From NCBI RefSeq assembly GCF_024345855.1, contig NZ_JAGQBX010000018.1, forward strand, positions 1 through 49,187: DNA of 49,187 bases, read 5' to 3'. Under the pieces are notes generated by a model. The model saw only the letters and a program-made list of their open reading frames with translations. It was not told where the DNA came from and made no database searches. Positions within the stretch are counted from its first letter, which is position 1; each line of letters starts with the position of its first letter. The position numbers and the translations under genes are program-made. Positions 1 to 49,187 of this stretch are shown one piece after another. This DNA is from Synechococcus sp. GreenBA-s. GTDB lineage: Bacteria; Cyanobacteriota; Cyanobacteriia; PCC-6307; Cyanobiaceae.

Positions 1-29
1 GATCCCCCCGCTGCCCCCGCCAAGCCCCC

Positions 30-344
30 ATGTCCGAGTCGCTCCAGGCCCATCCGCTCTATGCCACCGACCGGGAGCTGGTGGATCAGCTGCTGGCCGT
101 GGAGCAGCCCGCCGACGGCCACCTGGTGGATCTGGCCCGCCTGCTGCAGCGCTACGACGGCTTCCCAGGGGCCCGGGATCTGCAGGACGACCTGGCCAAG
201 ACCCTGCGGCTCTGGGGCCTGGACCTCGAGGGCCTGCACCGGCGCACCCGGGCGATCTGGGGGGCCGGGTATCGGCCCGGCCAGCCGGCCGCCGCCCAGG
301 CCGTCGGTTCCGGCTTCGACACCGCCGACCAGGACAGCCCCTGA
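30..344 (+). CDS. DUF3288-like small cyanobacterial protein
   Basis: Small soluble protein of 104 residues with no signal peptide or membrane segment. The body reads HPLYATDRELVDQLL, then LARLLQRYDGFPGARDLQDDL and a Trp-containing helix (LRLWGLDLEGLHRRTRAIW). This resembles the cyanobacteria-restricted DUF3288 family as I remember it. No catalytic motif is visible and the function is unknown. The last 25 residues are low-complexity Gly/Ala/Gln. The ATG at 30 is the first start available. It is followed 72 bases later by trpD on the same strand, so the two could be co-transcribed. The family name rests on remembered sequence resemblance only. Confidence 0.65.
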   Translation: MSESLQAHPLYATDRELVDQLLAVEQPADGHLVDLARLLQRYDGFPGARDLQDDLAKTLRLWGLDLEGLHRRTRAIWGAGYRPGQPAAAQAVGSGFDTADQDSP

Positions 345-416
345 ACGCTTGGGGGTTGCGGCGCGTTGTCTGTTTAATGGCGGCCTGATCACCGGCCCCC
401 GCGGCCCGTCGTTTTC

Positions 417-1448
417 ATGGCCGCTGCCACCGCCTGGCCCTCCCTGCTGGAGCAGCTGTTGAACGGCGCCTCCCTCAGCAGCGAGCAGGCCACCGCCCTG
501 ATGGAGGGCTGGCTAGCCGAGACGATCGAGCCGGTGCTCACCGGTGCCCTGCTGGCGGCCCTGCGGGCCAAGGGGCCGACCGGTGAGGAGCTCGCCGCCA
601 TGGCCGCCGTGCTGCGCCAGGCCTGTGCCCTGCCGGGGGAGCGGCCGGCCCTGGCCCTGGTGGATACCTGCGGCACCGGCGGCGATGGCGCCGACACCTT
701 CAACATCTCCACGGCCGTGGCCTTCACCGCCGCCGCCTGCGGTGTGGCGGTGGCCAAGCACGGCAACCGCAGCGCCAGCGGTCGCGTCGGCTCCGCCGAC
801 GTGCTGGAGGCCCTGGGGCTGAACCTCCAGGCCGACCCGGCCCGGGTGGTGGCGGCCCTGCCCGGCAGCGGCGTGACCTTCCTGTTCGCCCCCGGCTGGC
901 ATCCGGCCCTGGTGGGCCTGGCGCCGCTGCGGCGCGCCCTGGGGGTGCGCACGGTGTTCAACCTGCTGGGGCCCCTGGTGAATCCGCTGCGGCCCGAGGC
1001 CCAGGTGCTCGGCGTCGGCCGGGCCCACCTGCTGGAGCCGATGGCGGAGGCCCTGGCGCGGCTGGGGCTGGAGCGGGCGGTGGTGGTCCACGGCGACGGC
1101 GGCCTCGATGAGGCCGCGCTCTCGGGGCCCAGCGAGCTGCGGCTGGTGGAACACGGCCAGGTGCGTGCCGAGCAGCTCGATCCCGCCACCCTGGGGCTGG
1201 AGGCGGCCCCCCTCTCGGCCCTGGCCGGCGGGGCCGATGTGGCGGCCAATGCCGCCATCCTCGAGGCGGTGCTGCAGGGCCGGGGCACGGCGGCCCAGCG
1301 GGATGTGGTGGCCCTCAACACGGCCCTGGTGCTCTGGGCCGCCGGCCACACCGACCAGGTGGCCGAGGGGCTGGAGCCGGCCCGCCGGGCCCTGGCCAGC
1401 GGCACGGCCTGGCAGCGCCTGGAAGCCCTGCGGCAGGCCCTGGCCTGA
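417..1448 (+). CDS. trpD: Anthranilate phosphoribosyltransferase (TrpD)
   Basis: Transfers the phosphoribosyl group of PRPP to anthranilate, the second committed step of tryptophan synthesis, in the cytoplasm. The 343-residue length is normal for the family. Diagnostic motifs are the PRPP/anthranilate-binding glycine segment [17 protein letters not shown] (near residues 82-98) and [21 protein letters not shown] (near residues 118-138). The protein starts at ATG 417 and a helical N-terminal domain precedes the catalytic core, as expected. No other trp gene is adjacent, which is usual in cyanobacteria, where trp genes are scattered. carA follows 64 bases downstream on the same strand. The identification is firm. 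Confidence 0.97.
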
Positions 1449-1512
1449 GGGCGGTCCATCCGGTTCCAGGGCCTCGATCGGGCAGCGCCAGGTGCTGCGG
1501 GATGATGCGGCC

Positions 1513-2700
<1,188 letters not shown>

Positions 2701-2806
2701 GCTTGCCGCTTCGGCATCCCCCTCCCCCATCACGCTCCCGCATCACTTTTGTTGCGGAGCGGTCCGTGGCGATGGCGCTCCCTACACTTCGTGCGCTTGA
2801 CGTTCG

Positions 2807-2811
2807 AGGAG
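2807..2811 (+). promoter_or_regulatory. Shine-Dalgarno of the STAS gene
   Basis: AGGAG lies seven bases before an in-frame ATC codon at 2819, but 25 bases before the first ordinary start (TTG 2837). In-frame TGA at 2798 bounds the frame, and no ATG or GTG lies between. The position suggests that translation begins at ATC 2819, which would add ITDLQR to the N-terminus. Confidence 0.45.
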
Positions 2812-2836
2812 CGGACCAATCACTGATCTGCAGCGC

Positions 2837-3184
2837 TTGACGGTGTCGCTTCGTGGCGGCTATCAGCAGCAGGGCAACTGCCTGCTGTTCAGCTTCACCG
2901 GTCAGCTGGATGCCTACTCGGAGAAGCAGTTTCTCAGCTTCATCGCCGACCATCGCACCAGCACGCCGCAGCCGCTGGTGATTGATCTGAGCCGGATCGA
3001 CTTCATCGATTCCTCGGGCCTGGGCGCCCTGGTGCAGCTCGCCAAGCAGTGCAACGAGCAGGGCGTGCAGTTCCTGGTGGTGGGCAATGCCCGCGTGGTC
3101 CAGACCGTGAAGCTGGTGCGCCTGGAGCAGTTCCTGCACCTCCAGCCCGACCTCGACACCGCCCTTGGCTCCCTCGCCGCCTGA
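2837..3184 (+). CDS. STAS-domain anti-sigma factor antagonist
   Basis: A single STAS domain of about 115 residues, like SpoIIAA/RsbV-type anti-anti-sigma factors, which bind an anti-sigma kinase and are controlled by serine phosphorylation. The switch segment is visible as LVIDLSRIDFIDSSGLGALVQL, with the phosphorylatable serine in DSSG (near residue 56). Start choice is unsettled: TTG 2837 is the first conventional start, but a good Shine-Dalgarno (2807-2811) is spaced for an ATC codon at 2819. The 3' end overlaps the Mini-III gene by 20 bases, suggesting translational coupling. The sigma factor or kinase partner is not in the window. Confidence 0.88.
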   Translation: MTVSLRGGYQQQGNCLLFSFTGQLDAYSEKQFLSFIADHRTSTPQPLVIDLSRIDFIDSSGLGALVQLAKQCNEQGVQFLVVGNARVVQTVKLVRLEQFLHLQPDLDTALGSLAA

Positions 3185-3590
3185 GCCGGCGGCGGCCTCC
3201 TGGCTGGCGGGCCTGACCCCGCCGCCGCTCGGCCCGGAGCTGGGCCCCCTGCAGCTGGCCTGGCTCGGCGATGCCGTGTGGGAGCTGCACCAGCGGCTGC
3301 GCCGCTGCCGCCAGCCGGGCCGCAGCGCCGACCTGCACCGGGCGGTGGTTGCCGACGTGCGCGCCGATGCCCAGGCCGCCGCCCTTGAACGCCTGGAGCC
3401 GCTGCTGAGCGCCACGGAACTGGAGTGGGTGCGGCGCGGCCGCAACCGGGCCGGCCGCGGGCCGCGCCGTGGCGAGGCCGGTGTTTATGGCCGGGCCACG
3501 GGATTTGAGACAATGATTGGCTGGCTCTTTCTGCAGGATCCGAATCGGCTCGCGCAGCTGCTGGATCAACTCGAGGAGACGGACCCATAA
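3165..3590 (+). CDS. mrnC: Mini-ribonuclease III
   Basis: Mini-III is a dimeric RNase III catalytic domain without the double-stranded-RNA-binding domain. In Bacillus it matures 23S rRNA ends. The 141-residue length fits. The first signature is LQLAWLGDAVWELHQR, corresponding to the RNase III box with catalytic Asp, and the second is YGRATGFETMIGWLFL, with the acidic Glu of the active site. Translation probably starts at TTG 3165, inside the 3' end of the STAS gene. The short N-terminal stretch is Pro/Ala-rich. An rRNA methyltransferase gene follows immediately, consistent with a ribosome-biogenesis grouping. Confidence 0.9.
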   Translation: MAPSPPEPAAASWLAGLTPPPLGPELGPLQLAWLGDAVWELHQRLRRCRQPGRSADLHRAVVADVRADAQAAALERLEPLLSATELEWVRRGRNRAGRGPRRGEAGVYGRATGFETMIGWLFLQDPNRLAQLLDQLEETDP

Positions 3591-3610
3591 ACCCTTTGAC
3601 TGACAGAGAT

Positions 3611-5605
3611 ATGAGCCCTCGATTTGAACGCCGCGACCAGGGACAGGGATCGGGGGCCGGTGGCGATGCCCGCGGTGGCTACGGGGCTGGCGGTGGCTAT
3701 GGCGCCGGTGGCGGGCGCGGCGGCAAGGCCGGTCGCCCCGCCCGTCCGGCCTTCGGCGGCGGTGCGGGCAGCCGTGGTGGAGGCGGTGGCGCCCGCTTCG
3801 GCGGCGCCGGCCGCAGTGGCGGCTCCCGGCCCTTCGCCCCCCGCGGCGAGTGGCGGCCCGAGGGTGGCGAGCGTCCTGGCCGCCCCGAGGGGGATCGGCC
3901 CTCCCGCGGCCCCCGTCCCGAGGGTTCCCGCCCCGCGGGTCGCCGCTTCGACGCCCCCGCCGGTGGCTACGGCGCCGAGGGCCGCCCGGGCGCCGGCCGC
4001 AAGCCCTTCGGCCGTCGTCCGGACGACCGTCGCCCCGGGGGCGAGCGTCCCAGCGGCGGCCGCTTCGAGGGTGCCCGCTACGACGCGAACCGCTTTGAAG
4101 GCAAGCGCGGCGAGGGCGACCGCTTTGAGGGCAAGCGTCCCGACGCTCCGCGCTTCGGTGCCGGCCGGCCTGAGGGCAGGCGCTTCGAGGCCGGCCCTGG
4201 CCGCTTCGAGCGGGGAGGCCGGCCTGCGGGTGGCCGTTTCGGTGCTGGCCGCCCCGAGGGCGCTTCCTTCCAGCGCAGTTCCTTCAAACCCGCCCGCCCG
4301 CCCGGTCGCCCCGTGTTCGGCGCCCGCCCGGACCGCGGCCAGCCCGACGCCGCCGTGGCGGTGCCGGTGGGTGAATCCGAGCGCTTCAACGCCGGCCCCG
4401 CCGACGACCTGATCTGGGGGCGCCATGCCGCCCAGGCCGCCCTGGAGAGCGATCGGCCCATCCACCGCATCTGGTGCACCGCCGAGATGCGCTTCCAGCC
4501 CCGCTTCATGCAGCTGCTGCGCGAGGCCAAGGCCAGTGGCGTGCTGGTGGAGGAGGTCACCTGGGCCCGCCTGGGCCAGCTCACCGACGGCGCCGTGCAC
4601 CAGGGGATCGTGCTCCAGGCCGCCGCCGCCGACACCCTCGATCTGGGCACCCTGATCGATGGCTGCAAGGGCCTCGGCGAGCCGCCGCTGCTGATGGCCC
4701 TCGACGGCATCACCGACCCCCACAACCTGGGGGCGATCGTGCGCAGCGCCGAGGCCCTCGGCGCCCACGGCCTGGTGCTGCCCCAGCGCCGCAGCGCCGG
4801 CCTCACCGGCTCGGTGGCCAAGGTGGCCGCCGGTGCCCTGGAGCACCTGCCCGTGGCCCGGGTGGTGAACCTCAACCGCTCCCTGGAGACCCTCAAGCAG
4901 GAGGGCTACCGCGTGATCGGCCTGGCCGGCGAGGGTGCCGTTTCCCTCAGTGAGGCCGATCTGGACGGTCCGCTGGTGATCGTGACTGGATCGGAGGGCG
5001 ACGGCCTCTCGATGCTGACCCGCAAGCACTGCGACCAGCTGGTGCGGATCCCGCTGCGGGGCGCCACCCCCAGCCTCAACGCCTCGGTGGCCACGGCGAT
5101 GGTGCTCTATGAGGTGGCCCGCCGCGGCTGGATGAAGAACATCACCGGCTCCTCCCCGGCGCCGCGCATCGTGCGGCCCCAGCTGCCCACCAAGGCCCCG
5201 GCCGCCCCGGTGGAGCCGGAGGCTGAGGACGACGACACCGCCGTCCTGGCGGTTGAGGATGCCGCGCTGGATCAGGAGCTGCCGGAATCCCAGGCCGCAG
5301 CAGTCGAGGACGCACCCGCCGCGTCGCCGTCTGCCCCGGTCGAGCCGACGCCCCAGGCCCAGGTCACCGAGCCCGCCGACGCCACGGATCCCGCCGCCAC
5401 GGCTGCCGACGCCACGGATCCCGACGCCACGGATCCCGACGCCACGGATCCCGACGCCACAGCTGCCGCGGCTGAACCCGCTCCCGTCCCGGAGTCCGCT
5501 CCCGGCGCCGACGCCCCTGCCGCGGCTCCCCAGGCCGCCGCGGACTTCAGCCTGGGCCTGAACCCGGCGCTGGCCTCGGGCTTCTCGACAGACATCCAAC
5601 TCTGA
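3611..5605 (+). CDS. rlmB: TrmH/SpoU-family 23S rRNA 2'-O-methyltransferase with long disordered tails
   Basis: Predicted SAM-dependent methyltransferase, RlmB type, that 2'-O-methylates a guanosine of 23S rRNA. The catalytic unit occupies about residues 265-510 of 664: a substrate-binding domain (DDLIWGRHAAQAALE), then the knotted SPOUT motifs DGITDPHNLGAIVRSAE, GSEGDGLS and IPLRGATPSLNASVATAM. Residues 1-264 are an extreme Gly/Arg-rich tract and residues 511-664 an Ala/Pro/Asp-rich acidic tail with ATDPD repeats, so over half the protein lies outside the enzyme core. ATG 3611 was preferred to TTG 3596 because MSPRFERR resembles cyanobacterial relatives as I recall them. The exact target nucleotide is inferred from family only. 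Confidence 0.9.
   Translation: MSPRFERRDQGQGSGAGGDARGGYGAGGGYGAGGGRGGKAGRPARPAFGGGAGSRGGGGGARFGGAGRSGGSRPFAPRGEWRPEGGERPGRPEGDRPSRGPRPEGSRPAGRRFDAPAGGYGAEGRPGAGRKPFGRRPDDRRPGGERPSGGRFEGARYDANRFEGKRGEGDRFEGKRPDAPRFGAGRPEGRRFEAGPGRFERGGRPAGGRFGAGRPEGASFQRSSFKPARPPGRPVFGARPDRGQPDAAVAVPVGESERFNAGPADDLIWGRHAAQAALESDRPIHRIWCTAEMRFQPRFMQLLREAKASGVLVEEVTWARLGQLTDGAVHQGIVLQAAAADTLDLGTLIDGCKGLGEPPLLMALDGITDPHNLGAIVRSAEALGAHGLVLPQRRSAGLTGSVAKVAAGALEHLPVARVVNLNRSLETLKQEGYRVIGLAGEGAVSLSEADLDGPLVIVTGSEGDGLSMLTRKHCDQLVRIPLRGATPSLNASVATAMVLYEVARRGWMKNITGSSPAPRIVRPQLPTKAPAAPVEPEAEDDDTAVLAVEDAALDQELPESQAAAVEDAPAASPSAPVEPTPQAQVTEPADATDPAATAADATDPDATDPDATDPDATAAAAEPAPVPESAPGADAPAAAPQAAADFSLGLNPALASGFSTDIQL
5381..5455 (+). 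repeat. 15-bp tandem repeat encoding ATDPD units
   Basis: Five contiguous 15-bp units based on GCCACGGATCCCGAC. Units at 5411, 5426 and 5441 are identical and those at 5381 and 5396 are degenerate. A partial unit follows at 5456. The repeat keeps the reading frame and builds the acidic tail of the methyltransferase, so copy number could change without disrupting the gene. Confidence 0.9.
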
Positions 5606-5639
5606 CGAGCGCGGGCCAACGGCCCCAGCCCTGGGCACA

Positions 5640-5909
5640 ATGGGTCCATCTCCACCAGCCCTGATGACTTCGCTGCTCTGGCCCCTCCGGAGTCTTGCCA
5701 ACGGCCTGGGGCTGGCCTGGTGGGCCCGGATCGAGACCCGCGATCCGGATGTGACCTACTGGTTCGGCCCCTACGTGCGCCGTGACCAGCTCGAGCAGGC
5801 CCTGCCGGCCTTCCTCGCCGACCTGCGCAGCGAGGCCCCCGGCTCGCTGCAGCACGAGGTGCTGCGCACCCGCCGCGGCGAACCGCTCACGATCCCCGCC
5901 CAGCCCTGA
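5640..5909 (+). CDS. DUF1816-like small protein
   Basis: Protein of 89 residues, or 81 if ATG 5664 is the true start. The core GLAWWARIETRDPDVTYWFGPYVRRDQLEQALPAFLADLRSE is broken here into its parts: GLAWWARIET, YWFGPYVRR and a following helix. It resembles the cyanobacterial DUF1816 family, found near phycobilisome and stress genes in other strains. No catalytic residues are apparent. It sits between the rRNA methyltransferase and gatA, 55 bases before gatA. Function unknown; the family assignment is from remembered motif resemblance. Confidence 0.7.
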   Translation: MGPSPPALMTSLLWPLRSLANGLGLAWWARIETRDPDVTYWFGPYVRRDQLEQALPAFLADLRSEAPGSLQHEVLRTRRGEPLTIPAQP

Positions 5910-5964
5910 CCCCGGACCGGCCAGGGCTGACTGATAGCGTCGGGCCCAGCACGAGCGAAGGTTG

Positions 5965-7425
5965 ATGGGGATCGCCGAATGGCGCGGGCAGCTCCAGCGC
6001 GGTGAGGTGTCCGCTCGGGAGCTCACCGACCAGCTCCTGAGCCGCATCGAGGCGGTGGAGCCCACGGTCCACGCCTACCTGGAGGTGACCGCCGAGCGGG
6101 CCCGCGCCGACGCCGACCGCATCGACGCCGCCCGGGCAGCCGGCGAGGATCTCCCGTCCCTGGCCGGCGTGCCCCTGGCGATCAAGGACAACCTCTGCAC
6201 CGCCGGCATCCGCACCAGCTGCTCCAGCCGCATGCTGGAGAACTTCGTTCCCCCCTACGAGTCCACGGTCACCGAGCGGCTCTGGGGCGCCGGCGCCGTG
6301 CTGCTCGGCAAGACCAACCTCGACGAGTTCGCCATGGGCAGCTCGACCGAGACCTCCTATTTCGGTCCCAGCCGCAACCCCTGGAACCCCGAGCGGGTGC
6401 CGGGCGGCAGCTCCGGCGGCAGCTCCGCCGCGGTGGCCGCCGGCGAGTGCGTCGCCGCCCTGGGATCCGACACCGGCGGCTCGATCCGCCAGCCCGCCGC
6501 CTTCTGCGGCGTGGTGGGCCTCAAGCCCACCTACGGCCGCGTCAGCCGCTACGGCCTGGTGGCCTTCGCCAGCTCCCTCGACCAGGTGGGCCCCTTCACC
6601 ACCAGCGTGGCCGATGCCGCCGAGCTCCTGCAGGTGATCGCCGGCGCCGACCCCCGCGACTCCACCTGCCTCAAGGCCCCGGTGCCCGACTACCGCGCCG
6701 CCCTGACCCAGCCGGTGAAGGGTCTGCGGGTGGGCCTGGTGCGCGAGTGCTTCGAGGCCGACGGCCTGGCGCCGGAGGTGAAGGCCTCGGTGCTGGCCGC
6801 CGCCGCCCAGCTGGAGGCCCTCGGCTGCGAGCTGGTGGAGGTGAGCTGCCCGCGCTTCAACGACGGCATCGCCACCTACTACGTGATCGCCCCATCGGAG
6901 GCCTCGGCCAACCTGGCCCGCTACGACGGCGTCAAATACGGCCACCGGGCCGAGGGCGCCGGCAGCCTGGCGGAGATGACGGCCCGCAGCCGCGCCGAGG
7001 GTTTCGGCGACGAGGTGCAGCGCCGCATCCTGATCGGCACCTATGCCCTCTCGGCCGGCTATGTGGATGCCTACTACAAGAAGGCCCAGCAGGTGCGCAC
7101 CCTGATCCGCCGCGACTTCGATCGCGCCTTCGAGGGTGTGGATGTGCTGCTCACCCCCACCTCCCCCACCACCGCCTTCCGCTTCGGCGCCCACGCGGAG
7201 GATCCCCTGGCCATGTACCTGGCCGACCTGCTGACGATCCCCGCCAACATGGCCGGTCTGCCGGCCCTCAGCCTGCCCTGCGGCTTTGACGGCGAGGGGC
7301 TGCCGATCGGCGTGCAGCTGATCACCGGCGTGCTGCAGGAGGAGCGGCTGCTGCAGGTGGCCCACCACTACGAGCAGGCCGCCAACGTGATGGCCAGCCG
7401 TCCGGCGGCCGCCCTGGTGCCCTGA
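5965..7425 (+). CDS. gatA: Glutamyl-tRNA(Gln) amidotransferase subunit A
   Basis: GatA is the glutaminase subunit of GatCAB, which converts Glu-tRNA(Gln) to Gln-tRNA(Gln). The protein is 486 residues. The amidase catalytic triad is visible: Lys74 in PLAIKDN, cis-Ser149 in [15 protein letters not shown], and nucleophile Ser173 in [14 protein letters not shown]. The 99-residue spacing between Lys and nucleophile Ser matches the family. ATG 5965 was chosen over the adjacent TTG 5962, with GAAGG upstream as ribosome-binding site. gatB and gatC are not nearby. Identification is firm. Confidence 0.97.
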
Positions 7426-7432
7426 GGGCCGC

Positions 7433-7468
7433 ACGCCAGATCTGGTGTGCCGGCCGCTGCTGGCGGCC
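7433..7468 (+). repeat. Two adjacent inverted repeats after gatA
   Basis: CACGCCAGATCTGGTGTG (7433-7450) is an 18-bp near-perfect palindrome with one G-U pair. It is followed by GGCCGC-TGCTG-GCGGCC (7452-7468), a hairpin with a 6-bp GC stem. Neither is followed by a T-run, so they are not typical intrinsic terminators. They could attenuate or protect the gatA 3' end. Confidence 0.4.
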
Positions 7469-7551
7469 GCTGAGGCCCTGAATCTTGCGGTGGCCCCTTA
7501 GCCTGGGGCCCCGGGCGGTTGCCCGTCGCATCGCCCGCCCGCCCCTCCACC

Positions 7552-10500
7552 TTGGCCTTCGTCCCCCTCCACAACCACAGCGACTACAGCCTCCTGGATG
7601 GGGCCAGTCAGCTGCCGGCGATGGTGAAGCGGGCCGAGGAGCTGGGCTTTCCCGCCCTGGCCCTGACGGACCACGGCGTGATGTATGGCGCCATCGAGCT
7701 GTTGAAGCTCTGCAAGGGCACAGCCGTCAAGCCGATCATCGGCAACGAGATGTATGTGATCAACGGCTCGCTCGATGATCCCAACCCTCCCAAGAAAGAA
7801 CGCCGCTACCACCTGGTGGTGCTGGCCAAGAATGCGGTGGGCTACCGCAATCTGGTGAAGCTCACGAGCATCAGCCACCTGCGTGGCATGCGCGGCCGGG
7901 GCATCTTCTCGCGGGCCTGCATTGATAAACCCACCCTCGAGAAGCACCGTGAGGGCCTGATCGTGGCCACCGCCTGTCTGGGCGGTGAGATCCCCCAGGC
8001 CATCCTCAAGGACCGCCCCGATGTGGCCCGGGACGTGGCCCGCTGGTACCAGGGCGTGTTCGGCGACGATTTCTACCTGGAGATCCAGGACCACGGCTCC
8101 CCCGAAGACCGGATCGTGAACGTGGAGATGGCGCGCCTCTCCCAGGAGCTGGGCATCCCGCTGATCGCCACCAACGACGCCCACTACCTCACCCGCAACG
8201 ACGTGGAGGCCCACGACGCGCTGCTCTGCGTGCTCACCGGCAAGCTGGTGACCGATGAGAAGCGGCTGCGCTACACGGGCACGGAGTACATCAAGAACGA
8301 GGCGGAGATGCTGCGCCTGTTTGCCGATCACCTGGAGCCCGAGGTGGTAGCCGAAGCCGTGGCCAACACCGCCAGGGTGGCCGAGAAGGTGGAGGACTAC
8401 GACATCCTCGGCCGCTACCAGATGCCCCGTTTCCCGATCCCCGAGGGCCACACCCCGGTGAGCTATCTGCGGGAGGTGAGCGAGCAGGGCCTGCGGGCCC
8501 GGCTGGAGCTGCCGGAGGGGGCCGCGTTTGAGCCCACCTACGGCGAGCGGCTTGAGTTCGAGCTGCAGGTGATGGAGCAGATGGGCTTCCCCACCTACTT
8601 CCTAGTGGTGTGGGACTACATCCGCTTCGCCCGGGAGAGCGGCATTCCGGTGGGGCCGGGGCGCGGCTCGGCGGCGGGCTCGCTGGTGGCCTATGCCCTG
8701 GGGATCACCAACATCGATCCGGTCACCAACGGGCTGCTGTTCGAGCGTTTCCTCAACCCCGAACGCAAGTCGATGCCGGACATCGACACCGACTTCTGCA
8801 TCGAGCGCCGCGGCGAGGTGATCGACTACGTGACCCGCCGCTACGGCGAGGAGAAGGTGGCCCAGATCATCACGTTCAACCGCATGACCTCCAAGGCGGT
8901 GCTGAAGGATGTAGCCCGCGTGCTCGATATCCCCTATGGCGATGCCGATCGTCTGGCCAAACTGATCCCGGTGGTGCGTGGCAAGCCCGCCAAGCTCAAG
9001 GAGATGATCGGGCCCGAGTCGCCGGCGCCGGAATTCCGCGAGAAATACGAGAACGACCCCCAGGTGAAGCGCTGGGTTGAGATGGCCATGCGCATCGAGG
9101 GCACCAACAAGACCTTCGGGGTGCATGCCGCCGGTGTGGTGATCGCCGCCGAGCCCCTCGATGAGGTGGTGCCGCTGCAGCGCAACAACGACGGTCAGGT
9201 GATCACCCAGTACTTCATGGAGGACGTGGAGTCCATGGGGTTGCTGAAGATGGACTTCCTCGGCCTCAAGAACCTCACCATGATCGACAAGACCCTCGAT
9301 CTGGTGGAGCAGAGCAGTGGGGTGCGGGTCGATCCCGACAGGCTGCCCCTGGATGATCCGGGCACCTACGGCCTGCTGGCCCGCGGTGATCTGGAGGGCA
9401 TCTTCCAGCTGGAATCCTCCGGCATGCGCCAGATCGTGCGCGACCTCAAGCCCTCCTCCCTGGAGGACATCTCCTCGATCCTGGCCCTCTACCGCCCGGG
9501 GCCCCTCGATGCCGGCCTGATCCCCAAGTTCATCAACCGCAAGCACGGCCGCGAGGCGATCGACTTCGTGGACCCCAAGCTCGAGCCGATCCTCACCGAG
9601 ACCTACGGGATCATGGTGTATCAGGAGCAGATCATGCGCATTGCCCAGGATCTGGCCGGCTATTCCCTGGGGGAAGCCGATCTGCTGCGGCGGGCCATGG
9701 GCAAGAAGAAGAAGAGCGAGATGGAGAAGCACCAGAGCCTGTTCGTGCAGGGTGCCACCGAACGCGGTGTGGCCCCGAAGGTGGCCGAGGGGCTGTTCGA
9801 GCAGATGGTGCTGTTCGCCGAATACTGCTTCAATAAGAGTCACTCCACCGCCTACGGCGCGGTGACCTACCAGACGGCCTACCTCAAGGCCCACTACCCG
9901 GTGGCCTACATGGCCGCCCTGCTCACGGTGAATGCCGGCGCCACCGACAAGGTGCAGCGCTATATCGCCAATGCCAATGCCATGGGCATCGAGGTGATGC
10001 CGCCGGATGTGAACGCCTCCGGCACCGATTTCACCCCCGTGGGGGAGCGGATCCTGTTCGGCCTCTCCGCCGTGCGCAACCTCGGTGATGGGGCCATCCG
10101 TGCCCTGCTCGACAACCGCCAGGTCGATGGTCCCTTCCGCTCCCTGGCCGATCTCTGTGATCGCCTCCCCGGCGCCACCCTCAACCGCCGCGCCCTGGAG
10201 TCGTTGATCCATTGCGGCGCCATGGATGGCCTGGAGCCCAACGCCAACCGGGCCCAGCTGATGGCCGACCTGGACCTCATCCTCGACTGGGCCAGCTCCC
10301 GGGCCAAGGACCGGGCCAGCGGCCAGGGCAACCTGTTCGACCTGCTCGGTGGTGGCGGCCCGGCCGAGACGGGCCCGGCGGCTGCGGGCGCTGCCGATCC
10401 CCTCAGCACCGCCCCCAAGGCGGCCCCGGTGCCCGACTACCCCCCCACCGAGAAGCTCCGCCTGGAGAAGGAGCTGGTGGGCTTCTATCTCTCCGACCAC

Positions 10501-11094
10501 CCGCTCAAGCAGCTCACCCGCCCGATCCGCCTGCTCTCCGCCGTGGGTCTGGGCAGCCTGGAGGAGCAGGCCGACAAGGCCCGCGTCAGCGTGGTGGGGA
10601 TGGTGAGCGGGCTGCGGCCCGTCACCACCCGCAAGGGGGACCGCATGGCGGTGCTGCAGCTGGAGGACCTCACCGGCAGCTGCGAGGCGGTGGTCTTCCC
10701 CAAGACCTACGCCCGCCTCGCCGACCACCTGATGGTGGATGCGCGCCTGCTGATCTGGGCCTCGGTGGATCGCCGCGACGAGCAGGTGCAGCTGATCGTG
10801 GACGACTGCCGCGTGGTGGATGAGCTCAAGTTTCTGCTGGTGGAGCTGGCGCCGGAGGAGGCCAGCGACATCGCGGTGCAGCACAAACTGCGCGAGTGCC
10901 TCAACCAGCACCGCACTGAGCGCGATGAGGCCGGCGTGCGGGTGCCCGTCGTGGCGCTCGTGCGCCACCAGAACGAGACCCGCTACGTGCGGCTCGGCCA
11001 CCAGTTCTGCGTGAACGACAGCCAGGCGGCCCTGAGCACGCTCACGGCCCAGGCCTTCCGGGCCCGGCTCAGCGCCCCCCTGGTGGCCGCCTGA
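7552..11094 (+). CDS. dnaE: DNA polymerase III alpha subunit, intein-free
   Basis: Catalytic subunit of the replicative polymerase. The 1180-residue protein starts with the PHP domain ([18 protein letters not shown]). It carries the C-family polymerase active site with Asp410 and Asp412 in [10 protein letters not shown], a helix-hairpin-helix region, and a C-terminal OB-fold ([20 protein letters not shown]). TTG 7552 gives MAFVPLHNH, the usual cyanobacterial N-terminus; TTG 7519 would add 11 Pro/Ala-rich residues. The gene is continuous through the site where many cyanobacteria carry a split intein (AEY before [14 protein letters not shown] codon at 9826-9828). The 3' end lies 8 bases from the convergent PAM68 gene. 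Confidence 0.98.
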
Positions 11095-11102
11095 CCCCTG
11101 GC

Positions 11103-11594
11103 TCAGCTAGAGGCTGGCGGCCGCTTGAAGGAGCTGCGCAGCCGTCCCACGTTCAGCCCGATCTGCTCAAGGCCCAGCAGGCTGCCCGGCGCGTCCTCCC
11201 AGCTGGAGGAGAGCACGCCGTAGCTCAGGCCCAGTAGACCCAGCAGAAAACAGCCCCCGGACGCCACCAGGGTGATGCCGGGGGGGATGTCGAGGATGGA
11301 GCGGCTCACCAGCAGGTAGCTGGCGATGAACACGCCCATCCCCAGAACGCTGGGGATGCCGGTGGCGATGGCGATGCGGCGAGCCATGCGGTTGCTGACG
11401 GCCGTCGGAATTCCCTGGGAGACGCTGCGACCAGGGGATCCTGCGGAGGACTTGCGGCCAGTCGATGGCTTACTGCCGCCAGCCACTTGACTGCCGGCCG
11501 CCTGAGCGCCAGGGGATCGGCCGGCAGCCGGCGATCCTCCCGTCTTGGAGGGGCGGATGCCGGAGCCGGCCTTGCCCTTGCCCTTGCCGGCCAT
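11103..11594 (-). CDS. PAM68-like photosystem II assembly protein
   Basis: Membrane protein of 163 residues. The first 60 residues are basic and Gly/Ser/Lys-rich (MAGKGKGKAGSG onward), probably facing the cytoplasm or stroma side. The conserved block NRMARRIAIATGIPSVLG leads into two transmembrane segments (about residues 75-93 and 104-126). A short conserved tail SSWEDAPGSLLGLEQ follows. This layout matches PAM68 (Sll0933 in Synechocystis), which aids early photosystem II assembly and insertion of CP43/CP47. It starts 8 bases after rpsO stops, so the two are probably one transcript. Arabidopsis naming is used because no bacterial symbol is standard. Confidence 0.88.
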   Translation of the reverse strand: MAGKGKGKAGSGIRPSKTGGSPAAGRSPGAQAAGSQVAGGSKPSTGRKSSAGSPGRSVSQGIPTAVSNRMARRIAIATGIPSVLGMGVFIASYLLVSRSILDIPPGITLVASGGCFLLGLLGLSYGVLSSSWEDAPGSLLGLEQIGLNVGRLRSSFKRPPASS

Positions 11595-11602
11595 GCCCGT
11601 CC

Positions 11603-11872
11603 TCAGCCCCGGATGCCGAGCTTGGCGATCAGGGTGGTGTAGCGCTCCTCGCTGTGGCTGCGCAGGTAGCTGAGCAGGCGCTTGCGGCGCCCGATCATCT
11701 TCAGCAGCCCCTGGCGGGAGGAGAAGTCGTGGATGTTCTTCTGCAGGTGACCACTGAGCTGGCTGATGCGCTCGCTCAGCATCGCCACCTGCACCTCAAC
11801 GGAACCGGTGTCGGTGCCGTGGGTCTGGTGGGTGTTGATCAGTTCCTGCTTCTGGATGGTGTCGAGCGACAT
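11603..11872 (-). CDS. rpsO: 30S ribosomal protein S15
   Basis: Binds 16S rRNA in the central domain of the small subunit. The 89-residue length from [12 protein letters not shown] is exact for the family. Motifs [33 protein letters not shown] and [12 protein letters not shown] are characteristic of the four-helix protein. ATG 11872 is preferred; the frame extends nine codons upstream without conservation. It lies 74 bases downstream of ruvA and just before PAM68 on the same strand. Confidence 0.98.
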
Positions 11873-11946
11873 GCGCGGCGTCTGGCCCTGACGGTGCAAA
11901 CAACCAACTTACCGCCCCGTGGTCAGGCCCCCGGGTCACTCCCGAT

Positions 11947-12609
11947 TCAGGCCGCCTGGCGGGACAGCCAGCGCAGCGATTCCCGCAGCCAGGCCTCGCC
12001 GTCCTCGGCGCCGGCCAGCCCCTGGCCGCCCACGGCCCGCAGGGCCCGATTGATCTCCAGGGGCTCGTAGCCCAGGGCCGCCAGGGTGAGCTGCAGCTCC
12101 TCCCGGGTGGCGGCCGCCGGCAGGGCCTCGCCGTCGCCGTCGCCGGCCTCCTGATCGGCCAGGGGATCCGCCAGCTCCAGGCCGGCCCCGAAGCGCTCCT
12201 GCAGGCGGCTGCGCAGTTCCACCGACAGCCGCTCGGCCGTGCGTTTGCCCACCCCCGGCGCCCGGGCCAGCAGCCGCAGGTCGGCCTGCACGATCGCCCG
12301 CACCAGCTCCTCGGTGGCCAGGGTGGCCAGCAGCCCGAGGGCCATCTGGGGCCCCACGCCGGTCACGGCCACCAGCTCGCGGAACAGGTCGCGCTCGTGG
12401 CGCTCGCCGAAGCCGTAGAGGGTCCAGCCGTCCTCCCGGATCGCCTGGTGCACGAACAGACTGAGCTCTGCCTCCCGATCCGGCAGCCGCTCCCACTGGC
12501 GGCGGCTCACCTGCACCTCGTAGCCCACCCCGTGGCAGACGAGCAGCAGCCCGCAGCGGTTGGCCTGCTGCCAGCGCTCGGCCAGTCGCCCTTGCAGCCA
12601 GCCGATCAT
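11947..12609 (-). CDS. ruvA: Holliday junction DNA helicase RuvA
   Basis: RuvA recognises Holliday junctions and loads the RuvB motor. The protein has 220 residues. Domain I (OB-fold) begins MIGWLQGRLAERW, with VCHGVGYEVQVS. Domain II holds the helix-hairpin-helix motifs FRELVAVTGVGPQMALGLL and LARAPGVGKRTAERLSVEL. Domain III at the C-terminus reads LTLAALGYEPLEINRALRAV and contacts RuvB. The Gly/Asp-rich linker near residues 150-165 is typical. ATG 12609 is only 30 bases from the divergent lipoprotein start. ruvB and ruvC are not nearby, and no LexA-like box is seen in the short intergenic space. Confidence 0.97.
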   Translation of the reverse strand: MIGWLQGRLAERWQQANRCGLLLVCHGVGYEVQVSRRQWERLPDREAELSLFVHQAIREDGWTLYGFGERHERDLFRELVAVTGVGPQMALGLLATLATEELVRAIVQADLRLLARAPGVGKRTAERLSVELRSRLQERFGAGLELADPLADQEAGDGDGEALPAAATREELQLTLAALGYEPLEINRALRAVGGQGLAGAEDGEAWLRESLRWLSRQAA

Positions 12610-12639
12610 GGAGGTCCGCCCACCCGTTGCCTGCGCCCC

Positions 12640-13125
12640 ATGCTGCCCGGTCCGCCCCGTCCCCGGTCTGCCCGATCCCAGTTCCGCGGGCGTCCGCTGG
12701 CGGGGCTCTGTGCCCTGCTGCTGGCGGCCGTGCTGGGCCTGGGGCTGGGCGGCTGCAGCGGCATCGGCCAGCCGCCCCACGGGGTGCTGCTCTCGGCCCT
12801 GGCGCTGCAGATCGAGCTCACCCAGCGGGATATCGCCTCGGCCCTCAGCCTGGAGGCCGGCGGTGGCCCCAGCGTCAGCCGGGTGCGGGTGGAGGCCCAG
12901 GAGCCGGTGGCCATCGGCGACACGCCGGGGCTGCATCTGAGCGGCCGCTTTGACTGGCGCCTGCCGGGCGATCCGATCCGGGTCGACAGCCCGTTCGAGC
13001 TCTACCTGCAGCGGGGCGACCGGGGCCAGAGCTGGCGCCTGGCCCGCCCGACGGGCAGCGGCGACGGCAGCCGCCAGGACTGGATCACCGACCCGCTGCC
13101 GCTGCGGGGCGAGGCCGCAGGCTGA
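12640..13125 (+). CDS. Small predicted lipoprotein
   Basis: Protein of 161 residues with a basic N-terminus, a hydrophobic segment (LAGLCALLLAAVLGLGLGG) and a lipobox ending LGGC-S, with Cys near residue 38. It is therefore probably exported and lipid-anchored. The mature part predicts beta structure (GLHLSGRFDWRLPG, PFELYLQRGDRGQSWRLARP). I do not recognise the family. It diverges from ruvA with 30 bases between starts. Its last 41 bases overlap the end of the convergent EamA gene. Confidence 0.7.
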   Translation: MLPGPPRPRSARSQFRGRPLAGLCALLLAAVLGLGLGGCSGIGQPPHGVLLSALALQIELTQRDIASALSLEAGGGPSVSRVRVEAQEPVAIGDTPGLHLSGRFDWRLPGDPIRVDSPFELYLQRGDRGQSWRLARPTGSGDGSRQDWITDPLPLRGEAAG

Positions 13126-13990
13126 CCAGGGTGGCGGCCAGCACCAGCGCCGCCCCGGCCACCGTCCAGCCGTCGAGGCCCTCGCCGAAGACCAGCCAGC
13201 CCCACAGGCCGGCGAAGGCCACCTGCACGTAGCTGATGGCCGTGGCCTGGGCCGCCGGCAGGGCCGTGAGGCCGCGGGTGAGCGCCACCTGTCCCAGCTG
13301 GGTGAAGATCCCCACCCCCACAAGCCACAGCAGCTCCACGGGGGTGGGCAGCACCGGATCGAGGGCCACCAGCGGCAGGCTCATCGGCAGGGCCACCAGC
13401 GGGAAATAGAACACGATCACCAGTGGGTGTTCGCTGCTGCCCAACGAGCGCACGCTCACGTAGGCCAGGGCGGTGAACAGCGCTCCGCCGATGGCGATCA
13501 GCACCGCCAGCGGCGGCAGGGCCGAGGCCCCCTGCAGCAGGCCCCCCGGCTGGGCCACCAGCAGCACGCCGATCCAGCCCAGCAGCATCGCCAGCAGCAC
13601 CCGCCGGCCGATCGGTTCCCCCAGCATCAGCCAGGCCAGCAGGGCCGTGATCGTGGGGTAGAGGTATTGCAGCACCGTGGCGGAGGCCAGCGGCAGCAGG
13701 GCCAGCGCGGCGTAGACGCAGAGCAGGGCCACGGTGCCGATGGCGCCCCGCAGGATCAGTAGCCCGCGGCGCTGCCCCCAGGGATCCACGCCGGCCCGCT
13801 GCAGCAGCCACCAGCTCAGGGCCACGCTCACGATCGCCCGGGCCAGCACCACTTCGGCGGCGGGGATGCGCCCCCCCACCTGCTTGACGCACACCCCCAT
13901 CAGGCTGAACGCCAGGGCGCTGGCCAGCATGGCGAGCACCGGCCGGCCCGGGGGGATCGCAGGCGCGGCGGTGGGGGCGGGGTCCGTCAC
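13085..13990 (-). CDS. EamA-family (DMT superfamily) transporter
   Basis: Integral membrane protein of 301 residues with about ten hydrophobic segments forming two EamA repeats (first near residues 15-135, second near 150-285). Features include LASALAFSLMGVCVKQVGG, the end of the first repeat at TALLAWLMLGEPIG, and the corresponding YVQVAFAGLWGWLVFGE in the second. The family exports or exchanges metabolites such as amino acids or sugars; the substrate cannot be told from sequence. GTG 13990 overlaps the stop of the upstream mscS-like gene as GTGA, indicating translational coupling. It converges on the lipoprotein gene with a 41-base overlap. Confidence 0.88.
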   Translation of the reverse strand: MTDPAPTAAPAIPPGRPVLAMLASALAFSLMGVCVKQVGGRIPAAEVVLARAIVSVALSWWLLQRAGVDPWGQRRGLLILRGAIGTVALLCVYAALALLPLASATVLQYLYPTITALLAWLMLGEPIGRRVLLAMLLGWIGVLLVAQPGGLLQGASALPPLAVLIAIGGALFTALAYVSVRSLGSSEHPLVIVFYFPLVALPMSLPLVALDPVLPTPVELLWLVGVGIFTQLGQVALTRGLTALPAAQATAISYVQVAFAGLWGWLVFGEGLDGWTVAGAALVLAATLVSLRPRPAAAAGR

Positions 13991-16170
13991 CCGTGGCGCT
14001 GGATCTCGATGGCGGTGGTGAAGGGGATCTCGATCCCCTCGCTGCCCAGGCTGGCCAGCAGGTCGCGGTTGAGCCGGTCGATGCCGTCCTTGAACAGGGC
14101 CAGGGAGCCGTGGCTGGAGTGGAGGCGGACCACCACGTCGTAGCTGACCTCCGAGATCGCCATCAGCTGGCAGCACTGCAGGGCGAAGTGCGGATCCCGG
14201 TGCACCACGCCGCTGATCAGCACGGGGAGCTGGCGCAACTGCTCGACCGTCGTGTCGTGGCTGACGCCGATCCTCAGCGTGGAGTGGCGCACCTGATCCA
14301 CCAGCTGCTGCAGCCTGAGCAGCAGCGCCTCCCGCACCGCCAGATAGGCCGGCCAGTCGTTCAGGGTCACGTGGGCCACGCCGATCAGCGTGAGCTGGTC
14401 GGACTGGACCTGTTCAATGCTCACCAGGGGCTCGATCAGCTCGGACACCGACTGCACGTGTTCGCGCACCAGTTGCAGCAGGTCGACCACCTGCTCTGGG
14501 GAGAGCTGGTTGTCGATCGTGAGGCGCACCTCCAGCGACTGCACCGGTAGGTCACCGCCATCGGCGCTGCGGCGCGAATAGTTCACGATCGTCTCCTCAT
14601 CGGCGATCGCGTTGGGGATCGTGATGCGGCTCTCCAGGGTCTGCAGCTCCAGCGAGCGCAGGCCGATCTTGGTCACGAAGCCCAGGTTGGAGCCGATGCG
14701 GCAGAACTCACCCACCCGGAGGGGTCGGTCGGTCTGGATCGAGAGGCCGGCAAACAGGTTGCCCAGCAGTTTGGAGGCCCCCAGACCGATGGCCAGGCCA
14801 GGCACCGCCGAGAAGGCCAGCACGGTGGTGGTGGGCAGCCCCAGCACGATCAGCAGCCGGTAGATCAGCACCACGGCTACGAATCCGCCCAGCACCCGGC
14901 ACACCGGCATCACCAGATTGCTCACCCGCCGCAGCTGCAGCTCCGAGCCGCCGCCCCGCAGCCGCACCAGCCACTGGGAAGCCGAGCGGCCCAGGGCCTC
15001 AAACAGGAAGAATAAGAAGCAACTGGCCGCTATGAAATAACAGATGTAAAAGAAGAACGTCACAATCACCAGCGGCACGCCGGTGATATTCACCAGACGG
15101 TCGATGAACACATCCGCCAGCCGGGTGATCGGCATCACCGGCAGGATGAGCAGCACCCGATACCAGGCCAGGTTGTCCTGGTGCCAGGAGCGGCGCGCCT
15201 GCTCTTCGTGGCTCTGCCAGTAGCGGTAGGTGTGTAGCAAGCACCGGAAGATCGCTAGCAGCAGCCAGCCGTAGAGCGCCAGGGTGAGGGTGGTGATGGC
15301 GATCTGGAACAGCGTCTGCCCGTAGAGGGAGAGTTCCAGGCCCCGCCGCACGCCAGGCGGCAGCCGCAGATACCACTTGGGCGGCACCAGATCCCCCGGG
15401 GTGGTGCTGTAGGTCCGATAGAAACCCGGGCTGGCGAAGGGTTGATCCAGTACCGGGTCCTGGCTGATCTCCGCATACATCCGGCCGATCTGGCCCACCG
15501 TATGCCGTGAGAACCGGAACCCTGCCGCGCCGTGGTCGGCGCCTGGCTCGCTGCTGAGCGTGATGGCCGTTTCCGGCAGGGTCCAGCTCTCGCTGGCCTT
15601 GCTGCGCTGGCTGTTGAGGACCTTGAACTCGGCGAGATCGGGGATGTGCAGCGGGGTGGTGCTGCGGGTGAACACGTAATCCAGAACCTGCTTGAGCTGG
15701 ATTGCGGCCTCCTTGGCCATGTCGTCGCGCACGCTCTCGGGGAAGGCGCTCCCATCCAGCGCCCGCACCGCCAGCGCGAACAGTTTCTGGGTTTCCGCGA
15801 TCTGCAGCTCGGCCGCGGGGCCCCAGAACCAGCCCTGATCCCCCTGCGGTTGGCGGGTGGCGCTGCCCAGCTCCCGGTTCACCCGTGCCATGACCGCATA
15901 GAAATTGAGCAGCGTCTCCCGCGGGCTCTCGCCCACCACCTGGCCCAGGGGCGCATCGCTCCAGCGGGCGGCGGCCTCGAGCAGCTCGGGATAGAAGGGC
16001 TGCGCACTGATCGGGATGGTGCGCCCGCCACCGACGACCAGGGCCGGCGCCCGAGCCACCGCCAGGGCTCCCTGCCAGGGCCCCAGAACGGCGAGCAGCA
16101 CCCCAAGCAGGCTCCCCAGGACGACCCGCCGCCAGCGCTGGTCGCCCCGCCCCCGTGTGCCGTTCCTCAC
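13987..16170 (-). CDS. MscS-family mechanosensitive channel, large form
   Basis: Predicted channel of 727 residues, much longer than E. coli MscS (286). A signal-like hydrophobic segment (VVLGSLLGVLLAVLG) starts the protein and about 240 residues of non-membrane sequence follow. Four or five transmembrane segments come next (about residues 285-450). The MscS pore helix and beta domain are seen in FSAVPGLAIGLGASKLLGNL, FAGLSIQTDRPLRVGEF and ITIPNAIADEETIVNYSRR. A cytoplasmic domain closes the protein. GTG 16170 is the chosen start, 114 bases from the divergent dnaG. The gene ends by overlapping EamA (GTGA). Gating ion and trigger are not inferable. Confidence 0.88.
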   Translation of the reverse strand: MRNGTRGRGDQRWRRVVLGSLLGVLLAVLGPWQGALAVARAPALVVGGGRTIPISAQPFYPELLEAAARWSDAPLGQVVGESPRETLLNFYAVMARVNRELGSATRQPQGDQGWFWGPAAELQIAETQKLFALAVRALDGSAFPESVRDDMAKEAAIQLKQVLDYVFTRSTTPLHIPDLAEFKVLNSQRSKASESWTLPETAITLSSEPGADHGAAGFRFSRHTVGQIGRMYAEISQDPVLDQPFASPGFYRTYSTTPGDLVPPKWYLRLPPGVRRGLELSLYGQTLFQIAITTLTLALYGWLLLAIFRCLLHTYRYWQSHEEQARRSWHQDNLAWYRVLLILPVMPITRLADVFIDRLVNITGVPLVIVTFFFYICYFIAASCFLFFLFEALGRSASQWLVRLRGGGSELQLRRVSNLVMPVCRVLGGFVAVVLIYRLLIVLGLPTTTVLAFSAVPGLAIGLGASKLLGNLFAGLSIQTDRPLRVGEFCRIGSNLGFVTKIGLRSLELQTLESRITIPNAIADEETIVNYSRRSADGGDLPVQSLEVRLTIDNQLSPEQVVDLLQLVREHVQSVSELIEPLVSIEQVQSDQLTLIGVAHVTLNDWPAYLAVREALLLRLQQLVDQVRHSTLRIGVSHDTTVEQLRQLPVLISGVVHRDPHFALQCCQLMAISEVSYDVVVRLHSSHGSLALFKDGIDRLNRDLLASLGSEGIEIPFTTAIEIQRHG

Positions 16171-16284
16171 CCGCTCGCCTGCCTGCCTGCCCGCATGCTG
16201 ACAGTCGCGGCGGCGCTGGCTCGGGCGGCATCCGCCGCCGCCCGTCCCCGGCAGAATCAGGGCGGCCCCCCCGCTGCCGCCTCC

Positions 16285-18426
16285 TTGAGCTTGCCCCGCC
16301 TGCACCCCCGCACGATCGAGGCCGTCAAGGAGCGGGCCGACATCGTGGATGTGGTGGGCGAGCACGTGGTGCTCAAGAAGAAGGGGCGCGAGTTCGTGGG
16401 GATCTGCCCCTTCCACGACGACAAGTCGCCGTCGATGACGGTGTCGCCCGCCAAGCAGTTCTATTACTGCTTCTCCTGCGGGGCCGGCGGCAACGCCATC
16501 AAGTTCCTGATGGAGCTGCAGCGCAACAGCTTCAGCGATGTGGTGCTGGAGCTGGCGCGCAAGTATCAGCTGCCGATCGAAACCCTCGAAGGTCCGCAGC
16601 AGGAGCGGCTGCGCCAGCAGCTCTCGCGTCGCGAGCAGCTGATGAAGGCCCTGGCCCTGGCGGCCGGCTGGTTCCGCTCCCAGCTGCGCAGCCCCGAGGG
16701 GGCCGGCGCCCTGGCCTATCTCAGGCAGAACCGCGGCCTGAGCGAGGCCACGATCGAGGGCTTCGGCCTGGGCTATGCCCCCGAACGCTGGGATGGCCTG
16801 CTCAGCCATCTGCAGCAGGTGGAGGGCCTGGCTCCGGAGCTGCTGGAGGCCGCCGGCCTGGTGGTGGCCCGCAAGGGTGGTGATGGCTTCTACGACCGCT
16901 TCCGCCACCGGGTGATGGTGCCGATCGCCGACCGCCAGGGGCGGATCATCGGCTTCGGCGGCCGCAGCCTCGATGGCGGTGAGCCGAAATACCTCAACTC
17001 CCCGGAAACGGAGGTGTTCGAGAAGGGCAAGCATCTGTTCGGCCTCGACAAGGCCTCCAGTGCCATCCGCAAGGACGACCGGGCCGTGGTGGTGGAGGGC
17101 TACTTCGATGTGATCGCCCTGCACGCCGCCGGCATCACCAATGCGGTGGCGGCCCTGGGCACGGCCCTCAGCAGCCAGCAGATCACCCAGCTGTGCCGCT
17201 GCTGCGACAGCAAGCGGTTGATCCTCAACTTCGACACCGACGGCGCCGGCGTGCGCGCCGCCCAGCGGGCCATCGGTGAGGTGGAGCAGCTGGCGCTGCA
17301 GGGCCAGCTGGAGCTGCGGGTGCTGCACCTGCCCGCCGGCAAGGACCCCGATGAGTTCCTGAAGGACCATGGCACCGGCGACTACCGCTCGCTGCTGGAT
17401 CAGGCCCCCCTCTGGCTCGACTGGCAGATCGAGCAGGTGCTGGAGGGCCGCGACCTGGCCCGCTCCGACGACTTCCAGCAGGCGGTGAGCGCCCTGGTGG
17501 CGCTGCTGGGCAAGTTGCCCCAGAGCGCCGTGCGCTCCCGCTACCTGCAGCAGGTGGCCGAGCGCCTGTCCGGCGGCCAGGCCCGGTTGGCGATCCAGCT
17601 GGAGGACGACCTGCGCCAGCAGGTGAAGGGCCAGCGCTGGCATGGCCGCTCCCAGAAGTGGGAGCAGCCCGGTGAGGCGGGGCTCCGGGAGCGGGCCGAG
17701 GCGGAGCTGCTGCGGCTCTACCTGCACTGCCCCAGCCACCGCGGCGCCATCCGCGCCGAGCTGCGCCGCCGGGAGCTCGACGACTTCGCCCTCTCCCACC
17801 ACCGGCGCCTGTGGGCCGCCATCGGCTCCCTCGAGGAGGGCAACCTGGGGGTGGGCCGGCTGGAGGCGGTGAACCGGGGCCTGGATCCGGGCCACGAGCT
17901 GGCGGATCTGGACCTGCCGCGGCTGCTGGGCGAGCAGCTGGTGGTGGAGCAGAGCGAGCTGCTCAACCGGCTGACGCCGCTGCTGGAACCCAATGAGGTG
18001 CAGCGCCTGGCCCTGGCCCAGCCGCTGCTGCAGCTGCGCGGCGCCACGGCCGCCCTGGAGCGCCAGCGCAGCCTCAAGCGCTGCCGCCACTTGCTCGATG
18101 CCTGGCGGGCCCAGAACCTGGAGACCCTGGAGCGCTGCATCGCCCGATTGCTGCAGGAGCCTGCCCCCGCCGATGGCGCCAAGATGGCGGGCGGCGGGGC
18201 CAGCGGCGCTCTCGTGCATGCCGGACTCGACATGGAGACGCGCATCGACGCGATGTTCCTCGAACTCAATGGCGATGCCCTGAAGTTCCAGGAGCTCTAT
18301 TATAACGAGCGCAAGCACATCACCCACCTCGATGCACAGCGACGCACTAGCTACGAGGAGGTGAGCCGTCCGGCAGCCGCAGGGGCAGCCGCTCCAACCG
18401 ACGGCCTGGAATCTCTCACGGCCTGA
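16285..18426 (+). CDS. dnaG: DNA primase DnaG
   Basis: Synthesises RNA primers at replication forks. The protein has 713 residues from TTG 16285 (MSLPRLHPRTIEAVKERADIV, matching cyanobacterial primases). The zinc-binding CHC2 domain is ICPFHDDKSPS with YYCFSCGAGGNAI. The TOPRIM core has VVVEGYFDVIALHAAG and FDTDGAG, giving the catalytic Glu and Asp residues. The C-terminal region is helical and should bind the helicase. An alternative ATG at 16195 would add 30 Ala-rich residues that look non-coding. The gene diverges from mscS and is followed by a 101-base gap before a signalling operon. Confidence 0.96.
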   Translation: MSLPRLHPRTIEAVKERADIVDVVGEHVVLKKKGREFVGICPFHDDKSPSMTVSPAKQFYYCFSCGAGGNAIKFLMELQRNSFSDVVLELARKYQLPIETLEGPQQERLRQQLSRREQLMKALALAAGWFRSQLRSPEGAGALAYLRQNRGLSEATIEGFGLGYAPERWDGLLSHLQQVEGLAPELLEAAGLVVARKGGDGFYDRFRHRVMVPIADRQGRIIGFGGRSLDGGEPKYLNSPETEVFEKGKHLFGLDKASSAIRKDDRAVVVEGYFDVIALHAAGITNAVAALGTALSSQQITQLCRCCDSKRLILNFDTDGAGVRAAQRAIGEVEQLALQGQLELRVLHLPAGKDPDEFLKDHGTGDYRSLLDQAPLWLDWQIEQVLEGRDLARSDDFQQAVSALVALLGKLPQSAVRSRYLQQVAERLSGGQARLAIQLEDDLRQQVKGQRWHGRSQKWEQPGEAGLRERAEAELLRLYLHCPSHRGAIRAELRRRELDDFALSHHRRLWAAIGSLEEGNLGVGRLEAVNRGLDPGHELADLDLPRLLGEQLVVEQSELLNRLTPLLEPNEVQRLALAQPLLQLRGATAALERQRSLKRCRHLLDAWRAQNLETLERCIARLLQEPAPADGAKMAGGGASGALVHAGLDMETRIDAMFLELNGDALKFQELYYNERKHITHLDAQRRTSYEEVSRPAAAGAAAPTDGLESLTA

Positions 18427-18482
18427 GGGGTTGGGCCTCTCCCGCGGGTGCCCCTGGAGCCACAAGCGGCTGGGGACAACCG

Positions 18483-18510
18483 CTGACATCGGCTTTCAAG
18501 TACCTATGGT
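18483..18510 (+). promoter_or_regulatory. Possible promoter of the HD-GYP/kinase operon
   Basis: CTGACA (18483-18488) and TATGGT (18505-18510) are separated by 16 bases and lie just ahead of TTG 18528, resembling a sigma-70-type promoter with a very short leader. Both hexamers are imperfect. Confidence 0.3.
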
Positions 18511-18527
18511 TAGATGGGGCCAGAGCT

Positions 18528-19703
18528 TTGAGACACTCCGTGATCCAGGGACCGGCCGCCGGCAATCGCTCGACGGTTCTCGCGGTTGACGACACACCGG
18601 AAAACCTCGACCTGATGTCGGGGTTGCTGCAGGATCGCTACCGGGTCAAGGTGGCGATCAACGGCGAGAAGGCCCTGCAGATCGCCCGCTCCGACGATCC
18701 CCCCGACCTGATCCTGCTCGACATCATGATGCCGGGTCTCTCCGGCTACGAGGTGTGTGCGCAGCTCAAGCAGGATCCCACCACTCGTGCGATCCCGATC
18801 ATCTTTCTCACGGCCATGACGGCCACCGAGGATGAGACCAAGGGACTGGACATGGGGGCCGTGGACTTCATCACCAAGCCCGTCAATCCACCGATCGTTC
18901 TGGCCCGGGTGGCTGCCCAGCTGCAGCTCAAGGCGGCCGCCGACTTCCTGCGCGACCAGAACAGCTATCTCGAGGCCGAGGTGCAGCGCCGCGGCCAGCA
19001 GCTCACCGCCATTCAGGACGTGACGATCCAGGCGATGGCGGGCCTGGCCGAAACCCGCGACACCGACACCGGCAACCACATCCGCCGCACCCAGCACTAC
19101 GTGAAGGCTCTGGCGCAGAAGCTGCGCGACCACCCCCGCTTCCGCGACGCCCTCGACGACCACACCATCGACCTGCTGTTCCGCTCGGCGCCCCTGCACG
19201 ACATCGGCAAGGTGGGCATCCCCGATCGCATCCTCCTCAAGCCGGGCCGCCTCACCCCGGAGGAGTTCGACATCATGAAGACCCACACCACCCTGGGTCG
19301 GGATGCGATCGCCACGGCCGAGCGTCAGCTCGGGCTGGAGGTGGGGTTCCTGAAATACGCCAAGGAGATCGCCTACGGCCACCAGGAGAAGTGGGATGGC
19401 AGCGGCTACCCCGAGGGCAGAGCCGGCGATGCCATTCCCCTCTCCGCCCGGCTGATGGCCCTGGCCGATGTCTACGACGCCCTGATCAGCCGGCGGGTCT
19501 ACAAGGAGCCGATGGACCACGCGCAGGCGCTCGACATCATTCGCCAGGGCCGTGGCAGCCACTTCGACCCCGACATCGTGGACGCGTTTCTGGCCATCCA
19601 GGAGCAGCTGCTGGCCATCGCCCACCGCTTTTCCGACAGCGACGCCGACCTGCAGCACAAAGCCGAGCAGATCACCATGATGACGGGAGACCCCCAGCCC
19701 TAG
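18528..19703 (+). CDS. Response regulator with HD-GYP output (RpfG type)
   Basis: Protein of 391 residues. An N-terminal receiver domain (about 14-135) has VDD, phosphoacceptor Asp65 in LLDIMMPG, and Lys in ITKPVN. A coiled-coil-like linker (about 136-165) follows. The HD-GYP domain (about 166-380) has His224-Asp225 in LHDIGKVGIPD, the H(x)nH ligands, GHQEKWDGSGYPEG and ALADVYDAL. HD-GYP proteins hydrolyse cyclic-di-GMP, so phosphorylation probably switches degradation. TTG 18528 is the first start; GTG 18540 is an alternative. It lies 14 bases ahead of a sensor gene and shares an operon with a large hybrid kinase, the likely phosphodonor. Confidence 0.93.
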   Translation: MRHSVIQGPAAGNRSTVLAVDDTPENLDLMSGLLQDRYRVKVAINGEKALQIARSDDPPDLILLDIMMPGLSGYEVCAQLKQDPTTRAIPIIFLTAMTATEDETKGLDMGAVDFITKPVNPPIVLARVAAQLQLKAAADFLRDQNSYLEAEVQRRGQQLTAIQDVTIQAMAGLAETRDTDTGNHIRRTQHYVKALAQKLRDHPRFRDALDDHTIDLLFRSAPLHDIGKVGIPDRILLKPGRLTPEEFDIMKTHTTLGRDAIATAERQLGLEVGFLKYAKEIAYGHQEKWDGSGYPEGRAGDAIPLSARLMALADVYDALISRRVYKEPMDHAQALDIIRQGRGSHFDPDIVDAFLAIQEQLLAIAHRFSDSDADLQHKAEQITMMTGDPQP

Positions 19704-19717
19704 GAGCGCGCTCCGCC

Positions 19718-21039
19718 ATGCGGATCAGGGCCGCCAATGCACTGATCACGGCGTTGTATCTGGCGTTCGCCATTGCCGGCGGGTTCGCCTTCCAGCGTTT
19801 TGATCGCGAGCGACTGCGGGAGGCCGGGGCCTACCAGCGCCAGCGCCATGCCAGCGACGAGCTGGCCCGCTTCCTGGCCGGTGCCACCCAGATCAGCAGC
19901 AGCGTGCAGGCCTTCACGGCCACCGGCGATTCCCAGTTCTCCCGCGCCTACTGGCAGGAGGTGGAGGTGACCCGCAGCCGCGAGCAGGCTACCCAGGCTC
20001 TGCTCGCCCTCGATCTCACCGACGATGAGAGCGGCCTGATCGCCGAGGCCAAGGCCCGCTCCGACTCCATGATCGGTGTGGGTGCCCAGGCGATCACGGC
20101 GGCGGAGCAGGGGGATCGGGCCCGGGCGATCCAGCTGGTGTTCGGGCCGGCCTACCAGCGCGCGCTGCAGGAGGTGCTGGAGCCCATCCGGCTGCTGCGG
20201 CACATGCTGGGGACGCGCCTCGACCGCGAGCTGGCTGAGGAGCGCCGCCTGGCCCAGGCGTGGTGGCGCCTCTGCCTGGCCCTGGCCATGCTCAACCTGC
20301 TGCTGGTGGTGGGTGTGCTGGTGCTGGTGTACCCGCGCTTCCTGGCCCGGCCGCTGCTGCGGCTCAACCAGCGGGTGCAGGCCCTGCTGGCGGGGGGGCA
20401 GCCCGCTCCCCTCGATCTGGGCCATGCCGCCACGGAGATCCGCGAGCTGGCCGTCTCGCTCGAGGCCTACCAGGCCATGGCCGACCAGATGGGCCGTGAC
20501 CAGTGGGCCAAGGCCCAGCAGGTGCGGATCACCGCAGCCCTGCAGCGGCTGCACGATCCGGCCGCCCTGGCCCGCTGCTTCCTCAGGGAGCTGGCGCCCC
20601 TGCTGGGCATCGCCTCGGCCACCTTCTACCTGCGGGACCCCGGCGCCGAGCAGCTGCATCTGGTGGGCTCCTATGCCCTGGCCGACCCGGCGGCGGTGCC
20701 GGCGCTGATCCGCTTCGGCGAGGGGTTGGTGGGTGAGGTGGCGCGCCAGGGCCAACCCATCCAGCTGGAGAATCCACCGGCCCGCTACCTGGCGATCGTG
20801 AGCGGCACCGGTGCCGCTCCGCCCGCCGAGGTGCTGGTGCTGCCCGTGGCCAGCTCGGAGCATCTGCTCGCGGTGATCGAGCTGGCCGCCCTGCAACCGC
20901 TGGCCCCCCACCAGCACCACCTGCTCACGGATCTGCTGCCGCTGCTGGCCCTCGCCCTGGAGGCCCTGCCGCCGGCCACGCTGCACCTGCCCCATCTCCA
21001 GCCCGCCACCGCCACTCCCGCTTCCACAGCCGCGTCGTC

Positions 21040-21043
<4 letters not shown>
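19718..21043 (+). CDS. Membrane sensor with CHASE3-like, HAMP-like and GAF domains, no kinase
   Basis: Protein of 441 residues. Transmembrane helix 1 (about 7-25) is followed by a helical extracytoplasmic domain (SDELARFLAGATQISSSVQAFTATGD split as LARFLAGATQ and QAFTATGDSQ), resembling CHASE3. Helix 2 (about 185-207) leads to a HAMP-like linker and a GAF domain (about 270-425). The GAF region (LAPLLGIASATFYL) is clearly similar to that of the next gene (VAPLLGVGHGAFYI). No HisKA, HATPase or output domain follows. ATG 19718 is used. The stop overlaps the next gene start as ATGA, so the two proteins are probably made together and may form a receptor pair. Confidence 0.85.
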
Positions 21044-26043
<5,000 letters not shown>

Positions 26044-26049
<6 letters not shown>

Positions 26050-26079
26050 CGCGCCCAGACCGCCTAGCGCGCCCAGACC
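26044..26079 (+). repeat. 18-bp tandem duplication at convergent stop codons
   Basis: GCCTAGCGCGCCCAGACC occurs twice in direct succession (26044-26061 and 26062-26079). CTAG in each copy supplies a stop in both directions. The first copy ends the hybrid kinase (TAG 26047-26049). The second ends umuC (CTA on the plus strand at 26064-26066). Confidence 0.95.
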
Positions 26080-27392
26080 GTGGGGATGTCGCTGAGGCGG
26101 GTGGTGGCTGCCCGCGACAGCCGTTCGCGGCGCATGGCCCAGGCCGGCCGCAGGCCGCAGGCGGCCCAGCCCACGGTGCCGCTGCCGTAGCGGCGGTTGA
26201 GGCCATCGACCGTGGCCATCAGCGCCTCGCGGCGCCGCTGCCGCCGGAGCAGCAGCGGCGCCAGCAGGTGGTGCTGCAGCTGGGTGTCGGGCTGGAGCTC
26301 CTGCAGCAGCACGCCCGCCTTCTGGAAGCGGCGGTGGGGTCGGAAGATCCGCTCCACCAGTGGCAGGGCCGCCGCCAGCAGCACGGCGGTGTCGTTGCTG
26401 GCCAGCGGCAGGCTGAGGCTGGCGGCCTTGGCGTAGAGGTCGCCGCTGAACGGGCTGGTGCGGGCGAACACCGTCAGGTGGCCGGCCCGCTGGTGCTGGC
26501 GGCGCAGTTTCTCGGCGGCCCGCACCACGTAGCTGGCCACGGCCTGGCGCAGGGGCTCCAGCTCGGTGATCGGACTGCCGAAGCTGCGGCTCACGCAGGT
26601 CTCGCGCTTGGGGCTCGGGGCCGTCGTGAGCGGCAGGCAGGCCCGGCCGCGCAGCTCCTGCTGCAGCCGCAGGCCCACCACCCCCGCCTTCGCCTTCAGC
26701 TCGCCGCTGGCCATGTCGCGCAGGGCCCGGGCATCGGCGACGCCACGCAGGCGGCACCAGCGGGCCAGCCGGCGGCCGATGCCCCACACCTCCTCGATCG
26801 GCACGGCCTCCAGCCACGGGTCCGGGTCGTCCGCGGCCCCCAGGTCGAACACGCCGCCGTGGCTGGGATTGCCCTTGGCGAGCCGATTGGCCACTTTGGC
26901 GAGCACCTTGGTGGGGGCGATGCCGATGGCCACCGGCAGCCCCAGCTCCTGCAGGAGGCGGGCCCGCAGCTCCCGGGCCCAGGGCCCCAGATCGCCGCCG
27001 GCGGGGCGGTGCAGCCGCCCGAAGGCCTCATCGATCGAGTAGATCTCCAGCTCGGCCAGCCAGGGCTCGAGGCTGGCCATCAGCCGGGCGCTCATGTCGC
27101 CGTAGAGGGCGTAGTTGGAGCTGCGCACCACCACGCCGTGGCGCTCGATCAGCGCCCGCACCTGGAAGTAGGGCTTGCCCATGGGCAGGCCCAGGGCGCG
27201 GGCCTCGGCACTGCGGGCCACGACGCAGCCGTCGTTGTTGGAGAGCACCACCAGGGGGCGGCCCATCAGGGCCGGATCGAGGGCCTGCTCGCAGGAGGCA
27301 TAGAAGTTGTTGGCGTCGATCAGCACGGTGGCCTGCGGAGCCCGGCCTGGGCCGCCGTCATCGGCCCGATCGCGTCCAGGGGGGTCTGCCAA
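26064..27392 (-). CDS. umuC: Y-family DNA polymerase V catalytic subunit UmuC
   Basis: Error-prone lesion-bypass polymerase that works with cleaved UmuD. The 442-residue protein has the N-terminal catalytic motif VLIDANNFYASCEQ, the NNDGCVVARS finger region, the palm motif YSIDEAFGRL with adjacent Asp-Glu, and VAIGIAPTKVLAKVANRLAK. A UmuC-type C-terminal domain (ETCVSRSFGSPITEL) follows. TTG 27392 is the upstream start; GTG 27326 would begin directly at MLIDANN. A LexA-like box lies 33 bases before the TTG. Its partner umuD is not adjacent but 3.5 kb away, beyond a c-di-GMP cassette. The gene converges on the hybrid kinase with 14 bases between stops. Confidence 0.95.
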   Translation of the reverse strand: MADPPGRDRADDGGPGRAPQATVLIDANNFYASCEQALDPALMGRPLVVLSNNDGCVVARSAEARALGLPMGKPYFQVRALIERHGVVVRSSNYALYGDMSARLMASLEPWLAELEIYSIDEAFGRLHRPAGGDLGPWARELRARLLQELGLPVAIGIAPTKVLAKVANRLAKGNPSHGGVFDLGAADDPDPWLEAVPIEEVWGIGRRLARWCRLRGVADARALRDMASGELKAKAGVVGLRLQQELRGRACLPLTTAPSPKRETCVSRSFGSPITELEPLRQAVASYVVRAAEKLRRQHQRAGHLTVFARTSPFSGDLYAKAASLSLPLASNDTAVLLAAALPLVERIFRPHRRFQKAGVLLQELQPDTQLQHHLLAPLLLRRQRRREALMATVDGLNRRYGSGTVGWAACGLRPAWAMRRERLSRAATTRLSDIPTVWAR

Positions 27393-27425
27393 GGCTCGGC
27401 CGCGCCGCCACCGGAATTCCTGGAT

Positions 27426-27439
27426 AGTAGATCCGTACT
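27426..27439 (-). promoter_or_regulatory. LexA-like (SOS) box upstream of umuC
   Basis: Minus-strand AGTACGGATCTACT fits the cyanobacterial LexA consensus RGTACNNNDGTWCB with one mismatch. It shares AGTACxGATxxACT with the box before umuD. It ends 33 bases before TTG 27392. The consensus is recalled from published work on Anabaena-type LexA. Confidence 0.6.
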
Positions 27440-27509
27440 GGCTGTTCTGCCTCGGGTTGGCTGCCGCTGCCGGCGGCCTGTGGGGCTCGTGCTGCGTCGC
27501 CCGCCGCTC

Positions 27510-29015
27510 TCAGCCCGCCATCACCCGATTGCGCCCGGCCTGCTTGGCGCGGTAAAGCTCCCCATCCACCCGCCGGAACCAGGATTCCGCCGACTCCAGC
27601 GGCCGCCGCTGCGCCACCCCGAAGCTGGCCGTCACCGTGCCCACGCCCTCGATGGGGGTCTCGGCCACCAGCCGCCGCAGCTTCTCTGCCAGCTGGTGCG
27701 CCTCCTTGCCAGTGCTATGGGGCATCAGCACCAGGAACTCCTCGCCGCCCCAGCGGCCCAGGCCATCGCTCTCGCGCAGGTGGGCCCGCACCCGCCCGGC
27801 CAGCTCCACCAGCACCCGATCCCCCGCCGCATGGCCGAAGCGGTCGTTGATCGCCTTGAAGTGGTCGATGTCGAACAGCACCAGGGCCAGCTCGTCGCCG
27901 TAGCGGTCGGCGCGATCGAGCTCGCTGCGCACCCGCTCATCCAGCTGGCGCCGGTTCCAGAGGCCGGTGAGGGGATCGGTGTGGGCCAGCCAGGCCAGCT
28001 TGTGGTGATGGCCGTCGGTGAGCCGGAACACCAGCAGCAGGGCCAGGATCAGGGTGAGCAGCGCCGTGAGGCTGATCTGCAGCAGCGACGACCACAGGGG
28101 CCCGGAGGGCACGCGCAGGGGCTGGCTCACCACCAGGGTCCAGTTCAGTTCGGGAATGCGCTTGGTGCGCACATAGATCAGCTCCCCGCCCTGCCGGAAC
28201 TGGAAGGTGTTCCTGGCTTGGTCGCGGAAGCCGTCGCGCAGGCGCTGCTGGCCGATGGCCCGCTGGAGCAGCGGCGGCGGCGGGGCCTGCCCGCGTCGGG
28301 GGCTCAACAGGATGCGGCCCCGATCGTCCAGGAACATCACCTGAATGCCGTTGGTCCGCTCGGCCTGCTGAATCCGCCTGTTCAGCTGGCTGGTGGAGCG
28401 TCCGAGGCCCACGGCCCCCAGGAAACGGCCGCCATCACCCAGCAGCTTGTAATTCACGAACACCGTGGTCCGGCTCAGATCGGCGGTGTCGCGATCGAGA
28501 TTCACCTCGTAGGGGGAGGAGTTGGCGCGCAGCCGGAAGAACCAGGCGTCCTGGGCGCTGCCCGGTGACACCGTCTTGAGGATGCCGGTGGGGTGGTAGT
28601 AGCGCCGCGAGGCCTCGGACACGAAGAAGGTCGTGGTGGCCCCGTGCTGGGCCTGCACCCGGCTCAGGTGGCGCCGCACGGCGGCCTCAGGCTGCTCGCC
28701 CTGGTTCACCCAGTCGATCAGCAGGGTGTTGGCCGCCATGCCGGAGGCGAACAGGATCGGCTGCACGAAGTCGTGCTGGAGGTCGGCGGAGAGGGCGTCC
28801 AGGGTGAGGGGCAGCGTGGATTCCACCACCTGGCGACGGGCTGCCGCGAGGGCGTTGGCATAGGTGAACAGGGCCACCGCACCGAAGCCCAGGGTGAGAA
28901 TCACGCTCAGCTGCACCGAGAGCCACCAGCGGTCCCGGGCGAGGCTGTCCTGCGGCTGCAGGCGCCGCCAGCGTGCCCGCAGCCGCGGGCCGATTGATCC
29001 GAGGGTCACGCTCAA
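27510..29015 (-). CDS. Membrane diguanylate cyclase with extracytoplasmic sensor (GGEEF)
   Basis: Protein of 501 residues predicted to make cyclic-di-GMP from two GTP. Two transmembrane helices (about 33-55 and 309-330) flank a large extracytoplasmic domain of Cache type (TTFFVSEASRRYYHPTG, TTVFVNYKLLGDGG). The GGDEF domain (about 340-500) starts DPLTGLWNRRQLDE and has an intact active site GGEEF (423-427). The inhibitory I-site RxxD (RESD, 414-417) lies five residues upstream, so product feedback is likely. TTG 29015 overlaps the stop of the upstream truncated HD-GYP gene as TTGA. umuC lies 117 bases downstream on the same strand. Confidence 0.94.
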   Translation of the reverse strand: MSVTLGSIGPRLRARWRRLQPQDSLARDRWWLSVQLSVILTLGFGAVALFTYANALAAARRQVVESTLPLTLDALSADLQHDFVQPILFASGMAANTLLIDWVNQGEQPEAAVRRHLSRVQAQHGATTTFFVSEASRRYYHPTGILKTVSPGSAQDAWFFRLRANSSPYEVNLDRDTADLSRTTVFVNYKLLGDGGRFLGAVGLGRSTSQLNRRIQQAERTNGIQVMFLDDRGRILLSPRRGQAPPPPLLQRAIGQQRLRDGFRDQARNTFQFRQGGELIYVRTKRIPELNWTLVVSQPLRVPSGPLWSSLLQISLTALLTLILALLLVFRLTDGHHHKLAWLAHTDPLTGLWNRRQLDERVRSELDRADRYGDELALVLFDIDHFKAINDRFGHAAGDRVLVELAGRVRAHLRESDGLGRWGGEEFLVLMPHSTGKEAHQLAEKLRRLVAETPIEGVGTVTASFGVAQRRPLESAESWFRRVDGELYRAKQAGRNRVMAG

Positions 29016-29509
29016 GCCAGTGGCCCCTCCGGGATTGAGGCGACCAGCTCCCGTTGCCCCTGGGGCCGGGAGCGCTCGCTATCGGGTGTGGCCTCGAAGA
29101 TCTGCCGGAATGGCTCACTCACCTGGAGGCAGCCCTCCATCCGGGAGGCGGCGAACTTTGTGCCTGTCAGGGTCACGACGGTGTCGACCACCTGTGCGTG
29201 GGGCAGCGCTTCCATGTGGCAGCGTCTGGAGGCCAGGCCGTCGTAGACGTCGAGGATGGCCATGATCCGGGCCACCAGGGGAATGGACTCGCCGCTCAGG
29301 CCCTGGGTATAGCCGCTGCCATCCCAGTTTTCGTGGTGGGAGAGGGCCAGATTCTTGGCCATCTCGAACACTAATGTGTCGTGAATGTCGATGTCCTGTC
29401 TTAGGCGCTCGAGGATATTAAACCCGATCTGGGGATACAGCTGCATTGTGGCCTGCTCCTCGGCCGTCAACCTGTCGGGTTTCTTGACGATCGCGTCCGG
29501 GATGCCCAC
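29012..29509 (-). CDS. 5'-truncated HD-GYP domain fragment, probable pseudogene
   Basis: The reading frame encodes only the second part of an HD-GYP domain. GTG 29509 begins just after the HD motif. The frame stays open upstream to a TGA at 29633-29635 and includes DLDGLSLAVPLHDIGGKVGIPD, so the HD pair is encoded but without an ATG or GTG before it. The N-terminal helices (about 60 residues) are missing, an extra Gly follows HDIG, and GYP has become GYT (DGSGYTQG). Later motifs SHHENWDGSGY and AILDVYDGL remain. It looks like a paralogue of the neighbouring HD-GYP gene whose 5' part was deleted. Its stop overlaps the diguanylate cyclase start (TTGA), so it may persist as a translational coupler. 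Confidence 0.75.
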   Translation of the reverse strand: MGIPDAIVKKPDRLTAEEQATMQLYPQIGFNILERLRQDIDIHDTLVFEMAKNLALSHHENWDGSGYTQGLSGESIPLVARIMAILDVYDGLASRRCHMEALPHAQVVDTVVTLTGTKFAASRMEGCLQVSEPFRQIFEATPDSERSRPQGQRELVASIPEGPLA

Positions 29510-29632
29510 TTTGCCGCCGATGTCGTGCAGGGGAACGGCCAGCGAGAGGCCATCTAGATCGACCCTCCCCCCCCGGCAGTGGCAGGCTGAGGCGGCTGGC
29601 CGCCCCCGACCGGGCCCTGGCGCGGCTCCGCC

Positions 29633-30805
29633 TCAGTCGGTCAGGGCATCCTGGTGGCGGTCGCCGATGGCGGCCACCTCCTCGGCATGGCGCTCGATCG
29701 CGGCCACGCAGTTGCCGTCGAGCTTGCCGGCGGCCACCAGCCGGTTGAGCTCGGCGCAGGCCTCCGCCACCGACCAGGCCGGCTTGTAGGGCCTCCGGCT
29801 GGTGAGGGCATCGAACACGTCGGCCACGGCCACGATGCGCGCCTCCAGGGGGATCTGCTCGCCCCGCAGGCCCAGGGGATAGCCGGAGCCGTCGAGCTGT
29901 TCGTGGTGGCCGCCCACGATGGCCCGCAGCACGTCGGAATCGGGCAGGTCCTGCAGGGCGAACTCCCCCAGGATCTTGTCGATGATCTCCAGGCCCAGGG
30001 TCACGTGGGTTTCCATGATCCGGCGCTCCTCGGGATCCAGCCGGCCCGGCTTGAGCAGGATCCGATCGGGAATGCCGATCTTGCCGATGTCGTGCAGCGG
30101 CGCGAACAGGAACACGTGCTCGATGAACTCATCGCTGAGGCCGTGGGAGGGCGCCAGGTCGCGGGCGATCAGGCGGGAGGTGTGGGCCATCCGGTCGAGG
30201 TGGCCGCCGGTCTCGAAGTCGCGCAGGTGGGCGAAGTCGCGGGCCACCTGGGCGGAGGCCATGATCGAGCGAACGGCGCTGAGCTCGTTCGAGATCGTCA
30301 TGTTGATCAGCCGGGTGAACAGCCCCAGGTTGCGCTGCACGATCGGCGTGAAGGCCGCCAGCTGGCAGGAGTCGTAGAACACGAAGCCGATGAACTGCCC
30401 CTGGTCGGTGAGCGGCACCGTGAGCGAGGAGCGGTAGCCCTGCTCCAGCAGCCAGTTGGAGTGGAGGCTGTTGGGTTTCACCACGGCCTGGATGTCGTCG
30501 ATCACCCGCGGCCGGCCGCTGCTGGCGATGGCGCTGAGGGAGGCGCTCTCCTTCAGGGGGAATTCGTAGCCCTTGATCGCCTCGCCGCTGCGGGTGCTGT
30601 TCACGAAGGTCTTGAGCCGATCGCTGTCGTCGTCGTAGAGCACGCAGGCGATGCGATCGATGCAGGGCACCAGCTCCAGCAGCTGGTCGTGCAGCTGGGA
30701 GAGCCGATCGTTCAGCAGGCGGCTCAGCTCCTCCTCGCCGGTGTGCACCACCTGGGAGCTCGAGCCCGGGATCACGTTGAGGGTCAGGGCGATCGGATTG
30801 GTCAT
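29633..30805 (-). CDS. GAF and HD-GYP domain c-di-GMP phosphodiesterase
   Basis: Protein of 390 residues. A GAF-like domain fills about residues 30-185 (RIACVLYDDDSDRLKTFV, GYRSSLTVPLTDQGQFIGFV). The HD-GYP domain (about 190-375) has His238-Asp239 in FAPLHDIGKIGIPD, THVTLG, GGHHEQLDGSGYPLG and VAVADVFDALTSRRPYKP. All HD-GYP metal ligands appear to be present, so hydrolysis of cyclic-di-GMP is likely. There is no receiver domain or membrane segment; control presumably comes through ligand binding to GAF. ATG 30805 is clear. It lies 88 bases downstream of umuD, with a hairpin between, and precedes the truncated paralogue. Confidence 0.93.
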   Translation of the reverse strand: MTNPIALTLNVIPGSSSQVVHTGEEELSRLLNDRLSQLHDQLLELVPCIDRIACVLYDDDSDRLKTFVNSTRSGEAIKGYEFPLKESASLSAIASSGRPRVIDDIQAVVKPNSLHSNWLLEQGYRSSLTVPLTDQGQFIGFVFYDSCQLAAFTPIVQRNLGLFTRLINMTISNELSAVRSIMASAQVARDFAHLRDFETGGHLDRMAHTSRLIARDLAPSHGLSDEFIEHVFLFAPLHDIGKIGIPDRILLKPGRLDPEERRIMETHVTLGLEIIDKILGEFALQDLPDSDVLRAIVGGHHEQLDGSGYPLGLRGEQIPLEARIVAVADVFDALTSRRPYKPAWSVAEACAELNRLVAAGKLDGNCVAAIERHAEEVAAIGDRHQDALTD

Positions 30806-30827
30806 GCTGGTGTTCCACCCGTGGCGG

Positions 30828-30848
30828 CCCTACCCCTTCAAGGTAGGG
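30828..30848 (-). repeat. Hairpin between umuD and the HD-GYP gene
   Basis: CCCTACC (30828-30834) and GGTAGGG (30842-30848) form a perfect 7-bp stem with a 7-base loop. No T-run follows on the minus strand. It could weaken read-through from umuD into the HD-GYP gene, or shape that gene's leader. Confidence 0.5.
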
Positions 30849-30893
30849 AGATGCTCCGATTGGCGCAGCCGCCGGTGCTGGCGGGCCCGGGGC

Positions 30894-31394
30894 TCAGAGG
30901 GCGTGGATCACATGCACGGCCACGCCCCAGATCAGCACCTCGCCGCACTGCTCCAGCTCCAGGGGCGGATAGGCGGGATGGGCGGCCTCCAGCCGCAGCC
31001 GGCCCTGGCAGCGCACCAGGCGCTTGAGGGTGAAGGCCCCGTCCAGCACGGCCACCACGACCCGGCCGGGGCGGGGATCGAGGCTGCGGTCCACCACCAG
31101 CAGGTCGCCGTGGTGGATGCCGGCGCCGGTCATCGAGTCGCCGCTCACCCGCAGGAAGAAGGTGCTGCTGGGATGGCGGATCAGCTGCTCGTTGAGGTCG
31201 ATGCCGACCTCGATGTAGTCGTCGGCGGGGCTGGGGAAGCCGGCGGCCACGCTCTCGCCGGCCAGCGGCAGCCGCAGCGGCAGGCACGGCGGGGTGCGCG
31301 CTGGCAGCAGGCCCGGTGGGAGTCGCTCCGGTGGGAGCCGGTCGGGCGGGCACGGGCCTGGCGGGAGCCGGTCTGGTGGCAGGACATCGCCCAT
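30894..31394 (-). CDS. umuD: UmuD, self-cleaving mutagenesis protein with Pro-rich N-terminus
   Basis: LexA-like serine peptidase whose RecA-stimulated self-cleavage activates DNA polymerase V. The 166-residue protein has the cleavage site Ala51-Gly52 in VAAGFPSPADDY, nucleophile Ser87 in RVSGDSMTGAGI and general base Lys124 in GAFTLKRL. All align well with E. coli UmuD. The segment before the cleavage site is about 25 residues longer than in E. coli and consists of repeated LPPDR/LPPGL-type units. ATG 31394 is 29 bases after a LexA-like box. umuC lies 3.5 kb downstream beyond three signalling genes. Without the partner or SOS box it might be called a LexA-like repressor, but it has no HTH. 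Confidence 0.94.
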   Translation of the reverse strand: MGDVLPPDRLPPGPCPPDRLPPERLPPGLLPARTPPCLPLRLPLAGESVAAGFPSPADDYIEVGIDLNEQLIRHPSSTFFLRVSGDSMTGAGIHHGDLLVVDRSLDPRPGRVVVAVLDGAFTLKRLVRCQGRLRLEAAHPAYPPLELEQCGEVLIWGVAVHVIHAL

Positions 31395-31423
31395 CGGGCC
31401 CGCAGCAACGCGCCCGCCAGGCT

Positions 31424-31437
31424 AGTTCATCTGTACT
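31424..31437 (-). promoter_or_regulatory. LexA-like (SOS) box upstream of umuD
   Basis: Minus-strand AGTACAGATGAACT fits RGTACNNNDGTWCB with one mismatch and is near-identical to the box before umuC. It ends 29 bases before ATG 31394, almost the same spacing as at umuC. Confidence 0.6.
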
Positions 31438-31463
31438 GGTAGATCGTGCGGTGTGGGCGGGGC

Positions 31464-32039
31464 TCAGCGCAGGCCCGCCAGCTCGCCGCGGCCGTGGCGC
31501 TCGGCCAGGGCGTCGTAGCCGCCGATGAAGACGCCATCGATGAACACCTGGGGCACCGATCCCTCGGCCCGGGGCTCCACCAGCGCATGGGGGATGCCGA
31601 GGGTGCGCAGCATGCGCAGGGCCCGCGCCGAATAGGGGCAGCCCGGTTTCACGGCGATCGCCACCCGCGGTTGACCGGCGGCAGGGGCCTGGGCGGGGGG
31701 CTCCGCTGCCGGCTCCGCCAGCACCCCCACCAGCAGGTCCGCGCCCTTGAGCACCAGGCTGCCGGGCTCCAGGTGGCCGCCCCACACCTGGCAGTCGCCA
31801 TCGGAGAAGCTCAGGTGCAGGTGCACCCCCTCGGGTCCCACGGTGCCCTGCAGGCTGATGATCTCGAAGTCGCCCTGCAGCACGGTGGGGCCGCCGGGCC
31901 CCGGGCACTGGAACGCCACCTGCGACAGGTTGCCCACCACCCCGAGCACGAAGCCCGGCGCGTTCTGCGCCCGCCCCAGCTGCACCAGGCTGCGGTGCAG
32001 ATCGCTGCCGGGGCCGAGCTTCAGCGGCACGGGACGCAT
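31464..32039 (-). CDS. PPC/DUF296 domain fused to glutaredoxin
   Basis: Protein of 191 residues with two recognisable domains. Residues 1-105 are a PPC (DUF296) domain: MRPVPLKLGPGSDL, FVLGVVGNLSQVAFQ, GDFEIISLQGTVGPEGVHLHLSFSD and WGGHLEPGSLV. Residues 124-191 are glutaredoxin-like: active site PGCPYSARALRMLRTLGI, cis-Pro segment SVPQVFIDGVFIGG and a final helix. A Pro/Ala-rich linker joins them. Grx reduces disulfides or glutathione adducts, while PPC domains trimerise and occur in plant AT-hook proteins. The fusion suggests a redox-controlled PPC trimer. ATG 32039 is used. The gene ends 69 bases from umuD's start and has no link to it in function that I can see. Confidence 0.85.
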   Translation of the reverse strand: MRPVPLKLGPGSDLHRSLVQLGRAQNAPGFVLGVVGNLSQVAFQCPGPGGPTVLQGDFEIISLQGTVGPEGVHLHLSFSDGDCQVWGGHLEPGSLVLKGADLLVGVLAEPAAEPPAQAPAAGQPRVAIAVKPGCPYSARALRMLRTLGIPHALVEPRAEGSVPQVFIDGVFIGGYDALAERHGRGELAGLR

Positions 32040-32147
32040 GGCGTTCCAGGGGGGATCGGAGCCCGCCAGCCTAGGCAGCGCCCGGTGCCGGGCCGCTTCG
32101 CTTCACTGGCAGGGATCGGCGCCGCCGCCTGCCCCCACGAACCACCC

Positions 32148-32729
32148 ATGACCCAGCTGCAGCTCAGCACCCTCGCCGGCTGCGGCCTGGCCATCGGCGC
32201 CTATCCCCGCTTCCGCTACGACGCCCGCGGCGGCGGCGGCCTGGGCCAGCTGGCGGCGGCGATGGGCCCCGGCGGGGGCGGTGATGGTGGCGAGGGCCCA
32301 GGCCCCCGGGCCCTGCGCTTTGAGCCGTCAGGCCTGCGGATCCCCGACCTCGATGGCCGCACCACCCGCTGGCTGGGCCTGCCGCTGCCCCCGGGCCTGG
32401 CGATCGCCATCGCGCCGGAGCAGCTGGAGGGCCAGCTCGATCCCGCCAGCGGCCAGCTGGAGCTGCGCTTCCGGGCCCGCTTCCGCTTCCGGATCGGCGC
32501 GCTGCTGCAGGCCCCCGACCTGCTGATCGACGCCCAGCTCGGCACCGGCCCCGTGGCCGGCCGGCGCCATCGGGCCGAGGGCCAGCCCCTCGATGGCCAG
32601 GGTCAGGCGCTGCTGGTGGGGGTGGCCACGGTGCAGCCCAGCGGCGCGGCCTGGCTGGATCGCTTCCTGGGCCTGCCCGATGAGGCCCTGGCGATCCTGC
32701 GCTGCCGGCTCGGGCCCTGGGCCGGCTGA
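32148..32729 (+). CDS. Conserved-looking hypothetical protein
   Basis: Protein of 193 residues, soluble, with no signal peptide or membrane helix. It starts MTQLQLSTLAGCGLAIGAYPRF, has a Gly-rich insertion near residues 27-50, and then beta-rich sequence (GLPLPPGLAIAIAPEQLEGQL, GQLELRFRARFRFRIG, LLIDAQLGTGPVAG). I do not recognise the family. ATG 32148 was chosen because the long upstream extension of the frame lies opposite the PPC-glutaredoxin gene and looks non-coding. The gene converges on rlmH with nine bases between stops. Codon use matches its neighbours. Confidence 0.7.
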   Translation: MTQLQLSTLAGCGLAIGAYPRFRYDARGGGGLGQLAAAMGPGGGGDGGEGPGPRALRFEPSGLRIPDLDGRTTRWLGLPLPPGLAIAIAPEQLEGQLDPASGQLELRFRARFRFRIGALLQAPDLLIDAQLGTGPVAGRRHRAEGQPLDGQGQALLVGVATVQPSGAAWLDRFLGLPDEALAILRCRLGPWAG

Positions 32730-32738
32730 GTTCAGGCC

Positions 32739-33176
32739 TCAGGCCTTGTGATACGGGCCGCCCTGCTGGATCGTCTGGGCGCGGTAGAGCTGCTCCACCA
32801 GCAGGAGTCGCGCCAGCTCGTGGGGAAAGGTCATCGGCGAGAGGCTCAGCAGCCAGCGGGCCCGGGCCTTGAGGGCCGGATCGAGGCCGTCGGCGCCGCC
32901 GATCACGAAGGCCAGCCGCTCCGAACCCAGCCCCTCCAGCCGCCGCGCCAGCGGCACCGAGCCCAGCTGTTCACCCTCCTCGCTCAGGCCGATCAGCTGC
33001 TCGTCGGGCCGCAGGGCCGCCAGCACCGCTTCCGCTTCCCGGGCCGGGGTGGAGTCCTTGAGTTCCACGATCTGCAGGCCCGGCAGGCGCTTGAGGTAGA
33101 GGGCCAGGCCGTCGCCCACCCAGCGCCTGCGCAGCTTGCCCACGGCGAGCACGCGGATCCGGGCGGGGTTCAGCAC
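32739..33176 (-). CDS. rlmH: 23S rRNA pseudouridine(1915)-N3-methyltransferase RlmH
   Basis: SPOUT-class methyltransferase that modifies pseudouridine 1915 in helix 69 of 23S rRNA. The 145-residue length is slightly below the E. coli protein. Family motifs are [12 protein letters not shown] (SAM site) and [17 protein letters not shown] followed by [18 protein letters not shown] at the C-terminus. GTG 33176 is the likely start, four bases after the fmt stop, so both are probably in one operon with pmbA and tldD homologues upstream. Confidence 0.96.
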
Positions 33177-33180
33177 CGCC

Positions 33181-34287
33181 TCAGCCGGCCTGGGGGTCGC
33201 CCAGCCGATCGCCGGCCCGGGCCCCCAGCTGCTGCAGCAGGGCCTGGCCGGCGCTGGCCCGGCGGCCCTCCAGCTGGGCCTCGCGGATCAGCACCGGGCA
33301 GCCGCCCGTGGCTACCACCAGCCCGGTGCCCTCCGCCACCGCCAGCACCGTGCCGGGGGCCGGGGTCGCGGGTGCCGCGTCCTGGCCAGCGGCCGGGCTG
33401 TCGCCACCGCTGGCGTCCGCCGGTGTCTCCAGCGGCGTTGCCGCCGGTAGGCCCCAGCGCTCCGCCAGGGCAGCGGCCTCCGGGCTGAGCTGGGCCGCCA
33501 GGCGCCGCACCAGCGGCTCGGTGGCCAGCAGCTTGAGGCGCTGGCCCTGCCAGTTGCTGTTGGCTCCGGGGTACAGCCCCATCACCCGGCGGTGCACCGC
33601 CAGGCCGGAGCTGCTCCAGTCGATGGCGAAATCGGCTTTCGCCAGCAGGCGGGCATAGGTGAGGCCCTGCTCCGGCTGGGGCCGAACCCCCAGCCGTTCC
33701 AGCCGCTCGGCCTCAGGCCCCGGCCCGGCCGCCTCGATCCGGGGCAGGGCCTCCACCAGCAGCTCGCCGGTGAGCCGGGCCAGCCGCGCGCCCAGCTGCT
33801 GCGCGTTCTCCAGCAGGCCGATCGGGATCGCCCGCTCCAGCAGCACGGGGCCGGTGTCCAGACCCTCCTCCATCGCCATGATGCCCACGCCCGTTTCGGC
33901 GTCGCCCTCGATCAGGCTCCACTGGATCGGGCCGGCACCGCGCCAGCGGGGCAGCAGCGAGCCATGGCCGTTCCAGCAGCCGAAGGCGGGCTGGGCCAGC
34001 ACCTGCGGCGGCAGGATCTGGCCGAAGGCGACCACCACGTAGACGTCCGCCCCCAGGGCGGCCAGCTGGGCCTGGAGCTCCGGCTCGCGGCGGATCCGCT
34101 GCGGTGTGACCACCGGCAGCCCCAGCTCCAGGGCCCGCGCCTTCACCGGCGAGGGCAGCAGCTCCTTGCCGCGGCCCCGGCGCCGATCGGGCTGGCTCAC
34201 CACCCCCACCAGCTCATGGCCGGCGGCCGCCAGGGCCTCCAGGCTGGGCACGGCGTAGGCCGGCGTGCCCCAGAACAGCACCTTCAT
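33181..34287 (-). CDS. fmt: Methionyl-tRNA formyltransferase
   Basis: Formylates initiator Met-tRNA using 10-formyl-tetrahydrofolate. The 368-residue protein has the start [19 protein letters not shown], the catalytic Asn-x-His in [20 protein letters not shown] and the essential Asp in [12 protein letters not shown]. It is about 50 residues longer than E. coli Fmt. Extra sequence includes a Pro/Ala/Gly-rich insertion (near residues 300-325) in the tRNA-binding C-terminal domain. ATG 34287 lies two bases after the pmbA stop, indicating co-translation. Confidence 0.96.
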
Positions 34288-34289
34288 CC

Positions 34290-35684
34290 TCAGGTGTCGC
34301 CGGTCACCGACAGGCCCTCGACCCACACATGGGGGCAGAGGCCATCGGGGGTGACCTTGGCCTCCCCCTCGAAACCGACGATGGCGTTGAGCAGGGTGCG
34401 GATGTCGCCGGCCACGGTGGCCGCCTCGATCGAGCGGGTTTCGCCGCCCTGCACCAGCCAGCCGTCGAAGGGCAGCGAGAAGGAGCCCTGGCTGGCCTTG
34501 ACGCCGGCATGCAGCGCCGAGAGGGAGTCGATCCACACGATCGGCTCAGGGGCGCGGAAGCGATCGAGGCCCTGCTGGCCGCCGCCGCTGCCGGGGGTGG
34601 GGCCGATCTCGAACCAGTCGGGGCCCACCGACACCTTGGCCCCCAGGCCCGCGTGGCCGGTGGGGACCACGCCGAAGGCCCGGGCCGTGGCCTCGGAGTG
34701 CAGGAAGTTCTGCAGCACGCCGCCCTCCACCAGCGCCAGGCGGCGGGTGGGGGTGCCCTCGCCATCGAAGGCGGAGGCGCCGATGTTGCCCGGGTGCAGG
34801 CCGTTGTCGTGGATCGAGAGGAACGGCACGGCCAGCGGCTGGCCGATCGACTCGCGGTTGCTCAGGCTCACCCCATCCAGCACGGCGCGGGCATTGAACA
34901 GGCTGCTGAAGGCACCGATCAGATCGAGGAAGGCCTCGGGGCTGAACACGCAGGTGTAGCGGCCCGTGGCGATCGGGGCGTAGTCGAGGTGGCTGATGGT
35001 GCGCTGGGCGGCCTCATCGATGCAGCCGGCGATGTCGAGGTCCGCGGCGCCGTAGGCCAGGCGCACGGCGCCGGCACTGCGGGGTTTGCGGCCCGTCTCC
35101 TCGGCCCGGGCGTAGAGGTAGACGCTGGCGGTGCTGAGCCGCTGCTGGCGGCTGGCGCCGGCGCTGTTGAGGTAGAGCCGCTCGCTGCTGCGCTCGGCCA
35201 GGCCGTTGTAGGGCACCGTGGCGATGGCGCCGTGGCGCCCCAGCAGCTCAGCTTCGGCGGCCTTGAGGGTGTCCAGCAGCCGCAGGATGCCCTGGGGGTC
35301 CTGCAGGGGCTGGTGCAGCTCCTGCAGCGGCGCCGTCGCCAGCGGCGAGAACTGCGGCGTGTCGTCGGCGTTGCCGAAGGCGCTGGCATCGCGGGCCCCG
35401 GCCAGGGCCTTCTCCAGGCCGGCCTCCGAGAGGTCCGAGGTGCTGGTCACGCCCACCAGGCCGTCGTCGTTCCAGACGCGGATCGTGATGGAGCTGCGCT
35501 GGGCGCCCTTCATCTGCTTGGCCTCGCCCCGGTCCACCTGCACCGAGGTGTCGGTGCTGCAGGCGGCGCCGAGGTCCCACTGGCGGATGCCGGCGCTGGC
35601 GGCGAGGCGCTCCAGGCTGGCCCGCAGGGCCTGGGCATCGAGGCCCTGGCTCACGCCTGGGGTTGCAGTCACGGTCGACGTCAT
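34290..35684 (-). CDS. TldE/PmbA-family protease subunit
   Basis: Protein of 464 residues in the TldD/PmbA (U62) family. TldE/PmbA lacks the metal site and partners TldD in a heterodimeric metalloprotease that threads unfolded peptides. Visible landmarks are RSSITIRVWNDDGLVGVTST, LYLNSAGASRQQ, the NRESIGQPLAVPFLSIHDNG region, GEGTPTRRLALVEGGVLQNFL and a glycine-rich tail. No HExxxH motif is present, which fits PmbA. The gene starts at ATG 35684, two bases after the tldD stop, so the two subunits are made together. The substrate in cyanobacteria is unknown. Confidence 0.92.
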   Translation of the reverse strand: MTSTVTATPGVSQGLDAQALRASLERLAASAGIRQWDLGAACSTDTSVQVDRGEAKQMKGAQRSSITIRVWNDDGLVGVTSTSDLSEAGLEKALAGARDASAFGNADDTPQFSPLATAPLQELHQPLQDPQGILRLLDTLKAAEAELLGRHGAIATVPYNGLAERSSERLYLNSAGASRQQRLSTASVYLYARAEETGRKPRSAGAVRLAYGAADLDIAGCIDEAAQRTISHLDYAPIATGRYTCVFSPEAFLDLIGAFSSLFNARAVLDGVSLSNRESIGQPLAVPFLSIHDNGLHPGNIGASAFDGEGTPTRRLALVEGGVLQNFLHSEATARAFGVVPTGHAGLGAKVSVGPDWFEIGPTPGSGGGQQGLDRFRAPEPIVWIDSLSALHAGVKASQGSFSLPFDGWLVQGGETRSIEAATVAGDIRTLLNAIVGFEGEAKVTPDGLCPHVWVEGLSVTGDT

Positions 35685-35686
35685 GG

Positions 35687-37243
35687 TCAGCGGCCTCCAA
35701 CGGTGATCGAATCGACCTTGATGTGGGGCTGGCCCACGGTCACGAAGATGCTGCCGCTCACCGAGCCGCAGAAGCCGGCGGCGAGCTCGAGGTCGTTGGC
35801 GCACATGGAGATGCGCGGCATCACCTCCTTGGCCTCGCCGATCAGGGTGGCGCCCTTCACCGGCTTGGTGAGCTGGCCGTTCTCGATCAGGTAGCCCTCC
35901 TCCACGGCGAAGTTGAACTGGCCGGTGGGGCCCACGCTGCCGCCGCCCATGGCCTTGCAGTAGAGGCCCCTGTCCACCGAGGCGATCAGCTCGTCCGGCG
36001 TGTGGGGGCCGGCGGCGATGTACGTGTTGCGCATGCGGCTGGCGGCCGCGAAGGTGTGGCCCTGCCGGCGGCCGCTGCCGGTGCGGGCATGGCCCGTGCG
36101 CCGCTCGCCGGCCCGGTCGGAGAGGAAGCGCTGCAGCACGCCGTTCTCGATCAGCACCGTGCGCTGGGGCTCCATGCCCTCGTCGTCCATGGAGAGGGAG
36201 CCGAAGGCGCCGTCACTGAGCCCCTCGTCGATGGCGGTGACGGCCCCATGGGCGATGGCCTCGCCCACCTTGCCGGCAAACGGGGTGGTACCCCGCTCCA
36301 CCTGGGTGGTTTCCAGCAGGTGCCCGCAGGCCTCGTGGAAGATCACGCCGCCGAAGCGGTTGGCCAGCACCACCGGCAGCTGGCCGGCCTCCACGTAGTC
36401 GGCGTAGAGCATGGTGCCGGCGCTCTCGCACACCTCCTGGGCGGAGCCGTCGGCATTCCACTCGCGCAGGTCGTCGGGGCGGCCGGAGGTGCCGTAGCGG
36501 CGCCCCACGCTGGAGCGGTGCTCGCCATCGGCCGCCAGCACGTTCAGCCCCACCGACTGGTGCAGGCGGATGTCGCGGCCGAAGGTGCCGTCGCTGGCGG
36601 CCACCAGCACCTCCTGCCAGTCGCGGGCGTAGCTGCCGCGGCGCACCTGCAGGTGGGAGCCGTGGCGCTCCAGCAGGCCGGTGCCCTCCAGCAGCCTGCC
36701 GGTGGCCTCGCGCAGTTCGGGGCAGCGGCGCAGCCACTCCTCTTTGGCGGCGGCGAAGTCCCGCAGGTCGGCCAGGCCCTCGAAGCCGGTCGTCAGCCCG
36801 GTTCCGGCCAGGCTGGGCAGCTGCAGCCCGAGCATGCCCAGGGCCTGCTCCAGGGCCCGCCGCAGGCCGGCGTCGCTGAGGTCGTTGGTGCTCACGAAGC
36901 CGTCGCGCTCGCCGCGGAACACGCGGATGCCGGCCCCCATGCCGAAGGCGGGGCTGACGCTGGTGATCGTGTCCTGCTCGGCCAGCACGCCCAGGTGGTC
37001 GGTGCGCTCCAGGAACAGCTCCACCAGGTCGGCGCCGGCGGCGCTGCCGCTGGCCAGCAGGCTCTCCAGCCGCGGCCGCCAGGCGGCATCGAAGCGCGTG
37101 GGAGCGCCGGGATCGGGGCTGGTGGTGCCGGGTCCGGCGCTGGTGGCTGAGGCGACCAAGGGGCTGACGGGCAGTGGGGTTTGGGGGTGGAGCTCGGCGG
37201 GTGCAGCGCGGGGCTGGAGCCAAACGGCACGGCTCTCGAGCAC
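35687..37243 (-). CDS. tldD: TldD-family metalloprotease subunit
   Basis: Catalytic partner of the PmbA-like protein encoded immediately downstream. The 518-residue frame has the zinc motif HExxGH in [18 protein letters not shown] (near residue 312), with [19 protein letters not shown] and [15 protein letters not shown] also typical of the family. TldD enzymes are about 480 residues. The first 45 residues (Ala/Pro/Ser-rich) suggest that the true start may be downstream of GTG 37243. A predicted terminator hairpin separates it from acsF. Role in E. coli-type systems is peptide maturation and degradation; here it is not known. Confidence 0.93.
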
Positions 37244-37252
37244 GGTCCTAGC

Positions 37253-37276
37253 AAGAAGGCCCCGGCCGCAGGGGCC
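37253..37276 (-). terminator. Candidate intrinsic terminator after acsF
   Basis: On the minus strand GGCCCC-TGCGGCC-GGGGCC (37276-37258) forms a 6-bp GC stem and is followed by TTCTT. It lies 73 bases past the acsF stop and 10 bases before GTG 37243 of tldD, so it could separate acsF expression from the tldD-rlmH run. The T-run is weak. Confidence 0.45.
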
Positions 37277-37348
37277 AGGGCCTCGAGAACAGGGCTCCTG
37301 CAGGCGTGCTCCGGTGGGTCCGGCAGGCTGCCGCTGCGGTGCTGTAGG

Positions 37349-38434
37349 TCAGCGCACGGCGGGCTGGAACTGCTCGCTGCGGATCGGGGCCGTGAAGAAC
37401 AGCTTGGCCATCTCCAGGCCGTTGGCGGCCCAGTAGGGCAGCTTGCGCAGCAGCTTCAGGGGTGCGGGGGCCGTGCTCTGGTCGGCCTCGGCCAGGGCCT
37501 GGTTGTTGGTCACCAGGCGCTCCAGGCGCTCGTAGAACTTGGGGTGATCCACGTTCAGCACCACCGGGAACACGCGGGCCGAGGTCTCGTTGGTCTTGGC
37601 GATCACGTACTTGTCGTACTCGCGGGCATCGAGGCCGAGGGCTTCGTAGAACTCCTTGCGGGCCACGTCGCGCACGTACATCGTGGCGAACACGGCCAGC
37701 AGGAAGAAGCGGCACCACAGGCGCGCCTGCAGCCCGGTGACGGTCTTGGGCTGGGCCTTCATCAGGGCATCGAAGAAATCGCCGTGGCGGTTCTCGTCCT
37801 GGCACCAGTTCTCGAAGAAGTTGAAGATCGGGAAGATCTTGCTGTCGGGGTTCTTCTCGAGGTGGCGGAAGATGGCGATGTAGCGCCAGTAGCCGATCTT
37901 CTCGCTCAGGTAGGTGGCGTAGAAGATGTAGGCCGGCTTGAAGTAGGTGTAGGCCTTGTTGGCGGTGAGGAAGCCCAGGTCGAGCTGCAGGCCGAAATCA
38001 CCCATGGCCTTGTTGAGGAAGCCGGCGTGGCGGGCCTCATCGCGGGCCATGTGGGCGAAGCACTCGGCCAGCAGCGGGTTCTTCTGCTTGATGCGGCGGC
38101 TCAGCTCCTTGTAGAGCAGGAAACCGGAGAACTCGGAGGTGCAGCTTTGCTCCAGGAACTCAACGAAGACCTTGCGGGTCTCGGGGTCGAGCTTCTCGGC
38201 GGCACCGTCGAATTCGTCGTTGCGGGTGAAGTGGTGGCGGTTGTAGTCCTTGCGGAACTCCTCGCAGATGGCCTCCAGCTCCGCCTCGTTGGGGCGGAGA
38301 TCCATCGCCGCCATGGCGTCGAAGTCCGTGGTGTAGAAGCGCGGCGTCAGGATCGTGTCCTTGACCGGATCCTTGACGGCCGGCGCCTCAGGCGTGCCGA
38401 GGGCGGGTGTGGCAACGGCGGTGGGGGGCACCAT
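37349..38434 (-). CDS. acsF: Mg-protoporphyrin IX monomethyl ester oxidative cyclase AcsF
   Basis: Diiron oxygenase that closes the isocyclic ring of chlorophyll, making divinyl protochlorophyllide and needing O2. The 361-residue protein has the diiron ligands: Glu in [19 protein letters not shown], the EX2H box in [18 protein letters not shown], and [15 protein letters not shown]. The N-terminus MVPPTAVAT and [14 protein letters not shown] are standard in cyanobacteria. ATG 38434 is clear. It is preceded on the same strand by the DUF2996 gene 140 bases upstream, enough for its own promoter. No ycf54 partner gene is seen. Confidence 0.97.
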
Positions 38435-38574
38435 CGGGATGCGCAGCTACGGGCGTGGCAGCCATCGTAGGTGGGGCGGGGGCTCAGACGCCGGACTGTG
38501 AAGCAAGCCCGGCAGGCGGGCAGGCGTCCTGGGGCCCCGGGATGGGCGGCGGGATGGGTGGCGGGTCTTGGGGC

Positions 38575-39030
38575 TCAGTTGGCGCCCAGCCACTTCTGGC
38601 CGTTGAGGCGCTGCACCAGGCGCGAGACCAGCAGGGCCAGGGTGGTCTTCTTCTCGTCGATCAGGAACGACTCCAGCAGGCTCGGCTCCGCCCCCGCCTC
38701 GGCCACGGCGATGGTCTTGGCGGAGCTGATGGAATCGCTGGTGAAGCACAGCCAGAAGCGGCGGGCGCCCGGCAGGCTGCCGATCACCATCCAGCAGGTC
38801 ACGCCCACCACGGGCATGGGCCCCTGCTCGAAGCGCAGCTCCACGGCCGGCCCGCCATAGGCCTGGATCTCCTGGGCCAGGGCCGGCATCAGCAGCTGGG
38901 GCACGAACTCGGCGAAGGGCCGATCCTCCGGCGCGGGCGGCTTCTCCTTGGCCGGCGGCTTGACGGCGGCGGCGGCCTGGGGCTCGGGGACCGCCGGAGT
39001 GTCGGGGGTGGGGCTGGCGGAATCGGTCAC
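38575..39030 (-). CDS. DUF2996 family protein
   Basis: Protein of 151 residues. After a Pro/Ala/Lys-rich first 38 residues, the body resembles the cyanobacterial/plant DUF2996 family: RPFAEFVPQLLMPALAQEI, PVVGVTCWMVIGSLPGARRFWLCF, then SLLESFLIDEKKTTLALLV and RLVQRLNGQKWLGAN. The family is unknown in function but is limited to oxygenic phototrophs as far as I recall. It is soluble with no membrane helix. It follows a membrane protein gene (69 bases) and precedes acsF. Confidence 0.85.
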   Translation of the reverse strand: MTDSASPTPDTPAVPEPQAAAAVKPPAKEKPPAPEDRPFAEFVPQLLMPALAQEIQAYGGPAVELRFEQGPMPVVGVTCWMVIGSLPGARRFWLCFTSDSISSAKTIAVAEAGAEPSLLESFLIDEKKTTLALLVSRLVQRLNGQKWLGAN

Positions 39031-39099
39031 CGGAGCGGGCCTCGGGCTGAACGCTGCTGCGGACTCTAAGGACCCCGGCCCCAGCTTCTGGTCGGGGCG

Positions 39100-39678
39100 C
39101 TACCAGTCGTCGCTGCCGGCCTCATCCCAGCCATCGCCGGTGCTGACCACGCTTGCCCCGGCCGGGGCCGTGGAGCGGCGGCCGGACGGGGCGCCAGCGG
39201 CGGCCGCGGCGCTGCTGGCCGGGCCGTCAGGCCGCGCTGAGCCCGCGGAGCCCCGGCGCAGGATCCGAAAGGGCACCGAGACCGTGGGAGGGGGATCGCT
39301 GGGGGCGCGGCTCGGCCCGGCCCAGCCCTCCGCAGCCGGGTTAGGGCCGCCCCAGCTGTTGCGCCCCGCGGAGCCGGGAGCGGCGTCCTCCGGCCACCCG
39401 TCCGGCTCCCGCCGGCGGCCGAACACCTCGGCCACCGGGCGGCTCTGGAAGGGACCGGGCTGGCCGCCGCCACCGCTGCGCAGGGCCAGGGCCGTGGCGC
39501 CGGCACTGAGGGCCCCACCCCCAGCCGCCGCCAGGCCGATCCAGGCCCCCAGGGGCCAGGCCGGCGTGCGCCACACCAGCAGCTGCAGCGCCGCCCAGGG
39601 GCGGGGGTTGAGGGCCCCCACCAGCAGCGCCGCCAGCAGGGGCGCGAGCAGGGGCAGCAGCAGCAGGCGTTGCAGCAC
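39100..39678 (-). CDS. Hypothetical membrane protein with two N-terminal helices
   Basis: Protein of 192 residues. Two hydrophobic segments (about 2-22 and 41-66) with an intervening LVWRTPAWPLGAWIG are followed by a long, disordered Gly/Pro/Ser/Arg-rich tail ending DGWDEAGSDDW. A similar arrangement with an acidic Trp ending occurs in picocyanobacterial hypothetical proteins as I recall, but no named family is known to me. It starts at ATG 39678, nine bases after ubiX ends, and probably shares its transcript. Function is not inferable. Confidence 0.7.
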   Translation of the reverse strand: MLQRLLLLPLLAPLLAALLVGALNPRPWAALQLLVWRTPAWPLGAWIGLAAAGGGALSAGATALALRSGGGGQPGPFQSRPVAEVFGRRREPDGWPEDAAPGSAGRNSWGGPNPAAEGWAGPSRAPSDPPPTVSVPFRILRRGSAGSARPDGPASSAAAAAGAPSGRRSTAPAGASVVSTGDGWDEAGSDDW

Positions 39679-39687
39679 GGGCCGGAT

Positions 39688-40326
39688 TCAGGCGGGGGGA
39701 CGGGCCAGGGGAACGGGTCCCTGCCAGCGCTGCAGGGCGCCGAGCTCGAAACCCAGGCAATCGAACACCCGGATCACGAGAAAATCCACCATCTCCTCGA
39801 TGGTGGTGGGCCGGTGGTACCAGGCCGGCACCGGTGGGGCGATGCGGGCGCCCGCCTCCGCCAGGGCCGTGAGGTTGCGCAGGTGGATCAGGCTCCAGGG
39901 GGTCTCGCGCGGGCAGATCACCAGGGGGCGGCCCTCCTTGAGATGCACGTCCGCTGCACGCTCGAGCAGGTCGGTGGCCACGCCGGCGGCGATGCGACCC
40001 ACGCTGCCCATCGAGGCCGGCAGGATCACCATCCCCTTGGTGCGGAAGCTGCCGCTGGCGATGCCGGCGGCCTGGTCGTTCCAGCGGTGGCAGCGCAGGC
40101 TGCCGCCCGTGGTGCCGGTGCGCTCGCGCCAGAACACTTCCTGGGCCTCCGGCTCGCTGGGCACCCGCAGCCCCAGCTCCGCCTGCCATACGCCGATGGC
40201 GCCGCGGCTGGTGACCATCTCCACCCGCTCGCCCGCCTCCAGCAGCAGCTGCAGGGCGCGCTGGGCCAGGGGCTGGGCCGAGGCGCCGGACACCGCCAGC
40301 ACCACCGGATCGCCGGCGGCGTCCAT
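39688..40326 (-). CDS. ubiX: Flavin prenyltransferase UbiX
   Basis: Joins dimethylallyl phosphate to FMN to make prenylated FMN, the cofactor of UbiD-type decarboxylases in quinone synthesis. The 212-residue protein has VVLAVSGASAQPLAQRALQLL, the catalytic region AGIASGSFRTKGMVILPASMG, TDLLERAADVHLKEGRPLV and ICPRETPWSLIHLRNL, all typical of UbiX. ATG 40326 lies four bases after the stop of the RNB-family gene, indicating an operon. ubiD is not in the window. Confidence 0.95.
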   Translation of the reverse strand: MDAAGDPVVLAVSGASAQPLAQRALQLLLEAGERVEMVTSRGAIGVWQAELGLRVPSEPEAQEVFWRERTGTTGGSLRCHRWNDQAAGIASGSFRTKGMVILPASMGSVGRIAAGVATDLLERAADVHLKEGRPLVICPRETPWSLIHLRNLTALAEAGARIAPPVPAWYHRPTTIEEMVDFLVIRVFDCLGFELGALQRWQGPVPLARPPA

Positions 40327-40330
40327 GGGC

Positions 40331-42613
40331 TCAGGCCTCGTCGGAGTCGCTGGATCCGGGCTCCTCGCCGGCGTCCGCGTGCTCCAGGTCGCCCTCCGGC
40401 AGAACCACCTCGAGGTCGATCTGGTGGCGCAGCACGTCCACCTTGCGGATCACCACCTCCACGCTGTCGCCCAGCATGTAGGTGCGGCGATTCTTGCGGC
40501 CCACCAGGCGGTTCTGGCGCGAGCGGTACTCATACCAGTCGTCCTTGAGGGAGCTCACGTGCACCAGGCCCTCCACCTCGGTGGGGGGCACCTCCACGAA
40601 GAAGCCGTAGCTCTGCACGCCGCTGATCACGCCGGTGAGGGTCTGGCCCACCTGGGGCTCGGCCTGGCGCGCCTGGGCCATGGCCACGGCGTCGTTGCGC
40701 AGCTCGGCGGCGAAGCGGGAGCGGGCGTTGAGGCGGTGCAGCAGCGCGGCGCTGCGGCTCTCCTGCAGCGGCGTGATCTGGCTGGGGGCCAGCAGTGGCC
40801 AGTCGATGGCGCCGTGGCTGGCGTCGCCGGCAATGTCGACCCGGGTCTTGTGGCGCACGGAGGGGCGGTCCTTGCCCTCGCTCAGCAGCAGCACCAGCAG
40901 GTGCTGGTTCCACAGGTCGGCGTAGTGCAGGCCCGGGCAGCTCCAGGGGGCGAAGGCCAGCGGCTCGCCGGCCAGCATGTTGGGGCCCGGCGCATCGGCC
41001 AGCAGCACCGGCTGCAGCGGCTCCCGCAGCTGCTGCTGCAGCACCCGCCGGCGATCGGTGGCGGCGAAGGCCACGGCCAGCTCCTGGGCGGTGGCGTTGC
41101 CGTCGGCGGAGAGTTCCAGGGGGATCTCCAGGGCCAGGGCCGCCTTGGCCACCTCGTTGACGGCCTCGGCGTCGGGCTCGGCGTTGGTGGCGAACAGGCC
41201 CGGCAGCTCCAGGGCGGCGAAGTGGCGGCCCAGGGCCCGGTGGGCCGGCAGCACCAGCTCCCGCAGCAGTCCCATCGGCGAGCCGGCATCCAGGCTCACC
41301 AGCCAGCCCTCGCGGCTCTCGTCAGGTTCGGGGATGGCCAGGTCGCCCAGGCCGGCGATGGCGGGCAGGGGCAGGTCGAGCTCGATCGAGCCGGCCGCCA
41401 GCCGCTGCTGGTGCAGCAGGCCGGCCAGGGCGATCAGCTGCTCCAGCAGGGGCAGCTGGTCCTTGAGGGCCTTGAGGGCGGCGGGGGTGGTGCGGGCCTT
41501 GGGCTTGCGTTCGGCCAGGGCCTGCAGCGCCTTGTCATCCACCAGGGCGTCGGGGCGGATCGTGCTGCGGCTGAAGCGGTAGTGCTCCAGGGAGCCGTCC
41601 GGGCCGATCTCCAGCGCCACCGAGAGGGCCGCCTGGGCCTCGCCGGCCTTGAAGGCGGCCGCCTTGGTGAGGGCGGGGGTGAGCAGGGGCAGCCAGCGCT
41701 CGCCCACGCAGAGGGCCTCGCCCTGGTCGCGCAGGGCGAGGTCGAGGGCGCTGCCGAAGCCCACCCGCTCGGCGATGGCGGGGGCGTGCAGCCACAGGCG
41801 CTGGCCGCTCTCCGTCGGCTCCAGCGACACGGCCGGCAGGATCGGGGCCTCGGCGCCGCTCCAGCCCTGCAGCAGCAGGGTGGGCAGGGCGGTGAGGTCG
41901 TCGCGCTCCTTGTCGGCCGGGGCCTTGAGGGTGGCGCGGGGGGCGGCGGGGCGGTCGCGCAGGCCGTGCTTGGTGAGCAGCAGGTCCAGATCCGCTTCGG
42001 GGCCGGCGTTGATGGCCAGGCTGCGGGCCACGTGGCCCTGGGGCGGCAGCTGGCCCACCGGGTAGCGGTCCACCTTCACCTCCACCACCGCCTCGCCCTC
42101 GGGCTTGAGGTGTTCGGCGTCTGCGGCGGGCAGCTCCACCGCCGTCAGCAGGCGGTCGTCGAGCGGCACCGCCACCAGGCGGTCGTTCTGCTGCTCCACC
42201 TGGGCCAGAAGGCTGGTGGTCTGGCGCTCGAGGATGCACTGCACGCCGCCCTCGGGGGAGCGGCGCCGGCCGCCCTCGCGGGTCACGCGCACCAGCACCC
42301 GATCGCCGTTCCAGGCGTGGTTGAGCTGGTGGTCGCGGATGTAGATGTCCTCGCCGCCGTCGTCACGCAGGGCGAAGCAGAAGCCCTTGCTGCTGCAGCG
42401 CAGCCGCGCCTCGATCAGGCCCTCGTCCTGCACGCGGCCGATCCCGTCCTCGCTCTGGGTCAGCACCCCCACCTTGGCCAGGGCCGCCAGGCCGATCGCC
42501 AGCTGCTCCTTCTCGCCTTTGCTGGAGAGACCCAGGGCCTTCTCGAGCTTGGCGACGGCAAGCGGCTCCTCGGCGGGCAGCTGGTCGAGCAGGTCGGCGA
42601 CCGTGAACTTCAT
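40331..42613 (-). CDS. RNase II/R-family (RNB) protein with apparently missing catalytic aspartates, Zam-like
   Basis: Protein of 760 residues with exoribonuclease II/R layout: a winged-helix start (MKFTVADLLDQL), a cold-shock OB domain (EARLRCSSKGFCFALRDDGG), an RNB-like centre (about 220-560) and a C-terminal S1 domain (GVISGVQSYGFFVEVPPTEVE to QIDLEVV). In active enzymes the RNB domain has a DxxxxRDFDDA cluster that binds magnesium. At that position here the sequence reads PAVSLEPTESGQRLWLHAP, with no Asp cluster. It may be an RNA-binding protein without nuclease activity, or use other residues. Cyanobacteria have an RNB paralogue called Zam (acetazolamide resistance), a possible match. 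It leads the ubiX operon. Confidence 0.85.
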   Translation of the reverse strand: MKFTVADLLDQLPAEEPLAVAKLEKALGLSSKGEKEQLAIGLAALAKVGVLTQSEDGIGRVQDEGLIEARLRCSSKGFCFALRDDGGEDIYIRDHQLNHAWNGDRVLVRVTREGGRRRSPEGGVQCILERQTTSLLAQVEQQNDRLVAVPLDDRLLTAVELPAADAEHLKPEGEAVVEVKVDRYPVGQLPPQGHVARSLAINAGPEADLDLLLTKHGLRDRPAAPRATLKAPADKERDDLTALPTLLLQGWSGAEAPILPAVSLEPTESGQRLWLHAPAIAERVGFGSALDLALRDQGEALCVGERWLPLLTPALTKAAAFKAGEAQAALSVALEIGPDGSLEHYRFSRSTIRPDALVDDKALQALAERKPKARTTPAALKALKDQLPLLEQLIALAGLLHQQRLAAGSIELDLPLPAIAGLGDLAIPEPDESREGWLVSLDAGSPMGLLRELVLPAHRALGRHFAALELPGLFATNAEPDAEAVNEVAKAALALEIPLELSADGNATAQELAVAFAATDRRRVLQQQLREPLQPVLLADAPGPNMLAGEPLAFAPWSCPGLHYADLWNQHLLVLLLSEGKDRPSVRHKTRVDIAGDASHGAIDWPLLAPSQITPLQESRSAALLHRLNARSRFAAELRNDAVAMAQARQAEPQVGQTLTGVISGVQSYGFFVEVPPTEVEGLVHVSSLKDDWYEYRSRQNRLVGRKNRRTYMLGDSVEVVIRKVDVLRHQIDLEVVLPEGDLEHADAGEEPGSSDSDEA

Positions 42614-42889
42614 GGGGCGCGAAGGGGAGGCGAGGGGGAAGGCGGCGCTGGCGGGCTGGCCCGGCCCTCAGCCCTGGGCGGTGCCACGCCAGGGCGCGGA
42701 TCGCTGGGTGCGGGATCCAGGGGAGCGGGTGCCACCCAGCGGCTGCAGCGGAGCTGCGACGACGGATGCGGCGGAGCTGGCATGGCCGTGGGCAGGGGAA
42801 CTGCTGGGGCCGGTGGCAGCAGGAGCCCCCGCGATCACCCGGGTGGAGAGAAAGGTCTCCGGGCGCGGTAGTGGGTCCTGCGTCCGACT
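42614..42889. other. 276-base gap without a recognised gene
   Basis: Between the RNB-family gene start and the end of the first GDT1-type gene. Frames that cross it lack codon character and no motif was recognised. It presumably holds the promoter of the minus-strand RNB-ubiX operon. Confidence 0.5.
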
Positions 42890-43198
42890 TTAGGCAGTGG
42901 GTGGTTCGCTGTCTGTGGTTTCCGCCTGGCCCGCCTTGATCACCAGCCGGATGCCGATCACCAGGAAGCCCAGCGAGGCCGCCAGCTGCAGGGCATTGGT
43001 GGGAATCACCGCCGAGAGCGACCCGCCGGCGCCGGCCCCCAGCAGGCTGGCCAGCACAAGGGCGCAGGAGCTGCCGGCGAACACGGCGCCGCTGCGGCTG
43101 GAGGTGCCGCTGATGGTCACGATCGCCAGCTGGGTCTTGTCACCCAGTTCGGCGAGGAACACGGTGGCGAAGGTGGAGGCCAGGAGGGGCAGCTGCAC
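42890..43198 (-). CDS. Half-size GDT1/TMEM165-family cation transporter (copy A)
   Basis: Protein of 102 residues with three transmembrane helices and the family motif ELGDKTQ (FLAELGDKTQLAIVTISG). Full-length members have two such repeats. Single-repeat proteins work as pairs. In cyanobacteria the family exports manganese (Mnx) or moves Mn/Ca from the cytoplasm. A second half-size gene lies 90 bases upstream on the same strand, and the two probably form a heteromer. GTG 43198 is the likely start. Manganese is the most probable substrate given its toxicity and role in photosystem II, but calcium is possible. Confidence 0.88.
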   Translation of the reverse strand: MQLPLLASTFATVFLAELGDKTQLAIVTISGTSSRSGAVFAGSSCALVLASLLGAGAGGSLSAVIPTNALQLAASLGFLVIGIRLVIKAGQAETTDSEPPTA

Positions 43199-43288
43199 GG
43201 GGCCGGAGCGGAGGACGAAGGGAAGGCAGGACTCGATGGGGCGTTGACGGGCGGCTAGTGCCGGCGGGCGGCGCCAGGGGCGGCAGCC

Positions 43289-43696
43289 TCAGCCCACCGG
43301 CAACTCGCCGGGCACACCGGACGGCAGCAGCGTCAGCACCGCCTGGCGGCCCAGCCAGAGGCCCAGGGCGATCATCAGGATGCCGGCGCCGCGCTCGAGC
43401 TGGTGGGGCGGCACCACCCGCGCCAGCCAGCGGCCCAGCACCACCCCCACCAGGCTGGAGCTGATCAGCGCCAGGGAGGCGCCGACGAACACCACCACCG
43501 GCCGGCCCGACTCGGCCGAGAGCAGCAGGGCCGCCAGCTGGGTCTTGTCGCCAAGTTCGGCCAGGAACACCGTGGTGAAGGTGGTCAGGAACACGGCGCC
43601 GAAGCTGCCGGCCGTGGCCTCGTTGCCGGCGGTTCCGGGGGGGGCGTTGTCGGGCCCAGAAGCCTGCGGCTCCGGCGGGTCGGCGGCTTGGGTCAT
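43289..43696 (-). CDS. Half-size GDT1/TMEM165-family cation transporter (copy B)
   Basis: Protein of 135 residues. A Pro/Ala-rich N-terminal tail (about 32 residues) precedes three transmembrane helices. The signature is FLAELGDKTQLAALLLSAES; helix 3 reads ILMIALGLWLGRQAVL. It is a paralogue of the gene at 42890 and probably the second half of a heterodimeric exporter. The extra N-terminal tail is the main difference. ATG 43696 lies 50 bases downstream of the YkgJ-type gene stop on the same strand. Confidence 0.88.
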   Translation of the reverse strand: MTQAADPPEPQASGPDNAPPGTAGNEATAGSFGAVFLTTFTTVFLAELGDKTQLAALLLSAESGRPVVVFVGASLALISSSLVGVVLGRWLARVVPPHQLERGAGILMIALGLWLGRQAVLTLLPSGVPGELPVG

Positions 43697-43746
43697 GGCG
43701 GCGGCAAGGGGGCTGGCGGGCTCGGTCGGCAGGCTCCGGGGCCGGC

Positions 43747-44118
43747 TCAGCCGGCGGCGTCGGGGGGCTGGCGGATGGCCTGCTCGAAGCGTCGCATCAC
43801 CATGCCACGGCCGCCTTGTTCGCAGCGGATCTGCTGGCGGCAGCAGGCGATGGCGAAGGCGTTGCGCTCCGCCTCCGGCACGTCGAACAGCACCCCCAGG
43901 TTCTCCACCCGGCAGAACACGGGGCGCTCGTCATAGATGCGGCACTGGCTCGAGCCGGTGTCGAAGTGGAGGCACCAGCCATCGGGGCCCACCATCGCCA
44001 GGTACTGCTCCTGTTGCTCGGGCGAGAGGGCCGCCAGCGCCTCGTTGCGCTCGCCCGGATCGAGCCGGCAGCAGGAGCCGCAGCCGCTGATGCAGCGCCA
44101 GGTGAGGGTCTCACTCAT
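43747..44118 (-). CDS. YkgJ-family cysteine cluster protein
   Basis: Protein of 123 residues in the YkgJ (UPF0153) family, which carries a CxxCxxCC-like metal or iron-sulfur cluster site. Cysteines are seen in CISGCGSCCRLDP near the N-terminus, in DGWCLHFD, QCRIYDERPVFCRVEN and AIACCRQQIRCE. The activity of this family is not established. ATG 44118 is divergent from psb30 with 126 bases between starts. It probably heads a transcript with the two GDT1-type genes. Confidence 0.92.
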   Translation of the reverse strand: MSETLTWRCISGCGSCCRLDPGERNEALAALSPEQQEQYLAMVGPDGWCLHFDTGSSQCRIYDERPVFCRVENLGVLFDVPEAERNAFAIACCRQQIRCEQGGRGMVMRRFEQAIRQPPDAAG

Positions 44119-44144
44119 GGCCGCCCCTGGCTGCAGTCTGTCGC

Positions 44145-44163
44145 CTGTGACAAGCCGTCACAG
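44145..44163. repeat. Inverted repeat in the YkgJ-psb30 intergenic region
   Basis: CTGTGAC (44145-44151), AAGCC, GTCACAG (44157-44163): a perfect 7-bp inverted repeat. It resembles a CRP site (TGTGA...TCACA), but the spacer is seven bases rather than six. It could be an operator for either divergent gene, or a hairpin. Confidence 0.5.
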
Positions 44164-44209
44164 AGCCACCGCGGCAGCCCGGGTGCGGGGGCCGGCACCC
44201 CGTAATCTT

Positions 44210-44228
44210 GGCTGCAACCTGTGCAGCC
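44210..44228 (+). promoter_or_regulatory. Hairpin in the psb30 leader
   Basis: GGCTGCA-ACCTG-TGCAGCC forms a perfect 7-bp stem with a 5-base loop, 16 bases before ATG 44245. A -10-like TAATCT (44203-44208) lies immediately upstream, so the hairpin would sit at the very 5' end of a short leader and may affect mRNA stability or ribosome access. Confidence 0.5.
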
Positions 44229-44244
44229 GTTGCGCCGCTTCTCC

Positions 44245-44352
44245 ATGGGAATCGACTTCCATCTGATCGCCAACTTCGCTGCCCTGTTCCTGATCACCAT
44301 TGCGGGCCCGGCGGTGATCTTCATCCTCTTCTACCGCCGCGGCGCCCTCTGA
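44245..44352 (+). CDS. psb30: Photosystem II protein Psb30 (Ycf12)
   Basis: Single-helix subunit of photosystem II, 35 residues. The sequence begins [15 protein letters not shown], continues [15 protein letters not shown] and ends RRGAL, matching Psb30/Ycf12. The helix spans about residues 8-29. It lies at the periphery of the complex near PsbE/F and PsbJ and helps stabilise it under light stress. ATG 44245 and TGA 44350-44352 bound it. It has its own upstream region (shared with the divergent YkgJ gene) and a good intrinsic terminator downstream, so it is probably monocistronic. Confidence 0.96.
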
Positions 44353-44408
44353 GCTCCATCCCTCGCAGCGCCTGAAGTCGCCTGCTGACGCGGCGCTTCC
44401 GCTGTCCG

Positions 44409-44440
44409 AGCCCGTTCCCTCCTGGGGAGCGGGCTTTCTC
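44409..44440 (+). terminator. Rho-independent terminator of psb30
   Basis: AGCCCGTTCCC (44409-44419) pairs with GGGGAGCGGGCT (44424-44435, one or two G-U pairs) around a short loop and is followed by TTTCTC. It lies 56 bases past the psb30 stop, before the convergent recJ end. Confidence 0.85.
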
Positions 44441-44514
44441 GTGTCTGGGCCCTGTGCTCCCGCTCCGTGCCGGGGCCTGCTGCGCGGGCCCCGGGCTGGC
44501 GCTGACGGCTCCGC

Positions 44515-46440
44515 TCAGGCGGCGAGGCCCAGGGCCAGGGCCGCCTCCTGCAGCAGCGACTGCAGGTAGGGGTGGTCACCCCGGGGGTGGTCGGCCTGCA
44601 GCACACCGCCCTCCCCCAGGGGGCGGCCCCGCAGCTCCTCGCCGGCCGCGTTGCGGATCACCAGCTCTTCCCCCTCACGGCTGCACCAGTAGGTGCGATC
44701 TCGCCGCTGCAGCCGCACCGTGTCGCCGCCGCTGGGGCGCAGCCCCACCAGTTCCAGCTGCAGGCGCTCCTCCCCCTGCCAGCGGTTCAGCCGCAGCCGG
44801 TAGGCCACATCCACCCGGGGCGGCAGGCGGTCGCCGCCCTTCCAGCGCCAGGCGATCGCCCGCACCCGCGTCTCCCCCTGGGCCAGGCTGAGCTGCAGGT
44901 GGCCGCCCCGCAGCTCCTTCTGCTGCGCCACCCGGCAGTCCGCGCTCCAGAACACCGGCGCCGGGTGGCCGCTGCCGAAGGGCTCCAGCCGCTGCAGCTG
45001 CTGCCACAGGGCCCGATCGATCCGCTCCAGCGGCAGCAGCGCCTCCGGCTCCACCAGCACCGCAGCGCCCCGCTGCTCCAGCCACTGGCTGGCCAGCCCA
45101 TTGAGGGACTCGTGCAGCTCCGCCACCCGCTCGGCCCGCACCGTGAAGCCGCCGGCGGCCGGATGCCCCCCGTAGCGCTCCAGCAGGTCCCCGCAGTGGG
45201 TGAGGGCCTGATCCACCGCGAAGCCGCGGGGGGCCCGCACCGAGGCCCGCAGCCGGCCGTTGCCCTCGCTGGCCAGCAGGGCCACCGGCAGTCCGAAGCA
45301 CTCCACCAGGCGGGCGGCCACGATGCCGATCACCCCGTGGTGCCAGTGGTTCTGGGCCAGCAGCAGAAACGGGCTGCGCTGGTCGCCATCCGCCAGCACC
45401 AGGGCCACCGCCTCCGCCTCGATCGCCTCGCAAAGCTCCCGACGCTGGCGGTTGAGGGCCTCGCACTCCCGGGCGAGCTCCAGGGCCCGTTCCCGGTCGT
45501 CGGTGGTGAGCAGCTCCACCACCAGGGCGGGATCTCCGAGCCGGCCCACGGCATTGATGCGCGGCGCCAGCTGGAAGCCCACCGCCCCCGCATCCAGGGC
45601 GCCCTCCTCCAGCCCGGCGAGCTGCTGCAGGGCCTGCAGCCCCGGCAGGGGGCTGGCCTTGAGCCGCGGCAGCCCGTCGATCAGCCAGCGCCGGTTCACC
45701 CCCTCCAGGGGCGCCATGTCGGCGATGGTGCCGATGCAGAACAGATCCAGGGCCATGGCCAGGCCCTGGCCGGAGCCCTGGGTCTCCGCCAGGGCCCGCG
45801 CCAGCACGTAGGCCAGGCCCACCCCCGCCAGGCCCCGGTAGGGCGAGCCCTCGGGGGTGCAGGCCGGGTGCAGCAGCGCCAGGTAGGGCGGTCGCTGCTC
45901 CGGGATCGTGTGGTGGTCGGTCACGATCACGGCCAGATCCAGCTCCCGGGCCCGCTCCAGGGCCTCGCGGGCGGCGATGCCGTTGTCCACCGTCACCAGC
46001 AGGCCGATCCCCTCGTCCGCCAGCCGCTCCACCATGGCGGCGTTGAGGCCGTAGCCGTCGTCCTGGCGGCTGGGGATGGCGGCCACTGGCCGGGCACCCA
46101 GGCGCCCCAGCAGGCCCACCAGCAGGGCCGTGCTGGTCATGCCGTCGGCGTCGTAGTCGCCGCAGATGGCCACGGCCTCGCCGGCCTGGCAGGCCCGCTG
46201 CAGGCGCGCCACGGCCGCGGCCAGGTCGGGGAAGTGCTCGGCCGGATCGGGGGCCGCCGGGGGATCCAGCAGGACGGCGATCGCCTCGGGGCTGCTGAAT
46301 CCCCGGCGGATCAGCAGCGCCAGCAGCGGATCGCACAGGCCCAGGGCGCGCAGCTGCTCCGCGATCGCCACGGGGGATGGCAGCTGCCAGTGCTGCTCGC
46401 TGGCCTCGGGACGGACGGCGGGGTTTGACACAGGGTCCAT
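44515..46440 (-). CDS. recJ: Single-stranded-DNA-specific exonuclease RecJ
   Basis: 5'-3' single-strand exonuclease of recombination and mismatch repair. The 641-residue protein has DHH phosphoesterase motifs: DYDADGMTSTALLVGLL (motif I), LLVTVDNGIAAREAL (motif II), VIVTDHHTIPE (motif III) and CIGTIADMAPLEGVNRR (motif IV). The DHHA1 domain is seen in LERYGGHPAAGGFTVRAE, and an OB-fold region follows (RIDRALWQQLQRLEPFGSGHPAPVFW). A C-terminal extension of about 60 residues exceeds E. coli RecJ. ATG 46440 is divergent from cbbY with 158 bases between starts. Confidence 0.97.
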   Translation of the reverse strand: MDPVSNPAVRPEASEQHWQLPSPVAIAEQLRALGLCDPLLALLIRRGFSSPEAIAVLLDPPAAPDPAEHFPDLAAAVARLQRACQAGEAVAICGDYDADGMTSTALLVGLLGRLGARPVAAIPSRQDDGYGLNAAMVERLADEGIGLLVTVDNGIAAREALERARELDLAVIVTDHHTIPEQRPPYLALLHPACTPEGSPYRGLAGVGLAYVLARALAETQGSGQGLAMALDLFCIGTIADMAPLEGVNRRWLIDGLPRLKASPLPGLQALQQLAGLEEGALDAGAVGFQLAPRINAVGRLGDPALVVELLTTDDRERALELARECEALNRQRRELCEAIEAEAVALVLADGDQRSPFLLLAQNHWHHGVIGIVAARLVECFGLPVALLASEGNGRLRASVRAPRGFAVDQALTHCGDLLERYGGHPAAGGFTVRAERVAELHESLNGLASQWLEQRGAAVLVEPEALLPLERIDRALWQQLQRLEPFGSGHPAPVFWSADCRVAQQKELRGGHLQLSLAQGETRVRAIAWRWKGGDRLPPRVDVAYRLRLNRWQGEERLQLELVGLRPSGGDTVRLQRRDRTYWCSREGEELVIRNAAGEELRGRPLGEGGVLQADHPRGDHPYLQSLLQEAALALGLAA

Positions 46441-46598
46441 TGTGCGTGGCCGCTCGGGTGGCGGGGAGGGGGGCTTTGGCCCCGCCGGTTCAGGGTTCCC
46501 GCCACCCCTCCGCCCGTGCGCGAGCCCCCCGGCCGGGCCAGGCCAGGCCCCTGCCTACCCTCACGACCTGCCACCACGCCCCCGGATCCTGCGCCGCC

Positions 46599-47375
46599 AT
46601 GTCCCTCACTCCGGCCCCTCCAGCGCTGGCGGCCCTGCTCTGGGACGTGGACGGCACCCTGGCGGAGACCGAGCTCGACGGCCACCGGCCGGCCTTCAAC
46701 AGGGCCTTTGCGGAGCTGGGCCTGCCCTGGCACTGGGAGGAGTCCACCTACCTGGAGCTGCTGGCCATCAGCGGCGGCCCGGAACGCCTGCGCCGGTTTC
46801 TGGCCGAGGCCGAGGGCTCCCCGCCGGCTCCTGCCCTAGTGGAGGCCCTGCAGGCCGCCAAGCAGCGCCACTACACGGCCCTGGTGGCGGCCGGAGCGCT
46901 GACGCTGCGGCCGGGGGTGCGGCAGCTGCTGGCCGAGGCGGCGGCGGCGGGCCTGACCCAGGTGATCGTGACCACCAGCGGTCGGGCGGCGGTGACGGCC
47001 CTGCTGCAGCGGCTGCTGCCGGAGCTGGCCGGCGGCTTCGCCTTTCTGGTCTGCGGCGAGGATGTCGCCCGCAAGAAGCCCGACCCGGAGGCCTATCGGC
47101 TGGCCCTGGCGCGGCTGGGGCTGCCCCCCGGCGCGGCGCTGGCTATCGAGGATTCCGGCAACGGCCTGGCGGCGGCCCGGGCCGCCGGCCTCGCCACCCT
47201 GGTGACCCGCAGCCGCTCCAGCGCGGCCGAACCGAGCGAGGCCTTTGCGGCCGCCAGCGCCGTGGTCGACCAGCTGGGGGCGCCGGACCGTCGCCTGCGG
47301 GTGCTGCATGGTCCCGCTTGCCCCCAGGGCCGGGTCACGCTCTCCTATCTGCAGCAGCTGCTGGGGCGGCCATGA
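46599..47375 (+). CDS. cbbY: CbbY-type HAD phosphatase (xylulose-1,5-bisphosphate phosphatase)
   Basis: HAD hydrolase of 258 residues. Motif I is LLWDVDGTLAETELDGHRPAFN with nucleophile Asp16 and acid/base Asp18. Motif II is VIVTTSGR, motif III the Lys in DVARKKPDPEAYRLA, and motif IV AIEDSGNGLAAARAAG. The cap-domain sequence LPWHWEESTYLELLAISGG is characteristic of CbbY, which removes xylulose-1,5-bisphosphate, a Rubisco misfire product and inhibitor. Phosphoglycolate phosphatase is a less likely alternative. ATG 46599 is used. The stop overlaps the next start (ATGA), and a glycerate kinase follows, consistent with a Rubisco-repair and photorespiration operon. Confidence 0.87.
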   Translation: MSLTPAPPALAALLWDVDGTLAETELDGHRPAFNRAFAELGLPWHWEESTYLELLAISGGPERLRRFLAEAEGSPPAPALVEALQAAKQRHYTALVAAGALTLRPGVRQLLAEAAAAGLTQVIVTTSGRAAVTALLQRLLPELAGGFAFLVCGEDVARKKPDPEAYRLALARLGLPPGAALAIEDSGNGLAAARAAGLATLVTRSRSSAAEPSEAFAAASAVVDQLGAPDRRLRVLHGPACPQGRVTLSYLQQLLGRP

Positions 47376-47716
47376 CCCGATTGCCGGTTCGGGCGACGCG
47401 CTTCGAGCGCCTGCAGCGGCAGCTCGCCGCCGGTCTTTTCGGTGCCTTTCGCGGCCCCTGGCGTCGCCGCAGCCTCGCCCTGCTGGCCCTGCTGCTGGGC
47501 CTGTACTCCGGCAACAACCTCACGGTCTATTGGCTGGTGAAGCTCGGCCCGCGCCCGCCCGTGGTGCTGAGCCTCGTGGTGCTGCTGGAAGTGGTGGTGC
47601 GGCTGCGCACGCGGGTAGTGAAGGGCGAGCCCGGCCTGGGCTGGCTGATGGCCGACAACCTGCGCATCGGGCTCGTCTACGCCCTGGTGCTGGAGGCCTT
47701 CAAGCTGGGCTCGTGA
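47372..47716 (+). CDS. DUF565/Ycf20-like membrane protein
   Basis: Protein of 114 residues with a basic, amphipathic start (RLQRQLAAGLFGAFRGPWRRR) and two or three hydrophobic segments (LALLALLLGLYSGNNL, VVLSLVVLLEVVVRL, and IGLVYALVLEAFKLG). This pattern fits the Ycf20/DUF565 family of cyanobacteria and plastids, connected with non-photochemical quenching in algae. It is overlapped at both ends (ATGA with cbbY, GTGA with the glycerate kinase), indicating tight co-translation. The link with Rubisco-repair enzymes is not explained by known function. Confidence 0.72.
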   Translation: MTRLPVRATRFERLQRQLAAGLFGAFRGPWRRRSLALLALLLGLYSGNNLTVYWLVKLGPRPPVVLSLVVLLEVVVRLRTRVVKGEPGLGWLMADNLRIGLVYALVLEAFKLGS

Positions 47717-48696
47717 GCAGGGTCGGCATGGTACAGGCGGTCTGCGGCGATTCCGGCCGGCCAGGACAGGGGCCGGATCCGCAGCTCCAGCAGCCCTCCG
47801 AACGACGGCGGGAGCGCTTCATCGGGGCTCTGCTGGATCGCTGTGCCGCCCTGGTGGCGGCCGGCCAGCGGCCGGTGCTCGGGCTCAATGGCCCGGTGGG
47901 GGCCGGCAAGAGCACCCTCAGCCGGCTGCTGCGCCAGCGGGCCCAGGACCGGGGCCTGGCGCTGGCGATCGCCTCGATCGACGACGCCTATCTGCCCTGG
48001 TCCCAGCGCCTGGAGGCCATGGCCGCCAATCCCTTCGGCGTCAACCGGGTGCCGCCCGGCAGCCACGACCCCGGGCTGCTGGCCTCGGCGATCGCCGCCT
48101 GGCGGGCAGAGCCCGCCGGCCCGGCACCCCTGGAGCTGCCGCGCTTCGATAAGACCCTGCGCCGGGGGCAGGGCGATCGCTGCGATCCCTGGCACGGCCA
48201 CGCCGATGCCCTGCTGTTGGAGGGCTGGCTGGTGGGCTACCGCCCCCTGGGCCCAGGCCTGGTGGAGGCTCTGGCCGCGGAGCAGGCCTTGCTGGGCCTC
48301 ACCCCGGAGGAGCGCCGGGCGCTACCCCGCTGGGATCAGGCGCTGCAGCCCTACCAACCCCTCTGGGAGGCACTCGACGGCCTCGGCCTGCTCTGGCCCT
48401 GCCGCTGGCAGCTGCCGCGGCGCTGGCGCTTCCAGGCCGAGGCGCGTCAGCGGCGGGCGGGCGGTGGCTGGATGCAGCCCGAGGCGCTGGAGGCCTTGAT
48501 ACGGGCCAGCCTGGCCTCGCTGCCCCCGCTCCTCTACGGGCGGACGCTGCTGGGCCAGGCTGATCGGGTGATGCTGCTGGATGGTCGACGCCGCTGCCTC
48601 TGGGAGGGCAGCGGCGTCGAGGCCATGGGCCAGCGTTGGGCTCAGGTTCAGGCGGGGGCTCAGGCCTCGTCGCCGTCCTCTTCCGCCACGGGATAG
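47713..48696 (+). CDS. glyK: D-glycerate 3-kinase (plant-type)
   Basis: P-loop kinase of 327 residues that converts D-glycerate to 3-phosphoglycerate, the last step of photorespiration. The Walker A motif is [13 protein letters not shown] (near residues 58-70). Other family segments are [44 protein letters not shown] and [16 protein letters not shown] 47713 overlaps the Ycf20-like stop (GTGA); ATG 47728 is an alternative five codons later. The last 37 bases overlap the end of the convergent rpmF gene. The C-terminal [14 protein letters not shown] region is intact, so the enzyme should be functional. Confidence 0.92.
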
Positions 48697-48836
48697 ACGA
48701 AGCCCTGGGCGCGACCGCTCAGCACGGCCTTGCCGATCGAGAGGGCCTTCTGCGCCGCGATGGCGGCTTTGCCTTTCCAGGTGGCGTGGCGCTGGTTGCG
48801 CTTGCCCTTAGAGGTTTTCTTCTTGGGAACAGCCAT
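48660..48836 (-). CDS. rpmF: 50S ribosomal protein L32
   Basis: Large-subunit protein of 58 residues: [20 protein letters not shown] at the start, [20 protein letters not shown] in the middle, and an acidic end (VAEEDGDEA). The basic N-terminus is the L32 signature. It lacks the CxxC zinc pairs of some L32 forms, as is common in cyanobacteria. ATG 48836 is clear. Its 3' end overlaps glyK by 37 bases on the opposite strand. TTGACG on the minus strand (about 48888-48893) may be the -35 element of its promoter. Confidence 0.97.
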
Positions 48837-48902
48837 CCCGCTCGTGATCAGCCAAACAAGGATCTTCCGTTGCCACCCTCCCTTTCGTCAAATCGCTAAG
48901 CT

Positions 48903-49187
48903 CTACCGAGAAGCAGAGCCCAGTGAGCACCGGCGTTTCCCCGTCTTCCCAGGGCTGGGCCATCGCCCAGGCCGTGCCTACCCCCGGCTCCAAGGCCCCC
49001 GCTGCTGCAACTCCAGCCGCAGCCTCCCCCGACGCCGCGGCTCTCGACTCCGCAGCTCCTGACGCCGCTGCGGCTGGAGTTGCAGCAGCGGGGGCCTTGG
49101 AGCCGGGGGTAGGCACGGCCTGGGCGATGGCCCAGCCCTGGGAAGACGGGGAAACGCCGGTGCTCACTGGGCTCTGCTTCTCGGTAG
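48903..49187. repeat. Perfect 121-bp inverted repeat ending at the window edge
   Basis: Bases 48903-49023 are the exact reverse complement of 49067-49187, around a 43-base spacer (49024-49066). The right arm ends at the last base of the window. Such a long perfect palindrome is unstable in bacteria, and its coincidence with the sequence end points to a fold-back assembly artefact at a contig terminus. Confidence 0.95.
48923..49187 (+). CDS. Possible 5' end of a divergent gene, distorted by the inverted repeat
   Basis: From GTG 48923 an open frame (MSTGVSPSSQGWAIAQAVPT, then Ala/Pro-rich) runs to the window end. Because 48903-49187 is a palindrome, the same start occurs on the minus strand at 49167. 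Only the part in the left arm is likely to be real. It may be the N-terminus of a gene divergent from rpmF; no family is recognised. Confidence 0.25.
   Translation, partial: MSTGVSPSSQGWAIAQAVPTPGSKAPAAATPAAASPDAAALDSAAPDAAAAGVAAAGALEPGVGTAWAMAQPWEDGETPVLTGLCFSV

Follow-up and report, generated by a model that had tools for sequence, protein, structure and literature searches.

The gene at positions 3611 to 5605 of the forward strand encodes an RlmB-type 2'-O-methyltransferase of 664 amino acids with a disordered head and a disordered tail. It lies in the window, the whole stretch of 49,187 nucleotides that was analyzed. The tail ends in a short conserved tip, FSTDIQL, followed directly by the stop codon (5582 to 5605, +). 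The tip consensus is F-x-x-D-I-x-L, and in what was sampled it is restricted to one cyanobacterial family. The tail and tip together appear to be a family-specific addition to RlmB. Our best reading, to which we give a probability of about 0.55, is that the protein combines a basic RNA-binding head with a flexible acidic tether that ends in a private docking peptide. That the head binds RNA and that the tip docks are inferences, as is the nature of the partner.

The frame runs from ATG to TGA. Bounding the core by tblastn splits it into a head of 266 residues, a core of 243, and a tail of 155. The preliminary description had limited the enzyme to the SPOUT part, with lengths of 264, 246, and 154, and the measured split is close to it. 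The core contains a SpoU_sub_bind (L30e-like RNA-binding) domain (PF08032; amino acids 267 to 340; 4409 to 4630, +) and a SPOUT catalytic domain (PF00588; amino acids 360 to 500; 4688 to 5110, +), both over their cutoffs. The SPOUT domain carries the catalytic SpoU motifs NLGAIVR, GSEGDGL, and PLRGATPSLNASVA; all three lie in the core. The protein scored 215.3 bits against TIGR00186 (RlmB, equivalog; cutoff, 160.15) over amino acids 266 to 504, and its L30e-like to SPOUT order is the one expected for that model. A second RlmB model, NF008386, gave 206.1 bits, under its cutoff of 366. NF008117, presumably YfiF (PRK10864), gave 90.3 bits, far under its cutoff of 267. The best solved relative was the Escherichia coli structure 1gz0 (E value, 7e-52; amino acids 265 to 505). 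From its family, the product is inferred to be RlmB, the 23S rRNA Gm2251 2'-O-methyltransferase. This rRNA methyltransferase is very widespread, and the enzyme part of the protein here is ordinary.

The RlmB frame is real over its entire length, as judged by codon-level constraint. In eight hand-picked pairs of relatives, dN/dS was 0.00 to 0.04 for the core, 0.06 to 0.23 for the head, and 0.14 to 1.4 for the tail, with few sites behind the comparison. Constraint fell from core to head to tail in all eight pairs. A 711-codon open frame lies antisense to rlmB (3566 to 5701, -). We attributed it to high GC3 (0.94) and did not count it as a gene. An artifact origin of the RlmB frame, with the 711-codon antisense frame or a shorter overlapping frame as the gene, was rejected because the constraint follows the RlmB frame.

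We sought rlmB in three sets of genomes. It was matched in 59 of 60 relatives, with two genomes (G010 and G035) giving paralogue-level scores only; in 183 of 201 family genomes at an E value of 1e-60 or better; and in 145 of 146 phylum genomes at 1e-45 or better. The sequences compared were 94 family loci, two more (L255 and L256), and 51 loci from other Cyanobacteriia with duplicates removed. Four of the 94 family loci had no 3' end, which left 90, or 92 with the two additions. There were 80 named loci, 76 of them with a 3' end. Three duplicates (L143, L147, and L149) and a sister-class locus (L146) were kept out of the 51-member outside set. The 30 class loci were the best-scoring ones and not an even draw, and part of the family loci and the sister loci were chosen by hand. 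Correlations with GC3 and with charge were computed without correction for shared ancestry.

The best-matching named locus came from Vulcanococcus limneticus LL (L153), with a core 99% identical. The genus is therefore probably Vulcanococcus, and the genus name is used below in that provisional sense. Among the 80 named loci, the label is Vulcanococcus for four and Synechococcus or Cyanobium for most of the others. One contig titled as a Bifidobacterium breve MAG (L208) bears a picocyanobacterial rlmB and is probably a mislabeled or contaminated bin. Composition was compared within a sample made up of the window and a further 400 kb of this genome. This sample held 298 proteins, 288 of them with at least 100 residues, predicted by a simple codon-usage script and not by a gene finder. 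RlmB ranked first of 288 for Gly plus Arg per 100 amino acids (57; the next had 38) and second for net negative charge per 100 amino acids (-27; the first had -34). It alone had both a Gly-plus-Arg window of at least 40 and a charge window of -15 or lower.

The head (amino acids 1 to 266; 3611 to 4408, +) has a net charge of +23 and contains 27% Gly, 18% Arg, and 8% aromatic residues. The preliminary description had called it Gly/Arg rich with scattered aromatics, and this holds. The head begins MSPRFERR. Of 90 family heads, 58 match the pattern MS....RR, and a single shuffled set gave 0 of 90. Net charge is positive in every one of the 88 complete family heads (+12 to +27), which are 97 to 333 residues long. 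The 47 complete heads from other Cyanobacteriia all have at least 30 residues; 46 are net positive, and one is neutral. Basic heads are thus widespread in Cyanobacteriia and are a common cyanobacterial trait, not special to this genome. Ten sister-class heads comprised six of 17 residues or fewer, one of 67 residues with no net charge, and three basic ones of 111 to 148 residues. An eleventh (L146) has 24 residues and a net charge of -1.

The head had also been likened to RNA-binding and phase-separating RGG regions. Its basic and disordered nature stood, but the RGG character did not. In family heads the Gly content rises with GC3 (rho, 0.70; P = 2e-14), whereas Lys plus Arg does not follow it (rho, -0.08). 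RGG repeats are not a conserved feature of the orthologues; at least three occur in 14 of the 88 complete family heads. The head here has four. At least three occur in 2 of 51 complete class rows, a group that includes the three duplicates and the sister-class locus named above. The heads of AT-rich relatives are Asn/Ser rich. Since Gly tracks GC3, Lys plus Arg does not, and RGG is rare, the conserved property of the head appears to be its positive charge and not RGG character. The head may be better described as a basic, disordered, putative RNA-holding arm than as an RGG domain. Positions 4055 to 4132 hold a degenerate 15-bp tandem repeat with units of the GRFEG/DRFEG type. RPF-x-PRG-[ED]-W occurs in this head and in that of a cyanobacterium of another family (L045), and it is possibly a second short motif.

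The tail has 155 residues and a net charge of -26. It consists of a proximal element, a linker, and the tip. The proximal element, NITGSSPAPRIVRPQLP, lies at 5138 to 5188 (+). Its pattern, G-x-x-P-[AST]-P-x-x-x-R, was found in 87 of 90 family tails and in 0 of 22 other cyanobacteria. The linker (5189 to 5581, +) is acidic, Ala/Pro rich, and fast evolving, and in family tails it is barely alignable. It contains a 15-bp tandem repeat (5376 to 5460, +; 5.7 copies, 91% matches) that encodes an ATDPD run. The preliminary description had reported an acidic tail with ATDPD repeats. The acidity and the repeats are there, but ATDPD was absent from all 91 other family tails checked, including that of the closest relative (L007; core 99% identical). 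Among 92 family tails, only that of this strain has the repeat, and ATDPD was therefore rejected as a functional unit. By eye, the genus seemed to share a further conserved element ahead of the tip; this too was rejected, since it was found in only 36 of 121 tails and in 14 of 22 within the genus.

The tail has at least 40 residues in 83 of 92 family members and is missing or shorter in 9. Outside the family it has at most 34 residues in all 47 complete sequences from other Cyanobacteriia. The preliminary description had proposed comparing tails among relatives. Within the genus, 22 loci have an intact 3' end (L006 to L028, without L023), and all of them keep the tail and the tip. The loss of tails in close relatives, which that description had named as a refuting result, was thus not seen.

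The tip pattern was written after inspection of the sequences. In the form F-x-x-[DNS]-[IV]-x-L, at or within five residues of the C terminus, it was found in 68 of 92 family members. These are 68 of the 83 with tails of at least 40 residues, and the tip is present in 63 of the 69 with tails of at least 70. Shuffling the same family tails gave an expectation of 0.02, against 68 of 90 observed. The pattern was not found elsewhere in the same family proteins (49,565 amino acids). It was found in 0 of 22 other Cyanobacteriia and in 0 of 51 once that set had been enlarged. Among named relatives with an intact 3' end it was present in 75 of 76, a sample biased because these are the best matches to a tail-containing query. 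The cultured strain Synechococcus sp. WH 5701 (L215) is one of those that have it. Across 121 distinct tip-bearing tails, F is conserved in 95%, D in 81%, I in 89%, and L in 99%, values partly fixed by the search pattern. The 16 positions ahead of the tip in these tails carry 0.7 to 1.4 bits. The tip is mostly hydrophobic, with F, I, and L and one D. It is a short conserved peptide within a fast-evolving disordered segment. Two or five residues follow it in 10 of the 121 tails, so a free C terminus is not needed.

On the core tree the family forms one clade (support, 0.858). A strict or loose tip requires 11 parsimony changes on this tree, against a mean of 47.7 and a minimum of 35 in 200 shuffles. 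This fits a tip that was gained early and lost several times. The tip is kept in eight AT-rich members (GC3, 0.27 to 0.38) with quite different codon use. It is lacking in 24 of 92 members by the strict pattern and in 17 by the looser one, so RlmB evidently works without it. Twelve of the 17 are AT rich (GC3 of 0.31 or lower), and five are not.

A C-terminal DNA pattern for F..DI.L was searched in 25 genus genomes. It occurred once in 23 and was absent from 2, and a backwards control pattern gave eight matches in the same 25. Of the 23 single matches, 22 coincide with rlmB. The other (G009:C137:4299-4322) has no rlmB core that we found; the gene there is probably broken by contig ends. In one of the two genomes without the pattern, rlmB runs off the contig (G017), and in the other no close rlmB was found (G010). 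In the genome studied here, the C-terminal DNA pattern F..[DN]I.L has a single occurrence. With S, T, C, or one of a few more residues in place of D or N at position 4, and Ile or Val at position 5, there was a single match, and its last codon is TGG instead of a stop codon. A general degron or shared hub signal was rejected, given the single occurrence here and at most one occurrence of the D-only pattern per genome in the 25 genus genomes.

Both ends of the protein look disordered, as the preliminary description had expected. By the charge-hydropathy rule the head falls clearly on the disordered side and the core on the folded side. The tail falls only just on the disordered side (0.469; boundary, 0.474). 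We made two AlphaFold2 monomer models from shallow alignments, both poor (mean pLDDT, 54.1 and 45.2). In the full-length model (mean, 45.2) the head and tail are almost without secondary structure, with pLDDT of about 33 to 46. In the first model (mean, 54.1) the last block has a pLDDT of 59 and a short helix, the two preceding blocks have 41 to 42, and those further up have 45 to 52. In the second the last block has a pLDDT of 39 and no helix.

Directly upstream of rlmB, by 20 bp, lies a gene for Mini-III with an RNase III domain (PF00636; 3165 to 3590, +). Of the 89 family loci with room for it, 82 have Mini-III directly upstream and in the same orientation. In the remaining family loci it overlaps the guessed rlmB start in six and was not found in one. 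Outside the family it is upstream in 17 of 20. Downstream lies a gene for a DUF1816 protein (PF08846; 5640 to 5909, +), which follows rlmB in all 90 family loci with room and in 15 of 22 elsewhere. The order Mini-III, rlmB, DUF1816 is conserved in the family and less so elsewhere. The DUF1816 gene is followed by an amidase and a long frame, which we take to be GatA and DnaE. To our knowledge, the timing of RlmB in 50S assembly is poorly understood. Mini-III matures 23S rRNA in Synechococcus PCC 7002 (PMC10989914). As its gene adjoins rlmB, a link of RlmB to late 50S maturation would be plausible.

In the reading we prefer, the basic disordered head would be a general-purpose extension for holding RNA and would raise the affinity for pre-23S rRNA. 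The tail, acidic and flexible, would act as a spacer whose length and sequence vary. Its role would be to present the F-x-x-D-I-x-L peptide at the very end, and this tip would dock RlmB onto one specific partner. The partner would most likely be a ribosome-maturation factor or the assembling 50S subunit. Docking motifs typically show up in this way, as a short conserved peptide that is private to one group and sits at the end of a tether that evolves quickly, and the RlmB tip would on that ground be one. The preliminary description had suggested tethering to pre-ribosomes or RNA condensates. The tethering idea gains support from the conserved C-terminal peptide, which that description lacked. 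Overall its observation is confirmed, and its interpretation is partly supported.

A more specific version is tentative at best. Here the tip of the picocyanobacteria (Synechococcus, Cyanobium, and Vulcanococcus) would recruit RlmB to one dedicated receptor, such as Mini-III or a pre-50S protein. This would couple P-loop methylation to maturation of the 23S rRNA ends, and the tip would later have been lost in some streamlined AT-rich members.

It is doubtful that the acidic tail instead imitates a nucleic acid, folding back on the basic head or on the L30e-like domain, competing with RNA, and so tuning binding and release. The opposite net charges of head (+23) and tail (-26) fit such a role. 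In E. coli Hfq, the acidic tip and RNA compete for basic residues of the core (PMC5606850). Head and tail charge also correlate (rho, -0.46) over all 86 family members, a set that includes short tails and in which head length is uncorrected. Among the 69 with tails of at least 60 residues there is no correlation (rho, -0.18; P = 0.15). Tail charge follows GC3 (rho, -0.76), the conserved tip is mostly hydrophobic with no acidic run, and other cyanobacteria have basic heads without such tails.

Docking in cis, in which the tip packs on its own dimer or the partner subunit and stabilizes or gates the enzyme, seems unlikely. Neither of the two monomer models places the tip with confidence, though their quality is too low for this to weigh much. 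The idea draws on a short hydrophobic x-L-x-L-like stretch that 34 of the 47 other Cyanobacteriia have right after the core and that could be an ancestral form of the tip; this is a loose post hoc pattern with no chance control. Four distinct family tails (in a group that includes L082, L086, L184, and L204) read DVDLGSL and resemble TLSLGSL of L049. Homology with these other short ends is only putative. The acidic linker may have been inserted before an old C-terminal strand.

The chances are also low that the linker is a nearly neutral, GC-driven expansion without a function of its own. In its favor, tail dN/dS is 0.14 to 1.4, and the ATDPD expansion is private to one strain. In family tails, GC3 goes with both length (rho, 0.75) and charge (rho, -0.76), neither corrected for ancestry. 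This explanation covers the middle of the tail only, and both tail ends are conserved. It may be compatible with the docking tip.

Least probable is that the ends form RNA condensates through RGG-like phase separation and opposite-charge self-association: the low-complexity Gly/Arg/aromatic head is extreme within the genome sample, but its RGG content is not conserved, Gly follows GC3, the heads of AT-rich relatives have the other composition noted above, and head and tail charges do not covary among long tails. The self-association that the preliminary description drew from opposite charge thus found no backing; 46 of 47 heads from other Cyanobacteriia are basic without an acidic tail.

The preferred reading, a docking tip on a flexible tether, is directly testable. 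The seven-residue peptide is family wide, occurs once per genus genome, and is cleanly removable, so recruitment of RlmB can be addressed by taking it away. The tip may lead to a ribosome-maturation partner in ecologically important picocyanobacteria.

The C-terminal ends of SSB and FtsZ have the same layout: the linker is long and variable, and the conserved tip is amphipathic, with an acidic residue just ahead of Ile. The SSB tip ends in Ile-Pro-Phe with a free C terminus. The RlmB tip lacks this ending; it ends in x-Leu, whereas the SSB tip ends in Pro-Phe, and it tolerates two to five extra residues. This genome has two matches to the SSB domain, and one of them lies in a frame (L254) that ends in a typical tip, GDDEIPF, after a Pro/Ala/Gly linker.

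E. coli RlmB (1GZ0) has the same L30e-like and SPOUT order, and the protein here has 266 extra residues before it and 155 after it. In the table of a SPOUT review, RlmB is classed as NTD-SPOUT, and no C-terminal extension is listed for it (PMC9508554). An L30e-SPOUT enzyme likewise has a basic disordered extension ahead of the enzyme, and that report describes the extension as lacking in other members (PMC1829167). Unlike that enzyme, as far as it is described there, the protein here is RlmB proper and has an acidic tail with a tip. We recognized no description of cyanobacterial RlmB extensions in the open-licence literature, judged from the starts of abstracts. Hfq, too, is a basic RNA protein whose tail is acidic and disordered (PMC5606850); its tip is an acidic run, whereas the conserved RlmB tip is mostly hydrophobic. 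Cyanobacterial RNase E holds PNPase by a conserved peptide on a disordered region (PMC10989914). That region is Arg rich, whereas the RlmB tip, F-x-x-D-I-x-L, has no Arg requirement. In its layout the RNase E nonapeptide for PNPase docking is like the RlmB tip, a conserved short C-terminal peptide with a variable disordered region (PMC10989914).

Follow-up and report, generated by a model that had tools for sequence, protein, structure and literature searches.

Proteins with a PPC (DUF296) domain are present in bacteria, archaea and plants, and we know of no agreed function for the bacterial ones. The closest described system to the PPC–glutaredoxin fusion analysed here is DUF296-GRX, listed as a bacteria-specific architecture in a 2009 survey of glutaredoxin domains, which guessed at DNA binding as its role (PMC2679010). 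DUF296-GRX combines the same two domains in one bacterial protein, with a glutaredoxin of the CPYC class (PMC2679010), and very probably represents the same orthologous group as our fusion. Because of this listing the fusion architecture is already known, and novelty of the domain combination is not supported. The main text of the survey gives no species, cysteine pair, loss of helix 2 or neighbour gene for DUF296-GRX (PMC2679010). What is new here is the family-wide, phylum-restricted distribution of the fusion, its cysteine pair, the PPC subfamily to which it belongs, the loss of helix 2 and a linked orphan gene. A search of later literature that covered open-access papers and only a minority of subscription papers found nothing on the fusion after the 2009 survey, and no biochemistry or expression of the protein was found in the literature.

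The window, i.e. the whole stretch of DNA that was analysed, comprises 49,187 nucleotides of Synechococcus sp. GreenBA-s (contig NZ_JAGQBX010000018.1). The fusion is encoded on the minus strand by an unbroken reading frame of 191 residues that runs from an ATG at 32039 to a stop at 31464, with the following parts.

31464..32039, minus strand: PPC–glutaredoxin fusion gene, 191 aa plus stop, with 70 orthologues.
31722..32036, minus strand: PPC/PCC (DUF296) domain, residues 2–106, assigned by Pfam and fold match.
31671..31718, minus strand: linker, residues 108–123, variable and of low confidence (pLDDT ~57 at residues 111–120).
31467..31667, minus strand: glutaredoxin domain, residues 125–191, lacking helix 2, assigned by Pfam, AF2, fold search and alignment.
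31629..31640, minus strand: active site Cys134-Pro-Tyr-Ser137, monothiol; C134 is present in 70/70 orthologues, and position 137 is Ser in 51 and Cys in 19.

The first-pass description of a PPC domain and a CPYS glutaredoxin within a single 191-residue protein was confirmed by Pfam, with both domains above cut-off (PCC, PF03479, residues 2–106, E 5e-18, 66 bits against a cut-off of 25; Glutaredoxin, PF00462, E 6e-8, 33.2 bits against 22.9). NCBIfam glutaredoxin models matched as well, but the missing helix 2 kept their scores under the equivalog cut-offs and split several of the matches into pieces. Sequence searches matched the solved PPC proteins 2hx0, 2nmu and 2p6y to the PPC half and E. 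coli Grx3 to the C-terminal half. In the AF2 model (mean pLDDT 89.4), residues 1–110 superimposed on 2p6y (Z 19.9, rmsd 1.3 over 109 residues) and residues 124–191 on E. coli Grx3 1fov (Z 9.6, rmsd 1.6); the pTM of 0.60 makes the relative placement of the two halves unreliable. Pfam, sequence and the AF2/2p6y match all place residues 1–105 in the PPC fold. The identical fused layout recurs in 70 distinct full-length orthologues, in which the linker varies from 11 to 34 residues, and a frameshift joining two neighbouring genes or a misassembly is therefore excluded as the source of the fusion. A scan for promoters and terminators found none. Elsewhere in the window, a UmuD-like S24 peptidase gene (30894–31394, minus strand; NF007621 above cut-off) encodes a long proline-rich N-terminus with repeated RLPP-like units, and the next minus-strand ORF beyond it resembles a gene for a GAF/HD-GYP protein rather than umuC.

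When 386 Cyanobacteriota genomes were searched with a profile, the full-length fusion was present in 58 of 58 Cyanobiaceae, a family name taken from the labels of the GTDB-scan loci, and in 0 of the other 328, which carry a free PPC protein and/or a free glutaredoxin, or neither. A search of 60 genomes of relatives recovered it from 25 genomes in addition to the window's own, all of the same family; several genomes in this MAG-rich set are without it. A GTDB contig scan returned 12 loci, some from the same genomes as the 60-genome search, labelled Prochlorococcus, Cyanobium, Synechococcus, Vulcanococcus, Aphanothece and Microcystis elabens; the tree places those named Aphanothece and Microcystis elabens by NCBI within the Cyanobium group. 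Universal presence in the family was rejected, since two genomes of the MAG-rich set that are 97–99% complete (G007 and G032) lack the fusion, also when searched with the profile. Nearly all small cyanobacteria of marine and fresh waters nevertheless have it. It is kept in the smallest genomes of the family, those of Prochlorococcus size (1.6–1.7 Mb), which makes it likely to be important for abundant marine phototrophs. Absence outside Cyanobacteriota refers to plasmids, viral contigs and the GTDB contig scan, which reached close relatives only. Phage origin was discarded, with no relative in IMG/VR and only a weak thioredoxin-domain phrog match, as was plasmid carriage: of 21 matching plasmid records, none covers more than 80% of the query, and the listed matches are to the PPC half only. 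The window's genome encodes further complete glutaredoxins and two more PPC genes. One Prochlorococcus-sized genome holds, besides an intact copy elsewhere, a second PPC–glutaredoxin copy that is frameshifted and decaying (L113, G188:C1:211672-212100).

Residue conservation was counted over 70 distinct fusions with a lowest pairwise identity of 31%. Nineteen residues are invariant (D13, G36, C45, P46, E59, L63, G65, H73, H75, D80, C83, G88, H89, L90, L103, C134, P163, G173 and G174), of which the cysteines and the predicted metal ligands of the PPC half have these codons.

31905..31907, minus strand: Cys45, fusion-specific, in 70/70 fusions and 0/21 stand-alone cyanobacterial PPC proteins.
31815..31823, minus strand: His73 and His75, first two ligands of a predicted His-triad metal site, in 70/70 fusions and 21/21 stand-alone PPC proteins.
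31791..31793, minus strand: Cys83, fusion-specific, in 70/70 fusions and 0/21 stand-alone PPC proteins.
31773..31775, minus strand: His89, third ligand of the predicted metal site, from residue conservation.

The triad H73, H75 and H89 forms an HxH-x13-H pattern kept in 70/70 fusions. In LmiA, a PPC protein of E. coli O157, H85, H87 and H101 have been proposed as a zinc site (PMC7667037); the triad of the fusion corresponds to these residues, and the first spacing is identical (PMC7667037). Both the triad and the fold (Z 13.7–19.9) are shared with stand-alone PPC proteins (2p6y, 2hx0, 2nmu, 3htn, 2h6l, 2dt4 and LmiA). In contrast, the aligned stand-alone proteins are without C45 or C83: the 21 cyanobacterial ones have mostly Leu or Phe at the first position and always Gly at the second, and both cysteines are absent from six proteobacterial PPC proteins (0/6). 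C45 and C83, together with C134 of the glutaredoxin, are the only cysteines invariant among the 70 fusions. The fused PPC also has KGAD where the stand-alone proteins have TTAE, and it lacks their C-terminal tail F.R..D..TGY.EL, a trait of the stand-alone cyanobacterial subfamily and not of PF03479, having the linker and glutaredoxin instead. It therefore constitutes a distinct PPC subfamily.

In the glutaredoxin half, the retention of CPYS and the cis-Pro noted at first pass holds: all 70 sequences have the nucleophilic C134, P163 as the cis-Pro and G173/G174 as the GG motif. These residues and the fold are common to classical glutaredoxins (E. coli Grx3, 1fov/3grx; Synechocystis GrxA, 3qmx), whereas the monothiol CPYS site, the loss of helix 2 in the window's clade and the position behind a PPC domain are the fusion's own. 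The active site reads CPWS in 31, CPWC in 19, CPYS in seven, CPFS in seven and CAWS in six of the 70, so that 51 lack the second cysteine. This fits a GSH-dependent monothiol mechanism, or one in which a resolving cysteine would come from elsewhere in the protein.

The three cysteines found in every copy suggest a built-in redox switch. Since the only invariant cysteines are C134 and two that occur solely in fused PPC domains, the simplest reading is a glutaredoxin that serves cysteines of its own protein. We propose, as the most likely reading, though one to which we give somewhat less than an even chance, that the fusion is a PPC metalloprotein with a thiol switch reset by its tethered GSH-dependent glutaredoxin. 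The PPC half would provide a His-triad site, predicted to bind metal, and two oxidisable cysteines, C45 and C83. Strand register in the AF2 model puts these at two hairpin tips, well apart within a monomer; because the tips are not adjacent in one chain, a C45–C83 disulfide would probably link different subunits, or the oxidised form would consist of glutathione adducts. C134 would then attack the oxidised PPC cysteine and pass the oxidising equivalent to glutathione, and this transfer would tie PPC activity to the GSH redox state. Metal binding, the oligomeric state and the role of C45/C83 as substrate of their own glutaredoxin are what we infer. A narrower version, in which C45, C83 and C134 form a thiol relay within the oligomer that gates the His-triad site, is more doubtful; if true, the dominant ocean phototrophs would have a thiol-relay PPC protein close to their core gene set, and bacterial PPC function would gain a first chemical handle. 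The fusion clade probably has a single origin, in which the cysteines and the fusion could have been inherited together. Coming from one branch, their co-occurrence counts as a single event, and it is the invariance afterwards that carries the argument. A PPC domain wired to a thiol-redox enzyme and bearing two invariant extra cysteines amounts to a concrete, mutable hypothesis.

Beside the fusion lies a gene of an undescribed family.

32148..32729, plus strand: beta-barrel gene, 193 aa, divergent from the fusion; beta-barrel by AF2, family undescribed.

Its product had no sequence match in Pfam, NCBIfam, PHROG or PDB. The AF2 model is a beta-rich barrel (pLDDT 88) with no Foldseek match at E <0.001; barrel folds (OmpA, YceI, PsbO) were tied at Z 7–10, and no family was therefore assigned. 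The family occurs in 20 of 386 Cyanobacteriota genomes, every one in the window's family, and adjoins the fusion in 13 of these 20: upstream and co-directional in three, divergent in four including the window, where the two genes share a 108-bp intergenic region, and downstream and co-directional in six. In the remaining seven genomes, which are Prochlorococcus-like, it lies elsewhere. That the two genes stay adjacent in three different arrangements is suggestive of a functional link, although repeated local inversion would give the same picture. Since 38 of the 58 genomes with the fusion have no copy of the neighbour, it is no obligate partner. Cys12 is invariant and Cys186 nearly invariant in its family, which makes the barrel protein a possible thiol substrate, a lead only. 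Other genes also accompany the fusion: in marine picocyanobacteria, a small DUF6737 gene (L037, 5608–5856, and orthologues) abuts the fusion gene at its 3' end or overlaps it there, and a gene for a double GNAT acetyltransferase often comes next.

These neighbour data bear on an alternative in which the PPC half is an oligomer scaffold that joins three glutaredoxins so that they act on other proteins, such as the barrel protein, and C45/C83 are structural. Solved PPC proteins are trimers (PMC4209074), and it is from these relatives that the trimer formation named at first pass is known; the flexible linker of 11–34 residues would suit such an arrangement, and the link to a family with Cys12 and Cys186 in 13 of 20 genomes supplies a candidate client. 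A pure scaffold, however, has no need of an invariant His triad or of D80 and G88, and the client is missing from those 38 fusion-bearing genomes, so we hold this explanation to be unlikely, at roughly one chance in five.

The conserved histidines and cysteines could instead serve metal or Fe–S handling, with the CPYS/CPWS site and GSH holding a cluster or metal for delivery to the PPC His/Cys site. The structural neighbours of the glutaredoxin half include the holo plant proteins GrxC1 (2e7p) and GrxC5 (3rhc), known holders of [2Fe-2S], the His triad and two cysteines are co-conserved, and the structure of the PPC protein AF0104 (2h6l) is titled "metal-containing". Nevertheless, a whole clade does without helix 2, the active site varies among CPWS, CPWC, CPFS and CAWS, and it is not of the CGFS type of dedicated Fe–S glutaredoxins. 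This makes such a role improbable.

A redox-responsive DNA-binding regulator, the role guessed for DUF296-GRX in 2009, seems slightly less probable still. PPC proteins are named as DNA-binding, the PPC-domain protein LmiA of E. coli O157 acts as a regulator (PMC7667037), and in the window the fusion and its partner gene diverge from a shared region of 108 bp. Yet the divergent arrangement is not conserved, and in plant proteins the AT-hook is the DNA-binding unit, the PPC domain serving localisation and protein contacts (PMC4209074). The fused PPC is acidic (median net charge -5), and a loose pattern found an AT-hook-like motif in 1/70 fusions, leaving 69/70 without; the window protein has none, nor any AHL-type AT-hook. 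Its fold resembles that of acetolactate decarboxylase (6j92, Z 9.4; with 4bt2 and 1xv2, Z 8.6–9.4), an enzyme that is longer (~235 residues) and at most 21% identical, such that common activity is not implied. Because of the acidic domain, the missing AT-hooks and this likeness, DNA binding by the fusion is unlikely, and the output of the PPC half is probably enzyme-like or ligand-binding.

The last alternative concerns the shortened glutaredoxin of the window's clade. Between the second strand and the cis-Pro, ~13 residues corresponding to helix 2 of Grx3 are deleted in 23/70 fusions, the window protein among them, and kept in 47/70, so that this clade is without the full thioredoxin-like fold. 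On the maximum-likelihood tree the short form arises by one change (support 76/90); a single origin is thus favoured but not proved. Nei–Gojobori dN/dS in close pairs was 0.03–0.09 for the PPC half and 0.05–0.28 for the glutaredoxin half, the exception being the window against Vulcanococcus limneticus (0.39, few changes); short-form pairs gave 0.08–0.19. Each half was below 0.3 in nearly all close pairs, short-glutaredoxin pairs included. Both halves are under purifying selection, and the shortened domain is constrained, with no decay. That it is a degenerate, redox-dead docking module is the least probable of the explanations: the single-event deletion, CAWS in six of the shortened sequences and a glutaredoxin dN/dS usually above that of the PPC half speak for it, but none of the 70 fusions departs from C134, P163 or the GG motif, and the short-form dN/dS remains low. 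Loss of helix 2, with Ala replacing the active-site Pro in those six sequences, may leave weak activity, and a glutaredoxin of this kind raises the question of the minimum size at which the domain works.

The tethered thiol switch proposed above bears on the first-pass suggestion that the fusion hints at redox control in PPC proteins. The hint is strengthened for the fusions, all of which carry C45 and C83 while none of the aligned stand-alone PPC proteins does, but its extension to PPC proteins in general is unsupported because the fusion is limited to one family in the phylum and the extra cysteines are missing from the other PPC proteins examined. No support was found for the suggested link of the fusion to light.

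Other PPC genes were met in further contexts. In another cyanobacterial family, a 648-aa ORF (L029, 37–1980, and L100, 731–2674; genomes G039 and G374) reads as GlmU (N-acetylglucosamine-1-phosphate uridyltransferase), a name given from the sequence itself, followed by a PPC domain, which makes it a further bacterial PPC protein of several domains. On a plasmid of Ideonella dechloratans (L123, 782–1902), the end of a 2-dehydropantoate 2-reductase gene shares 4 bases with a stand-alone PPC gene, and the pair may form a metabolic operon. On a Paracoccus yeei plasmid (L128, 2920–3983), a cluster of ECF/ABC transporter genes is headed by a PPC gene that runs into the start of the gene for an ECF transporter S component.
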